A DNA stretch of 64,000 nucleotides, from assembly GCA_018857735.1 (NCBI GenBank), contig JABMCL010003147.1, forward strand, positions 454,001-518,000. Reading direction: 5' to 3'. The stretch is from Alviniconcha marisindica (Eukaryota > Mollusca > Gastropoda > Provannidae). How positions within the stretch are numbered: the first letter of the stretch is position 1; every line of letters starts with the position of its first letter. The notes under the pieces were generated by a model that had not been told where the DNA came from, ran no database searches, and was given only the letters and a program-made list of their open reading frames with translations. Positions 1 through 64,000 of this stretch are shown here, in pieces. The position numbers and the translations under genes were made by a program.

Positions 1-593
1 ATTTGTGACCCAAAATAACTTTTAAAACGGTCCAGGAATTTCTGACCATCTCCTTGGATTTTATCAAGCATTTGATCCTCCTATTCTTTCTGTCGTGTTA
101 CTTGTATTTTTAAAAGAACTCGTCTTCACAGATTTGGTGATAAAAATTATTTTTTGTATGAATTTTTGTTACTCTAGTCATGGTTTGTATGTTAGTATTA
201 TTTCATTCTTGTGCTGGCAAATTTTTGCAAAATAGTTGCAGTCAATATGAGTTAAAATATTGTTTGGGTAATCCCCAGCAGACTACACCTTTTCTCGTGG
301 ACTTATATTTTTTTCCAGAATTTGTTTGGGTGCTAATTTGAACTAGTAAAATACTGGAAATTGCCTGGTGTTTGTCAATACTGTTAGTGTTATGACTCAT
401 ACTTGTCATAACTGTAGTGTAAACCAGAAATGCTAAGTTGCTTGTAATTTGATTTTTAGTTTCAGTACTTTCACCCTAATGTATCATTTAATGATTTATA
501 TCTTTATGAATGATCAGTTTTGTAGTTGTATTTTGTAGATTAGACTTACTGGTGATGATGCTGATGTGGTGGCTATTTTTGTTGTTTATTTAG

Positions 594-3500
594 GCTGGTG
601 TCAGGTGCTGGTGACATCAAACTGACCAAGGATGGAAATGTTCTCCTGCATGAGATGGTAAGACTGCACTTCAGGTAGTTATAACATTAACAAGATGCTG
701 TCTCTGATTATTTTATTTTTTTCAGTCTTCATTTTAACATTGTAAATGAAATTTAAGTGAAAACTAAAAAAGGATATAAACAGATTATCTGTATTGATCA
801 AAATCAAATGGTGAAGTCTGTAACAAGTGCAGCAAAAACTAGCACCATACTGATGGTCAGTAAAACTGCAGCTAGGTCTGGAATATGGAACCTGGAATTT
901 TTGTCACCTGACAAGAAGAATGTTCACTAATATTTTGTGTGAGTTTAAAGAAGTTGCAGTAAATATCAGCAAACATTTCTGAACTTATCTGGTTACAAAA
1001 GTTTCCTTTTTTTGTCTGCAGCAAAGTAGCTACCACTGTAACAGGTGTTCCTGTTCAAAAACATAAAGGGAGCCAGTGGATGCTTCATGAAAATAGATGC
1101 TGCCAATTTACAACAAAAGTATTTAGACATCAAAATTAAAATGATCAATTTTGTCACAGCTTATTTTTTTAACTAGATGTAAACGGTAAGTTTTGCATAT
1201 TATGTATTTGACTGGTTGCCATGACTGACTGGTTTCTGTGATGTGAATCAGTGTCATCTGTTTATGTTGTCATACCAGTCTGAGCAAAATGTCTGGCACA
1301 GTCTGGACAAATTGTCTGGACAACTTAACATGAATTTTCAGTGTGCTACTGATAATTCCTGTTTAATGATTTATCTTTCTGTGTGAAGTGTTTGATGTTA
1401 CATGATATATGTGCGTAAAATCATCTGCAACATCAAAGCTGCACCTGAGAAACTCGTTGATTATTCTGGTGTAAGTAGACTAAAAGTAAAATATTTTAAA
1501 TGTGTTGATGTGCTTCATGATATACCAGTTTACAATGGACACGTCTCTAATTAGTTTTATTTCTTTTTTTTCTCCAGCAAATTCAGCATCCCACAGCATC
1601 ATTGATTGCTCGCGTTGCCACTGCCCAAGATGACATCACTGGTGATGGCACAACATCCAATGTCCTCATCATTGGGGAACTGCTGAAACAGGCTGACCTT
1701 TACATTGCTGAGGTGAACAAAAGGGGGTTGCTTCAGTGGTTCACAGTCTCATAACTTGCCATGGTTTTAACCAAGATAATTTGATGATGCTCAGGACAAC
1801 TAGAATGAGTATACTCATGCATGGGCCTAATATACTGAAAGTTTGATATGGTCCTGGAAACCAAATGTAGCTTGTCTCCATTTCTGCTGTCATTGCTTTC
1901 TCAACCAATGTGTTGTAAAAACTTGTATATAAAAATCTATATATGTATTGTTTGCATGACAGTTGACAGCCTCCCTGACCCCCCTTTCCACGTCTGGCAC
2001 CCCTCCCTCATATACATGGATATTTGACACTTTACCTTGCTCTGTGTTCCATATGTCATTAAGGTTGAATTGTTAATGACCCACGTTCTTCCCTTCTTAT
2101 TTCAGGGTCTTCACCCCAGACTGATTACAGAGGGCTTTGAACTGGCTAGAAACAAGGCGCTTGAGGTAAAAGGTTTTATTTCTGCATTGTTTTGATAGAT
2201 TTTTATACATGATGTTGGGGCTTCGTGTTAAGTGGCAGTGTGCAGCTCAGCAGTTTCACTTCCACAACGTTCAGTCAGTGACTATAAAAATCAATCACAG
2301 TTGCAAGATATTTAGTTAGGCAAATAAGGATGGTCTATTAATCATATTTTATAAATATGTCAGTGAGCATAATTATACTGTAGGGGGAAAAAGGTTAAGA
2401 ACTTATTATAGCTGTCATTTGCCAAATTATTATGTCATTTTGTTTGATGACATCATCTATACCTGAGTGTGTTTCTTTTGCTAGGTGTTGGAGGCAGTGA
2501 AAGTGAAGCGTGAAGCGGACCGCGAAACACTGATCCAGGTGGCTCGCACATCCCTGCGGACCAAGGTTCACAAAGACCTTGCCGACCTTCTTACAGAGGT
2601 CAGTTGTTTCAACACTTGCAGTATTCAAAGCAAAGTGCAGAAAGAAATTGCCATGAAAAGTAATTAATGTTATGTTCATTGGACGTGTTTAATACTGAGT
2701 GTTGTCTTCAGAGAGGTTAGGGCGGGGACCAAGATCGGGGGGGGGGGGGGGGGGGGCTATACCTAACACTGCACTGTTGCTGCCAGAATGATTTCTGCAT
2801 CAAAATGGGCAGTGGTGAGAACCATTTTAAAGTTCCACTAATTGTGAGGGGCAAAGTCACAAGACAGTATCCACAGATTCACAATTTTTTAAAAGAAGGG
2901 AAAGCTGAAACAGGGAATTGAACTGTCGTCCACTTACCAACCTAACAATATGCCAGACAGGCTTACTGTTGATACTCGAAACTGTTGATAATGGTTTCTC
3001 AGTTTTTCCAGTTTACCCCCTTTTTTTTTCTCTCCCTTTTTCTCTCTCTGTTTTTTTTCTTTCTCCTCCCTCCTGCATTCGTATCATTTTACAAGCAATC
3101 CCCAAACATTGCAGGATGCATGTTTGTTCCTTGTGTGGTAGTTGGATAATGATGTCTCTGTGGTTGTCACGAAGTTGATCCATTGGTTTCAGCATGTGGT
3201 GGATGCAGTGCTGGCCATTCAGCGCCCCGGGGAGTCCATTGACCTCCACATGGTGGAGCTGATGGAGATGCAGCACAAGACTGCCATGGACAGCACGTGA
3301 GCCTTTGTTTTGTGGGGTTCTGGTTTGGTAGGCTTTATTGTCCTGTTGGATAGTTCTCCAATGGCTGCAGCAGAATTGTGCTGTCCTATATACCTACTTG
3401 CTGTTAGATTACTTATGTTGGTGGAATTTCACCACAGTTGTCCCATGCATTATTTTTCTGCGCAATACGTTCTTTATGGAATCAAAGGACCTTCAATTTT

Positions 3501-6500
3501 GTTATGAATTAGACTACAAGAGGCCACCACACTGATTTGGGGGGGGGGGGGGGGGTATTAACCATGCCAGGAGGTGAACATACATTCACCTCCAATCCAG
3601 CATTGTAACATTTCATCCATGCCTTTTTGGTAGTTGCATTGTTACATAATGCTGAATTATGGCTAGTGGAGAGGATAGCTTCTAAAATGTCAGAAGGAAT
3701 ACCTGCTTGAGTGGCCAGGTTCTGGTGAGGGGAAGTCAAGGTGGTTGTGATTTTCATACATTCAGTCTTCTGTTGTAAGCTGCCTTTGTTGCTTGAAAGT
3801 TAATGAACAGAGAATGAATAGAAAGGAAGACCATCTACTAAGTGGGGAGATTGAGAAGGAAAGTGAGGCCTGACCGATGTGTGTAGCAATGATGCTGATA
3901 GTTTGAATGATGGCAACTGCAGCAGAGCACATGGTGACATACTCTTACTTTTGACAGTTTGGTGCGAGGTCTGGTGTTGGACCATGGTGCTCGCCACCCT
4001 GACATGAAGAAGCACGTCAAGGATGCTTTCATCTTGACCTGCAATGTGTCCCTTGAGTATGAGAAAACGTGAGTATATGTCTACACACTTTTTAGTGCTG
4101 CAACATTTGCATTGCCAGATCAGGTTCAGGAAAGTTGCATCTGTTCCGGGTGCATTTCTTGGCTTTAGATGGTTGTTTGAAGTACTTTGCTGTAGAGGAT
4201 GAAGACATTTTTATGCAATATGCTTCATCTTCTTTTCCTTTTTTTTTTTCTTTTTTTTTTTTAACCCTTTAAAAGAAAAAAGTCATTAAGCAAGAACAGG
4301 CAGCTTTATGAATGAAGATGACAGCTACTGTCTGGTGCAAGAAGAAAAAAAGTTGGACAAGACTTGTAACCATGAGTAAAACTTGCGTGCTGAAGCACAA
4401 TATTCAAATTTTAGAAGCATTGATTAATTATATTATCTGAAGTTGCTTCTAACTGTTCGCAGAGTGATGTCATCTGATCATGCCAGGTAAGACATCCCTT
4501 TTGTTTCTTGCAGAGAGGTCAACTCGGGATTCTTCTACAAGAGTGCATCAGAGAGGGAAAAGTTGGTGGAAGCTGAGCGGGCCTTTATTGATGACCGTGT
4601 TCACAAGATCATCGAGCTGAAGAAGAAGGTCTGTGCGGGGAATGATCGTGGCTTTGTGGTCATTAACCAGAAGGGAGTGGACCCTTTTTCACTGGACATG
4701 CTGGCCAAGGAGGGCATTGTGGCACTCCGCCGGGCCAAGAGGCGCAACATGGAGAGGTGGGTCATCTGCTCTCTCTTGTCTTAATGTCAGTTGTTTTGCA
4801 CAGGCGGGGCTGAGAATGCCACCATTTTCCTGGTGAAAACCTTTTAGGCTGTTCTTGGGTATCCTTTGTAGATCTGATTGACTCTAAAATGTTGCTTGAA
4901 ATATCCTTGCTTTGTGAGACAGATTTTTTATATTATTGTTTTTATTGTGAAATGTTAGAAATTGTGGAATGACAAAGTAGGAGTGTGTGTCAAATAATCA
5001 GCAACAGAGATGTTGAGGACTCCTTGGTGCTACCTGGGAAACAAGACTTTAAGGAGACAGAGTAACACAGGTGTACGTGTATTTTCAACTGGGGGTAGTG
5101 GGTGGGGGGGACTTGCAATAAAGCTTTATCTTCCGACTTGCAGCAGTTAAACACAGAACATTCACTTGCTAGACTCTGAATTGCAACGCACCAGAAAAGT
5201 GTTGAAATGTGCTGTTTGTTATTTTCCAGACTGTCCCTGGCTTGTGGCGGAATGGCTGTCAACTCTGTGGATGACATGATGCCTGACTGTCTTGGAGAAG
5301 CTGGCCTGGTCTTTGAGAGTGTGCTGGTCAGTACAGCCAGAAACTGGATGACTGCATGCATACGCACCATAGTTTTCACCATTGGCAGCACTACACTGAA
5401 GTCAGTTCTTGGATTCATTTAATGTCCTGTCAACTGCATAGGGTCACCTCAGGACAAGATGCCACACTGAAGAAGATCAGACAACAATACATTATAAGTA
5501 GTGAAGTTGGGGAGGGGGCGTGTATATTAGAATCACAGTGTTTATCTGTGTCTGTGTCCTTCCAGATTTTGTCTGTACGATATTTTTTTAACTGTTCAGC
5601 TACTGCTCTTCCTTTATGGATAGTTGCATGACTTTCCGCTTGCAAGCAAAGGAGTGTCACCGTTTGTAACTGTTGCACTTGCTTAACTGGTTTGAAATGA
5701 AGTTACTATATATATTGGTTAGAGAGAACATGGGGGTGGGGGTGTGCACAAGAGAAGAGATGCACATTATGTTTGATTTAATGTTTCAGGGGGAGAACAA
5801 GTACACTTTTGTGGAGGAGTGCAAGAACCCTCGATCTGTCACCATCCTGATCAAGGGACCGAACAACCATACCATCATTCAGATCAAGGATGCCATCCGT
5901 GATGGCCTGCGGGCTGTCAAAAATGCGATCGAAGATGGTAAGATACAAGGAGGCCATTTCACTCATTCACTTGAGAAAGCACAAACTATGGGTACTTGGT
6001 GAGTGCTCTTCTGTCCAGTTAAACCCTGAAGATTAATGAGAGGAACTTTGCAGTGGCAATTTTAGGTTAATGATAGTCTAAGATACAGCTTGGGGGGGGG
6101 GGGGGGGCTGTCATAGGATTATAACTTTTAACCGGCTGTGTCTCATCTTATTCCAAAATAGTGTAGTGAATCTTGAGTGGAATGGATACCAAAATAAGAA
6201 TCAGCACAGGAGGTTGACCCTGGAGAAGAAAATTCTCCTGCCAAGTGCCAGGACTTCCACTGCCTTTCAATCATGAGTCTGGTGCTGTACCCCAGAGCTC
6301 TCCCTGCTCTCCCAGTGTGTATAGTGCAAACAACAGAGCTGGACAGGTGTATGTTTGATTAGACCTACAGGCAGCTGCCAAGACCTGTAAAGGTCTCTTT
6401 GAAAAGTATACTTGATGTTAATTATTTGAGTTCTGTAATCACTTTAATGTTATGTGAGAGAAAATAAGTCAGAAGCATGGAAGTTTACCTTTTATTCTGT

Positions 6501-8694
6501 AGTGGAGAGTATTATTGTTTGACGTTACTGAAGTTTAAGGTTTGTTTCTATAATGTACTGAAGCCATGTGTAACCACTATATGTTTCTGTACGTATGGAA
6601 GCCAGTGAAGTTTACCTTTCATTCTGTAGCAGAGAGCATCACATCTTGATGTTTCTGAAGTTTGTTTATTTCTATAATGTATTGAAGCCATGTGTATTGT
6701 TTCTATATGTACTGAAGCCAGTGTAACATGTGTTTTGTTGTGTGTGTGTGACAGGCTGCGTGCTGCCTGGTGCTGGAGCGTTTGAGATCGCAGCTTACCA
6801 AGAACTGATGAAGTACAAGGACCAGGTCAAGGGGCGTGCTAGACTGGGTCAGTTGCACACAGCATTGTTGTTGTCTGTCAAAATGTTGCTCATGTGTCCT
6901 GTGGGAATCTTGAGTGCGAGTGAGGTTTGTGGTCAGATGATAAACGGCAATGAGCACACAGTTCCACATTTGATGACATATTCTGTGTATGATAATGTTT
7001 TTTCCTATGCATGAACCATCATGTGATGCAATGATCAGCATTGGCATGGCCAACTAGCTGTTGCAGAAATCTTAACATTGGAGTTTTCTCAGCTGCTACA
7101 CCCGCTGCAATGGACTGAACCATTCTAATTTCAGCCTTCTGGTTGATTCAGCTTCCTTTTCCAAGAAGGTTTGGACTAGCGGTAAACATGAGGACTGGAA
7201 TTCGTCAGATATTTATTGCATTCTGAACTGCAAAATCTAGAAGACAAAAACCATTGTGTGTCTAATACATCTGGTTGATTCAACTTCCTTTTCCAAGATG
7301 GTTTGGCCTAGCGATAAACCTGAGGACTAGAATTCGTCAGATATTTATTGCATTCTGAACTGCAAAATCAAGAAGACAGAACCAACTAGCTGTCAGATGA
7401 AAGTTAGCAATAAGGGGTCACCTTTTGTTAGTTTTGGAGAGCTGGTCAAAATCTTCAGGCCCAGGTTAAGCATCACACATTAGTTGGGCACTAGGCTGGT
7501 AAGCAGAAGGACCTCAGTTTGATCCGCTTTGCCTCTCCTCCCTCTTCGAAAGTTTGATTCGTGTACACTGTCTGATTGTGAGTGTTGCACAATATTAATA
7601 AAATGTCAAAATGCCCTAGGACATGAAAAACATAGTGGTGACAGAATAGCATTGGGCATAGTTCCTTTATCCCCTTTTCCTCCACCCTCTGGGAGTTTGG
7701 TACCTTTCTGAAGAGAACTCTGCGTTAAACAAAACTAACCTGCAGCACGGAAGACAAGTACCTAATGGCCAGTGCCTGTCATTTGTTGCCCACAGGTGTG
7801 CAAGCTTTCGCAGAAGCGCTTCTAATCATCGTGAAAGTTCTGGCACAGAACTCGGGCTTGGACCCCCAAGAGGCCATTGTGAAGCTGCAGCAGGAGTATG
7901 CAGGCACAGAGCAGGCTGTGGGTCTGGACATCAATACTGGTGAGGCTCTGGTGCCCCTCGATGAGGGCATCATCGACAACTACCGCGTCAAGCGGCAGCT
8001 TCTGCACTCCAGGTGAGAAAAATTCCTGTAAAAATATAGAATAAGATTAGGGCTTGTTTTTTTGTTTGTTGTTGTTTTCAGACTTCTGTCTAGCATTGTC
8101 TGACTGAAGGCTATAACTGATGATGCAGAAGACATTGCTGTTGTTTTGTATGGGTGGGGGATGGAAGATTTACAGTGAGAGGTTTATGCTACCAAATAAC
8201 GACAATAAGTAATAGCAGACATTTCTGTATCACAGTGTCTCAAGGACAAAAATGAGCAACTGTGCTGTACAAGAAAGTAAAACGTACGCATAAAACCTTA
8301 AAAAATTAATAAACATAGTACTGTATTACACCCATGCATGCAGATGGCACACATGTATGCACACACACATGCACAAAATTCCTAATTCCTTTGGAGGCAT
8401 TTCTGAGGTGAGAGGTTGTGTTTCTGTGCCAACAGTTATTTTGGGGGCAAGTCTGTATGATGCTGGCTGCCAGTGTAGTGCAGTCAAACCATTCAAGATA
8501 AGCAAAGTAGGACACCTGAGTGGTTATCTGAGTAGATGGCGAGTTTTGTACTTTGTAATATTTGTCCCTTGTGTTGACTTTCACTTTTATCATGATAAAA
8601 CTTGTCCTTGTGTTTCAGTACTGTGATAGCCAGCAACCTGCTACTTGTTGATGAAATTATGAGAGCTGGAATGTCTTCACTCAAGGGCGACTAA
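594..8694 (+). CDS. CCT6: T-complex protein 1 subunit zeta (CCT6), 5'-incomplete, 12 exons
   Basis: This is the zeta subunit of the hetero-oligomeric TRiC/CCT chaperonin, which folds actin, tubulin and other cytosolic proteins by ATP hydrolysis. Exons: 594-657, 1578-1712, 2106-2165, 2485-2598, 3193-3296, 3958-4068, 4514-4756, 5230-5326, 5790-5937, 6755-6847, 7796-8012, 8619-8694. Every junction is GT-AG and phases chain without a break, giving about 486 codons, equivalent to human CCT6A from about residue 46 to the end. Visible landmarks are [20 protein letters not shown], the nucleotide-binding [57 protein letters not shown], the GAGAFE segment and the ending [18 protein letters not shown]. 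The N-terminal exon or exons (up to the LGPKG region) are not in bases 1-593, so the gene continues left of the window. Substitutions are conservative and there is no frameshift, so it looks functional. Identity is seen directly by family similarity; function is from the family. Confidence 0.97.
2725..2966 (-). mobile_element. Diverged family-A SINE in CCT6 intron
   Basis: The segment GGGGCAAAGTCACAAGACAG with a following TATCCACA match, and the reverse-strand head near 2915-2965, align with the SINE body at lower identity. A poly-G tract lies at its 3' side. Confidence 0.6.
6172..6312 (-). mobile_element. Eroded family-B SINE fragment in CCT6 intron
   Basis: It shares GAGAAGAAAATTCTCCTGCC and the GGATACC context with the copies at 14960 and 33164. 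The tRNA-like head is barely recognisable. Confidence 0.55.
7139..7385 (+). repeat. 132-bp direct tandem duplication in CCT6 intron
   Basis: CTGGTTGATTCAGCTTCCTT at 7139 and CTGGTTGATTCAACTTCCTT at 7271 each begin a block of about 115 matching bases that ends in GCAAAATC and AAGAAGACA-like sequence. Confidence 0.9.
7484..7712 (+). mobile_element. Diverged family-A SINE in CCT6 intron
   Basis: The order GGCACTAGGCTGGTAAGCAG, AAGGACCTCAGTTTGATCCG, GCCTCTCC, then GTACACTGTCTGATTGTGAG follows the tRNA-like head and early body of the SINE. The rest is eroded. Confidence 0.6.
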
Positions 8695-9090
8695 CAGCAG
8701 TAGATCAACAAAACCACATCATTAGTTTATTGTGCTTGTGACCTTTTTTTGTGAATGTCTCTTTCATCCTTTTGAGTTATCTGTGAAATGTCGTAGATCT
8801 GCCAAACCACATAATACATGTTTCACGGGGTAATTTAAACAAACTTAATTGCAGTGATCATGTTTTCTATGATACGGTTGTGTCATAGACTCCTGAACTT
8901 TTATGGAAGTTATTGTCATTGCTTGTTCTCAGATTATTTTCCTGTTATTTTTATGTTTTGGGACTATTTTCTTACTTCTGCGTCGTGGTGATCATATTGG
9001 AGCTGTTTGACAGATACATGATATTACACAGAATGATTTTTGTACTGCATCTGAATTTCAATTAAAACAAAACAAATGCATTTGTGGTTA
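8695..9090 (+). other. Probable CCT6 3' UTR with ATTAAA polyadenylation signal
   Basis: The AT-rich sequence after the CCT6 stop codon has no reading frame. An ATTAAA variant signal lies at 9061-9066. It is followed about 25-45 bases later by a GT-rich stretch (TTGTGTGTGTGCC), the usual layout of a cleavage site plus downstream element. The end coordinate is inferred. Confidence 0.5.
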
Positions 9091-11179
9091 GAATTGTGTG
9101 TGTGCCAGAATAAGGCTGAGAATGAATGCAAGCATGGGATTTGAAATATGCATGCATGGGATTTGAAATGCCACACCTACATTAAAAGAAAAAGGTTCTT
9201 GTGAGGTATTGAGGGCATGGGATTCTTCCACTGTCTGTTTTTGTCTTTAGATTCCACCAGGGGGAAAAGCACACAAACATTTCTGCTGGAAAAAAAGGGT
9301 TAAATCTGTGCAGATGTTCGGCCAAAGCTGCTCTGAAATGAGGAAGAATGAAGGCCCTGATCACTTTTGAGCAATTGCATATGTGCCAAATGCATGATGT
9401 AGGATGTCACCTACTAATGTCATGTTTCCTGCACTGCCACACATGCACTTACTCACAGAAAGGCAGCTGTGGGTAACTTGCTGTTGAATTAGTTTGTGTG
9501 CTTGGCAGGCACCAATGAATAAACAAAAAAATGCAGCATTCGTAACATTATCCATACCCTGTCGGAGCTAGGACAAAAGAACAAAAGCTTTTACATTAAC
9601 ATTCATGAGATGGTGACATGAAGAAAATTACACAGTATTTTTTATTGTGTTCAAAGTAAAGTCTCTAGTTATTAGACCTAGTAGCATACTACTACTAGTA
9701 GTTTAGTAGATCTAGTAGCATACTACTACTAGTAGGCTGTTTACCAAGAAAGCCTATTATACGACACACAATTTTCGTTGGCTATCATATGGCACATTTA
9801 GAGTGAGAACAGTGGCAGTTGGAATCCTACATGATGCCAGGACCTGCTCAGTCGGCCCATTTCCATGGCAAGTCCCAGCATGTGTATTCGGCATTGTGCC
9901 GTTGCTTGAAAGTGGATCAGGATGTTCTCAACCATAATAATTATGAACAGAATTATTTTAATTTCAGTAACAAGAAAGCAAAAAGGTTCACTTGTGTTTA
10001 TAAATGCGCATAGTAATTGCATGACACTGCTGACTGCATACCTACCTGTATCAACTTGGTCTGTCACACACGGTTGACTGTCACGCACGGTTGATGCAGA
10101 ATGTGTTCTGCAGTTCTGCCCCCTATGCAAGGAAGTACGAACACAGCACTGGCCACACTTGCAGGTTAGCTCTGGGGACAACTACAGACAACCTAATTCA
10201 TCAGTACCCGTCATGCTAAACATTTGAGGACAATCGTGGAACGCCGAGAAAACGCCTTGCCCCAGCAGCACAAACACACCTGCAACACACACACACACGC
10301 ACGCACGCACGCACACACACCTCCACAGCCGCCTACTGACAGCTGCTGGACACCCCGGGGTATGTTCAACCTTTCAGTGACAAATTTTATGAAAGACCAT
10401 TCACTTTGTTAATATTATCCAGTCCATGTTTTCTGTCGTTTTATGAACCACTTACTCCCTTGCAGCCGTACTTAATATGCATGTACATCAAGGGTGGCAT
10501 AATAGTGTGACTGTTACGATCGGTATTGAGATCTGCAAAGTTTAGGCTGCTGCCTTCAAGGTCACGATCACATGCAGATACTGATTTGTTTAAAAAATAA
10601 AATAAACCCTAAACCGCTATATTCTGATCTGCTAAAAGTTTCATGATGTGAATGTTACCGATCAAAAACGGAAAATCGGTGATTATTTTTTTTAAAGGTC
10701 AAGGTCATAAAGTGTGCATCTTTTAGCGTGTCTCGTATCTTCAAGGTCAAGCTTGCGGGTCTTTGTTGTTGTGGCGTACCTCAGATGAGCACTCTGGGGG
10801 TCACCCAGTGTATACAACTTGACAGTGACAAGGTTTCAAGGTTGAAAAGCATATATTCTTAGGTTGAGAGGACTGCATGTTTATGTGACCGTTTTTTGTT
10901 TTGTTTTACTACCCTGGAACATGGGCAACCAGGGGAAGGTTTAACCTTTGTACTCCAGTACACAGTTCTTATCAAAGTGCAAATAAAGTCCACATGCACT
11001 GAAACAGTGGCAAGAGGATAGGTGTCTATGAACCCGTGTTGCATAATTGGACACGCCTTCATCATCGTGGCTGGCTGAATTAATGTAACACTGATCATTA
11101 CGTAGAATGCAGACTCGAGCTTTGTTTACATTATTTAACAAAAGGAAAGGAAAAAATACACATTAATACTTAGTAATGC

Positions 11180-11212
<33 letters not shown>

Positions 11213-12112
11213 AAAGCACATACATGTACCGACAGTTCATTTTATACTACACTGAACGAGGAAGTTAGTGGTCCGAGAAGCTGCACAAAATCTGTTGAGT
11301 CAGAAGGAGAACAGCGTCGACCTATCAACTGTAGCGGAGATAACTGATAACGCCACCCGCATTGCGATAACGCATAATGTGGACCACCGTTCGCAAAACA
11401 AAATGTGCTGTGTCGTACAGGATTGTGTTAATGAAGTCACTTAGTGTCAGTTTACACAGTATGTATCCCTATGGGTCGTCCACGATCGATAAACATGCAT
11501 ACTTTCGCAGCGTTTATTCGCAATAACGTCGCTGTATGTGTTCAACGTGCGATTGTTTGTTCCTTTCCGCTGAAAAATTCCGTATCAACTATAATGATTC
11601 ACAATAAATTATTTATGGAGCCCCACCTCGTAAGAGCCCCGAGCGCTTACACAGACATAAGGATACGCTCATTTCATCACACACGCACACACACACGCTC
11701 GCCCACGCACTGTACACACACACGCACACACACTGACGCGCGCACACACACACCGTTATACAAATCAATTACACCCTTGTCAAGATCCAGCGTAACTTCT
11801 TTAAAAGAATTATACGTACTATCACCAAAGACCGTATTATATAGAAAAGAACTTTACTATGTAGTCTTTCAATGCCGCATTAAATGGGTTCGGTCGATAT
11901 AACTGCCCTGGCTACAGGTGAGACGCTTTCTGTTCCTGTGTAATGAGTATATATTGGCCCTCAGGGGTGTTAAGGAGACTGGCAATGGGCAACCTCCGGT
12001 TTGACTGATTTCAAGACAACGTGAATATATCGACCTCTTCACTCGAGTCTCTCTGGCCTCTAGTTTGTACTACCCTGCCGTGGCAATGTTAAACACACTG
12101 ACACACACACGC

Positions 12113-12146
<34 letters not shown>

Positions 12147-12159
12147 GGCAAAAGGTTAC
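9091..12159. other. Intergenic region downstream of CCT6
   Basis: No gene is recognised. It contains short (CA)n runs near 10290-10320 and 11680-11755, a T26 tract near 11187-11212 and AAGGTCAAGGTCA-like words near 10697 and 10740. Open frames are short and unlike known proteins. Confidence 0.6.
9677..9735. repeat. Short duplicated palindromic TAGTAG cluster
   Basis: CTAGTAGCATACTACTACTA occurs twice about 37 bases apart, and the unit is nearly self-complementary. Confidence 0.8.
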
Positions 12160-13070
12160 ATTAGTTTTTTCGTCTCGGTCAGGCGAAAGGTTACAATATG
12201 TCCCTCAGTTTTTCGTCTTGGTCAGTGTTTACAACTAGATTAACCGCCGAGGCGAAAGGTTACAGATGTCCATCAGTTTTTATCTCGATCAGTGTTTACA
12301 GACAGCTTAGGTGAGGCGAAAGGTTACAGATATCCATCGCTGAGTTTTTTTCAGTGTCTCGATCAGTGTCTACAGACAGCTTTTCTGAGGCGAAAGGTTA
12401 CAGATATCCATCGCTGAGTTTTTCAGAGTCTCGATCAGTGTCTACAGACAGCTTCAGTAACTGAGGCCAAAGGTTACCGATGTCCATGGCTGAGTTTTTG
12501 TCTCGATCAGTGTCTACAGACAGCTTTTCTGAGGCGAAAGGTTACAGATGTCCATCGCTGAGTTTTTCAGTGTCTCGATCAGTGTCTACAGACAGCTTTT
12601 CTGAGGCGAAAGGTTACAGACGTCCGTCAGTTTTTATCTCGATCAGTGTCTACAGACAGCTTAACTGAGGCGAAAGGTTACAGATGTCCATCGCTGAGTT
12701 TTTGTCTCGATAAGTGTCTACAGACAGCTTAACTGAGGCGAAAGGTTACAGATGTCCATCACTGAGTTTTTGTCTCGATAAGTGTCTACAGACAGCTTTT
12801 CTGAGGCGAAAGGTTACAGATGTCCATTGCTGAGTTTTTCAGTGTCTCGATCAGTGTCTACAGACAGCTTTTCTGAGGCGAAAGGTTACAGATGTCCATC
12901 ACTGAGTTTTTGTCTCGATAAGTGTCTACAAACGGCTTAAACGGGGCGGCTGAAAGGTTACAGTATGTCCATCAGTTGTTGTCTCGATCAGTGTTTACAG
13001 ATAGCTCAACTGAGGCGAAAGGTTCACAGTATGTCCACCAGTTTTTGTCTTGATCAAGACAAAAACTGAT
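12160..13070 (+). repeat. Satellite-like tandem array, unit about 63-78 bp
   Basis: About 12 units carry GAGGCGAAAGGTTACAGATG, TCCATCGCTGAGTTTTT, GTCTCGATCAGTGTCTACAG and ACAGCTT. Unit length varies by small insertions. The array ends at a palindrome. Confidence 0.9.
13039..13068. repeat. Perfect 30-bp palindrome at the end of the array
   Basis: CAGTTTTTGTCTTGA followed by its exact reverse complement TCAAGACAAAAACTG. The inverted half is a flipped piece of the array unit. Confidence 0.95.
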
Positions 13071-13109
13071 CAAAGTTGTGATGGACTCAACTAGTTTAAC
13101 TGAGGCGGA

Positions 13110-14062
13110 GTAAGTAAGTAAATATGGTGCTTAACGTCCACAGAAACCATGAGGCTTATTAGCCTGGACTGACGGGGAGAAGGGGGGGGGGGGGGGGCCG
13201 TATGGAGGTGGGGGGAACAGGGAGATTATATACCTATCGCTACAATGTCACCACCAGAATGATTCCTGCATTAAGATGGCAGCGATAAGAGCCATTTAAT
13301 GTTTCAGTAGGAAGTGATGGACAAAGTCACAAGCCTGTGTCCACAAACCACAACCTTTTTGAAGAGAAAGGAGAGCCGAAGCGGTATCGAACGGCCGAGG
13401 TCCTTCCGCTTACCGTTCTTAATTGGGAGAATGTTTGTTCGCGAACCTAGTTGGAAGTATTCGGCGAACCTAGTTGGTTCTTAATTAGGCGAACTTTTCT
13501 TCGCGAACCTAGTTGGAAGTATTCGTCGAAGCTATATTCGGGGTTCAAAAAGCTTCGCTCAACATGTTCTGGGAACATTCGCCCTATTCGACGAACATTG
13601 CCTCTGATTGGCTGAGAGCAGAGCTCTCCTGTGGATGAAGAAAAAATAAAAATAAAAATGGATGACGGTGTCGCTAGGTTCTTCATTCGCTTCGGAGGGA
13701 ATTTGTTTATTTGTTGACTTGTGGGAGGCGCAGCCTTGTCTCGGAGACCCAGAATGAGATAGTAGTTAGTTGAATTACCCTGTGAGGGATGATTAAAGTA
13801 TATTGACTTGACTTTAGCCTACATTTTCGATCATGCTGTCTGCTGCGCGTCTGCCGCAAGTTCGGGCCGAAGCTTGCATCTCAGTCATTACAAGCCAGTT
13901 GAGAACCAGTAAATTCGTCGAACTGTCCGAACCATGTTCGGCGAACTAAAAGTTCAATTAAGAAACGAATCATAGTTCGTCGAAGTGTCCGAAGCATGTT
14001 CGGCGAACAAACATTCGTCCAATTAAGAACGGGCTTGCCTAGGCTAAACCGGCTCACAAGTA
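13110..14062 (-). mobile_element. tRNA-derived SINE (family A) split by a TIR element
   Basis: The 3' tail is at 13110 (AGTAAATATGGTGCTTAACG as the reverse strand), the body runs to 13414, and the 5' tRNA-like head resumes after 14031 (GCCTAGGCTAAACCGGCTCAC). The body matches the copies at 17035-17347 and 19318-19667. The interruption is the element at 13415-14031. Confidence 0.85.
13415..14031. mobile_element. TIR element (MITE-like) nested in the SINE
   Basis: The left end GTTCTTAATTGGGAGAATG is the imperfect inverse of the right end CATTCGTCCAATTAAGAAC. Each terminal region is itself internally duplicated: GCGAACCTAGTTGGAAGTATTCG occurs twice at the left, and GTCCGAAxCATGTTCGGCGAAC twice at the right. 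The interior contains a minus-strand frame (13447-13686) without recognisable similarity. It is 617 bp and non-autonomous. Confidence 0.75.
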
Positions 14063-14154
14063 CATCCTCGTACCGCTTTATAGAGGTCTATTATGTAACG
14101 CGCCAACACTTGCCGGCTATGTTCTCGCCGGTGCTTGCTGTACCGGATGCGATA

Positions 14155-14415
14155 CTGACCTGGGCACTCTACAGAACATACCCCAAGCCTCAGTTTCCGG
14201 TATCCTTCCGCCAGCCTCCGCCACAGAGGAAAGCTACCGGTAACCGAAGCTTATCTTCAGTGTGTCTACAGAACAAACTCAAGCACTGGTTTACGACATC
14301 CTTCTTCCAACCACTGTCATAATTGATTACGCCATAGTCTAGGTCTCGAACAAACGTCAGCTAACGGAGAGTTTTTCCGTTGGTGCTCAAAAGGCAGTAA
14401 GTTCGTGACAGACAA
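14155..14415 (+). repeat. Third, diverged copy of the foldback arm
   Basis: AAGCACTGGTTTACGACATC, ACGTCAGCTAACGG and GTTGGTGCTCAAAAGGCAGT occur in the same order as in the left arm of the 16.5-kb element. Confidence 0.7.
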
Positions 14416-14470
14416 CAGGCTTAGTGTTGTCTTTTTTATGATACGATTATCTGTCCGCTTTTTTGTTTTG

Positions 14471-14501
<31 letters not shown>

Positions 14502-14805
14502 TTTTAAAGCCTCGAGAAACGCACCACCAGCTGAGGATATTTGCTTTGGGATTCCCTCAGTATATATATTATATGTGCTATCGCCATGTTTATATAAACA
14601 CTATTGAGCGCCTCATCATTCTCGAGATGAGCCTTAAGCGCTTTACAATGGCAGCTACATAGCGCTATTCTCTGCTCAGTCCGAGCAGACCCACGGGGCT
14701 ACGGCAAGGCCTCTTATGCGACTCTGAATCAGTGAATGGGCGACTACTCTGCGACACTCGCGTTCGGAATATCCACCCAAGTGGTTGCAGCGCCGTTTCC
14801 GTCCC

Positions 14806-14866
14806 TAATAAGCCGTACGGTTTCTGTGGACGTTAAGCACCATGTTTACTTACTTACTTAGCGCCG
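14806..14866 (+). mobile_element. Family-A SINE tail fragment
   Basis: Only the 3' end is present: AATAAGCCGTACGGTTTCTG followed by TGGACGTTAAGCACCATGTT and TTACTTACTTAC. Confidence 0.7.
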
Positions 14867-14959
14867 TTTAATTGTTACATCAGTGGCTAGTGCCACGTCA
14901 GTGAAACTGTTGCCGTCTCGGCGCAAGTCATTTCTGTGTACACATTACAACCATGCACC

Positions 14960-15237
14960 GTTTGTCAATGTCAGTCACTATTCTGAGCCACATACATAGG
15001 GTGTATGTCAGTGTTTAGTGTAACCTGCCACCTGCACTTTTGGCAGAATGACCGGGATCTTTTACGTGCTACTGCGGTAACGTGACACTGACGGGGGTGG
15101 AACGGATACCGAAATGGGTCCGTGCAGAAGAAAATTCTCCCGCCGCTTCTCATTGCCGGGACTCGAACCCGAGACCTTATCGATCACTGTGACTGACGAG
15201 CCCGTCGCTCTATCACTGAGCTATTCCATCTCCCCGT
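14960..15237 (-). mobile_element. tRNA-derived SINE, family B
   Basis: On the minus strand the head is GATGGAATAGCTCAGTGATA (A box), then GGTCTCGGGTTCGAGTCCCG (B box). The body contains GAATTTTCTTCTGCACGGAC and AGCACGTAAAAGATCCCGG. Relatives lie at 33164-33302 and 6172-6312. Confidence 0.8.
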
Positions 15238-15446
15238 ATGAAAGAAGACGAAGCAGAAGGAGAGGTTGCACGTGCGAATCACTGTGACTAAGTCGATCGG
15301 CCGACCACAGCACAGGGTAGTCAACACCTCCCTTTGAGGAAGGTCTCCAGTGCTTGGTGTGTGATGGCCATCCTCACTTCTGGCAGTCGTCTTTGTTTCA
15401 GACTTTTTACTGAAGAGTTTTAAACCGATTCTGTCTTCCTCGTGTG

Positions 15447-15632
15447 TTTTTTTTGTGTGTGTGTGTGTGTGTGTGTTTTTATATGTAAGGTATCATATAA
15501 TGACACGCCAGTCAACGAGTATATCAGTCTCTCTCTCTCTCTCTCCCCTCTCTCTCTCACACACACACACACTCATACACACACACACACTCATACACAC
15601 ACACACACTCATACACACACACACACACACTG

Positions 15633-15705
<73 letters not shown>

Positions 15706-15874
15706 CTCTCTCCCTCTCTCGTATGTCACACACACACACACACACTGACACTGATGTGACACATACGTACCGGCACACACGTACCGGCACACACACACAC
15801 ACACACATATTGACACACACACCGTCACACACTCTCTCTCTTATCACACACACCGTCACACACTCTCTCTCTTA

Positions 15875-15932
<58 letters not shown>

Positions 15933-15958
15933 CACACACACACTCTCTCTCTCTTATG

Positions 15959-15997
<39 letters not shown>

Positions 15998-16085
15998 TAC
16001 ACACACACATTCACTCTCTTATCACACACACACACACACGCACGCACGCGCGCGCGCGCGCGCACGGACACACACACACACACTG
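15447..16085. repeat. Compound (GT)n/(CT)n/(CA)n microsatellite block
   Basis: About 640 bases of nearly pure dinucleotide repeats with embedded pieces such as TCACACACTCTCTCTCTTA and a (CG)n run near 16044-16063. Long open frames here are low-complexity artefacts. Confidence 0.95.
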
Positions 16086-17034
16086 TGACACTGACAACAG
16101 TTAGTGTAACACCTTTTCATTCTTATTAAGCTCTCCGATCAGCCCCGCGGCTGAAACTGAACCGGCTGCCCCTAATAAGTTTGAACTATATGATACTGCA
16201 GGCAGGCGAAGAGGAATAAGCATAATAAGAAAAGGCGCTACTAACAGTTCTTTTGCTTAGTTAATAAAAGGTAGCTCTGCGTGACTCCGCACTCGGCCAA
16301 GGAGGTCAGAGATGCAGCTGTGGCAAGACCGAGTTTCGATCGCCGGGAAGCTGTTGCAGTCACTGAGTCACTGAGATGCCGGCCGGTGCGCCCGAGGGGC
16401 CGGGACTGAGCCGGATTCAGGTGTTGCCGGGTTCAGCCGGTCCCGTGTGCTGGAAGGGCGGCATCACACCAAAGATTATAAATATATATGTATATTATAA
16501 TCTTTGATCACACTCCGAGCTTCGCTTTCCGGCACCTTCCTCCAAACTCTGCCAGATTTAGTTGCGCCACTGAAGGGGCACTCCGAGTTTATCTCCGCGC
16601 AGCTTTCCACCGACGCGGTCAGCGCCGCCCTCCGAAAGGTCTGGGTACTAATCAAACTCCAAGCACTGGTTTACGACATCCTTCCTTCAACCACTGCCGT
16701 ATTTAGTTACGCCATAGGGTCCAGAAAACTGTCAGCTAACGAGCAGTTTTTTCAGTGTTGGTGCTCAAACAGCAGTAAGTTTGTTACAAATAACTCAAAC
16801 TGAAATAAGACAAGTTTACACAAGCGAAAATAAAACCACAATCGTTTGAATCGAGACGGAACTATTTTTCTTACCCGGGGTGGATGCGTCTCATGTTTAC
16901 GTGCGTGCTTTGGCACTACTAGGTTGCTTCTACAGTCATATTAGTACCCACACTCCGAGCATCGCTTTCCGGCACCTTCCTCCAAACTCTGCCAGATTTA
17001 GTTACGCCATCGCGTCGGTGGACAGCTGCGCGGA

Positions 17035-17347
17035 CAAGTAAGTAAACATGGTGCTTAACGTCCACAGAAACCATAAGGCTTATTAGGGACGGGGAGAAGG
17101 GGGTATGGAGGTGGAGGAAGAGGGAGAGTATATACCTATGGCTACACTGTCACCACCAGTATGACTTCTGCATTAAGATGGGCAGCGATGAGAGCCATTT
17201 TAATGTTTCAGTAGGAAGTGATGGACAAAGTCACAAGACAGTGTCCACAAGCCACAACCTTTTTGAAGAGAAAGGAGAGCCGAAGCGGTATCGAACCGAG
17301 GTCCTTCCGCTCACCAGCCTTACCACTAGGCCAAACCGGCTCACCCC
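17035..17347 (-). mobile_element. tRNA-derived SINE, family A, near full length
   Basis: On the minus strand it begins GAGCCGGTTTGGCCTAGTGG (A-box-like), then GACCTCGGTTCGATACCGC (B box). A body of about 220 bases follows, and the tail is CGTTAAGCACCATGTTTACT. This cleanest copy served as the comparison for the others. It lies in the loop of the foldback element. Confidence 0.85.
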
Positions 17348-17348
17348 G

Positions 17349-17392
17349 GCTGCGCGGAGATAAAGAGTGCCGACTCTTTATCTCCGCGCAGC
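17349..17392. repeat. Perfect 20-bp-arm hairpin
   Basis: GCTGCGCGGAGATAAAGAGT, a four-base loop GCCG, then ACTCTTTATCTCCGCGCAGC: a perfect inverted repeat. Confidence 0.95.
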
Positions 17393-18672
17393 TGCCCACC
17401 GACGCGGTCAGCGCCTCCGAAAGGTTCGGGTACTGATAAGACTGTGGAAGCAACCTAGCGCCCAAGCACGCACGTAAACGTGAGGCGCATCCACCCCGGG
17501 TAAAAAAAAAAGTTCCGTCTTGATTCAAACGATTTTGGTTTTATTTGAACTGGCGTAAACAACATGGTCAGTTATAAAACAAACGCCTGATTTAAGTTAA
17601 GTTGTTTGTAACAAACTTACTACTGTTTGAGCACCAACAAAAAACTGCTCGTTAGCTGACAGTTTTCTGGACCCTATGGTGTAAAAGTGACTAAATACGG
17701 CAGTGGTTGAAGGAAGGATCTTGTCTAGTAAACCAGTGCTTGGAGTTTGATTAGTACCCGAACCTTTTGGAGGGCGCCGGCCGCCTGGACAGCTGCGCGG
17801 AGATAAAGAGTGGCGTAACTAAACTTACCTGGCAGAGTTTGGAGGCGGGTGCCGGAAAGCGATGGCCGAGTGTGACTCCGAGCATCGCTTTCCGGCACCT
17901 TCCTCCACTGACAGGAAGGATGTCGTAAACCACTCACGCTTGGAGTTTGGGGGCGGCATGTGAAAAGTCTGAGCCAAGCCGTGAGCTGGTCTCGGTTGAG
18001 CCGTTCTTTGCAGTTTCAGTCAGTCTTGTTGTTAACGTACACTGAGCTCCAACACTAAATCAAATGCATTCCATCACGGTTTGCTCAAATGATTCAGTTT
18101 TCAGAACCCGAGCCAACAGTGACTGACTGATCATAACAACTTTTTCGTGACTGAAATGGTTGATGTATACTGAATTAAACATGGCATTTCAGTCTGATTA
18201 AGTTACAATCCTAAAACTGACTGCCACGACTTTTGATCCGGCGACTGATTCATAGTAGTAACCGTATCGACTGTGACTCACTGAAGTTATTTGTGCGGCC
18301 ACACCGGGCGGCCCGCGGCCGGGGCGTCACTGAGTTACTCAGTACCGGCCGCGGCGTTATCAGTCGCCGCTCAGTCCGGCCAGAGATACTACAGCAAGTG
18401 TAGTGTAGTGTCTCAGTTGGCCCGACAGTCAGTGTCTCAGTGAACCGGCTGTCCCCGGACGGTTAGCCGGTCGGCAACTGATTTTATCCGCAGCCGCTGT
18501 GTCAGTACCGGCCATTCAGACTATCGACTTAGACTCAATGAACTAGACTGAATGATTAGCCACATCACTGAGTCGATTTGTTTTTGTTTTCTTTTCAAGT
18601 CCTTTTTATTTATTTTTTCAGTTATTTTTTTTAAATTATATATAATTATAGGCAGTATGGAGTTCTTCTTTT

Positions 18673-18709
<37 letters not shown>

Positions 18710-19045
18710 TAGGAGCTGGAGCGGGATGGGGAGTGAGGGAAGCACTGAGGTTGGAAGCATGAATGAAGAGTCACGACAAGTCAGCGGTTGCTATAACTGA
18801 CTGACATAACTTTTATTCAAGTTACACCAACCAGGAAACAGTGTATCAGACGCATTGGTGCCCAGGCCGGCGGTCACAGCTCACCGGCATTAAAAGACGA
18901 CCTGCTTTTGCAGGGACACTCACTGATGGGGGAAAGAGGAGTCGGCGCCGTTGCTGCTACCTGAGTTGTGTTGCTAATGTCCTCGGATGTCGGTTGACAT
19001 ATCAGGGCCAAGCTGAGACCAGTGCGTGAGCATGGTTCAACTTCA

Positions 19046-19170
19046 CATATTGCTTTACGTCCACGGCCGAACTGACCCGTAAGGCTCGTTACTGAGGACG
19101 GACAGCCCAGGACGGCCACTTCAAGTCGACTTTCACCGGCTCCGCCTGAACTCTGAACGCGGCGGGCCCA
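19046..19170 (-). mobile_element. SINE-like tail fragment, third type
   Basis: The reverse strand reads GGCCGTCCTGGGCTGTCCGT and ends in CGTGGACGTAAAGCAATATG. It matches the plus-strand fragment at 50773-50850. This copy has extra CAGT and GGC relative to that one. Confidence 0.6.
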
Positions 19171-19317
19171 GCGCACAAGTCAGTTTAACACTTCAGATAA
19201 TTAGGGCCATAAAACTTCCACCCAATCAAAAAAGAGAAAGCGGCCGCCGGGACGACAGGAAAGACTGAAAGGGTTAAAGGGTCATGGCCCTGCCACACAC
19301 ATGATGTGAACCGCCGA

Positions 19318-19667
19318 TTTGGCCTGGCCGCGGCCAAGGCGTTAGGTTGGTAAGCGGAAGGACCTCGGTTCGATACCGCTTCGGCTCTCCTTTCTCTTCA
19401 AAAGGTTGTGGTTTGTGGACACTGTCGGCTTGCGACTTTGTCCATCACTTCCTACTCAGTGAAACCGTAGTGACAATGAATGGCTCTCATCTCTGCGGCC
19501 CATCTCAATGCAGGAATCGAGTCATTCTGGTGGTGACAGTCAGTGTAGCGATAGGTATATGATCTCCCTCTCCCGGCCCCACCTCCATACCCCCTCCCCC
19601 CTTCTCCCCGTCCCGATAAGCCTTATGGTTTCTCTGTGGACGTTAAGCACCATGTTTACTTACACAG
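19318..19667 (+). mobile_element. tRNA-derived SINE, family A, carrying small insertions
   Basis: It has the same head (GACCTCGGTTCGATACCGC), body and tail (GACGTTAAGCACCATGTTTAC) as the copy at 17035-17347. It also carries several extra CAGT and GGC insertions not seen in the other copies. Confidence 0.85.
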
Positions 19668-19880
19668 GCACAATGCACTCGGTTACACACACACACACAC
19701 ACACAGATACTATATATATATATATACTGATATATATATATATATAGATATATATATTGCAAGTCATTGTTGACACTGAACAGTGACTCGACACCGTGCG
19801 GCAGTGACTGATCAGTTCCGGCGGCGTTTCGCTGAGTGCGACCGAGTCGGCGGTCAGTCAGTCACGGCCGCCGCGCCGGC

Positions 19881-22800
19881 AGGGGCTATTGGGCCCACGG
19901 CTTGATAAGTATGTCCAAAACATGGTCCAAACACACTGAAACTTTGTTCAAAAGAACGCGGCTTATTTATTAACACACAAACACACAATCAGCAAATTTT
20001 CGGGGTAACCCCCTCTGTGTTTGGATCTTGTTTGACTAAGTTACTAGAGAACGCTGATAGCAGTCACTTTTTGTAGTTTCACTGAGATTTTTGGTAAGTC
20101 ATGGAACACTGAATTCAGTTCATTGGATAGAGCATTAAAATGTCTTTTATCCTTTAATTATCTATGGTACATGCACAGATTTGACGAAACCTGCTCATGT
20201 CATAAATAAAAACAGTTGGCTATTGAACATGTTTTATAATAATGTGTGTACCCTGTCTCACTGAGTAGCCCTATTTGTTGTTAAGTTGTTTAGACTGAAA
20301 TTGAATCGCCCGCTAATTTGTACGATCAGCCATATAAAAAATGAAAAGTAAAACGTACATCGCTGTCTAATACACTCGTTTGTTTCCCCTTTACAATGAA
20401 AGAATATATAGAAAATATAAAAAACGTGCATATTTTGTTATTCATGAATTTGGCAATGAGAGAGTGACCTCGATTTGACAGGAAACAAAGCTGATTAAAT
20501 TTGTTACGTATAATCAATATTAGCTAGATTTCACAAGAAGTTTTGCGATGATTTATTACATTAAATAGACATAGGTGTTGTGTGTAATAAACATAACCCA
20601 CTCTTGACACGGATTCGTTTACTTTTGACGAAACACGCTCGTCGTAATTTTCGGCACACACGCACCGGCTGTGACGTCATGTGAATGTCCACCCCGTGCC
20701 AGAAGTGTTGAACGAAACCGTAGGCAAGGAAACATGCCACTACCACCAGGCCGTATCTGGGAATAGTAAGTCATTACGGAATATTGAATGTTATTTATGT
20801 ATGTTGTATCAATATGTTTGTGGTTCGTTTGTTGTTTTGCGTGACCTATCAGGCAAAAAGGAAGCGGTGTGATCGTGTGTGGAAGGACTGGCAAAAAGCA
20901 CCATCTTGCGATCACTTCGCGTTCTGTGGACGGCTTATGTATTGATTTTCATCGGGATTGAAAATCTCGGAGACTGTGTAGCACATGGCTGAGCAAGGGC
21001 TAAGCTTATTTATGATATGACAGGAGTACAGACCTTGGGTTACCAGACCATAAACAGAAGAAAACTGGAAAACTTGGCAAAAGTTTAACTGACGATCCAA
21101 AACTAAACACCCAGCAGTTTTAACGGACACAGAGGTAGGCGAGGCGGGCCAGTTGATGAGTCAGAACCAGAGCAACATCACACACTGACAATGACACAGT
21201 ACACAGTAAGCACATGCTGGTGTATTCGGTAATGGTGTTCATCGTTTGCATTCAATCCACTGAGTTTGTTACTCTCGATCACCTCGTTTTGGTACTCTCA
21301 AAGGTGTCTCAGAATTATTTTCTCCCCTTGGATCGTACTCGTACCACTACCAGTCGTAGTCAGTTTACTCACGGTACCGGACACAACAAAGTCTCGAAAG
21401 ACAGTCTCAAATACTATTACCATATATATAAGGTATATATATATAATATAATACCTGTATAACTATAAGGTCAACATATAAAATGTGTACCTCTATCATG
21501 ACCTCATCTCAAACATTATCTTGTCATCTGTGCACATGCTAAAGATCTCAAGTCACATCTCAAATATTATCTTGTCATCTGTGTGCATGCTAAAGATCCC
21601 AAGCCCACCTTTTGACAAGAGAAGGCCTAATGCAGTTACACAGAAACAAATAAACCATACTAGTAGCAGAAATAATTCAAATGATGATTGTGACTATTCC
21701 TAATGGAAGAAATGTCATCTTCTTTTTTTCTTTTTCTTTAAAAAAGAAGAAGATTTGTGATATGTGTGCATTCTGGAAGCAGAACAGCCAGAAGAAAGAT
21801 AGCTGAGACAGATTGATCTAGCAGCTGGATGGGTTTCATTATGAGACAGATTGATCTCATGGCTGGATGGGTCAGAAAATTCATTTTTACCAAATTGTTG
21901 AAAATTCATGAGGTGTGTGTGTGAGGCAGTGGCAGAGAGTGAGAGCATTCACTCTCAAAAGCTAAATTTAAAAGCACAACAGAGTGTGGTTATTATATGG
22001 ATAGGTAACTGTTACAGTCTCTCCTGAGATTTCTCCTTTAAAATTGTATATTCTACATTAAGAGTCAAAAGTCCTTGAGATGAGACTCAAAATCTAATTG
22101 TATAAACCGAGGCTCCCTGTCTGAATTCACGTGCAAAAAGGTCACATATGCTTGATAAAGATCCTGTAGTCCAGATAATAATTACGAGATCTTAGACAGT
22201 TGAACCCAAGGCATGTACATTTTATAATCAGGCTAAAACAACCAACATCAAAACACAAAATATTAATTTAATGTATGCAAAATTTGTCATCAAACATGGA
22301 ACCCCCTCCCCCATTCCACCCCTCCCCATCTGCCCCACTCCCATCCCAGTAAAGACACACACAAGCATGTGCGTGTGCACATACATACACACAGAGAGAG
22401 TTACTTGAGGGAGGCTGTTCATCCTCTCCTTATTGCCAGTGCCACCAGAACATGACTAAGAATGATTAAATAGGAAATTGTTAACCAAATTGTACACTGT
22501 AAGTTTATTAAATGTAACATTACAGTATTTTTTAAACAGTTTTGTAAGTTGTGTGTTTTACAACCCCAATTCATTGAGTATCTGGAAATAACAAATTAAT
22601 GTATAATATATATATAATATACTGGAACACTCTTGAATAGTCTCATCCCCCCACCCCCATGCCCACCCCACCACGCCCCGGCTATGAAACAAAGACACTG
22701 AAGGGGCTGTGTTAAAATTGGAACAGTAATGGAGAATTGCACCTAAAAAGTAAATTGCTGTGTGGGAAAAATGCAGTATGAGCATACACCTTGCACATAC

Positions 22801-22916
22801 ACATTGCCCCTTGATAGTGCACTTACTGACCCAGTGACATATTTACTGTCACTGTGCCAGTGTCAGTCTGCTCATACTCAGGCCAGAGGCTATTAGCAAA
22901 TTCAAATTGTTTTACT
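19881..22916. other. Intergenic region, no gene recognised
   Basis: AT-rich sequence. A small GC-richer patch near 20640-20760 includes TGACGTCA, a CRE-like palindrome, and could be promoter sequence for the PITP gene, but no matching first exon was found. The rest shows nothing beyond small duplications. Confidence 0.4.
21510..21605 (+). repeat. Two-copy direct repeat of about 60 bp
   Basis: ATTATCTTGTCATCTGTGCA plus CATGCTAAAGATC is repeated as ATTATCTTGTCATCTGTGTG plus CATGCTAAAGATC. Confidence 0.85.
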
Positions 22917-24177
22917 TGTAATGGTGTGGAGGTGGTAGAAGGACAGGACACAGGCAGCGGAGTCAGTCAAAATGGAGACCACAGCAGGCGGCGACGGCAA
23001 ACAGGCTTTATTCTACAGCAGCAGACAACTTTCTCAGCACACCCAAAATCCTCACGCGCACGCATAGATAAGAGAACTGCACGGGCCGCAAGGAACACAC
23101 GCTATCGTTACAATGAAATCGGCCCTCTGGACCACAAAATGGCTGACTATTGTGTTTCCTTGGCCCGCACAAATACAGTTTCCTCAACAATAACTAAACT
23201 AATTAAAACATGAAATATATCAAATAAAAGCTACAGTTACAACCTTTTAAACCATATAAACAAAATGTACACACATGACTTATTTAATTTACAACAAGAG
23301 TGGGAAGCGTGGCTTGCACCTGTCTATAAGCAGATTCGTACAACTAAATCATAACTAACACAAAGTACAAAATATAACTGTCAATAAAACTTACATCAGA
23401 ATAAAGAACACGCTCCCACGGTTAAAATGGTACATAACAATTACAATACAACGCTCTATAAGAGAAGCAAGACACACTCAAAGACTAGTACTAAAACAAT
23501 CGGTGCGAACTTTCGCCTGGGGCGCGTTATTTTAGTCGCAGCAGCGCTGATAGTGATACCAAGTAGTCTATGAATACAACTTAGCTTCTACAGTACACAA
23601 GACTCAATAAGTTAATTTCAACCCAAAATAAACACTAAACATGAAGTCAGCTAAGCAAAATACTATACGACAAAGCATTGATCGACACAGAATTACTTTC
23701 ATTGACTCAAAACAACGATTCACTACTATTCACTAGTACTACACAGACTGAAAATGCACCATGCAGACGACGGCTATAAAAAGAATGGACCTAGAGAGGA
23801 ATCGGCAACTGATTAAGCTCGATCCTGCGTCTAAATAAGATCTAAATAAACATTCTAAGATGCCAAATTATATTCCACATGACTTAGTGCATAAAAAGGA
23901 CTAGGTGAACAAAGAGTAGGTAAACAAACAAGCGGTCAAAATATTAAGGGAGTAAACAGATTTGAAAATGGCGCGCACCAGCGGCTATCGCCGGTCGGCT
24001 GTGTGAAGGCCATGTGGCGTTACGCAACACGCAGCGCTTCAAAACAAAAGCGTCGTCTGCTCGGTTCCCGGGTTACTAACAGTACAGTAATGAAATTGCA
24101 GGGATCTGATAACCGGGGCGGGATTATTGTAAAAACGTACAAAGAGCACTTGCTCACATACTGTTAACACTGTAACA
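22917..24177 (-). mobile_element. Possible solo LTR
   Basis: On the minus strand the segment would begin TGTTACAG and end near CCATTACA. A good AATAAAGCC polyadenylation motif (plus-strand GGCTTTATT, about 23003) lies close to that 3' end. It is about 1.26 kb, with no internal coding region next to it and no clear target duplication, so this is a tentative reading. Confidence 0.3.
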
Positions 24178-25842
24178 GATGCTTTATTATTTTATATTTT
24201 ATGTCTGTTCACAGCAAGGTGATATTATTATTAGATGTTGCTGATAGTGACCGATTCTTTCAGGAAAGAGCACCGACCCCCTATTCCCTAAAAAGCAACT
24301 GTCCAGCCCCTGCCACCTCCCCCTGCCACAAACACACACACACACACACACAAACAAACACCAACACACACACCACATCACCAGACTTAAGAGAAGAAGC
24401 ACAAGAACTATAGAATCTAGTCTTGGCATACTTAATAATAATAATAAAATCTATATATTATATAACTATATATAGATCATATATATATTGTGTACTAATC
24501 TTAGATGTTGCATATCAAGAAGGTATATATATTATATAATTATATGACAGGAGTATGTCTGTCACTGTGTCAGCAGACCAAACAGGTGTTGGAACTTGGA
24601 TGGTGTAAGTTTGTAATATGTATTGGTTAATTGCTTGGTTTTGACCTTTTGTTGGCTGTTGTCAACCATGCCCATAGGAATATATATATCTGTATATCTA
24701 TATATATATCTCAGTCTCATGATCAGTGTTCATCCATCCATGACTCCATTGTGCAATATCTTTCAGACTTCCCAGGAGTGCCAGTTTCAGTGACCTAGAT
24801 ATTTTTATTAGTAGACTGAATTTTGGGTTTCCACATTGACATCACCACCAGACAAGGTGAAACTAAAAGCTGTTTCCTGGAAAAAAACCTTTTCCAATTG
24901 AGGTCAGGCTTTGTGTTTGTGTTCAGCTGTTAGAGTTATTTGTGGACATGGACACAAAAGCCTCAGCAGGTAAATGGGTTACTTCCAGCTGTGGCATTTG
25001 CTTACATTGCTTAGGTGATATGTCTTGAAACTTTGTGTGTTTCTGTCAAGCTTTCCATCAGTACATGAATACACATAAAGAGTAACCTTGACTAGCTTTG
25101 AAGGCACACAAAAAAATGACAATTTGACAGTATATTTTTGTTTAGCATGTGTCTGTTTTGTTTTGTTTCTTTGGTTTTGCTTTGGTTTGTCAGTGATGGG
25201 TAGCACTAACAGGCTGTGTATAACGCTTAGGGGAGGGAGAGGGAGATTCAGAGAGTGCTGTTTTGTGTGTGTATTTTTCCGTATTATTCAGATGTATTCA
25301 GTTACCTTGTTTATTTGTGTATTAACTAATTTCACAGATATATAAAGTATAATGTTAATTGTTATGAAACTTTTACACATTTTTGTAATAAATATGGTTG
25401 TACTAATATTTTCAAAATCAGTGCAGCTATTGTTCAGTCTCATCTGTATTAGTCAGTAAGAGTCAGTCAGAGTTTACAACTTGATAATTTTGATTCTAGG
25501 GTGAAATGAGTTTTGGCAAACCAGAAACAACCTGTTCTTTCACTAGTTTCAGTTTGAAACTAAATGAGGCCTTGTGCAGAATCAACAAACAAGGGAGTTA
25601 ATTAGCACTCAAAAGACCCTCACATGAACAAAACAACAAAGACCTGAGTTGCCTACTGTGGGTAACTCTCACCTGACATGCCAGGAAATACAGTGTGCAC
25701 ACACTCCACCACAAGTACATCCTCAAATAGAATTTGTTCTCTGTTATAATTATGTGCAGTTGTACTTTTGAATTACAGCCTTCCAGGTTATTGTTTTTGT
25801 GTGTGGTATTTACACAATATTGCTTTTGTTTGTATTTTACAG
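24178..25842. other. Sequence upstream of the first recognised PITP exon
   Basis: A (CA)n run at 24329-24350, several TATATA tracts (24440-24710) and AT-rich sequence. It is presumably PITP intron 1. No coding exon was seen. Confidence 0.5.
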
Positions 25843-28800
25843 CCGCATCTGTCTGCCTATGACAGTTGAAGAGGTGAGACTTTTATTTATTTAAGTGAGC
25901 TGTGAAAGTGAGTGTTAGCATTTTGTTTAGAACTCAGTAGCAACAAGTTATAGACTGAGTCACTGAATGTGATCATGGAGTCTTGTTTTACAGTGTTTTT
26001 TCTTTCTTTCTTTTATTCTGCTTGCTAGAATGCGTCTTGATACTGAAGCCTTTTTCTGCCAAAGTATCTCCAGTGTTGCTGCAACTTGTGTCCAATAAAC
26101 TGAATTATACTAACGGTTCTGAGGAGAGGTCACCCTAACCTACCAGAAACACCAGTTTTGACTGCTTTGTTGCAGTTTACTTTTTGAGCATACACAAAGA
26201 GTAGGATTTCAAGCATGACATCATGTGACATCCTTTAGTCAGACTGGAAGAGATTTGCCAAGTAACTAACTTGCTGTTTTAAGCCCAGTCAACCATTATG
26301 GTTATATCAGGGCAAAAGAAATTTGCCAAAGACCTCACATTATCATGATGTCTTAATAAGCAAGGGCAGGGAAAGGGTTAATGTTAAGAAATGTCACATC
26401 ATTTGAAATAACAGCCCCAGTGTATTGTTCTTCTTCTGCATTTGAGCACCAAGTTAGTTACTTACATCTGCGGTTGAGCATGTTTCTGCCTCAAATGGTC
26501 ACTCTGGTGGTTTGGATGAAGGTTGTGGTCTTCAAAAGGTCCTCCTCCATCTTGTTCTTGCAGTGTTGCTCAACAGAGCCACTGCTAGAACTGTAGAACA
26601 TGCTCTGGGGACTGAGGTCCTGTTTGGCAGGGGCAGTCTACAGTACATGCTGGCCCATGTGCATTAATAAATATCATTAGTGACAGTGCCCATGATGATG
26701 TGTAACAACACAGATGGCCTTAACACATAAATGGTTAAAAAGAATGCCAGTTTAATTAAATTAATATGAGGGTACAAAAAGTGCAAATTTTCAGGGTAAG
26801 CCCCATTTTTTTTATAGTAACAAAACAACAGTATGATGATCAATGGAAATGTACCTATCTGGTTGGGGGGGGGGGGGGGGGGGGGGATTGAATCTCAGGA
26901 ATAAAACTAGGCATTCAGCACACACCCCAACCATAACTGGATAAGTACATTTTCATTTGTCACAGTTTAACTCTTGTTTAACTATTATTTTGTCACTTTG
27001 AAAAAGGGGCTTCCCCCCAAAATTAGCACACATTTTGTACTGTCATACTAGTGTTCTTTTCAAGCATTTAGGTATAATTTGAATCTTGTTTTAGAACGCT
27101 AGCAGTCATCCTTGTTTCAGATTTTTTTGTTGGGGGGGTCTAGCTCAGACTTGTGACATTGTTCTTGCAGTACCATGTAGCACAGCTGTGGTCTGTGGCG
27201 GAAGCCAGTAAGAATGAGACTGGGGGAGGCGAAGGACTGGAGGTCCTGATCAACGAGCCCTTTTCTCCAGACACCCCAGAGTACGCTCCCCGGGAACCGC
27301 TCATTGCTGGGGGAAAGGAGTACACGGAAGGGCAGTTTACAAAGAAAATCTATCACCTGCAGAGGTTGGTACTGGTAGAGTTGTTTTGCTCAAATGGTAA
27401 AGTTGTTTTGCTCAAATGGTAGAGTTGTTTTGCTCAAATGATAGAGTTGTTTTGCTCAAATGGTAGAGTTGTTTTGCTCAAATGGTAAAGTTGTTTTGCT
27501 CAAACCTGTCAGTTTGAAGGAAGTGTGATTGATTTAGAGTAATCAGTCAAATAGCCTTGTGATGATTTCTCTGTCTGATTGTAATTAACCTTCAGAACTC
27601 TCTTCTTACTTTAGATAGGCTTCACTGTTTAGTTTGATAATTCAGCCACTGATTATATGATTTTCTTCTTGCTCACAACCAAGGAAAGTTATTGGGAACA
27701 AAATGGTATAAAAAATGAGTGAAGTTGACAGATTTATGGTCAACAAGTGTTTGATGATTATGATTATATAAAAACGCACAAATTGTGTCTTATAAGTTAT
27801 ATGGTATTTGGTAGTACACACATTATTCAGATTGATTAAGTGACAAAGTCAGAGACAAAATATACATAAAGTCTAAAATAAAACTAGGTTACTACTCTGC
27901 TACTGTACTAGTAGTATGATGTGAAGATGGCAGTTACAAATGTAGTATTTTTTATCTTTTTTGTTTCCAGCAAAGTTCCTGGCTTTATACAAGCGCTAGC
28001 GCCAAAAGGATCCCTAGAAATTCTGGAAGAGGCCTGGAATGCTTACCCATACTGTAGGACTGTGATCACAGTGAGTACCCACCCTGTAGAATGGTTAAAA
28101 AGTGTTACCACATCAAGTACCCATACTGTAGAGCTGTTATCACAGCAAGTACCCATATTGTAGGACCGTTATCACAGCAAGTACCCATATTGTAGAACCG
28201 TTATCACAGCAAGTACCCATACTGTAGAACTGTTATCACAATGAGTACCCATACTGTAGAACTGTTATCACAGCAAGTACCCATACTGTAGAACCATTAT
28301 CCCAGTGAGTACCCATACTGTAGAATTGTCACAGTGAGTACCCATACTGTAGAACTGTCATCACAGCAAGTACCCATACTGTAAAACTGTCATCACAGCA
28401 AGTACCCATACTGTAGAACTGTTATCACAGCAAGTACCCATACTGTAGAACTGTCATCACAGCAAGTACCCATACTGTAGAACTGTCATCACAGCAAGTA
28501 CCCATACTGTAGAACTGTCATCACAGCAAGTACCCATACTGTAGAACTGTCATCACAGCGAGTGCCCATACAGTAGAACTGTTAGTACAGCAAGTACCCA
28601 TATTGCAGAGCTGTTTTCACAGAGAGTACTCATACTGTAGATCTGTTATTACAACAAATACCCATACTGTAGAACTGTTACCACAGTGAATACCCCATCC
28701 TGTAGAACTGTTACCACAGTGAGTACCCATACTGTAGAACTGTTACCACAGTGAATACCCCATCCTGTAGAACTGTTACCACAGTGAGTACCCATCCTGT

Positions 28801-31800
28801 AGATGATGATGGTTATTACAGCAAATACCCATCCTGTAGAACTGTTACCACAGTGAGTACCCCTTCTGTAGAACTTTAAAACTGTGAGTACCCCTCATGT
28901 AGAACTGCTACAACAGCGAGTACCCCTTCTGTAGAACTGTTATCACAGTGAGTGAGTACCCATCCTGTAGATCTGTTATAACAGCAAATACCCATCCTGT
29001 AGAACTGTTACCACAGCAAGAACCCCTTCTGTAGAACTGTTACCACAGTGAGTACCTCTGTAAACTGTTACCCCAGCGAGATCCTTCTGTAGATCTGTTA
29101 TAACAGCAAATACCCATCCTGTAGAACTGTTACCACAGCAAGAACCCCTTCTGTGGAACTGTTACCACAGTGAGTACCCATCCTGTAAAACTGTTACCAC
29201 AGCGAGTACCCTTTCTGTAGAACTTTGAAACAGTGAGTACCCCATCTGTAGAACTGTTACCACAGCGAGAACCCCTTTTGTAGAACTGTTACCACAGCGA
29301 GAACCCCTTCTGTAGAACTGTTACCACAGCGAGTACCCCTCCTGTAGAACTGTTGCCTCAGAGAGTACCCCTTCTGTCGAACTTTGAAACAGTGAGTACC
29401 CCTTCTGTAGAACTGTTACCACAGTGAGTACCCCTTCTGTAGGACTGTTACCACAGTGAGTACCCCTTCCCGTAGAACTGTTGACCCAGGAGTACCCCTT
29501 CTGTAGAACTTTGAAACAGTGAGTACCCCTTCTGTAGAACTGTTACCACAGCGAGAACCCCTTCTGTAGAACTGTTACCACAGCGAGTACCCCTTCTGTA
29601 GAACTGTTACACAGCGAGTACCCCTTCTGTAGAACTGTTACCACAGCGAGTACCCCTTCTGTAGAACTGTTACCACAGCGAGAACCCCTTCTGTAGAACT
29701 GTTACCACAGCGAGTACCCCTTCTGTAGAACTGTTACCACAGCGAGTACCCCTTCTGTAGAACTTTGAAACAGTGAGTACCCCTTCTGTAGAACTGTTAC
29801 CACAGCGAGAACCCCTTCTGTAGAACTGTTGCCACAGTGAGTACCCCTTCTGTAGAACTTTGAAACAGTGAGTATCCCTCCTATAGAACTGATGGAGTTG
29901 ACAAGAGCGCTGAAGGATTGTATATGTTGCATGATTCTAGATTTACAAGATCATCAGTATGTATTATTGATTGTGACTGTGGCATTTATTTGTAGGGAAA
30001 TAAAAAACTTAAGAACTCTGCTAAATACTTGCTGTTGGTGTTTTATCACTGTTTGAGTGACATAATTCAAACATTGCAACATAATAATAATAATAATAAT
30101 CTGTATTGACTTGGTTTCTGTTTGTACCAGTTTTGGTGACCATGACCTATTTTCAAGGTTAGTCTGGAGATGAAACAGAGCTTTACGTTCAGTTTTTGAA
30201 TATGTTGCCTGAGCATCTGTGCATCTTGCTATGCTCTAAAAAGAAAATACCTCCTTCTCCCTCCTTCTCCATCTCTCTGTCTCTGTCTCATGGCTCCATT
30301 ATGATGTTGCTGATCACATTTCACAAAGCTGACATGTATAGTGATTGTTTCAGAATCCTGGCTACATGAAAGAAAACTTCTACATTATTATCGAGTCTTT
30401 CCATGCACCGGACAGAGGAGGACAGGAGAATGTGCATCAGCTGTCGAGCGAGGAGCTGGCTCAGAGAGAAGTGCACCACATTGACATCGCTAACAATGCA
30501 GTAGTTTCTAGAAATGTGAGTTGGCTTTTTAAAATGGGAGTGCAACTGCTGAAACAGAAGGGGAGGGGGGAAGAAAGGAGATCAGGGCAACTATGTAAAT
30601 AAACAAACTCCACCCCCACCCCTTCTCTAGATAAAGGCAAAAACAAAAAGCAAACAATAAACAGGCAAAAAGATAACAGCATCAAAAACCTGACCACCAA
30701 CCGAGGTGAAACATGGAGCAGAAAACAAATCAGCAGCACAAAACTTTGCTAAAAAATTCACTTTTTTTATGGACAGTTGACATCAGGTGAAAGGGGAATG
30801 GAAGTGGGAGATGCATGTTTGGTTGGAAAATATAGAAAATGTGCAAATTGAATCAAACACATTCACACACACACACACCCGCTGTATAACTTTATATTTC
30901 ATTACAGTGGTAATAGTAAGAATTGTGTATACATAAATGACACCAAAAGACACCCTGCTGTAAAAAGAAAAAAGAGAAAAAAGTCCAAATATTTTCATCT
31001 GTAGGATTCATTTTCAACACCTACTGAAAGGTTGTGAAAATTGACGAGCCATTTTCGCAGATCACAGATAATTAAGTTTGTAACTGGGTTTATTGACTGA
31101 AGTCAGAAAAAGTGCTGTAAGTTAAGAGTAACTGTGTCATTTTACTTGACAGGATTACAGACCTGAGTGGGATCCCACTTTGTTCAAGTCAGAAAAGAGC
31201 GGACGAGGCCCTTTACCCAAGGACGGTGCTGTTGAAGGGAGTCAAGGACTGTGGTCGGTTAGTAGCTAGCCCTTATAAGTTGTTTTTTGATTTTGATTTT
31301 AATTTAACCTAATAAATTAATTGCTTTAGCAGAATTGCTGAAAAGTTTGCTAGCAATGAGCACATGTATGCATATTTGTGCGTGTGTGTGTGTGTGTGTG
31401 TGCTTATGTGTGTTGGCATGTATTTTATGGTGTGTGTGTGTGTGAATGTGCACATGTGTATGGTGAGATATATTTTATACGAGGGTAGTGGAATATGCTT
31501 GAAATGTGTGTGATGAAACAGATTATTTATGAGGGTAGTAAAAGATTATTTATGAGGGTAGTAAAATATGCATGCAATGTGTGTGATGAGATGGGGGTAT
31601 TTATGAGGTTGGTAGAATGATTATGAGGGTGGTAGAATATGTACACTGTCACTTTTTTTTTAGCTTTTCTTTTTTTACATCCAGCTGTTGCCTTAAAGTA
31701 AAAGTCCAAGGTTTTTAAGTGTGCAAAATGACCATTGAAATGATTGACAAATGAGTCACTAGTTTCAGATTTAATGAAATATTTTGTTTTTGTTTTTGTT

Positions 31801-33140
31801 TAATTGGGTTTTTAATCAATTTTATTTTCTGTAGACTTTCCCGGAAGTGACGTCAGTCTGGAGAGTCAGTGCGGTTGCCATCTTAGATTCTTCAGTAAAC
31901 TGTGTATGCGTGTGGTCGACAAAAAAGTTAACTATGCCGGCCTACTGTGTTGCTGCGAACTGTAACAATTCGCAGATGACGCCAGGTATAACAATGCACG
32001 AGCTCCCATGCAATCACCCGCAGTGAGGTGAAAGTGGATTAAATTTATACAATTCAAACGAGCTGACTTTCTTGCTGCGCCGCAGCACGCCCATTTGTGT
32101 AGCGAGCACTTCAGTGAGTGAGATTTCGCAAACTCCATGGAATACCGCATGGGGTTTGCTGACACGATGTTCCGGTACTCTTTCAAAACCTGCCCGACAG
32201 GCTCAAACTAATACGGCTGTATCCTTGTGGGTCTCTCGGGCAAAGTATCAGTTTCGTCTTCAGAGCTTGAGTTGGCCATTTTGCAGCGACTCCCCAGAGT
32301 GACGTAGTAGGCATATGGTCACGTGATTTGGGCGTCATGGCGACGCTTTCTGTATGACAGAAAATACATTTTTTCGTGCATTTATAACCCTCAGATCACA
32401 GTTTCACCTACATCATTGTTCTCAGCGAGCTTTAACGGAAATCGTGTCAAAAATCACCCCTAACCTTGGACTTTAATGCTCTAGAACTGTCCCTGTGCAC
32501 ATATGGAAACTTTTATGTAGTCTATTTATGGGGAAAAGGAGACAGGAAATTGGAGCATGTACAAGATACAGACAATAACTGAAAGATAAAGCTGAGCTGA
32601 CGTTTCGGAGGCACCTGCTGTGGGAAAGTCTGGAACATAATAGCTTTTGTTATGTTGTTGTGTTTTTTTTTTATGTTCCTCAGAATGACGGTAATGGTAC
32701 ACTCTTTTGAATTACGTGCACATTGTGACGTAATTTTTTGCATTGTTACAGAAAACTCACGAACCAGTGATGTGTTGCTACAAGTTAGTGCGTGTTCTCT
32801 TCAAATGGTGGGGACTTCAGAACAGAATAGAAAAATTCACAATGAAGGTAGGCTTTTGTGGGCTTTTTCTGTTGAAAAATTCACAATGAAGGTAGGCTTT
32901 TGTGGGCTTTTTCTGTTGAAAAATTCACAATGAAGGTAGGCTTTTGTGGGCTTTTTCTGTTGAGAGACTGCTGACCCCCCTTTCTGCCGCTTTGGACTAC
33001 ATCTCGTTTGTTTGGTAGACAAGGTTAATGTGTTTGGTAGACATGTTTAATGTGTTTGGTAGACATGTTTAACGCTGAATTGTATCTGGAGAGGCCCTGG
33101 TGGGGACTGAGATCCTAGAAGGTGTGTTGTTGGTGGGACT

Positions 33141-33175
<35 letters not shown>

Positions 33176-35928
33176 TACTGAAATGAGTCAGCACAGAAGG
33201 TTGACCCTGGAGAAGAAAATTCTCCTGCCGCTCCTGCAGGGACTTGAACCTGAGACCTGATCACGTGTCTGACGCTCTAACCACTGAGCTATCTGGCTCC
33301 CCAATGCAGCTAGGGGCAGTGCAACCAATATAATGCATGTTGGAGTTTTTCATTCATGCTACACTTCACCACCAGAATTATACCGCATCGAGATGGGCAG
33401 CAGTAAGAGCCTTTTTAGTGTTTCACTAATTGTGAGGGGCAAAGTCACAGGATGGCATCTGCAAACTACGACATTTGAAGAGACGGAAGAGCCAAAGCAA
33501 GGAATCAAACCGACACCATTCACTTACCAGCCTAGCACCGTACCACTAGGCCAAACTGGCTCGTGTATGAAAAATGTAACTGGATATCAGTTGCAAACAC
33601 TTTGCTTTATGGTGCATTTTTTGGATTAGTGTGAAGAAAAAAAGACCGAGTTTTGTTGTGATGATAGCTAGTCCAGGCAGCCAGTCATCTCTGGCAAGCC
33701 TCTATTCTTAAAGTTAAAAAAAGAAAACAAATTATTAAGTTTTTTTGGTGTTTTTTAGAAGGAGCTTATTCATACCCATTTATGGTGACACTCAAAATGC
33801 TTCCTGAAGCTGTGTTACGAGCTTGACCTGTTTATAGCATTTCCTGTTTTGATGATCTTGGTGACAGAGATGTTGGCAAGAACAACAGAATTTAAAAAGA
33901 AAAGAAGAGGGTATCCTCCAGACAGTTTTGATCCTGTTGGCCTCAGTTTGATATGATTGATTTGACATTGACAGGATCATCCCCATAGTGCTTTAATATG
34001 TCACAACACTTCAAGGGAGATTATCAAATGATTTTTGGAACGTTTATAGTTTACACTGATGTTTTTCCTGACTGAGATCTTGCAAAGTTTAATTGACAGT
34101 AGCCTCTTTTGAGCCTTAGCCATTCATCTGTGAAAGCAGAACTTGATCCACATGATTCTTTTTATTACATTCTAAAGCTTATATTCGTAATCTAAAATTC
34201 AGATTAGTGCTTCCATCATCAGGATGTTTGTATGACTTTTTGTGTTTGTGGTGTTTGTGTCATATAATCATTGCTAGGGTGTCATCTGCCTCTGTGTTTG
34301 TATGACTTTTTGTGTTTGTGGTGTTTGTGTCATATAATCATTGCTAGGGTGTCATCTGCCTCTGTGTTTGTATGACTTTTTGTGTTTGTGGTGTTTGTGT
34401 CATATAATCATTGCTAGGGTGTCATCTGCCTCTGTGTTTGTATGACTTTTTGTGTTTGTGGTGTTTGTGTCATATAATCATTGCTAGGGTGTCATCTGCC
34501 TCTGTGTTTGTATGACTTTTTGTGTTTGTGTCATATAATCATTGCTAGGGTGTCATCTGCCTCTGTGTTTGTATGACTTTTTGTGTTTGTGGTGTTTGTG
34601 TCATATAATCATTGCTAGGGTGTCATCTGCCTCTGTGTTTGTATGACTTTTTGTGTTTGTGTCATATAATCATTGCTAGGGTGTCATCTGCCTCTGTGTT
34701 TGTATGACTTTTTGTGTTTGTGGTGTTTGTGTCATATAATCATTGCTAGGGTGTCATCTGCCTCTGTGTTTGTATGACTTTTTTGTGTTTGTGTCATATA
34801 ATCATTGCTAGGGTGTCATCTGCCTCTGTGTTTGTATGACTTTTTGTGTTTGTGTGTTTGTGCATATATCATTGCTAGGGTGTCATCTGCCTCTGTGTTT
34901 GTATGACTTTTTGTGTTTGTGGTGTTTGTGTCATATAATCATTGCTAGGGTGTCATCTGCCTCTGTGTTTGCGCTGAAAATGTGCACATGTTCTTCATTG
35001 TCCAATTAAAACAGCATTTTTTTTTAACCTCTGGTGGGTTTTGATCTTGTGCAACAGTGATGGAACTTTTCGATGCTTGGTTTTCAGCAAGAAAAGCGAC
35101 TGTTCACCAACTTCCATAGACAAGTGTTTTGCTGGATGGACAAGTGGTACGGCCTGACTATGGACGACATCCGCAGGATTGAGGAAGAGACTAAGCACGA
35201 GTTGGACCAGGTGATTTTGAGTTTTTTGTTGTCTTTTCTTTTGATAACACCTAGACTGTCCTGTATGAGCCAATTTGTGTCTTGTCTAACCAGGTATGTA
35301 GCATTAGCTGTTTGGAAAGAGGAAAGAGAAACAGCAGAGTGTGAAAATGTTTCTGAAGCTGCGGGCCATTGCTGCTTTTTTACTGCTCGAGTTTTGAGAT
35401 TTTCTGGTTTTATTTCATTCACTAGCATGACAAATCATGCAAGTGGTGATCAGCGCTGGTCTGTCCAACCCTAGTTAAATCCAGACCTTGTACTTTTGAC
35501 ATCCACTGTCACAGTACTGCCTTTCAAACTTGCTTGACAAGAAGCTCCACTGAACTTACCCATTCATTCCAATTTTAGTGGCTGTGACTCTCCCCTCCAC
35601 ACACACACACTCACACACAGAGACACACACATTTTTATTGGACTACGTCAGTGGTACCTCAGTGGGCAGATCAGTTTTTTTCTAGGTGAAATGGTACTGC
35701 ATGTCTGTTCATAGATTTGAGGGAGGTACATCACTGAGGTACATCTCCTGCTGATGTATTCATATTTTTCAGCTTTGAATGCAAAGTGACTGTTGCCCCT
35801 TCATATTATTTCCTATATTTTGAATGCTAAAAAGGAGATGAATCTTTTTCTCACTTCTGCTTTTGTCGCAATTGTTTCAGCAACGCAAGCAAGGCACTGT
35901 GCGGGGGACGAAAGCCAGCGAGGATTAA
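25843..35928 (+). CDS. Phosphatidylinositol transfer protein, class I (PITPNA/B, vibrator type), first exon not found
   Basis: This is a soluble START-like lipid carrier that exchanges phosphatidylinositol and phosphatidylcholine between membranes. Exons: 25843-25873, 27171-27364, 27971-28070, 30354-30515, 31153-31257, 32752-32847, 35088-35210, 35881-35928. All are GT-AG and in phase, giving about 285 codons. Landmarks are [101 protein letters not shown] and a short basic C-terminus ending KASED. The KWWGLQ motif and the short tail mark class I, not PITPNC1/RdgB. The segment after LEVLINEPF is about 20 residues longer than in human PITPs. The first exon (usually MVLIKEF/Y) was not located upstream. 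Introns are rich in minisatellites, two of them built from exon-donor junctions. A, B or a single ancestral orthologue cannot be told apart here. Confidence 0.93.
27376..27500 (+). repeat. 22-23 bp tandem repeat in a PITP intron
   Basis: Six copies of GAGTTGTTTTGCTCAAATGG-type units begin about ten bases after the donor of exon 27171-27364. The unit does not include exon sequence. Confidence 0.9.
28040..29890 (+). repeat. 32-bp minisatellite derived from a PITP exon 3' end plus its splice donor
   Basis: The unit reads TACCCATACTGTAGAACTG followed by TTATCACAGTGAG. The first occurrence is the real end of the PITP exon at 27971-28070 (TACCCATACTGTAGGACTG then TGATCACA) plus the first intron bases GTGAG. 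About 55-60 units follow, drifting from CCCATACTG to CCCCTTCTG. The donor position varies between GTGAGT, GCAAGT and GCGAG. No other gene lies in this intron. Confidence 0.95.
31701..32475. mobile_element. Degenerate DNA transposon with AAAGTCCAAGGTT inverted ends
   Basis: The left end AAAGTCCAAGGTT (31701) and the right end AACCTTGGACTTT (to 32475) are inverted copies about 775 bases apart, inside a PITP intron. The interior carries a THAP-domain relic, so the element probably belongs to a THAP-bearing class (P element or a similar DNA transposon). The target duplication is not clear. Confidence 0.6.
31934..32211 (+). pseudogene. THAP zinc-finger relic (frameshifted)
   Basis: The ATG frame starts [13 protein letters not shown], which gives the first Cys pair (C-x4-C) of a THAP domain. 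It stops at a TGA after HPQ. The other frame continues [14 protein letters not shown] and then HLCSEHFSE, the C-x2-H half of the C2CH zinc site. Further stops follow the CSEHFSE motif and in the KW region. At least one frameshift and two stops mean it is dead. THAP domains are DNA-binding modules shared by transposases and host regulators. Confidence 0.7.
32830..32961 (+). repeat. Triplicated 44-bp exon/donor junction in PITP
   Basis: Three near-identical 44-bp units start at 32830, 32874 and 32918. Each carries GAAAAATTCACAATGAAG (the last 18 bases of the exon 32752-32847) followed by GTAGGC and the start of the intron. The first unit is the functional junction, because continuing past it meets an in-frame TGA inside the second unit. 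Confidence 0.95.
33164..33302 (-). mobile_element. Family-B SINE, 5' part
   Basis: The reverse strand has a head with TAGCTCAGTGGTTAGAGCG, a B box in GGTCTCAGGTTCAAGTCCC and the AGAATTTTCTTCTCCAGGG body. A 36-base poly-G tract follows on its 3' side. Confidence 0.75.
33350..33568 (-). mobile_element. Diverged family-A SINE in PITP intron
   Basis: The body signature GAGATGGGCAGCAGTAAGAG and the reverse-strand head ending CACTAGGCCAAACTGGCTCG match the other copies. Confidence 0.75.
34224..34974 (+). repeat. 70-bp minisatellite upstream of a PITP exon
   Basis: About 11 highly similar units contain GTATGACTTTTTGTGTTTGT, GTCATATAATCATTGCTAGG and GTCATCTGCCTCTGT. Some units lack a 10-12 base GGTGTTTGTG piece. 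The array ends about 110 bases before the acceptor of exon 35088-35210. Confidence 0.95.
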
Positions 35929-37140
35929 CGTTGAGGGCATCACTATTTCATTGTTCTGCACACTGGTGTAAAGCAGAGGACCCGTTGAGCAGCAAACCTC
36001 CCTTTCAGTTTAGCAGTGTACTGGCAGTGGTGTGTCTTTGTAGATAGTCAGTGGCGCTTGAAGGTGGGTTGCTTTGTAGGCTGGGGATTGTGTGGGTAGA
36101 ACTGATGCTGTGCCACCCTAAGCAGGAAATAGCATTAACTAGGACTCTCAAGTTCTCTTGACCTTGGTGGATTTCTGCTGATGTCTGTGCTCTCTCTATC
36201 TCTCTTTCATCCTCTCTCTCTCTCTGAAATCAAGGAAGAAATAGGGTCAAAATAGTCAAATAGATATTTTTATATTTCCATGTGTAGACTTCATTTCACT
36301 GGTTGCCACATCTACAATGTGCAATGTCCTGATTACGTCTTGTGAAATAGACTTCATTTCTGTATGATTTGTCTCGATGTGCATCTGTTTGTATATATGT
36401 CAGTTTTTTCTTGTTTTGTTTTTCTTCAACTGTCACAGGATTTTGCATGGTCCAGTGACATGAAATCCCCGTGTTTTCTTTTTCATGGTTTATGCAGCAC
36501 ATGCATACATGGTAGTTTTGTGTCTTCTCTGGAAAACACTTGGCATTTTGTTAGACAGCATGATTACTTTAGCAACATGGCCATAAACGTGATTGGGTCA
36601 CTATGGCATTTTGTTAATCAATATGATTACTTTAGCAGCACAGTCATAAACATTTTTGGGTCGCAGTCACTGTGGCATTTTGTTAGTCAGTATGATTAGT
36701 AGCACAGCCATAAACATGTTTGGGTCACTGTGGCATTTTGTTAGTCAGTATGATTAGCAGCACAGCCATAAACATTTTTGGGTCACAGTCACTGTGGCAT
36801 TTTGTTAGACAATATGATTACTTTCGCAGTACAGTCATAAACATTTTTGGGTCACAGTCACTGGCATTTTGTTAATCAATATGATTAGCAGCACAGCCAT
36901 AAACATTTTTGGGTCACAGTCACTGTGGCATTTTGTTAGTCAGTATGATTACTTTAGCAGCACAGCCATAAACATTTTTGGGTACCTAGCACAGGGCAGT
37001 TGTTTGTGAAAATTTAAAAAAAATGTTTTAGATAAACAAATGATGCATAATTCATGTTTTTGATTTTGATTTTTTTGTTTTGATTTTTGTATTTGTAATT
37101 AATGCACAGTTTGCAATAAATGAGTAAACTTTCACAACAG
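35929..37140 (+). other. Probable PITP 3' UTR with internal minisatellite
   Basis: Non-coding sequence follows the PITP stop codon. It includes a (CT)n run near 36190-36225 and the 36535-36985 tandem array. The first canonical AATAAA is at 37115-37120, in a T-rich context. The transcript may end there, but AATAAA at about 40649 is an alternative, so the boundary is uncertain. Confidence 0.35.
36535..36985 (+). repeat. About 65-70 bp minisatellite in the PITP 3' region
   Basis: Around seven units contain GGCATTTTGTTAGTCAGTAT, GATTACTTTAGCAGCACAGC and CATAAACATTTTTGGGTCAC. Confidence 0.9.
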
Positions 37141-40100
37141 ACATGGCTGCTTTCATATACTTTTTACTTTTTAAATTGTACTTTCAACTGATAAATCAGA
37201 GTGGAAGCTGTTTTCAAGCTTGATCTGATTGTGCTTGCAACTATCATGAGTCAACTGGTGTGACGAAATGATAAACAGGCACGCCGTCTAGGAGCTTGTG
37301 TAGTCTTTTGCGACATTTGCAACTTTTTATCAAGTGAACAAATTGCAACACAATAATAATTTTTTAAAAACACCTGTAAAAACAACAACCAATAATATAA
37401 TTCTTCTGGTAAATCCAATCCTTGTGGTAGAATACACTGTGCTTAGCTTTGATATTTGTGTACGTTTTCAGTGTAGGGAAATGCTTCAAAAATCTGTTTT
37501 TATTTTTTTATAATTTTTTTAAAATAGTTTTTGTGTGTGTCAATATCACAAGGTGTGTTGTGCTCTTTCAAACAAACAACAATTTGAACCGTCGTTCTCA
37601 TTGATAGAAAAGTTAGTTGATGACCGCTTCATCTACTTTAGTTTTGTATCACTAACATTAGGGTAATGTGCAGCTTGACATTCATGCATGCTGTTTCCTA
37701 ACTATGACTTGAGGTGACCTAACACACTATATTCATTCCATAGTGAACTGGTACCCATGTGGTTGGTGCCTGTTCTTTCTTTTTGTGTGTGGTTCTTTTA
37801 ACCAGTGTACATGTGAACAAGTTGAACTGTTCGACAACTCAGATTCATGTCTGGACAAGTTAGACGAAAGAACACGTGTGAAAGTAATGACAAGGTTTTC
37901 AGTATGTTTTAACAAGTCACTGTGTCGAGACAAGTGTGCAAGCTGTTTGCAGTGTGAAATGCAAGTTTTGATTACTTTCCTGTGTAGTTTGTTGCTACTG
38001 TGCTTTTCACCACCACTGAGTTTTGATTTGGTTTGATTTTTCAAAGGCATGTGTGTTAGCATGGTATTGCTGCCAGTACCATTGATTGAAAACAAGCACT
38101 GTGCAACAAAGGAGGCAATGAAATGAGAACTTGGTCACTGAGGTGTTGGTAGAGAGTTTGGTGAAGCATACAGCTTTGCCAGCAAAAGACTTGGAATGCA
38201 TTTGTCAGCGTGCAATTGCATACATATACTGGGTGACTGCTGTACTGAGTGTTCAGCTGGGCATTATGGCAACAGCAATACCCATGACTGTGGTGCTGTA
38301 ATTGTGAAAGCGATCGTTTTTGCTTTGTGCACATTCCTTCATTAATTTATTGCTTACATCTAGCCAACATTAATGCCTTCGTCACAGCGCTGTTAAAATA
38401 CTTTGTCAGTGTTAGTGGTCAGGTAGCCATGTCAACCAAATTGTGCTGTCCTGTTTTCAATCATGATTTAAAACGCAGGCCAACCATGCCCCTGTCTAAA
38501 CGAGTTCATCTTGGTGGCACAACGCTTCACCAGTGACCACCACATCCCACGTTTCACCAGTGACCACCACATCCCACATTAAAGACTGCGGACAAACCAT
38601 TGTAGACCCATCTATTCCCAACAGGAAGAAAGAGTTTAGAGTTTGTATTCCATCTCATTTCAGTCCAATTACATGGAGCATAAACCGCCAGCAACCACCT
38701 ACCCCCACTCCCACCCCTCCCTTTTCTGTGTGCATTTTTTAGCCTTTTTGTATGTGCCCCTGCTCCCTTTTCTCTTGTGTTTGCGGTTTGACTGGTTTTC
38801 CTTTCTGTCTGGTGAAACATCTCTTGGAATTTGCCTCTCCTTCCTTCTTCCATATCTCTGCTACCCTGTGTGAAGACAAATTTGTCTTGTGACACAGTAA
38901 CGTTTTCTGTACTGTCCTCTACTAACCCAAGAGATTAGTCTGGGTTTTCACCCAATAGATTGGTCTGGGTTTTCTGTTCGCCACCATTTTGTTTATCAAT
39001 AGAGGGTACAACCTGAAATACCGCACTGTCCTTTTTTGTTGTATTTTTTCATGAACCCCCCCCTGCATATGAAGCAAGTTTTCCTGTTGTGTGGTGGGTT
39101 TAAGCTGTTCCACATTTGTGGCTCTGGCATTGTTCGGACTTCTTTAACTTGTGCAGTTCACGCCTGCATCCCGGTGCATTACTACTGATAGAGGTACATG
39201 GAAAGTGGGCATGAGAGGGCTTGGATTGTGAAGGATTGTGGGATGGTGGCATCAACGGCAGCAAACCAAGTTTTGCACCACACAGCTATGCAGGTGAAAG
39301 GGGAAACAGATACCTGATCCGAGTGTTGCTTTTGGGGGGGGGGGGGGGGGGTTGTTTGTTTGTTCATCTCGTGATAACAATTCCAGAGGGGATTATTAAT
39401 GTAATAAAAATAATAGATCAGGTGCGGCACCCCATCTCGTAGCCCCCACCCGGGGTATTGACAAGGCCTACAGATGCATGCTACTAATCACATTCGCACA
39501 CACAGAGAAATGTACATGTGCACTGCAAGCGTACCCAACCCCTACTCCAAGTGGGTAGTTGAAATACTGTCCCTGTTGCGGTTTGTTGTTGCTTTGTGCA
39601 CAGGGAAGGATTAGCATGTCAGTTGAGGCTAGTGTTAAGAGGTTCACCTTCACATTCTCAGTTCATGACAATAGCTGTTGCACTCTGTGTGTATTATGTT
39701 TCACAAATTTACAAAAAAGTGAACTGTAATGAAACTGAAAATGGCATGTATTAACTATTAAGTAGTCACAACAGGTGCACAATTTCTGTTTGATACTCAG
39801 ATTTAAAAAAAAGTTGACCAGCGCATTTCTGCTTTCTTAGCGTCTGTTGTAGTTACTGAAGCAGTTATTCAACCTACTATCTTTGATTTTGCCGTGTTAA
39901 TTTTATGTAATCATTCACTCGTTTGATTTTCTTCAACTGCTTTTGCTATGCATCTATACTCACTCACCTGTTAGTGGTTAGTTGTTGTTCCCATAGACTG
40001 GTAATTTCCGTTTATGACACAGGTCAGTTATGAGTTAACCATAGGAATGTAGTGTTGCTGTATGATTATACGTCTTTCCACATCTCTGACCTTTCAGTAT

Positions 40101-41574
40101 CAGCAGAAGGTGAAGCTTTTGACAAAATGAAGAGTGCAAATTTCTGGTCCTTTTATGCTATATATTTATTGTCATTATGAAAAGAAAGTGATTGAAAGAA
40201 GTTGGTTATGATTATGAACCAGAAGGTATGATTCAACAACTAACTACAACTCATTTTTGAGTCATGATAGACTTCAGCATTCTGTGAAGACTAAAGTCCA
40301 GTGTTGCTCACTTTCATGCGCAACTATCCGATGTCTGTTTTATTTTATTTTTTAATTGATCATATTTATGTGGTGACATTTTCACGTGATGTGCCAGAAT
40401 TGTTCAGCCACCATCTTGGTTCTGAGAGTGATGATGCAATTGTTTTTTTGTTTTTTTTGGAGTCTGTTGCTAGGATACTGTCAGTAATAAACACTGGCCC
40501 GTCCATCTCATGGGCCCTGTAAAAGGGTGGAGCTTGCCTCTCTCCCTCTCTGTCTCTTTCTCGCTACAAGTGTGTGTGTGTGTGTGTGTGTGTGGGTATG
40601 TGTGAAGTGTGCAAAAATCATGTACAGAATGTAATGTTTCAGTAGGAAGGAATAAAACAAGTATACATGTACACACATGTGTACCGTTTCAATCTTGTTT
40701 CAGTTACCTTCAGCATGAATATCATCCCTCACCCACACACACACTCAAGAAGAGTAATTGTGCATGGTTAGTTATTTGATTTTAATGCCTCACTGACCAC
40801 ATAGGGTCACCTCAGAATGACACACAAAATTATGTGCAGATGACAATCATTCACGTGCAACAACTGGACAAATTTGTGTTTAATATCTCCCTTAAATACA
40901 TGCCAGTCACAAAAAGGACTTCACTCATGATCCTTTTTGGAATGTTTGTAACAGCCATACAACATTTAAACTACATCAGACAACTGTGTTGTTTGTTTAA
41001 TTGCACATTAAGTTTCTGACATGACTGAACTTGAAACAAGGTGAAAGTCATCACAGACAGTATTAAGCACCAATCAAGGTCATGCAAAGTTTGGTAGACC
41101 TTGGCTAAATAGTGTGGAACAAAAACCCACCATAATTATTGTTTTTGTGAAACTAGGAAACGTAAATTTCAAAAAGATTTTTTTTTTTAAAACCATCAAA
41201 AGAATTTTTTTTGTGGTATGTATGTTCATGACCTAGTCCACATAATAATCATATACAGTCTTACCTTGAACAGAAAAAACAACATAAAATGTTTTTGTCA
41301 AAACTGTTTATCACTACTGTGACCTTGGTCAAGATCACTGAAAGTGATATTAACAGTGTAGGCTTGATGAGCTGTACCATCGTGTGAAGTTTGACATAAT
41401 TATCACATACTATGGTGTCTGAGAAAATTGCAACGTTAAACGTTTTTGACGCTCCAGATGCTAGCCTGGCTGAATGCCGATCACAACCTATAAGTCGAAA
41501 TTTCACAGGAGTCCAAATTAATTCCAACAGTTTTCATAACTTTTTCACGTGTGAGCTGTCGGTGCACAGGAGTG
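37141..41574. other. Convergent intergenic region between PITP and ARMC5
   Basis: No gene is recognised. It should hold the ends of both 3' UTRs. TTTTATTTTATT at about 40338-40350 would be AATAAA on the minus strand, a possible ARMC5 signal. It also contains a doubled ACCAGTGACCACCACATCCC (38530-38579), a poly-G tract at 39337 and (GT)n at 40570. Confidence 0.45.
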
Positions 41575-44500
41575 CTACGGTGTGTCCGCCACACCTCTTT
41601 TCAGGAGGGCGGAAATGACGGCCACCATCTCTGCTCCGCACTCGCTCTCCGCCAGGGTGATGACACTATTGGCTATTTCAGCGACAGACCAGGAGGACCA
41701 CAGCAGCATTTTCATGCAATCCTCTGCCAAGTCCGACAGACCGTGAAAACAGGCAAAACGTAACACTTCCTCCACGCGTGTCTGGTCCAGCAGAGAGGTG
41801 CTCACTGCAGCGCAGAGACAGCCCACCAGGTCCGGAAGGAGGTACCGGTCAGCGAGCGCAATAACGTCCAGCACACGCTTCAGCCTCAGCTCTCTGCTGG
41901 AGACCTGTCCAGACTGTGGATGAGGAAGCGTACAGTGTGGTGGTGAGCTTGCTTGCTTGCTCTTGATGGTGCTCGGGTGATCACCTGCTGAATCACCCTC
42001 ATCGCTGCCGCTCAACAAAGACTTCAGTGCTGGACACTGCTCATCGCACCCATGCAGGAAGTGAAGGACCGGTGTCAGAACCTCTTGAGGCGCGGCGCTG
42101 ATGGACACTTCCGACTGGCTGGATTCCCTGTACCTCCCTTGCAGCATGGCTGCAAACACTTGGGAATTTCTTGACAGCGTTTCCCGGCTGGCCTGGATGG
42201 ACCTGCCTTCCTCGACCACAATCTGCAGGTCTTTCTCAGCCATGGCATACCGGCAAACATTTCTGCCCCTGTCAAGTTCTCTCTGCAACTCCCTGGCCTC
42301 CGAACTTGGATCCAACTCTTCAGATGGAGCTTGTCCCTGCTTGAGCTTTTCCACAGCTTTGTCCAAGAGATGCAGGGTGTCTGAGGGTTGAAATCTGGGG
42401 CGGATCACCAACCTGCGTGCCAGGAAGACCAGTCCCAGAACCATGACATCTTTGATGACAGGGCTGCCAGCGCTGGGGGTGCGAAGGGCCGACAACACTC
42501 GATCCAGCCCTCCCTTGTGGAACAGGAACTTTTGGCGTCTTTCACGTGGCCTGCAGAAAATCACATTTTGGGTTTCAAAATTAACACATGTACCACAGTA
42601 CTGTGAAACTGATTAAGTACTACCAACAAAGAAGACCCCTCTTTACAGAACAACATATTACAATTGTTATTTGAACAAGTGGATATATATTATATATAAT
42701 TGGATTTGTCTTTTTGTTTTGTTTTATCTATGCATATAATTATATGTATAATTGTGAACAGATTGATTTGATCTGATTGCTTTCTTTATGTTTCTCTTAA
42801 GTTTATTGCTTACTTTGTTTTGGGAACTAACTGATACAGAAGGATACAGTCCCCACCCCTAAAAGTGGGGGTGGGACCCACACATTCAGATAAGTATTAT
42901 ACCAAATTATGGAATCATATATCATCAGATCAAACTACTTCCACCTGCACAAACATATATCATCAGATATATATGAGACCGCTTCCATCTACATGTTGTA
43001 ACATATTAAATATATCTGAAACTGCTTCCATCTAAATGTCCTAACACACATTAGATATATCTGAAACGGCTTCCATCTAAATGTCCTAACACACATTAGA
43101 TATATCTGAAACTGCTTCCATCTAAATGTCCTAACACACATTAGATATATCTGAAACTGCTTCCATCTAAATGTCCCAACATACATTATTAAATATATAT
43201 GAAACCGCTTCCGTCTAAATGTCCTTAATATATATATATAATAGATGTATATAGGAAACTGTTCCATCTAAATGTTCTATCATATATTATCAGATATCTA
43301 ACTGCTTCCGCCTAAAGTTGTCACAAATAAAAATTGGTTCCTTCACATATTAGTTATTTTCCTTCAGCTGTCTACCAGCAGCCATACCAGTGTGTTTGTA
43401 GAAAGAGAAGGCTGGCGGCAAAAGCCAGTTGACGTGAAGCGGGCAGGCGGTAAAACGTGTGCATGATGACGCCCTCCCCATACGGAGACATTGCCTGATT
43501 ACTCAAATCTTCAAGCAGCTGGGCTCCCACTCTGGCCAGGTTCTGTCTTAATTTCTTTGGATTGGAGTCTGCTTCACTGTCACGTGAATCTGGTTTGTCT
43601 ACATTTGGACCTGGTTCTCCTTTGCAATGCTTCTTTCCCAGTTCCGGAGAAGGCTGGCCATCTTTAGGCACGGAGCAGGGTTTTGCCGGGTTGGACACAA
43701 GCAGTCCTGCTTCAGTTGAGAAGCTTCGCGCGACGCCTGCGCTCATCATCATCAGCGATCTCATGTCATGTTCTTCGACTGACAAGTGGCGACAGACTGG
43801 AGAACCAGAGGCTCCAGCATTGAGAACAGCATCATGCCAGGCCATTACAGAGCCTGAATCCAGCATGAGTGTTTTGACCAGAGTTGCAGGGGCACACATC
43901 GTCAGCAGAGGGGTCAGGCAGTGAGGACTGGACATGATGCGGGACAGAACCCGCACACAACGATCATGAGGCTCACTGGCAAGGGCCAGATGATCCGTCA
44001 GGCAGCATATGACCTTGGATGTCGCAAGATGTTTGCTGAGCTCGTCGTGCACGGAGAGTCTGGACAGGAGGATGAGGATGTTTTTTTGTGTCACGGACGC
44101 ATGTTTTCCTGGTCTGCGCTGTAATTTCCTTCGCTTTGCAGCTGATTCGCCTTCACTGCCATCGCCCTTTGGACGTTCATGCACCTTGAAAAATCTTTTT
44201 TCACACTGATACGTCTGTGTTGAGAACTGCTGACTTCCGACATTCCACTGTTTCCATTTTGCAGCATCTGATTCTGGAGACATGCCTTTTATTGCAGACT
44301 CAGAAACTAATGGTTGATCCAACGGCTGAATGTGAACTGTTCCCTTTTCATCAGCACAACCAGATTCCATGAATGAAGTCTTCACTAAAGAATCTTCAGG
44401 GTTGTTTTGTGTAGAGTCTCTGCCTAAATCATGCACTGCTCGCTCGGGAGGAACAGGTGTGGTGCTTTCAAGTTGATGAGAAGCTTGTGAGAAAGTATGG

Positions 44501-47500
44501 TTTTCAGATTCAGGTGGAATGTTTGTAAACTGGTTTGCAGTTGCATCTGCAGTGGGCCTCTGGGTCCGATAGGCATCATCTGTCTGTTCCCGTGCTGTGA
44601 GATTTTCTTCCGTCAGTAATTTTAAACGTTTGCTTAAATCAGAGGGCATTCCCCCATCTGCACCGTCACCCCCACCCGTGTCAATGTCCTCATCCTCTGT
44701 ACAATCATCTTCTGATGATGAAAACACCAGAGCTTGGTCATGGAACTTCCCGAAGGAAGAGTGACAGGGCGAGCTACTCTGGTCCCAATATGGTGAGGAG
44801 GCCCCTGCTGGGGTCCTCAATGGCGACAAGCACTCCAACTTCTCTCCATTGGGTGAGCATGGACTGCTGCAATGTGAAGAATCCGCCTCCGACTCGCAAC
44901 GCGAATGAGCAGGGGACAGTGTAGCTGAGGAATAAGCAGGAGAGGAGGCAGGGGAGGAATGTGAAGGAGACACCTGGATACTCCGTGAAGGAGAGAAGTA
45001 ACTCAGTGTGCTCAAAGGGCTGTACGGAGAACGAACAGAAGGCCCGCTACTGTCATCAGAGTACGTTGTCGCCGAGCCTGGTGAGACGCTGGAGTTGTAT
45101 GGCAGGCAGGTCACCCCTGGGTGGTAGTCCTCCATGCGCCATGTTGTTTCTGCTTGGTACGTGGGACTGTTCATGCTGTACAACCGACGACCGGCAGCAT
45201 CCGGAGGACCAGGTTCTGGATCACCTCCACTTTCTGTTTCTTCTCTGAAGTCTTCTTCAATGGCTCCTGCCATGCTGACTCTTTCTTCTGCAACATTTAC
45301 TTGTGCTGTCGACACCTGTCCTTCTGTGAGTTCTTCCTCTCCATCACCAGAAGCATCCTGGTCCTCTTCTGAAGTGTGGGAGTTGCCGGAGACCGTTGCC
45401 GTGTTTGAGCTGTGTGAGCCATCAATGGGGAGTCTTGCAGCATTGTCTTTCACAGAGTTGCCTGATTTTGATTCCGGCATAGTTTCTGAAGTTTTAGGTC
45501 TTTCTAGCTGTGAGGTTTCTAGACATGCTTTTAATTCATCTGGTTGCAATTTCTCTTCGGAACCAAAATCACAAGCGAGACTGCCCTCTGTTGACTTGCT
45601 CTCGGGAAAAGACAGATCGTTCGCATCAGATACATCTGCAATGGCACGCTTAGTATTTGATGCTGAACAATCTGGTGAATTTTCAACAGGTTTCAGCAAG
45701 TCCACACTGCTTTCATAGAGACACAACGACAGGTCTGAAGTGTAATCCCCACATCGCTGCAGATGAGCCAGGAGAACATCCACAAGCCCATCCTCCAACA
45801 TAACATTCAGACTAGTATCATCATAGAGAAAATTGACGAGGCAGCTGATGACGCGATCCTGGACCTCAACCAAGCCATCGTCTTGAAGACTGTCCAAGAA
45901 CACCTTCAATCCGCCGAGGAGACGCATCTTTGCACGGTTGACTGCCTCTCGGGCAAGCTGACATAGCCCGCTGATTACGTCTCTGTTGATAATGTGTCTC
46001 CGGGCCGAGTCGAGGTGAGAGAAGAAGAAATCGACGCCATCAGAGGCACCAATCAGTGCAGCGGATCGAGGGTGGTCTGCCAGCGGTAGGAAGACTGTGA
46101 AGGCCTGATGTGACAGTTTGTCATCCTCAGAGTCGATGAGATCCATGAGGTTCTTCATAATGCCAGCCTGGGCTACTTCAGATGCCATCTTCTCTGTTAT
46201 CCTGCACAAATAAAACGGAAAATAAATCAGAAAAATATGGCTTGTGATAGTTCTTTGCTTGGTGTCCCCTCAGCTACGCTGGTACATGCTAAGGGGTAAC
46301 GTTTCTCACTTAATGTTGAAAATGTCGGAGAAGGTTGTAGACCAGTGAATAGCACTATACAAAAGTTATCTATTACTACTGAGGCCATGAATGCAAATTT
46401 GCCCATCTTGTTTCTGTATGCAACAACCATGTAAAATTTAATCTTGACAAGATAATATGTTAGAGCATACAGCTTGGAGTTTTACTGTTTGGATATTCTC
46501 ATGACCTTGAAATATGGTCAAGGTGACCAGGTTTATTGGAACGGGAAAGATCATTAGCAGTTAAAATCAAGCAAAGATTAAAAGACCCGGTTTAATATTT
46601 GGGGAAGAAAAAACATGTTATGTCAGGAAATGTATCAGTGGCCTCCCTTGAATAGAAGCAAAATTAAAAGAAATTAAAAATCTGAAACAAAGTTGACTGC
46701 CAGTGTTATGAAACAAGATCAAAACACACAACAGGATGAAAAGAACACTTATTTGAATTAGATAATACAAAACATGACCATCTTTTCCATGAAAGCACCT
46801 TTTTCAAGCAAGAGAGATAATACAATAACAATGATAGGAATGAAATTTGATCTACTTAGCTTTCTGTTGGTGGAGAGGTTATTTAAAGTGTTCAATACAA
46901 AAAAGAAAAGAAAAAGGGGGGATCAAGTCCCTGTACCTCGCTTGCATATAAATGCTGAACTTGACTGGTAAAGAATTCACCATGAAGTACACTTTCAGTT
47001 TCAACTGTTTGGTGCCAAAAAGACCTTGAAGGAAGGTCAAGGTTACTAAAACGGGTAAAGTTCAAAAGGTTACGATCTTGTGAAGTTCATAAGTATTTTT
47101 TACAGAGTCCAAGAAAATCACACCTTTATGTTAAATGGCCAAACACTGATGGCCAAAACAGTCATAGTTTCATATCTTTTCGTGCAAGTAACCCCTACTC
47201 ACCAAGGATACAGCAGAATCATACGAACAGTTATTTATAAACAGAGAATACACAGAAAATCTACACCAAAGGAAATCTGTAACAAACCTTTTGTTCATTT
47301 TTGTCCACAATTCCGACAGCGTTCTGATGACATAGCCAACAAGTTCCAACTCCTCAGACTTGACAAGCCTGGCAAGTGCGGCCACCATTCCTGCTTCAAC
47401 AAGCTGCTGTCGCACCTTGCTGTCCTCACTGATATATCTGCACAATATGCAATGGCTACACAAGTTCATTCCTACTGTAACAGTAAATTTGGCACAGAGT

Positions 47501-49026
47501 TTTAAATATAAACTGCCAAAACTGCTTGAAAGATGACCCATTTTCTATTATATGGTACATATAATACATTCTAAACCGGAAACAGTTTAAAACTCGACCT
47601 CTGAAGTCATTCCTACTGTAACAGTAAATTTGGCATGGAGTTTTAAATATAACTTGTTTTAGATGCACCCAGTGAAAGTCCTGAGCTTGAAAGATGACCC
47701 ATTTTCTACCTGATCATATAGTACATTCTAAACCACAGTTTTAGAACTCAACCTTTGCCCTCTATCAGTGAAGTCACCCACAATAGGTGGTGGCTGCTAG
47801 TTGATGTGGTACATTCAGTCTCTTGACATTTTTGCACCAGAATTCCACATGGCTGTATTTTGCTGTTGTTTTTACGCTGACCCATGTAATGTGTAGTGCT
47901 CAGCAAAGTAATCTAAACGATGATTGTGGCTACTGTATAATTTATGTGGATGGAGAAGATTCAACAAAAACTTGCCTCAGAATCCTGCAGGCCGCCTTCA
48001 CCATGGGTACTGATGGGAAGTTGGCTTCTACGTGTATCTCATTCTCATCGCTGTCATCAACAGTCTTCCTTCCCGATTCCGTCGTGGAGGCTTCCAAGCT
48101 GTTTCGTTTCTCAGCTTCCACATACTGTATCTCGAGAACCTTCACTAGTGCTGGGAGAGCCTGGGCTTGAGCAATGGCCAGGTGAGAGGATGACTCCATG
48201 GCAAGGTTGCCCAGTGATCGACAGCAGCGGAGCTGAACCTCTTTGTCATTGCAGTTTGTTAACAAGGTCACTGAAATTAGTGAAAAGAGACGGTGATAAA
48301 CTGGGTAGTGAAGCAACATGACTGAGGAAAACAGGTGATGTGACGATCATGACTGAGGAAAGCAGATGAAGTAACATGACTGAGGAAAACAGGTGAAGTT
48401 GTCATGACTGAAGGAGGCAGGTGACGTGACAATCACGACTGAGGAAAACAGGCGATGTGACAATCATGACTGAGGAAAGCAGATGAAGTAACATGACTGA
48501 AGAAAACAGGTGAAGTTGACATGACTGAGGTGACGTGACAATCATGACTGAAAGAGTGAAGAAAGCAGGTGGAGTGACATGACTGAAGAAAGCGGGTGAA
48601 GTGACATGACTGAGGAAAGCAGGTGAAATGACATGAGTGAGGAAAGCTGGTGACATGACATGACTCAGGAAAGCAGGTGCAATGTCATGACCAAGGACAT
48701 TCAGACAAAAAGCCTCTTTGGGGAAACCAGCAGGGAGTAGTCTCCTCTTGAGGATGACAACATGCTGTTCACCAAGCAAACTGACAGTTACATATCACAA
48801 GTTCATTCATTATCTAAACTAAATACATCAATGTGTCCAATTTCTTGCATCGGCACATGACATCCTACTATTAGAAGCACTTTGCTGTCTGGGGGAAAAA
48901 CAGTGAAACCCAAGATGCTTTACCATCTGGTACAAACTTGGCCTTCCATTGTACTAGGCCACAGTCACACACACACACACACACACACGCACACACACAC
49001 ACACACACATGATCACACACACATGA

Positions 49027-49063
<37 letters not shown>

Positions 49064-50493
49064 CTCACACACACAGACATGCTCACACGTACACACACAC
49101 ACCCTACATTTACAGCAGCCAACACACATTCAAGCTTAAAGCACTATTTGTTTCTAATAGTATACATAGATCTACACAAAAAGTAACACTGGGCTACATG
49201 TAATACTTTGAAGATCTGCAACATTAATTAATTTAGTAGGCTGCTTATCACTTTAAACTTGGTAGAATAGATCTCGGGAAATGTACTCGCCTATATGATG
49301 AAACACAAGGAACAATTAAACACAAGAGCTTTTGAGAGAAAGTCTGTCATGTGTAAGAAGACTTTAAACCTGAACTTACCCAGAGTCTCAATACCATCTC
49401 TCTTCACCTGCAAGAAAAGCAAACAGATTCAAAGAAATAATTAAAATGGTGAAGGGTGGTGGTGGTGACTGCCCTTATTCCCCCCTCCCCCCCAACCCCC
49501 CCCCCCGCCAAAACTAATATAAAAGTATGCCTGATCTAGTCCATGTATTTAACCATTGCATATAGTTTGAACATGATCAGATACAAACTTAACAGGAAAA
49601 ACATAAACTTCTAATCAGAACTTTTCAACACCTCTTTGACCTGAAAATAAAGCTGAGGTCAACGAAAGTGGTACGGATGGGTACAACCCAACAAGCGTTA
49701 GATACCATTATGCAGTGATGACTTTCACATTGTCCTAGAACAAGAAACTGCAATGATATTGGTACGGTTTTGTGACAGCTGATCATTACAAAGATGCACT
49801 CTGCAACTAGTGCAAGTGAATGTCTAACTAAACCAGAGAGAGACAGAGACAGTGGGGGAAAAAAGAGAAAAAGCTGAGAGAAAGAATGAAAGAAAGAGAG
49901 AGTGAGGAAAAACAGAACCAGACACCGAGACAGACAGTAAAAAGAGAGTCATTACAGAGACTGCCCGTGTGTGTGTGTGATTGTGTGTTTGTGTGTATAT
50001 GTTTGTGAATGTGATGAGTACATGCATCCAGCTGTAAGCTTTTGCAAGCACCCCAGGTTCCTACAAGGTAGCCTATACCATAAGTAATCTGTTATCATTA
50101 TTATAGATCTCTCTGTATGTCTGCAGTACAGTACCTGCTGTCGGGCTCTTTTCTCCATCAACATATTAGCCACAATGCTAAGAGCAATGCTGACTTTACT
50201 CTCACTTGCTGCCTTCTCCTTTGTTGTCTCTGTCTTGTCCATTGAAATATATCGGTAAAGTAGCTTCAGTATACAGGGGACACATGCCAGATTGACCAAT
50301 CGTTGCACTCCTCCTTTGGTTGCCATGGCATCATTGCGGATTTTTTGTAGGATGGTGATAACATGGTGGTCAGTAATGTTTATCTCTTTCAGAGATGTAA
50401 GTGTTTGTTGAATTTCTATTGACTTCATATTCATTCACACTCATTAATGTCATTTACATCATTATCAATCCAATGCCTCCATCAGCACTGTGA
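41575..50493 (-). CDS. ARMC5: Armadillo repeat-containing protein 5 (ARMC5), 6 coding exons
   Basis: ARMC5 is an armadillo-repeat/BTB protein; in mammals it is a CUL3 adaptor linked to turnover of RNA polymerase II and adrenal growth control. Exons in transcript order: 50493-50135 (coding from ATG 50434), 49407-49380, 48270-47976, 47437-47288, 46201-43388 (or 43376), 42550-41575. The total is about 1520 codons. Armadillo repeats fill residues about 20-340 (for example GVQRLVNLACVPCILKLL, CCRSLGNLAMESSSHLAIAQ, RQQLVEAGMVAALARLVKSE). A long acidic, serine-rich, probably disordered region spans about 400-900, followed by further helical sequence. The BTB domain is around 1303-1425 (EEGRSIQASRETLSRNSQVF). 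An in-frame TGA lies directly before ATG 50434. An acceptor at 50493/50494 implies an upstream non-coding exon. Intron 3 uses a GC donor. The protein is much longer than the 935-residue human one, mainly from the serine-rich exon 5. Confidence 0.93.
42990..43300 (-). repeat. About 46-bp minisatellite in the last ARMC5 intron
   Basis: Six to seven units, on the plus strand, contain TATCTGAAACTGCTTCCATC, TAAATGTCCTAACACACATT and AGATA. Confidence 0.9.
47466..47750 (-). repeat. Direct duplication in ARMC5 intron 3
   Basis: TCATTCCTACTGTAACAGTA through GAGTTTTAAATATAA occurs at about 47466 and 47608. The following GCTTGAAAGATGACCCATTT is also repeated. Confidence 0.85.
47971..47976 (-). other. 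GC-type 5' splice site of ARMC5 intron 3
   Basis: On the minus strand the exon ends CTGAG and the intron begins GCAAGT, the classic GC-AG donor. The next exon (47437 downward, after GTGCAG) must complete AG|A to read R-Y-I-S-E-D-S. The only nearby GT, four bases further on, would put the next exon in a frame reading ATA TAT CAG TGA, a stop. Confidence 0.85.
48320..48700 (-). repeat. Irregular minisatellite in ARMC5 intron 2
   Basis: Many imperfect copies, on the plus strand, of CATGACTGAGGAAAGCAGGT plus GAAGTGA. Unit length varies. Confidence 0.85.
48965..49110. repeat. (CA)n microsatellite in ARMC5 intron 2
   Basis: A nearly continuous CA dinucleotide run with ATGATCACACA interruptions. 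Confidence 0.95.
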
Positions 50494-50772
50494 CTGCAAG
50501 AAGAAAAAGAAAAAAATCTGTTTAAAAATGTATACAGCCTCATTGAAATTTGCATTTGTTACTAAACTGAAACAATTCACACATGTGACATGATAAAAAA
50601 ATAATAAAAAATTGAGGAAAAAAAAAATCACCTTATCAAAACATGTTTTGTCTAACTGATAGACTGACTGACAAATAATTAATTTTTAATGCCCAGTCAA
50701 CCATGACAGTTATATATCAGGGTTATAAACAACAGGTAGCAGAGAGAGTCATAGTTCAGGAGCTGTGTGAGA

Positions 50773-50850
50773 ATCGAGGTGGCCGTCCTGGGCTGTCCGT
50801 CCTAACGAGCCTTCTGGTTTCCGTGGACGTAAAGAATTATTGAACCATGC
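50773..50850 (+). mobile_element. SINE-like tail fragment, third type
   Basis: It contains TGGCCGTCCTGGGCTGTCCG, then ACGAGCCTTCTGGTTTCCGT and GGACGTAAAG, matching the reverse of 19046-19170. Confidence 0.6.
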
Positions 50851-52006
50851 TTCGGCAATGGTCACAACTTGTCCCTAATATGTCAACTGACATCTGAGGA
50901 CATTAAGCATCACTTCATCATCATCAGGTCGCAGATAAATATATAACTAAAATGCTGAAAATTAAAAAGTCTCTTTTTAACTTTTAAAATGCCCTGCTGG
51001 CTTCAACATAAATTTTTAACTTAGTAATTTGTGGCACTGCCTGTGCGTAATGCTTTTTACTGTTTTAACTTACTAAGTGTTGCAGCTCATCTGTCATAAG
51101 CCAAACGATGTCACCACCAAGATAAGATCGAACCAAAGTTTTGTGTAGAGGCGGTTTAACTTCTCCTCAGCCTTTCAGTCTTGGACAAGCTAGGACAACT
51201 ATCAGATACAAACTACAAATTACCATACGTGTGAAATAGCTGATCTACTTTCGCTTTCGGCTACTTCTGCAGAACTCAGTGAGTAGTTTTCATCGGTTTC
51301 CTTCTCATTATTCAGTCGGACTGCTTAGTTATTTACTTTGTGGTTCAAAATATTGGCAACAAAAACAGTTTAAAAACGAAGTTCAGTACTTTACCGTCAG
51401 TCAAACATAATGAAACTGCACCGTTTTCTGATGACGTTTTGTGATTATTCCCCTTGATAGAAAATGTAGGAAGTTTTCCATGTGAGAATAAGGAGATAAA
51501 CACAAAATCTATAGGAAGTTTCCCACAGCCCTAATACCACAGAAATAAAGTCACCAACATAGATTATATGGACAACAGAACAGTGATACCAAGGAACATA
51601 AAATGAAATTATTGAAATAAAGATCGATGATATTGGGCCAATATCATAGTTTTAATGCGTCAGTTCCTGCATGCGTCCGTCCGCTACAGTGTGAGAATAA
51701 CTGTGTGGGGCAGTCGATAAATTGCAGCGTTGTCAGGTCATAGCCAGGAGTGTCTTTTTCCCCATCTCCCTCTTCTCTTTCTTCTACATGGTTTGTTAAC
51801 TGTTTAATTAGACTCAGTTGTTTGGGCGTAAAACACCAATTAACTTCTACTTACTTACTCAGTTGTTCTGGCTTACCTGGACCCAGTATAATTATAAGCC
51901 TGCCTCTGCGGTCCTCCTTCAGTCAAAACTCTTCTTTAAAACAAAAAACAAATCAGTGACAAAACTTGAATTTAAGTTTGAAAATCAATAAGCTGTTTTA
52001 TCATAG

Positions 52007-52007
<1 letters not shown>

Positions 52008-52095
<88 letters not shown>

Positions 52096-52122
52096 ACGCA
52101 CACACGCACGCACGCACGCACA

Positions 52123-52170
<48 letters not shown>

Positions 52171-52180
52171 CACACACACA
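52008..52180. repeat. (CA)n microsatellite between ARMC5 and the HECTD4-like gene
   Basis: A CA run with CACCACACA and CGCACGCACG interruptions, about 550 bases upstream of the HECTD4-like ATG. Confidence 0.95.
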
Positions 52181-52728
52181 CGTCAATGATAATACATGAA
52201 AGGGCATACACGTATGTCAATGCTTGCTCCCTATATATGCTAATGCAAAAGCTAAAACTGACAAAACAAAAAAGCGCAGTTAAATTATAACTGGTATACA
52301 CATCACTGCATCCACGATCGTGTTTGTATAGCTTGGTAGTTTATCAAAAACGGAATTTAGTTGTACCTATCCACATCATGTCTTACTCATCTTTTTTTCT
52401 GGCAGCTAAGAAGTAAGATACTATTTATAAACCAAAGCGACATAATTGTGCCCCCCTCGTGAGACATTAGCATGTCGAACGGTGCCACCCTTAAAGAGGC
52501 CAGTTCGACGGGCTGCAGACTTACAGACTGTCGAAAAGGATTTCTCCCCGAACTTGTGAGCTTTGAAACGACTTATTTGATTGGCCCAGTCAGTAAAACA
52601 ACCAAGTCGCTTAGCTCGTTGAAGGTTATGAAGCGATTTGGACCACCACAGGAAGAAACAGAAAACCTTGATGAGGCTAAAAATTTGTGAGAACTCGGTG
52701 ATTCTTGCCAACAAATGACGCATTAGGC

Positions 52729-55700
52729 ATGGCAGTGTCTGCCTCAGATACATCTCAGTGGCTTTCTATCACAGAAGAAACATTATTTTTGCACGACGGA
52801 CTACTGAGAGTGACGGATTTGGTGGAACTGCCTCAAGACATTGAAAACGTTGGAGGGAGTGAGAATGAAGTGGTGTCATTTGATTCCAAACATCCCGAAG
52901 AACTGAGTGCCAAATTGCTTGCAGTATGTGGCACACAGAACAACGCTTTCAACAAACTGCTCGAATACCGTCTGAATGCACTGAAAGGTCTGTGGAAAAC
53001 ACAGAGACACATAGCGAAAGAAGAGCAAATAGAGAAAGATTCTCCAGTTTCACAAGAAGAAACAATCCATTTATTGAAAAAACAAGGCTTGCTTAAAGAC
53101 CCAGAACAGGCATCATTTTCAACGCGTATCAGTCTCCTTTTGATTCTTCCTCTTCTGCAGTCACAGAGCAAATCAGATCCCGAGTTATGTGGAGTTACAG
53201 CTGGTGTGTTGTTGAACTGCTTGAAGGACTGCCCACCCCTCAGTCTCACCAAGGAGCCGAGCGACTGTTTGAAGGGACTAGAATCTCTGCTGTGTAGCTG
53301 GCTGGGAGAACAGTCTTCAGACAAAAAAGGGGCCACAAACAAAGTACAGGATAAGATACAAAGGGAAAATGCTGCGTCAGCACTGGTTGCGCTGGCATGT
53401 GCAAGGTAAGTGTAGGTTTCCATTCAAAATATTTAAGGTTTAAAGTTTAGTGTTTGGGTTTTTGGGGAGTTAACATGCATATGTATTTGTTGCATGGAAC
53501 TGGAAGTAACTCAAAACTAATGCTAATAATAGCAGATAATCTCTGAAAGTAAAGTTTGTGTGTTTGCACTTGTTATAAGCTGTTTTTTAAATTTGTAACC
53601 GCTTTAATTGTTTACCTGTTGTTTAAGTGTTGTTTTGTTGCTTGACGAAGGGGATTACCCAGAAAATTTGCAGACTGCATGACTATGTCATAATAAATAA
53701 GCATTGTTTTGAACCTTTTATGCGTTTAGATCTTGTTTTAGAATGCCAGCAGTAGCAGTCGTACATGTTTCTGATCTTTATTTGTAAACTAAATAGCTTA
53801 GTTACACTTTTGTACAAAGAAGTTGGTCACCTACAGAGAAGAAGAAGAAGAAGGCATAAAAAAACAGGCAAACTAGTTCAGTGCACAGGTCATGCTCCAT
53901 TATAAGTATATTTTAGCACAAGTGCTGGCATGAGTACCATTATCTGTCATTAGCGACTAGTGTCACTGTCAGTGTCACTCGACTTACTGTCACTGGTGCT
54001 GTTGGTCAAAATTTGTGGTGGCTGGCATAACCAGTATAACAAACTGTTCCTTTTCACTGATTTCAGCTAGACCCAACAAGGGCATTTTGGGCCTTTACAA
54101 AAAATACAAAAAACAACAACAACCAAACCCCACAGCCTTATAGTTATAATTATACTTAAATAACAGTTGTACTTGTGATCCACTTTGGTTGATTTTCACT
54201 GAGCTAGTTATTGGCACTAACATCTGCATGCATTTCCAGACTCATTTGCTACTGTTTAGTGTTAAGAGAAGAAAGTCATGGCAGCCACCCAGATTGTGAT
54301 TGCAGAAAAGACAGTGACTGACAGTGACACTGATCAGAAGTACAGTAAAGAAAAGGTATAAGTTTTTTATTATATATTCGGAAGCACCAGGCTGGATCCA
54401 GAGTGAAGGGGATGCCTGATTAGTGATATTAGAATAAGTGCATCTAAACATATTATGGCAAACAATGAAGTGCATGATTTTACTTTTTAGTGATATGGCA
54501 AACAGTGAAGTGCATGATTTCAGTTTTAGTGATAGTGATACTCTGTTGTCATATGATTTGTGGCAATGTGCAACCCATAATAATATAAGCTTTACTTTAT
54601 CCAATTCCATTGGTTTTCCAATACTGGTGCTTGATGGTGCCAGTTCCAATATTGGTGCTGGTCCCAGATGTTTACTGGCTAATGGAGTAATGGCTATCAT
54701 ACCGATGCTTGTGCAAATCTCATAATGATGTATAACACAACATTGTGAATTGCTTCAAGTTAAATTACAAACAATTATGACTACACTAAGAATAGAACCA
54801 GCTGTGAAGTGGTATAGTATACTAATTACTATTATGGTTTATACTGTATAGTAAGTATACTGTTGAAAAGCAGGTCCACCAGATCTTTAACTTCTATAAT
54901 TTCCGAAGGAAAAGTCCTTACTCAAGTTTGTGTGCAAACGAAGCAAGATGATTAGATGGGCATTGACTGGTTGAGGAGCTGTGCAACTTTACAAGAGCAG
55001 ACTGAGAAGAACTAAAAGTAAAAGTTTAAAAATAAAACCTTCACTTTCTCACTGGAGACTTTAGTCGAACACTTGCCAACTGCATTCACTTGTTACCACT
55101 GCCACTACCACTGTACCAGTACCAGCACAGCACATCTTTGTCTCAGATGTTGAGTTGTTCCATGTTGCACAGAAGCCAGTAGATCCAGTTTTTACAGCAG
55201 TAGCCATAGTGGTGTACTGATCCTCATTGAGCTGATGTGAGTGAAGGACAACAGGTTTTGCCCTGATATAACTGCACTGGTTGACTGGGCATAAAAACAC
55301 CAATTTACTTACTTACAAAACCAGGTTCTGATGGTGAATTGTAATCCTTGTCACTTGTCAGTCAATGAGTCATAACTGATATAGTGATATAGTGAAGAAT
55401 GTTATATATACTGATATGGTGATAATACTGATATAGTGGATATATATATAGTGAAGGATGAAAGTAAATGTTCTGGTGGAACTTCTGAGCTTGTAGACAT
55501 GGTGTTGCTTATTCAGGCAAATTGCAAAACTATTTTCTGTACTTGTAACATGATGTATGTGTTGCTAGGCTACATTCACAGTTATGTATTCAGCATTTGT
55601 TGGAGTGGCTTCATTGTTTTAATTCTGTTCAGTAAAGTTCTTTTTAAATTTGATAACACTTTATTCATCCCAGAATGGAATCCATCAGATGGGCTCATAA

Positions 55701-56128
55701 AAACAAAACATTAAACCAGTGAAAATAAGAACAGATGAAATGTTAAACACACAGGTAAACAGGCACTACTCGCACCATAAAATACATAGTAAATAGCAGC
55801 AACAAACTACTACATTTAAATGCCAAGAGGAGCTGCTATCCCAATGCAAACAGTGGTACAATTTGATCAGAGCAAATCCTTTTACATCACTAAGTATTTA
55901 ATTAAACAACTACAGTGATCACTAGACATTTTTCAAACCAGCATGACAAGCTCTATAAGATGGCAAAAGTGGTTCACAGAAACTGGCCAGATAATCATTG
56001 TAACTGGTCAGACACACAGCCGTCTATACTAACACTATACATGTAGTACAGTGCTAGAGCTGTACTACTGCTAGCAAACACCCTGGTTCCTTTTCAATCT
56101 AGAACACATACACACACACACATGTGCA

Positions 56129-56168
<40 letters not shown>

Positions 56169-56588
56169 CACACACGCAGACACACACACACACACTCAGT
56201 CACACACTTTTTTCTCTCTTTTTTTGGTGAGAATTGGTCAAACAAAACAGCCAGTCAGTAACTTTGAATAACACTTTAACAGCCTTTCACTGTGTTTCAG
56301 TGCCTTTGAAATGTTTTTGTTTCGTTCTCTCCAGAGGCCACCTGCAAACTTTCATTCACACAGTGCACCTCCTACAAGGCCTGTCCTCCGACCTGGAGTC
56401 CCTGCCTGTGGCCGACATCTTGACCCGTCTCCTGGAGACAGAAGGAGGGCCAGGCCAGCCATCAGCCGTGCTAGGCAGCAAGCACCTCATCAGCTGGGGC
56501 TTTGAAGACCAGCTCTCTCTCTCTGCCTCCAACACTGAACACACTGTCAAAGAGGCAAAAGAAGCTGCTGAAAAAGACAAAGATAAAG

Positions 56589-56620
<32 letters not shown>

Positions 56621-56705
56621 GGTGTGTGTGTGTTTGTGTGGTATGTGTGTGTGTGTTGTGTGTGTGTGTGTTTGTGGTGTGTGTGTGTGTGTGTTTGTAG
56701 TGGTG

Positions 56706-56736
<31 letters not shown>

Positions 56737-56737
56737 T

Positions 56738-56802
<65 letters not shown>

Positions 56803-56864
56803 TGTGTGTGGCAGGTCAGTCAGAGCTGTGAGTGTATGTGTGTGTGTGTGCAGGTCAGTCAGAG

Positions 56865-56940
<76 letters not shown>

Positions 56941-59900
56941 TGTGTGCAGATGTCGAGTGTGTGTGTGGTGTGTGTGTGTGTGTTGTGTGTGTGTGTGTGT
57001 GTGTGTGCAGGTCAGTCAGAGCTGTGTGTGTGTGTATGTGAGCCTGAGAGTGAGAGAGTGTGTGTGTGTGCATGCGTGTGTGTGTGTGTGTGTGTGTGTG
57101 TGGTGTGTAATGTTTAATGTGTAGCTCTTTGAACTTCACACATGTATCAGAGGGGTTGGTGCATTCAAATGTATTATTACTTTTACTAAATAAGTAAATT
57201 AGAATACAGGGTGACTTGAGTTTCACAATCAGATCCACTTGAGCTTTTTGAAATGTCAAATGTTTCACATGAAAAAGCAACAATCAAAGTAAAGAGCATG
57301 ATATTCACTTACAATATAGCTCAGAACAATTCCTAATAACGTAAAGCAAAAGGCAAGAAACAGATCAATAAATGTAAAGCACAGATTTCAAAAGGGTTGT
57401 GTTTTCAGTAAGTGAATAACTTTGTTTTTTGCATTATGTACAATGTGAATAATGTGATGTTCTGATTTTAGAGTAGATTTATCACAGATATATATATATA
57501 TATATATATGCTTTTGTTGTTGTGTGTTCGTAAGAAGAAAAACCCAGCAACAACATGTTGGTACTTTCTGTTTGTGTCAGATGGGGATGCTGGTCGCAGT
57601 GTTGCAACTGATGGATCTTTCCTCTACATCAGTGGAGGAGGAGGGCCTGGCATTGCGAAGATTGGTACAGGTCTCCATGGCACTCTCAGGTGAGCTCAGT
57701 GAGAGTGAGAGCTCAATGAATGTACCTGCATAATATGTGTGTGTGTGTGTGTGTGTGTGCGTACGTGCGTGTGTGCATATATTATAGATTATATGTGTGT
57801 ATGTTCTGCTGCTGCTCTGAGTGTGTGTGTGTGAACAACCTTTGTCAGGTCATTGATGCAAACACACATTAGGTGTGTGTGTGCGTGTGTGTGTACGCGC
57901 ATGTATCATTGTATGTATGTGTGTGTATTATTGTATGCTTGTGCATGTGTTTGTGTGTATATGTGTGTGTGGGTGTGCACATGTGTGTGAGGGTGGGTGT
58001 GTTGTGGTCATGTTTTCTGTTGTTGTTATTTTTGTAGTCCCAGTGTTGTGTTACTGTTGGTCTTGCCATGTTGGCATGTGTAATGTGTACCATTAGCATT
58101 TTCCGACTCCAGTTCATTGAAGTAAGAGTATCCTTGAAATTGTGTATTCAGCTTTCTTGACTTGTATGTAAATGTCTGCAAGTCCAGTGTTGCCTGCCAC
58201 TGTGGCAGCCATGCACCAACTCTGGGGATATAACTTTAGGTAAAAATCAGTGGCAGTAATTGACGCATGTTTTTCTTGGACAAAGATCTGAATGTCAGCA
58301 GCTGTTTATTTTACGTGAGGTCTTTGAAATTGTGGCTGGTGATGAGACTTTTTTTGCAGTTTGCATTTACTGATACTCGGTTCGGTGGGTGAGTAACCCT
58401 GATCCATCTTCAAGGCTTGGGGAGAGTTTGAATCCTGTGGGCTGAATCGTTTCATTGTATGCAACTTGACTGCGCATGTTCTCTTCATCTATAAAGGGGA
58501 CTGTCTTGAATAAATATAATTATGTTCATAGTTTGCAGATTTGAAATGCGTTCATGATATGCTCAACCTGCAAAATGTAATGTATGTATTTCAGGGGCTT
58601 TGTGTACAACAAGAACCTAGAAGTCAGTGCTGGTCGGATTGCTTATGGTAACAACCTTCTGCTCTTGCGCCCAATGACCTACGACCAGGAGTCCGATGTC
58701 AGCAACCTTTGTCAAGTCATTGATGCAAACACACTTCAGGTTGGTCACTCTCTCAGTCTGTCTGTCTGTCTCTCTCTTGCACGCACACACAGACTTTTGA
58801 ATTTACCAAGGTCTGTAAAGACTGGATTGATTGCTAAATTATCTCCTCTTTTAAGAACTGAATATTTTGTTGACTTTCAGTTTTAGGATGCAGATGTTCA
58901 GGGATGTCTGTGTTGGGTGGTTAAAAAAAAACACAAGCCAGTTTCTTGAATTATGTAGAAGTAAACAGACTGCAAATGTCTTGGCAAGGCACCACGAGAC
59001 ATTTGTATTTTGGCACATTACAGCATTTAGCACCATGAATATTGTGGCAGTGTTTTGAGAGATGACGGTTAATAAGTTGTCCAAAACAGGTAAATAATAT
59101 AAGCAACCTTGTGACTTGACTGAACATTTACTCTATATTATGTTGTAACTCAACAGCTCCTCTGAAAATTGTCAGGTGAATTTGCAAAGTCAGTAGCCAG
59201 TAGAACTTCCTGAATCATTTTGTTGGCTCTTGTGTTTGTTTGTTTGTCTCTTGTGTTTATTTGTCTCTTTCATAGGTTAAATTTTCACTGATACATTACC
59301 AGCATTGTTTTGATTTTTGTGTCTTCCTTCAGCTGGTTTTGGTCTTCAGACGTGTTCACATCTGTGTCTTATTGTTTTTATTTTTATTTTGTCTAGCCCA
59401 TGAAGACCATTCCCAAGCCACAGTGGATGTTGGAGGGTGGTCCCTGCACAACGCTGGGCTTCTGCAGCGATGGGTCCTACTTCTACTGGGTGTGGTGCCC
59501 CGCCAACGTCACTGACAAGTCTGCCAAAGGCATCCACATCTTTGTCACCTCTTTCAAGCTGGAGGTGAGCATGGCAACAACAGTAAACTGGTCTTTGCAA
59601 AATTCCATTTAGAGAGTGGATGTACCAGCAAAATTCCACCCAGAGAGTATGGATGTCCCAGCAAAATTCCATTTAGAGAGTGTCCTGACAGCTGGATGAG
59701 GTATTTTATATATATATATATATATATGTATGACATGCTAGTTTCTGGAATCCAGCTGTATTGTGTTAGTGGATGAAACTGGCAAAATTCCATTTAGAGA
59801 TCATGGATGTACTGGCAAATTTCCATTTAGAGAGCCTGGGTGTACCGGCAAAATTCCATTTAGAGAGTGTCCTGTCAGCTGGATGAGGTATTTTATATAT

Positions 59901-62900
59901 ATATGTATGACATGCTAGTTTCTGGAATCCAGCTGTACTGTGTTCTGACAAAATGTGTTTTGCCCAAAAGTAATGGTTGTGGTTGACTGGGCGTTAAAAA
60001 CCACTTATCTGACTGGAATCTGGTAGAAATATGTCAAGAAAAAAGCTGTACAGTACATTGAACAGTTAACCCTTTTGCTATGAAGCAGTTGGTACTCTGG
60101 GATGTACTTCATCCAAAGACTGGTTTAGAATCTGTTTAGCTAATATGTACATTACAGAACTTCACTTCCTGTGGGAATGTACAGAAAGGCTGGTGGAAAT
60201 GAGGCAGGTGATCACACAACATCCGCCAGGCAAACTGGAAGTGCTTTGCTGTTAACCCTTTCACTCCCAGCACTTTTCACTATTTTCACAAATTTTGGGG
60301 TCACACAGCTCTTAACTTGAAACAGCATCACGCAGAAGCATCAGAGAGATAAAAGGATTATTGTCACATACCTGTTCTTCATCAGCACCTTGTGCTTGTC
60401 TTCGCCCCTTATCATGACCACAACCACCACCGCATTGCATTTTTCTTTGAAGACCACACCCCCAACTGCTCAGTGTACTGGGTTCGTTCATCTCCTCAAC
60501 TCCTTATTCTGGATAGTCATTGTCACTGCCATTATTATTGTCTGGGTTGACCTTTGCGTCCCCCTCGTCTCCAAGCCTGTTTTCTTCGTCGCTTTCATCA
60601 TCGCCCAGAATATGCATCATAAAATGAATCACTTTATCTGTAGTGAAGAGCCAGCCTGCAGTCTTGGCCCGGAGATCAACACACTTTGAAAGCTAGCCGG
60701 TTTTTGACTTGATTAACTCTTAGAACTCCAAAACAATGAAAATGGTGCCATTTGCGGGCAGGGTTATGCGTCACCAACTGCGTCACTGATCACATGCTTG
60801 GGATTCCCTGCATTTCCCAGAATGCTGCTCTAAACTGGGTTGTCGTGAATCTGCACCAGAATGCGTGGTCAGGAGTGAAAGGCTTAAGGAGGTTCTCTGA
60901 CATCCCTCATGGCAGGGAAGGGGGGTTGAGGGGGTTGTAGCCAGGCTCATGCACAACTTGTCATCTGTCCCAGGAGTCCACGCTGGAGGTGCATGCCCAT
61001 CTGGAGCGACTCACCCTGACTCGCAAAGAGGAGTCGGCAAACCAGCGAGGCAGCGAGACCTTGATGAACCGACTCCGCCCGCTGAGGGGGTCCAGCAGTG
61101 CCGCCACGCTGGCCGCTCTGATTGGTGGAGAAACCCCAGCCAAGAAGGAGGACAGTAAGTGGACAGTTAAAGGGTGGTGGTGGAGGAGGGGGTTGGGGGG
61201 GGGGGGGGAGTGTTGTTGATGATGATCGTATTTAAGGACACCAGGGTGGGTGACTGACAGTTTTGATCAAGTTTAGGATCATCAACCAGAGAGGACAGGT
61301 CGACAGGAGGGGAGGGAATTAACAAAAATGAAAGAGCTTGTTCATCAGTGGACTGGTCAGAGAGGATGGGTTGGAGGGTGGCACTGGAGGGGGGGGGGGG
61401 GGGGGGGCAGGCAGGGGGTGAAGGCTGGGGTGGTGGGAGGAGGGACAGGAGTGGTGTGGGTGGGGGTGATGGAGGAGGGCAGACGGGTGGAATGGGGGGG
61501 GGGGGGGGTGCTTACTAAAACAAAAGCAAGTGGACAGAGAGAGACTGGTGTGGACCAAGCTTAAGGTCATCAGACAGAGATGATGGTCAAACAGTTGGAT
61601 GGAACTTACTAAAAACAATAGGACAGCCAATGGAAAGTTGGAGGAAGAGACTGGGGAGTGCTTGACAGTCATCAAGTTTGACATTTAGGGTCATCCGACA
61701 GAGAGGGCCATTGGACAGAGGGAGGGGGCTTACTGAAACAAAATGACAGAAACTGGACAGTTAAGGGGGGGGGGGGGGGTTGATGAACCTGTTTGATTAT
61801 CAGGTTGCTGTGGAAGAATGTCACTGCTGACACACACAGTGTGGTGAAAAAGCTAATAATTAAAGTATATGTAAAGCGCAAAATCTTGTCCATAGAGACT
61901 ATTCTGAGTGCATACACACACAGGGGCACCCGCGCACATGAACATTCTTACTTTACAAAACTAAATTTACACAGCTTAAAAACGGGCAGCAAATGGAGAC
62001 TTGGGATAGACGAAGACAGCAGCGCGAAACAAAAAACATGGCGGGTGTACAGTTTTGGGTAATGAACGTTTTTAGCTTGCATTAGTGCTTTATACCAAAT
62101 AAGTCTTTAGAAATAAATTTCATGACAAAATGTGTGTGCTGTATTTCTCTTCTCTTTTTTTTTCTTCTCTTTTTTATCTCTCGATTTGAAGTTGTGATCC
62201 CCGGTAATGTAGATGTGGCAGCAGGCAGCACCTCCTGCGGTGTTGTGCTGAAGACATTGGTGAAGGCTCCCATCTACTGTGACGGCAGCAGCGTGGTGGT
62301 GCTGGTCCCCCTCCCTGGTGGTGGCGCCGGGGCCTCCACACGCTCGCTCTTTGGCAGCGGCGGCAGCATTTCCAGCCTCAGATGTGAGTGTGAATTAAGG
62401 CTGCGCTTTTGGTAGGGAATTTTAATGTAGAGTGGATTTTGATTTGCGTGAAAAATCCTGCAAGTCTCTGGAACGATGAGTTTGTGAGCCTTCCCTGCTG
62501 TTTGTGGCAAAGACCTTGATGTTGGTTTTTTTCTTAGAATACTTTGATTTTAACATTCTGACAGGATCATCACAGGATTTTCCTCAGAGGTGATATTAAC
62601 AAACAAAAAAATCAAAGTTTTGTTAATAATCTGTGTTGAGCTGTTCATTATTAGGTGTTGGTACGGTAAAACTGGATGTACATTTTACATCAAATCAAGT
62701 TCAAACTTTAAATGGATCAGATTGTGCACAAATTGCTTTGTATGTTCATGTTGGTGTTTCTTAGATGCTGTTTTAGTGCGATCTTTGCAATTGTAATGGT
62801 AACTTCTGTTGTTCTGTTTATGTGTTCACAGCGGTTTCGTTGATCGTGACTAATTTTCAAGGTTGGAAGATGTCTTTTTTCAGTATTGAATATTTTGAAT

Positions 62901-63215
62901 TATTTTCAGATTTTTTACAACATAAACAAACTGAATACTTCCTCTTCTTGTGTGTTGTGGTGGTAATGAGAACATTTACGAAACATCTGTTTTGTTGCTC
63001 TCTCTCTCGTTCTTTCTTTCTTGGTCTCCCTGTCTCCTATTTTGTTATGCTGATTTCAAACTGATGCTTGACCCACTTCTGTCAATGTTTGCTGTCATTA
63101 GCCTTGGCCAGTAACCTGAGTTTCAACCTGAGTGACGGAGTGTTCAACACTCGCACAGACCTGATTGATGCGCCATCCTGCTCCCTTGCCAGGGGATCCT
63201 CCGTCAATGGCTTGG
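52729..63215 (+). CDS. HECTD4: Probable E3 ubiquitin ligase HECTD4, N-terminal part, 3'-incomplete
   Basis: Exons: 52729-53405, 56335-56588, 57581-57689, 58595-58739, 59397-59564, 60974-61154, 62192-62383, 63102-63215. All are in phase, giving about 613 codons, and the open frame continues past the window through the donor after 63215. The start ATG at 52729 (MAVSASDTSQWLSITEETLF) has G at -3 and +4. Residues 1-310 are helical and HEAT/ARM-like, with an acidic/basic coiled stretch (VKEAKEAAEKDKDK). Residues about 311-450 form a beta-propeller-like segment: TDGSFLYIS...GIAKIGTGLHGTLRGFVY, then GPCTTLGFCSDGSYFYWVW. A similar DGxFLY...KIGxGxxGTxRGxxY motif occurs in MYCBP2. No HECT domain is within reach, so the HECTD4 name rests on the N-terminal pattern and remembered family likeness; another giant ligase of the MYCBP2/HERC group is possible. 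Confidence 0.55.
53406..56334 (+). other. First HECTD4-like intron
   Basis: It holds a SINE-like tail near 55200-55317 (TTGACTGGGCATAAAAACAC ending TTACTTACTTAC) and a (CA)n run near 56108-56190. No coding exon was recognised, and phase joins 53405 directly to 56335. Confidence 0.6.
56589..57112. repeat. (GT)n microsatellite starting at a splice donor
   Basis: About 520 bases of GT repeats begin exactly at the donor of HECTD4-like exon 2. AGGTCAGTCAGAGCTGT recurs three times within it. Confidence 0.95.
57836..57876 (+). repeat. Extra copy of a HECTD4-like exon 3' end inside the preceding intron
   Basis: The stretch CAACCTTTGTCAGGTCATTG then ATGCAAACACACATTAGGTG matches, with only a few differences, the end of the real exon at 58595-58739 and its donor (CAACCTTTGTCAAGTCATTG, ATGCAAACACACTTCAGGTT). 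It sits about 870 bases upstream, next to (GT)n. Confidence 0.85.
59587..59945 (+). repeat. Nested minisatellite after HECTD4-like exon 5
   Basis: Units of GCAAAATTCCATTTAGAGAG are repeated. A larger block including AGCTGGATGAGGTATTTTAT, (TA)n and CTAGTTTCTGGAATCCAGCT is duplicated. Confidence 0.9.
60252..60887. mobile_element. piggyBac-like non-autonomous element with TTAA flanks
   Basis: The left end is TTAA followed by CCCTTTCACTCCCAGCAC. The right end is GTCAGGAGTGAAAGGC followed by TTAA. These are imperfect terminal inverted repeats of about 15 bases, flanked on both sides by TTAA, the target site of piggyBac elements. It is 636 bp with no transposase. It lies in the HECTD4-like intron between 59564 and 60974. 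Confidence 0.6.
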
Positions 63216-63224
63216 GTGAGTTCC

Positions 63225-63570
63225 TGACCCACTGGAAGACCTAACCAACGAGACATGGCCAACAGGAAGACATAACCAACAAGACATTGTCAACAAGAAG
63301 ACGTAACCAAGACATGGCCAACAGGAAGGCATAACCAACAAGACATAGCCAACAGGAAGACATAACCAACAAGACAGCCAGCAAGAAGACAACCAACAGG
63401 AAGACCTAATTTGTCTTTTCAAACTGTCCCTACCAAAATGCTTCTCCCTCCCCCCCCCCCCCCCCCCCCAAACACACACACACACATAAGACATAGCCAA
63501 CAGGAAGACATAACCAACAAGAAGACATAGCCAACAGGAAGATATAGCCAACTGGAAGATGTAATTTGTC
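63225..63570 (+). repeat. Minisatellite after HECTD4-like exon 8
   Basis: Short units ACATAACCAACAAGACATAG and CCAACAGGAAG are repeated irregularly, interrupted by a poly-C tract and (CA)n near 63450-63486. Confidence 0.9.
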
Positions 63571-63744
63571 TTTTCAAACTGTCCCTTCCAAAATGCTATG
63601 TTTTGCCCCTTTCCCTTCTGGTTACTTAGTTTGTGGTACAGTGTCCATAGCATTGGTTATGTTAACTCGCTGAATAGTGATAGTGATACTGCCTGTTTTC
63701 TCCCCTCAGTAACCTGGTTACCTTCTTTTTATATAGGCTATAAT

Positions 63745-64000
63745 CCACCCTTGATCACAATGATGTGACTACATGGCATACAGTTGGCATATAGTCACAG
63801 TGATGTGACTGCATGGCATACATTTGGCATATAGTCACAATGGTGTGACTACATGGCATATGTTTGGCATATAGTCACAATGATGTGACTACATGGCATA
63901 CATTTGGCATATAGTCACAATGATGGGACTACATGGCATACATTTGGCATATAGTCACAATGATGGGACTACATGGCATACGTTTGGCATATAGTCACAG
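63745..64000 (+). repeat. 40-bp minisatellite running to the window edge
   Basis: About six units contain ATAGTCACAATGATGTGACT and ACATGGCATACATTTGGCAT. Confidence 0.95.

Follow-up and report, generated by a model that had tools for sequence, protein, structure and literature searches.

A minisatellite built from the 3' edge of a PITP exon repeats a 5' splice site within a gastropod intron

Two repeat units downstream of the first have been reported to act as splice donors in the human gene IFI6, giving rise to three mRNAs (PMC4526556). Minisatellites at exon-intron boundaries have also been reported in human segmental-duplication genes, with units of about 30 bp on average and with 27 intron modifications given after manual inspection (PMC2812944). 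A duplication running across an exon-intron boundary is likewise the starting point in intron gain by tandem duplication. Splice sites are further found in each unit of the Epstein-Barr virus major internal repeat, whose long units include whole exons. A literature survey of titles and the starts of abstracts, covering few subscription papers, found no junction minisatellite in molluscs or gastropods.

We analysed a 64,000-nucleotide stretch of the Alviniconcha marisindica genome (the window), in which a minisatellite follows an exon of a class I phosphatidylinositol transfer protein (PITP) gene. As in IFI6, tandem units offer splice donors in one transcript, a likeness of arrangement. The unit holds an exon end together with a 5' splice site, and 17 downstream rows keep GTGAGT. 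By unit content and retained donors, the array can be assigned to the known kind of splice-donor minisatellite that IFI6 represents, as far as sequence defines it. Unlike IFI6 as reported, in which downstream units are used, the extended reading frame here meets a stop before any intact GT donor. The boundary position and the unit of about 30 bp are shared with the segmental-duplication cases, which differ, as reported, in averaging 4 repeats, in having been chosen by copy-number variation between paralogues and in the transcript support for their new introns. Although the duplication crosses an exon-intron boundary, there is no sign of a new intron, because the array includes neither the acceptor before 30354 nor any AGGT (0 occurrences in 28071-29900). 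Intron gain is ruled out on these grounds, and a recursive splicing array of AG/GT zero-length-exon sites by the lack of AGGT. The Epstein-Barr virus repeat also presents splice sites in tandem, but the unit here is a 32-bp exon-intron junction.

Table 1. Features of the PITP gene around the array (window positions; a slash marks a splice junction).
Feature	Position	Strand	Basis
Upstream PITP exon, donor GAG/GTTGGT	27171..27364	+	splice signals
22-bp array, six copies, starting 8 intron bases after the upstream exon	27373..27504	+	TRF
Source PITP exon, 1 base + 33 codons	27971..28070	+	splice signals and frame
Founding unit: final 27 exon bases (28044-28070) + GTGAG	28044..28075	+	wrap-around parse
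Authentic 5' splice site ACA/GTGAGT	28071..28076	+	splice signals; U1 pairing -5.2 kcal/mol
First intronic copy, degenerate, 42 bases, donor lost (TCAAGT)	28076..28117	+	
Rows 3-58 of the minisatellite array, GTGAGT in 17 of them	28118..29892	+	TRF and wrap-around parse
First in-frame stop (TAG) when the authentic donor is skipped	28161..28163	+	
Following PITP exon, acceptor TTTCAG ahead	30354..30515	+	splice signals
PITP exon	31153..31257	+	splice signals
PITP exon ending EKFTMK/GTAGGC	32752..32847	+	splice signals
Second junction array, 44-bp unit (18 coding + 26 intron bases), three identical copies	32830..32961	+	
PITP exon, donor CAG/GTGATT	35088..35210	+	splice signals

An initial annotation had described a 32-bp unit, composed of the last 27 exon bases and five intron bases, in about 58 copies directly after the exon. 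A wrap-around parse agrees on both points, giving 27 coding bases followed by GTGAG and 58 rows from 28044 to about 29892, the exon's own row included and the last row partial. TRF called 28103-29891 with a period of 32, 56.1 copies and 84% matches, and also a higher-order period of 381 bp within the array. GTGAGT occupies the donor position in 18 of the 58 rows, so that the original count of about 18 canonical donors holds when the real donor is included; 17 rows are intronic. (Occurrences number 19 when the overlapping pair in one row counts as two.) ACAGTGAGT is present 16 times, GCAAGT 11 times and GCGAG 15 times. Donor placement is off by one base in the irregular rows 32 and 45, neither of which reads GTGAGT. 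The 18 rows lie within 1.83 kb, compared with 14 occurrences of GTGAGT in the other 62,170 bases of the plus strand, a density about 44 times higher; a chance origin of the repeated GTGAGT is excluded. No Rfam family matched at its gathering score in 27900-30400, and a structured RNA of a known family was rejected on this ground.

The protein joined from the PITP exons scores 333.6 bits against Pfam IP_trans and also matches PITP chains in the PDB. The coding part of the unit, YPYCRTVIT, appears in both PITP-alpha chain alignments among the matches listed, and 17 of the 19 relatives in the alignment (chosen from 120 listed) retain YPYCRT. Conservation of this coding end among relatives identifies the exon as the source of the unit. 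Similarity to the exon falls with distance (Spearman -0.58 over rows 3-57, neighbouring copies not being independent), and outside the array no 27-base stretch on the plus strand of the window matches the exon end at more than 17/27. Unit copies unconnected with this exon, which would speak against such an origin, did not appear: when 27900-28300 was searched against the whole genome at the DNA level, the 12 matches were the query itself and 11 inside the array, a result that is not proof of uniqueness, as the search passes over very common words.

When the authentic donor is skipped, the TAG at 28161 precedes all 17 intronic GTGAGT rows, and one GC-type copy, with its donor at 28145, sits ahead of it. 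Since the intact GT donors all lie behind this stop, their stray use should feed nonsense-mediated decay. The earlier expectation of broken messages from downstream donors is upheld, but not its argument from unit length; the operative cause is the stop in the exon's own frame. The nearest intact GTGAGT competitor, at 28305, lies 234 bases past the real donor, and the 17 intronic GTGAGT rows would mostly be ignored because their use would make the exon 234 or more bases longer. Use of the exon-proximal donor would fit best, and of the options first proposed, toleration with the first donor winning is the one that best agrees with the data. By analogy with the downstream units of IFI6, some use of array donors is plausible.

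Cumulatively, we favor the reading, with a probability of roughly 75%, that the array is a minisatellite by-product of the PITP exon edge, with the exon-proximal donor used and no required function. It would have started with a short tandem duplication at the 3' edge of the exon, in which 27 coding bases were copied along with the five intron bases next to them, followed by minisatellite expansion into the intron; the same process may act at many sites of this repeat-rich, caenogastropod-like genome. The intron side would have been free to grow, and the exon side presumably stayed fixed because it encodes a conserved peptide. Splicing would proceed from the exon-proximal donor, stray messages from array donors would meet the stop and be degraded by nonsense-mediated decay, and the array itself would serve no required function. 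Such a tolerated accident is likely because the genome is rich in tandem repeats and other genes carry junction arrays.

The second junction array of the PITP gene has strong donors at 32848, 32892 and 32936, with a stop at 32887-32889. A PITPNM-like paralogue with a PITP domain (contig C918, locus L038) carries a junction array with an 89-bp unit, whose 17.3 copies, a minimum of 17, reach the end of the locus examined, with ATACAG/GTCAGT in 15 copies including the exon's own. A polo-kinase-like exon (L050) is followed by an 83-bp junction array with five AAAGATGTGAG, again including the exon's own. In all four donor arrays identified, an in-frame stop comes before the next intact GT donor. 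The PITP-domain match on C918 spans the position homologous to the 32-bp array in one piece (query 66-138), and the paralogue therefore lacks the array-bearing intron. Separately, the 22-bp array behind the upstream exon repeats donor-like G/GTAGAG and G/GTAAAG without including the exon edge.

A junction was counted as repeated when its 24-base donor window had a downstream tandem partner at 20/24 or more. This was found for 2 of 7 PITP exons of the window, 1 of 7 paralogue matches and 1 of 40 kinase exons, or 4/54 in total. The corresponding rate for random 24-mers was 12.6% of 37,067 in the 264 kb surrounding the window, 16.8% of which is tandem array, and 8.0% in the window. Donor junctions are not struck more often than random positions, in a comparison that is rough given the 16 constrained exon bases in each junction window and the flanks of only 180 bases at 20 of the 40 kinase loci. 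An exceptional enrichment of donors among arrays was rejected after this background measurement. The within-gene rate (2/7) exceeds background, though this gene is the place of discovery. The paralogue tally (n = 7) refers to donors alone; the donors of L034 and L040 are uncertain, and L039 reached 24/24 only in a GT microsatellite and was uncounted. L034 has an array about 40 bases upstream of its likely acceptor.

The kinase sample was drawn from 144 Pkinase matches, reduced to 60, taken in order of E-value, that contained no stop and whose open frame did not exceed 250 codons, with 40 of the 60 examined; C1153 (scores identical to another), C773 and C2001 were eligible but fell outside the 60. 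Acceptor junctions were repeated at 20/24 or more in 2 of 40 kinase exons (L046 at 21, L065 at 23). L074 scored 19, L053 15 at its true acceptor, and L077 20 at a doubtful acceptor, uncounted. These kinase rates are rough, because a junction with a fair score could be placed within 30 bases of the match for only 33 donors and 32 acceptors out of 40 each. When the first 20 loci were initially scored at 21/24 with loose placement, 1 donor side and 5 acceptor sides were flagged, one of the latter being a plain TA repeat.

The initial annotation had also proposed a special splicing buffer or regulator. Many U1-bound copies could raise local U1 and splicing of the intron, as the dense packing of GTGAGT might suggest, or could set the fraction of transcripts entering nonsense-mediated decay and lower PITP output, for which the 17 intronic GTGAGT rows stand behind the stop as needed; IFI6 repeat units are, moreover, reported as used donors (PMC4526556). 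We consider such a role unlikely. GTGAGT is kept by only 17 of 57 intronic rows, and the +2 donor base is not exceptionally decayed (fifth lowest of 32 columns). A coarse U1-pairing score gives 9.8 sites/kb in the array versus 6.0 in the whole window, just 1.6-fold, indicating that the spliceosome, described as facing dozens of sites, does meet many intact donors but has a less unusual problem than first claimed. Comparable arrays at other genes argue against a special link to PITP regulation, recurring as they do at a density no higher than that of tandem repeats in general.

Somewhat less probable still is selection that purged nearby competitors, turning GT into GC or other bases close to the exon and leaving intact donors where they are harmless. 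Rows 2-7, the six copies closest to the exon, all lack GT, which places the first intact competitor 234 bases off, and GC copies pair less strongly with U1 (GCAAGT -2.3 versus GTGAGT -5.2 kcal/mol) while keeping the A at -1. However, circular shifts equalled or exceeded the length of this GT-less lead in 8 of 56 cases and free shuffles in 7.1%, the conservation rank of the +2 base makes it no outlier, and the 44-bp, 89-bp and 83-bp arrays retain an intact donor in the copy adjoining the real one. Selection against competing donors is unsupported by column conservation and circular shifts.

U1 is reported to protect against premature polyadenylation (PMC5499120), and U1 bound to copies packed densely right behind the exon could do so in the array intron. 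We regard this telescripting as very improbable: by the same U1-pairing score the sites exceed background only slightly, and nothing was found that links the array intron to premature polyadenylation. Tandem arrays are error-prone in assemblies, but an artefact of the whole array or of its copy number is the least probable reading, as mutually different copies (84%) inside a 904,659-base contig argue against a simple one, and the subtypes are ordered and the flanks non-repeated.

Studies of how the splicing machinery picks one of several identical 5' splice sites usually rely on constructed minigenes. The three identical 44-bp copies, the 89-bp array with 15 exact donors and the 58-row array with its graded donor decay form a natural test set, which bears on position-only donor choice, on tolerated stray splicing and on the relation of copy number to expression. 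We suggest tentatively, at a little under even odds, that in this snail lineage minisatellites routinely take in exon edges, at donors as well as at acceptors. This may affect a few per cent of splice junctions, leaving thousands of introns with tandem near-identical splice sites among which the spliceosome would decide by position and not by sequence. If so, such arrays would amount to a natural experiment on a large scale and would also give rise to polymorphic splicing. Should junction arrays prove as frequent as in our small sample, the copy number of splice sites may contribute real variation to genomes of this type.

The window lies on a contig of 904,659 bases (C177) of an 817.6-Mb genome and carries a class I phosphatidylinositol transfer protein (PITP) gene. 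Joining six of its exons (the first and last exons of the gene lie outside this set) gave an open protein of 260 residues, which matched Pfam IP_trans with 333.6 bits and PITP-alpha and PITP-beta chains in the PDB. Among the 120 matches listed, its closest named relative was from the caenogastropod Batillaria attramentaria (80% identity), which makes a caenogastropod snail the most likely source of the DNA.

Positions of the exons and arrays (window positions unless a fetched locus is named)
Feature	Positions	Strand
PITP gene, six joined exons	27171-27364, 27971-28070, 30354-30515, 31153-31257, 32752-32847, 35088-35210	+
Short upstream PITP exon	end near 25873	+
32-base PITP array, TRF extent	28103-29891	
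Second junction array of the PITP gene (44-base unit, three identical copies with a strong donor)	32830-32961	+
89-base junction array, PITP-domain paralogue on contig C918	L038 1549-3078	reverse
22-base array (six copies)	27373-27504	
Array adjoining ARMC5-like exon (Pfam ARM_ARMC5; strand given for the exon)	48316-48691	minus
TCP1/cpn60 chaperonin exon (Pfam PF00118)	5670-5999	

An array with a 32-base unit starts at 28044, in the second of the joined exons, and was parsed into 58 rows: the exon's own, a degenerate first intronic copy of 42 bases, 55 more and a partial last one. TRF gave 56.1 copies with 84% matches and a higher-order period of 381 bases. The row parse confirmed the unit proposed in the initial annotation, 27 coding bases plus GTGAG, and the junction minisatellite described there is real and was correctly characterized. 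YPYCRTVIT, the peptide of the coding part, was found in both printed PITP-alpha alignments, and YPYCRT was conserved in 17 of 19 aligned relatives chosen out of the 120 listed, indicating that the array derives from the exon rather than the exon from the array. Rows farther from the exon resembled its end less (Spearman −0.58 for distance against identity, 55 rows), and the top match to the 27-base exon end elsewhere on the + strand of the window was 17/27.

The PITP array belongs to a known kind of structure and is a large example of it. The human IFI6 minisatellite is reported to supply several splice donors (Turri et al. 1995), two of its downstream repeat units are reported as used donors (PMC4526556), and human genes in segmental duplications are altered by minisatellites at exon-intron boundaries (PMC2812944). 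Intron gain by tandem duplication (PMC4974935) is a kindred process, but the PITP array lacks the step that defines it. Titles and abstract openings in a partial literature, only partly directed at molluscs or gastropods, yielded no description of molluscan minisatellites at splice junctions.

As to donors, the expected 18 or so canonical sites were recovered: the hexamer at the donor position (tallied with a one-base offset in two irregular rows) was GTGAGT in 18 of the 58 rows, the authentic one counted, GCAAGT in 11, GCGAGT in 9, GCGAGA in 5 and something else in 15. Exact GTGAGT occurred in 18 rows within the 1.83-kb array, against 14 occurrences in the other 62 kb of the + strand. Sites pairing with the assumed 5′-end sequence of U1 at energies of −5 kcal/mol or lower numbered 9.8 per kb in the array, compared with 6.0 in the whole window and 6.6 in the other scored introns of the gene. 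Positions +2/+3 read TG in 21 rows, CA in 18, CG in 14, TA in none and otherwise in 5. The CG form is a CpG, which decays to either TG or CA, so that GC-type copies could in principle revert to GT donors. There was no clear sign of special purging of donors in the array: +2 ranked fifth lowest in conservation among 32 columns, and the GT-free lead was matched or exceeded in 8 of 56 circular shifts and in 7.1% of free shuffles. The nearest intact competitor lies 234 bases downstream of the authentic donor. When the latter is skipped, the exon frame hits TAG at 28161, upstream of every intact GT donor in the array; the earlier argument from a unit length not divisible by three is therefore irrelevant.

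Donor junctions are repeated elsewhere. In the second array of the PITP gene, the unit comprises 18 coding bases plus the donor, with two perfect extra copies behind the exon ending EKFTMK/GTAGGC; its three donors are identical (U1 pairing −9.2), with a stop at 32887 lying ahead of the second. The C918 gene (first exon MLIKEYRIPLPLSVEEYRIAQLYMIQ), which we read as PITPNM-like, matches Pfam IP_trans; its unit holds 30 coding bases plus the donor in at least 17.3 copies, up to where the fetched locus stops, with ATACAG/GTCAGT in 15 copies (the exon's own counted) and a stop ahead of the second donor. At a polo-kinase-like exon (locus L050; best PDB matches, PLK1), an 83-base unit contains the exon end and donor, AAAGATGTGAG occurs five times in the fetched stretch including the exon's own, and the frame meets a stop at the junction itself. 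Most donors are intact directly beside the real one in three of the four donor arrays, so splicing there is not protected by sequence decay; position is the likely protecting factor. Just inside the intron behind the first joined exon, the 22-base array repeats donor-like GGTAGAG/GGTAAAG near the donor GTTGGT.

Acceptor junctions were also affected. At one kinase exon (L046), TCTCTTCAGA occurs nine times, the exon's own counted, with exon-like sequence following, and at another (L065) the acceptor and exon start are duplicated (96 bases). A third kinase exon (L074) is a weaker case of an acceptor caught in a tandem repeat. Read on the minus strand, several units of the array upstream of the ARMC5-like exon resemble 3′ splice sites (TTTTCCTCAG).

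For a base rate, 60 of 144 Pkinase matches were taken, of which 40 were readable (flanks of 350 bases, n=20; 180 bases, n=20); a tandem partner was a match of at least 20/24 within 230 bases, with one window per junction. Donor-side partners were found at 1/40 kinase exons, 2/7 PITP exons in the window and 1/7 paralogue matches; acceptor-side partners, at 2/40 kinase exons (after reading) and 0/7 window exons. Random 24-mers had forward partners at 12.6% of 37,067 positions (264 kb) and at 8.0% in the window. For the first 20 kinase exons, the counts were 44/470 downstream, 140/582 upstream and 0/1,256 inside the exons. The positions behind all of these rates are non-independent. In the window and 20 further loci (L009-L028; 264 kb together), arrays with a period of at least 10 numbered 176, none overlapping, and covered 16.8% of the sequence, a very high load. 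Given these background rates and this load, junction arrays are common in this genome, yet this small sample shows no over-representation of them. A very high tandem duplication rate would leave such arrays wherever the coding side stays unchanged.

In the simplest account, a local tandem duplication would have arisen at the exon edge and the array would have grown into the intron, the exon-proximal donor would be used for splicing, and nonsense-mediated decay would clear stray products. The suggestion that the array acts as a regulator is not supported, as such arrays recur at several genes and are common without being over-represented. What merits pursuit is the wider pattern, tandem splice sites of identical sequence recurring in several genes within a single genome.
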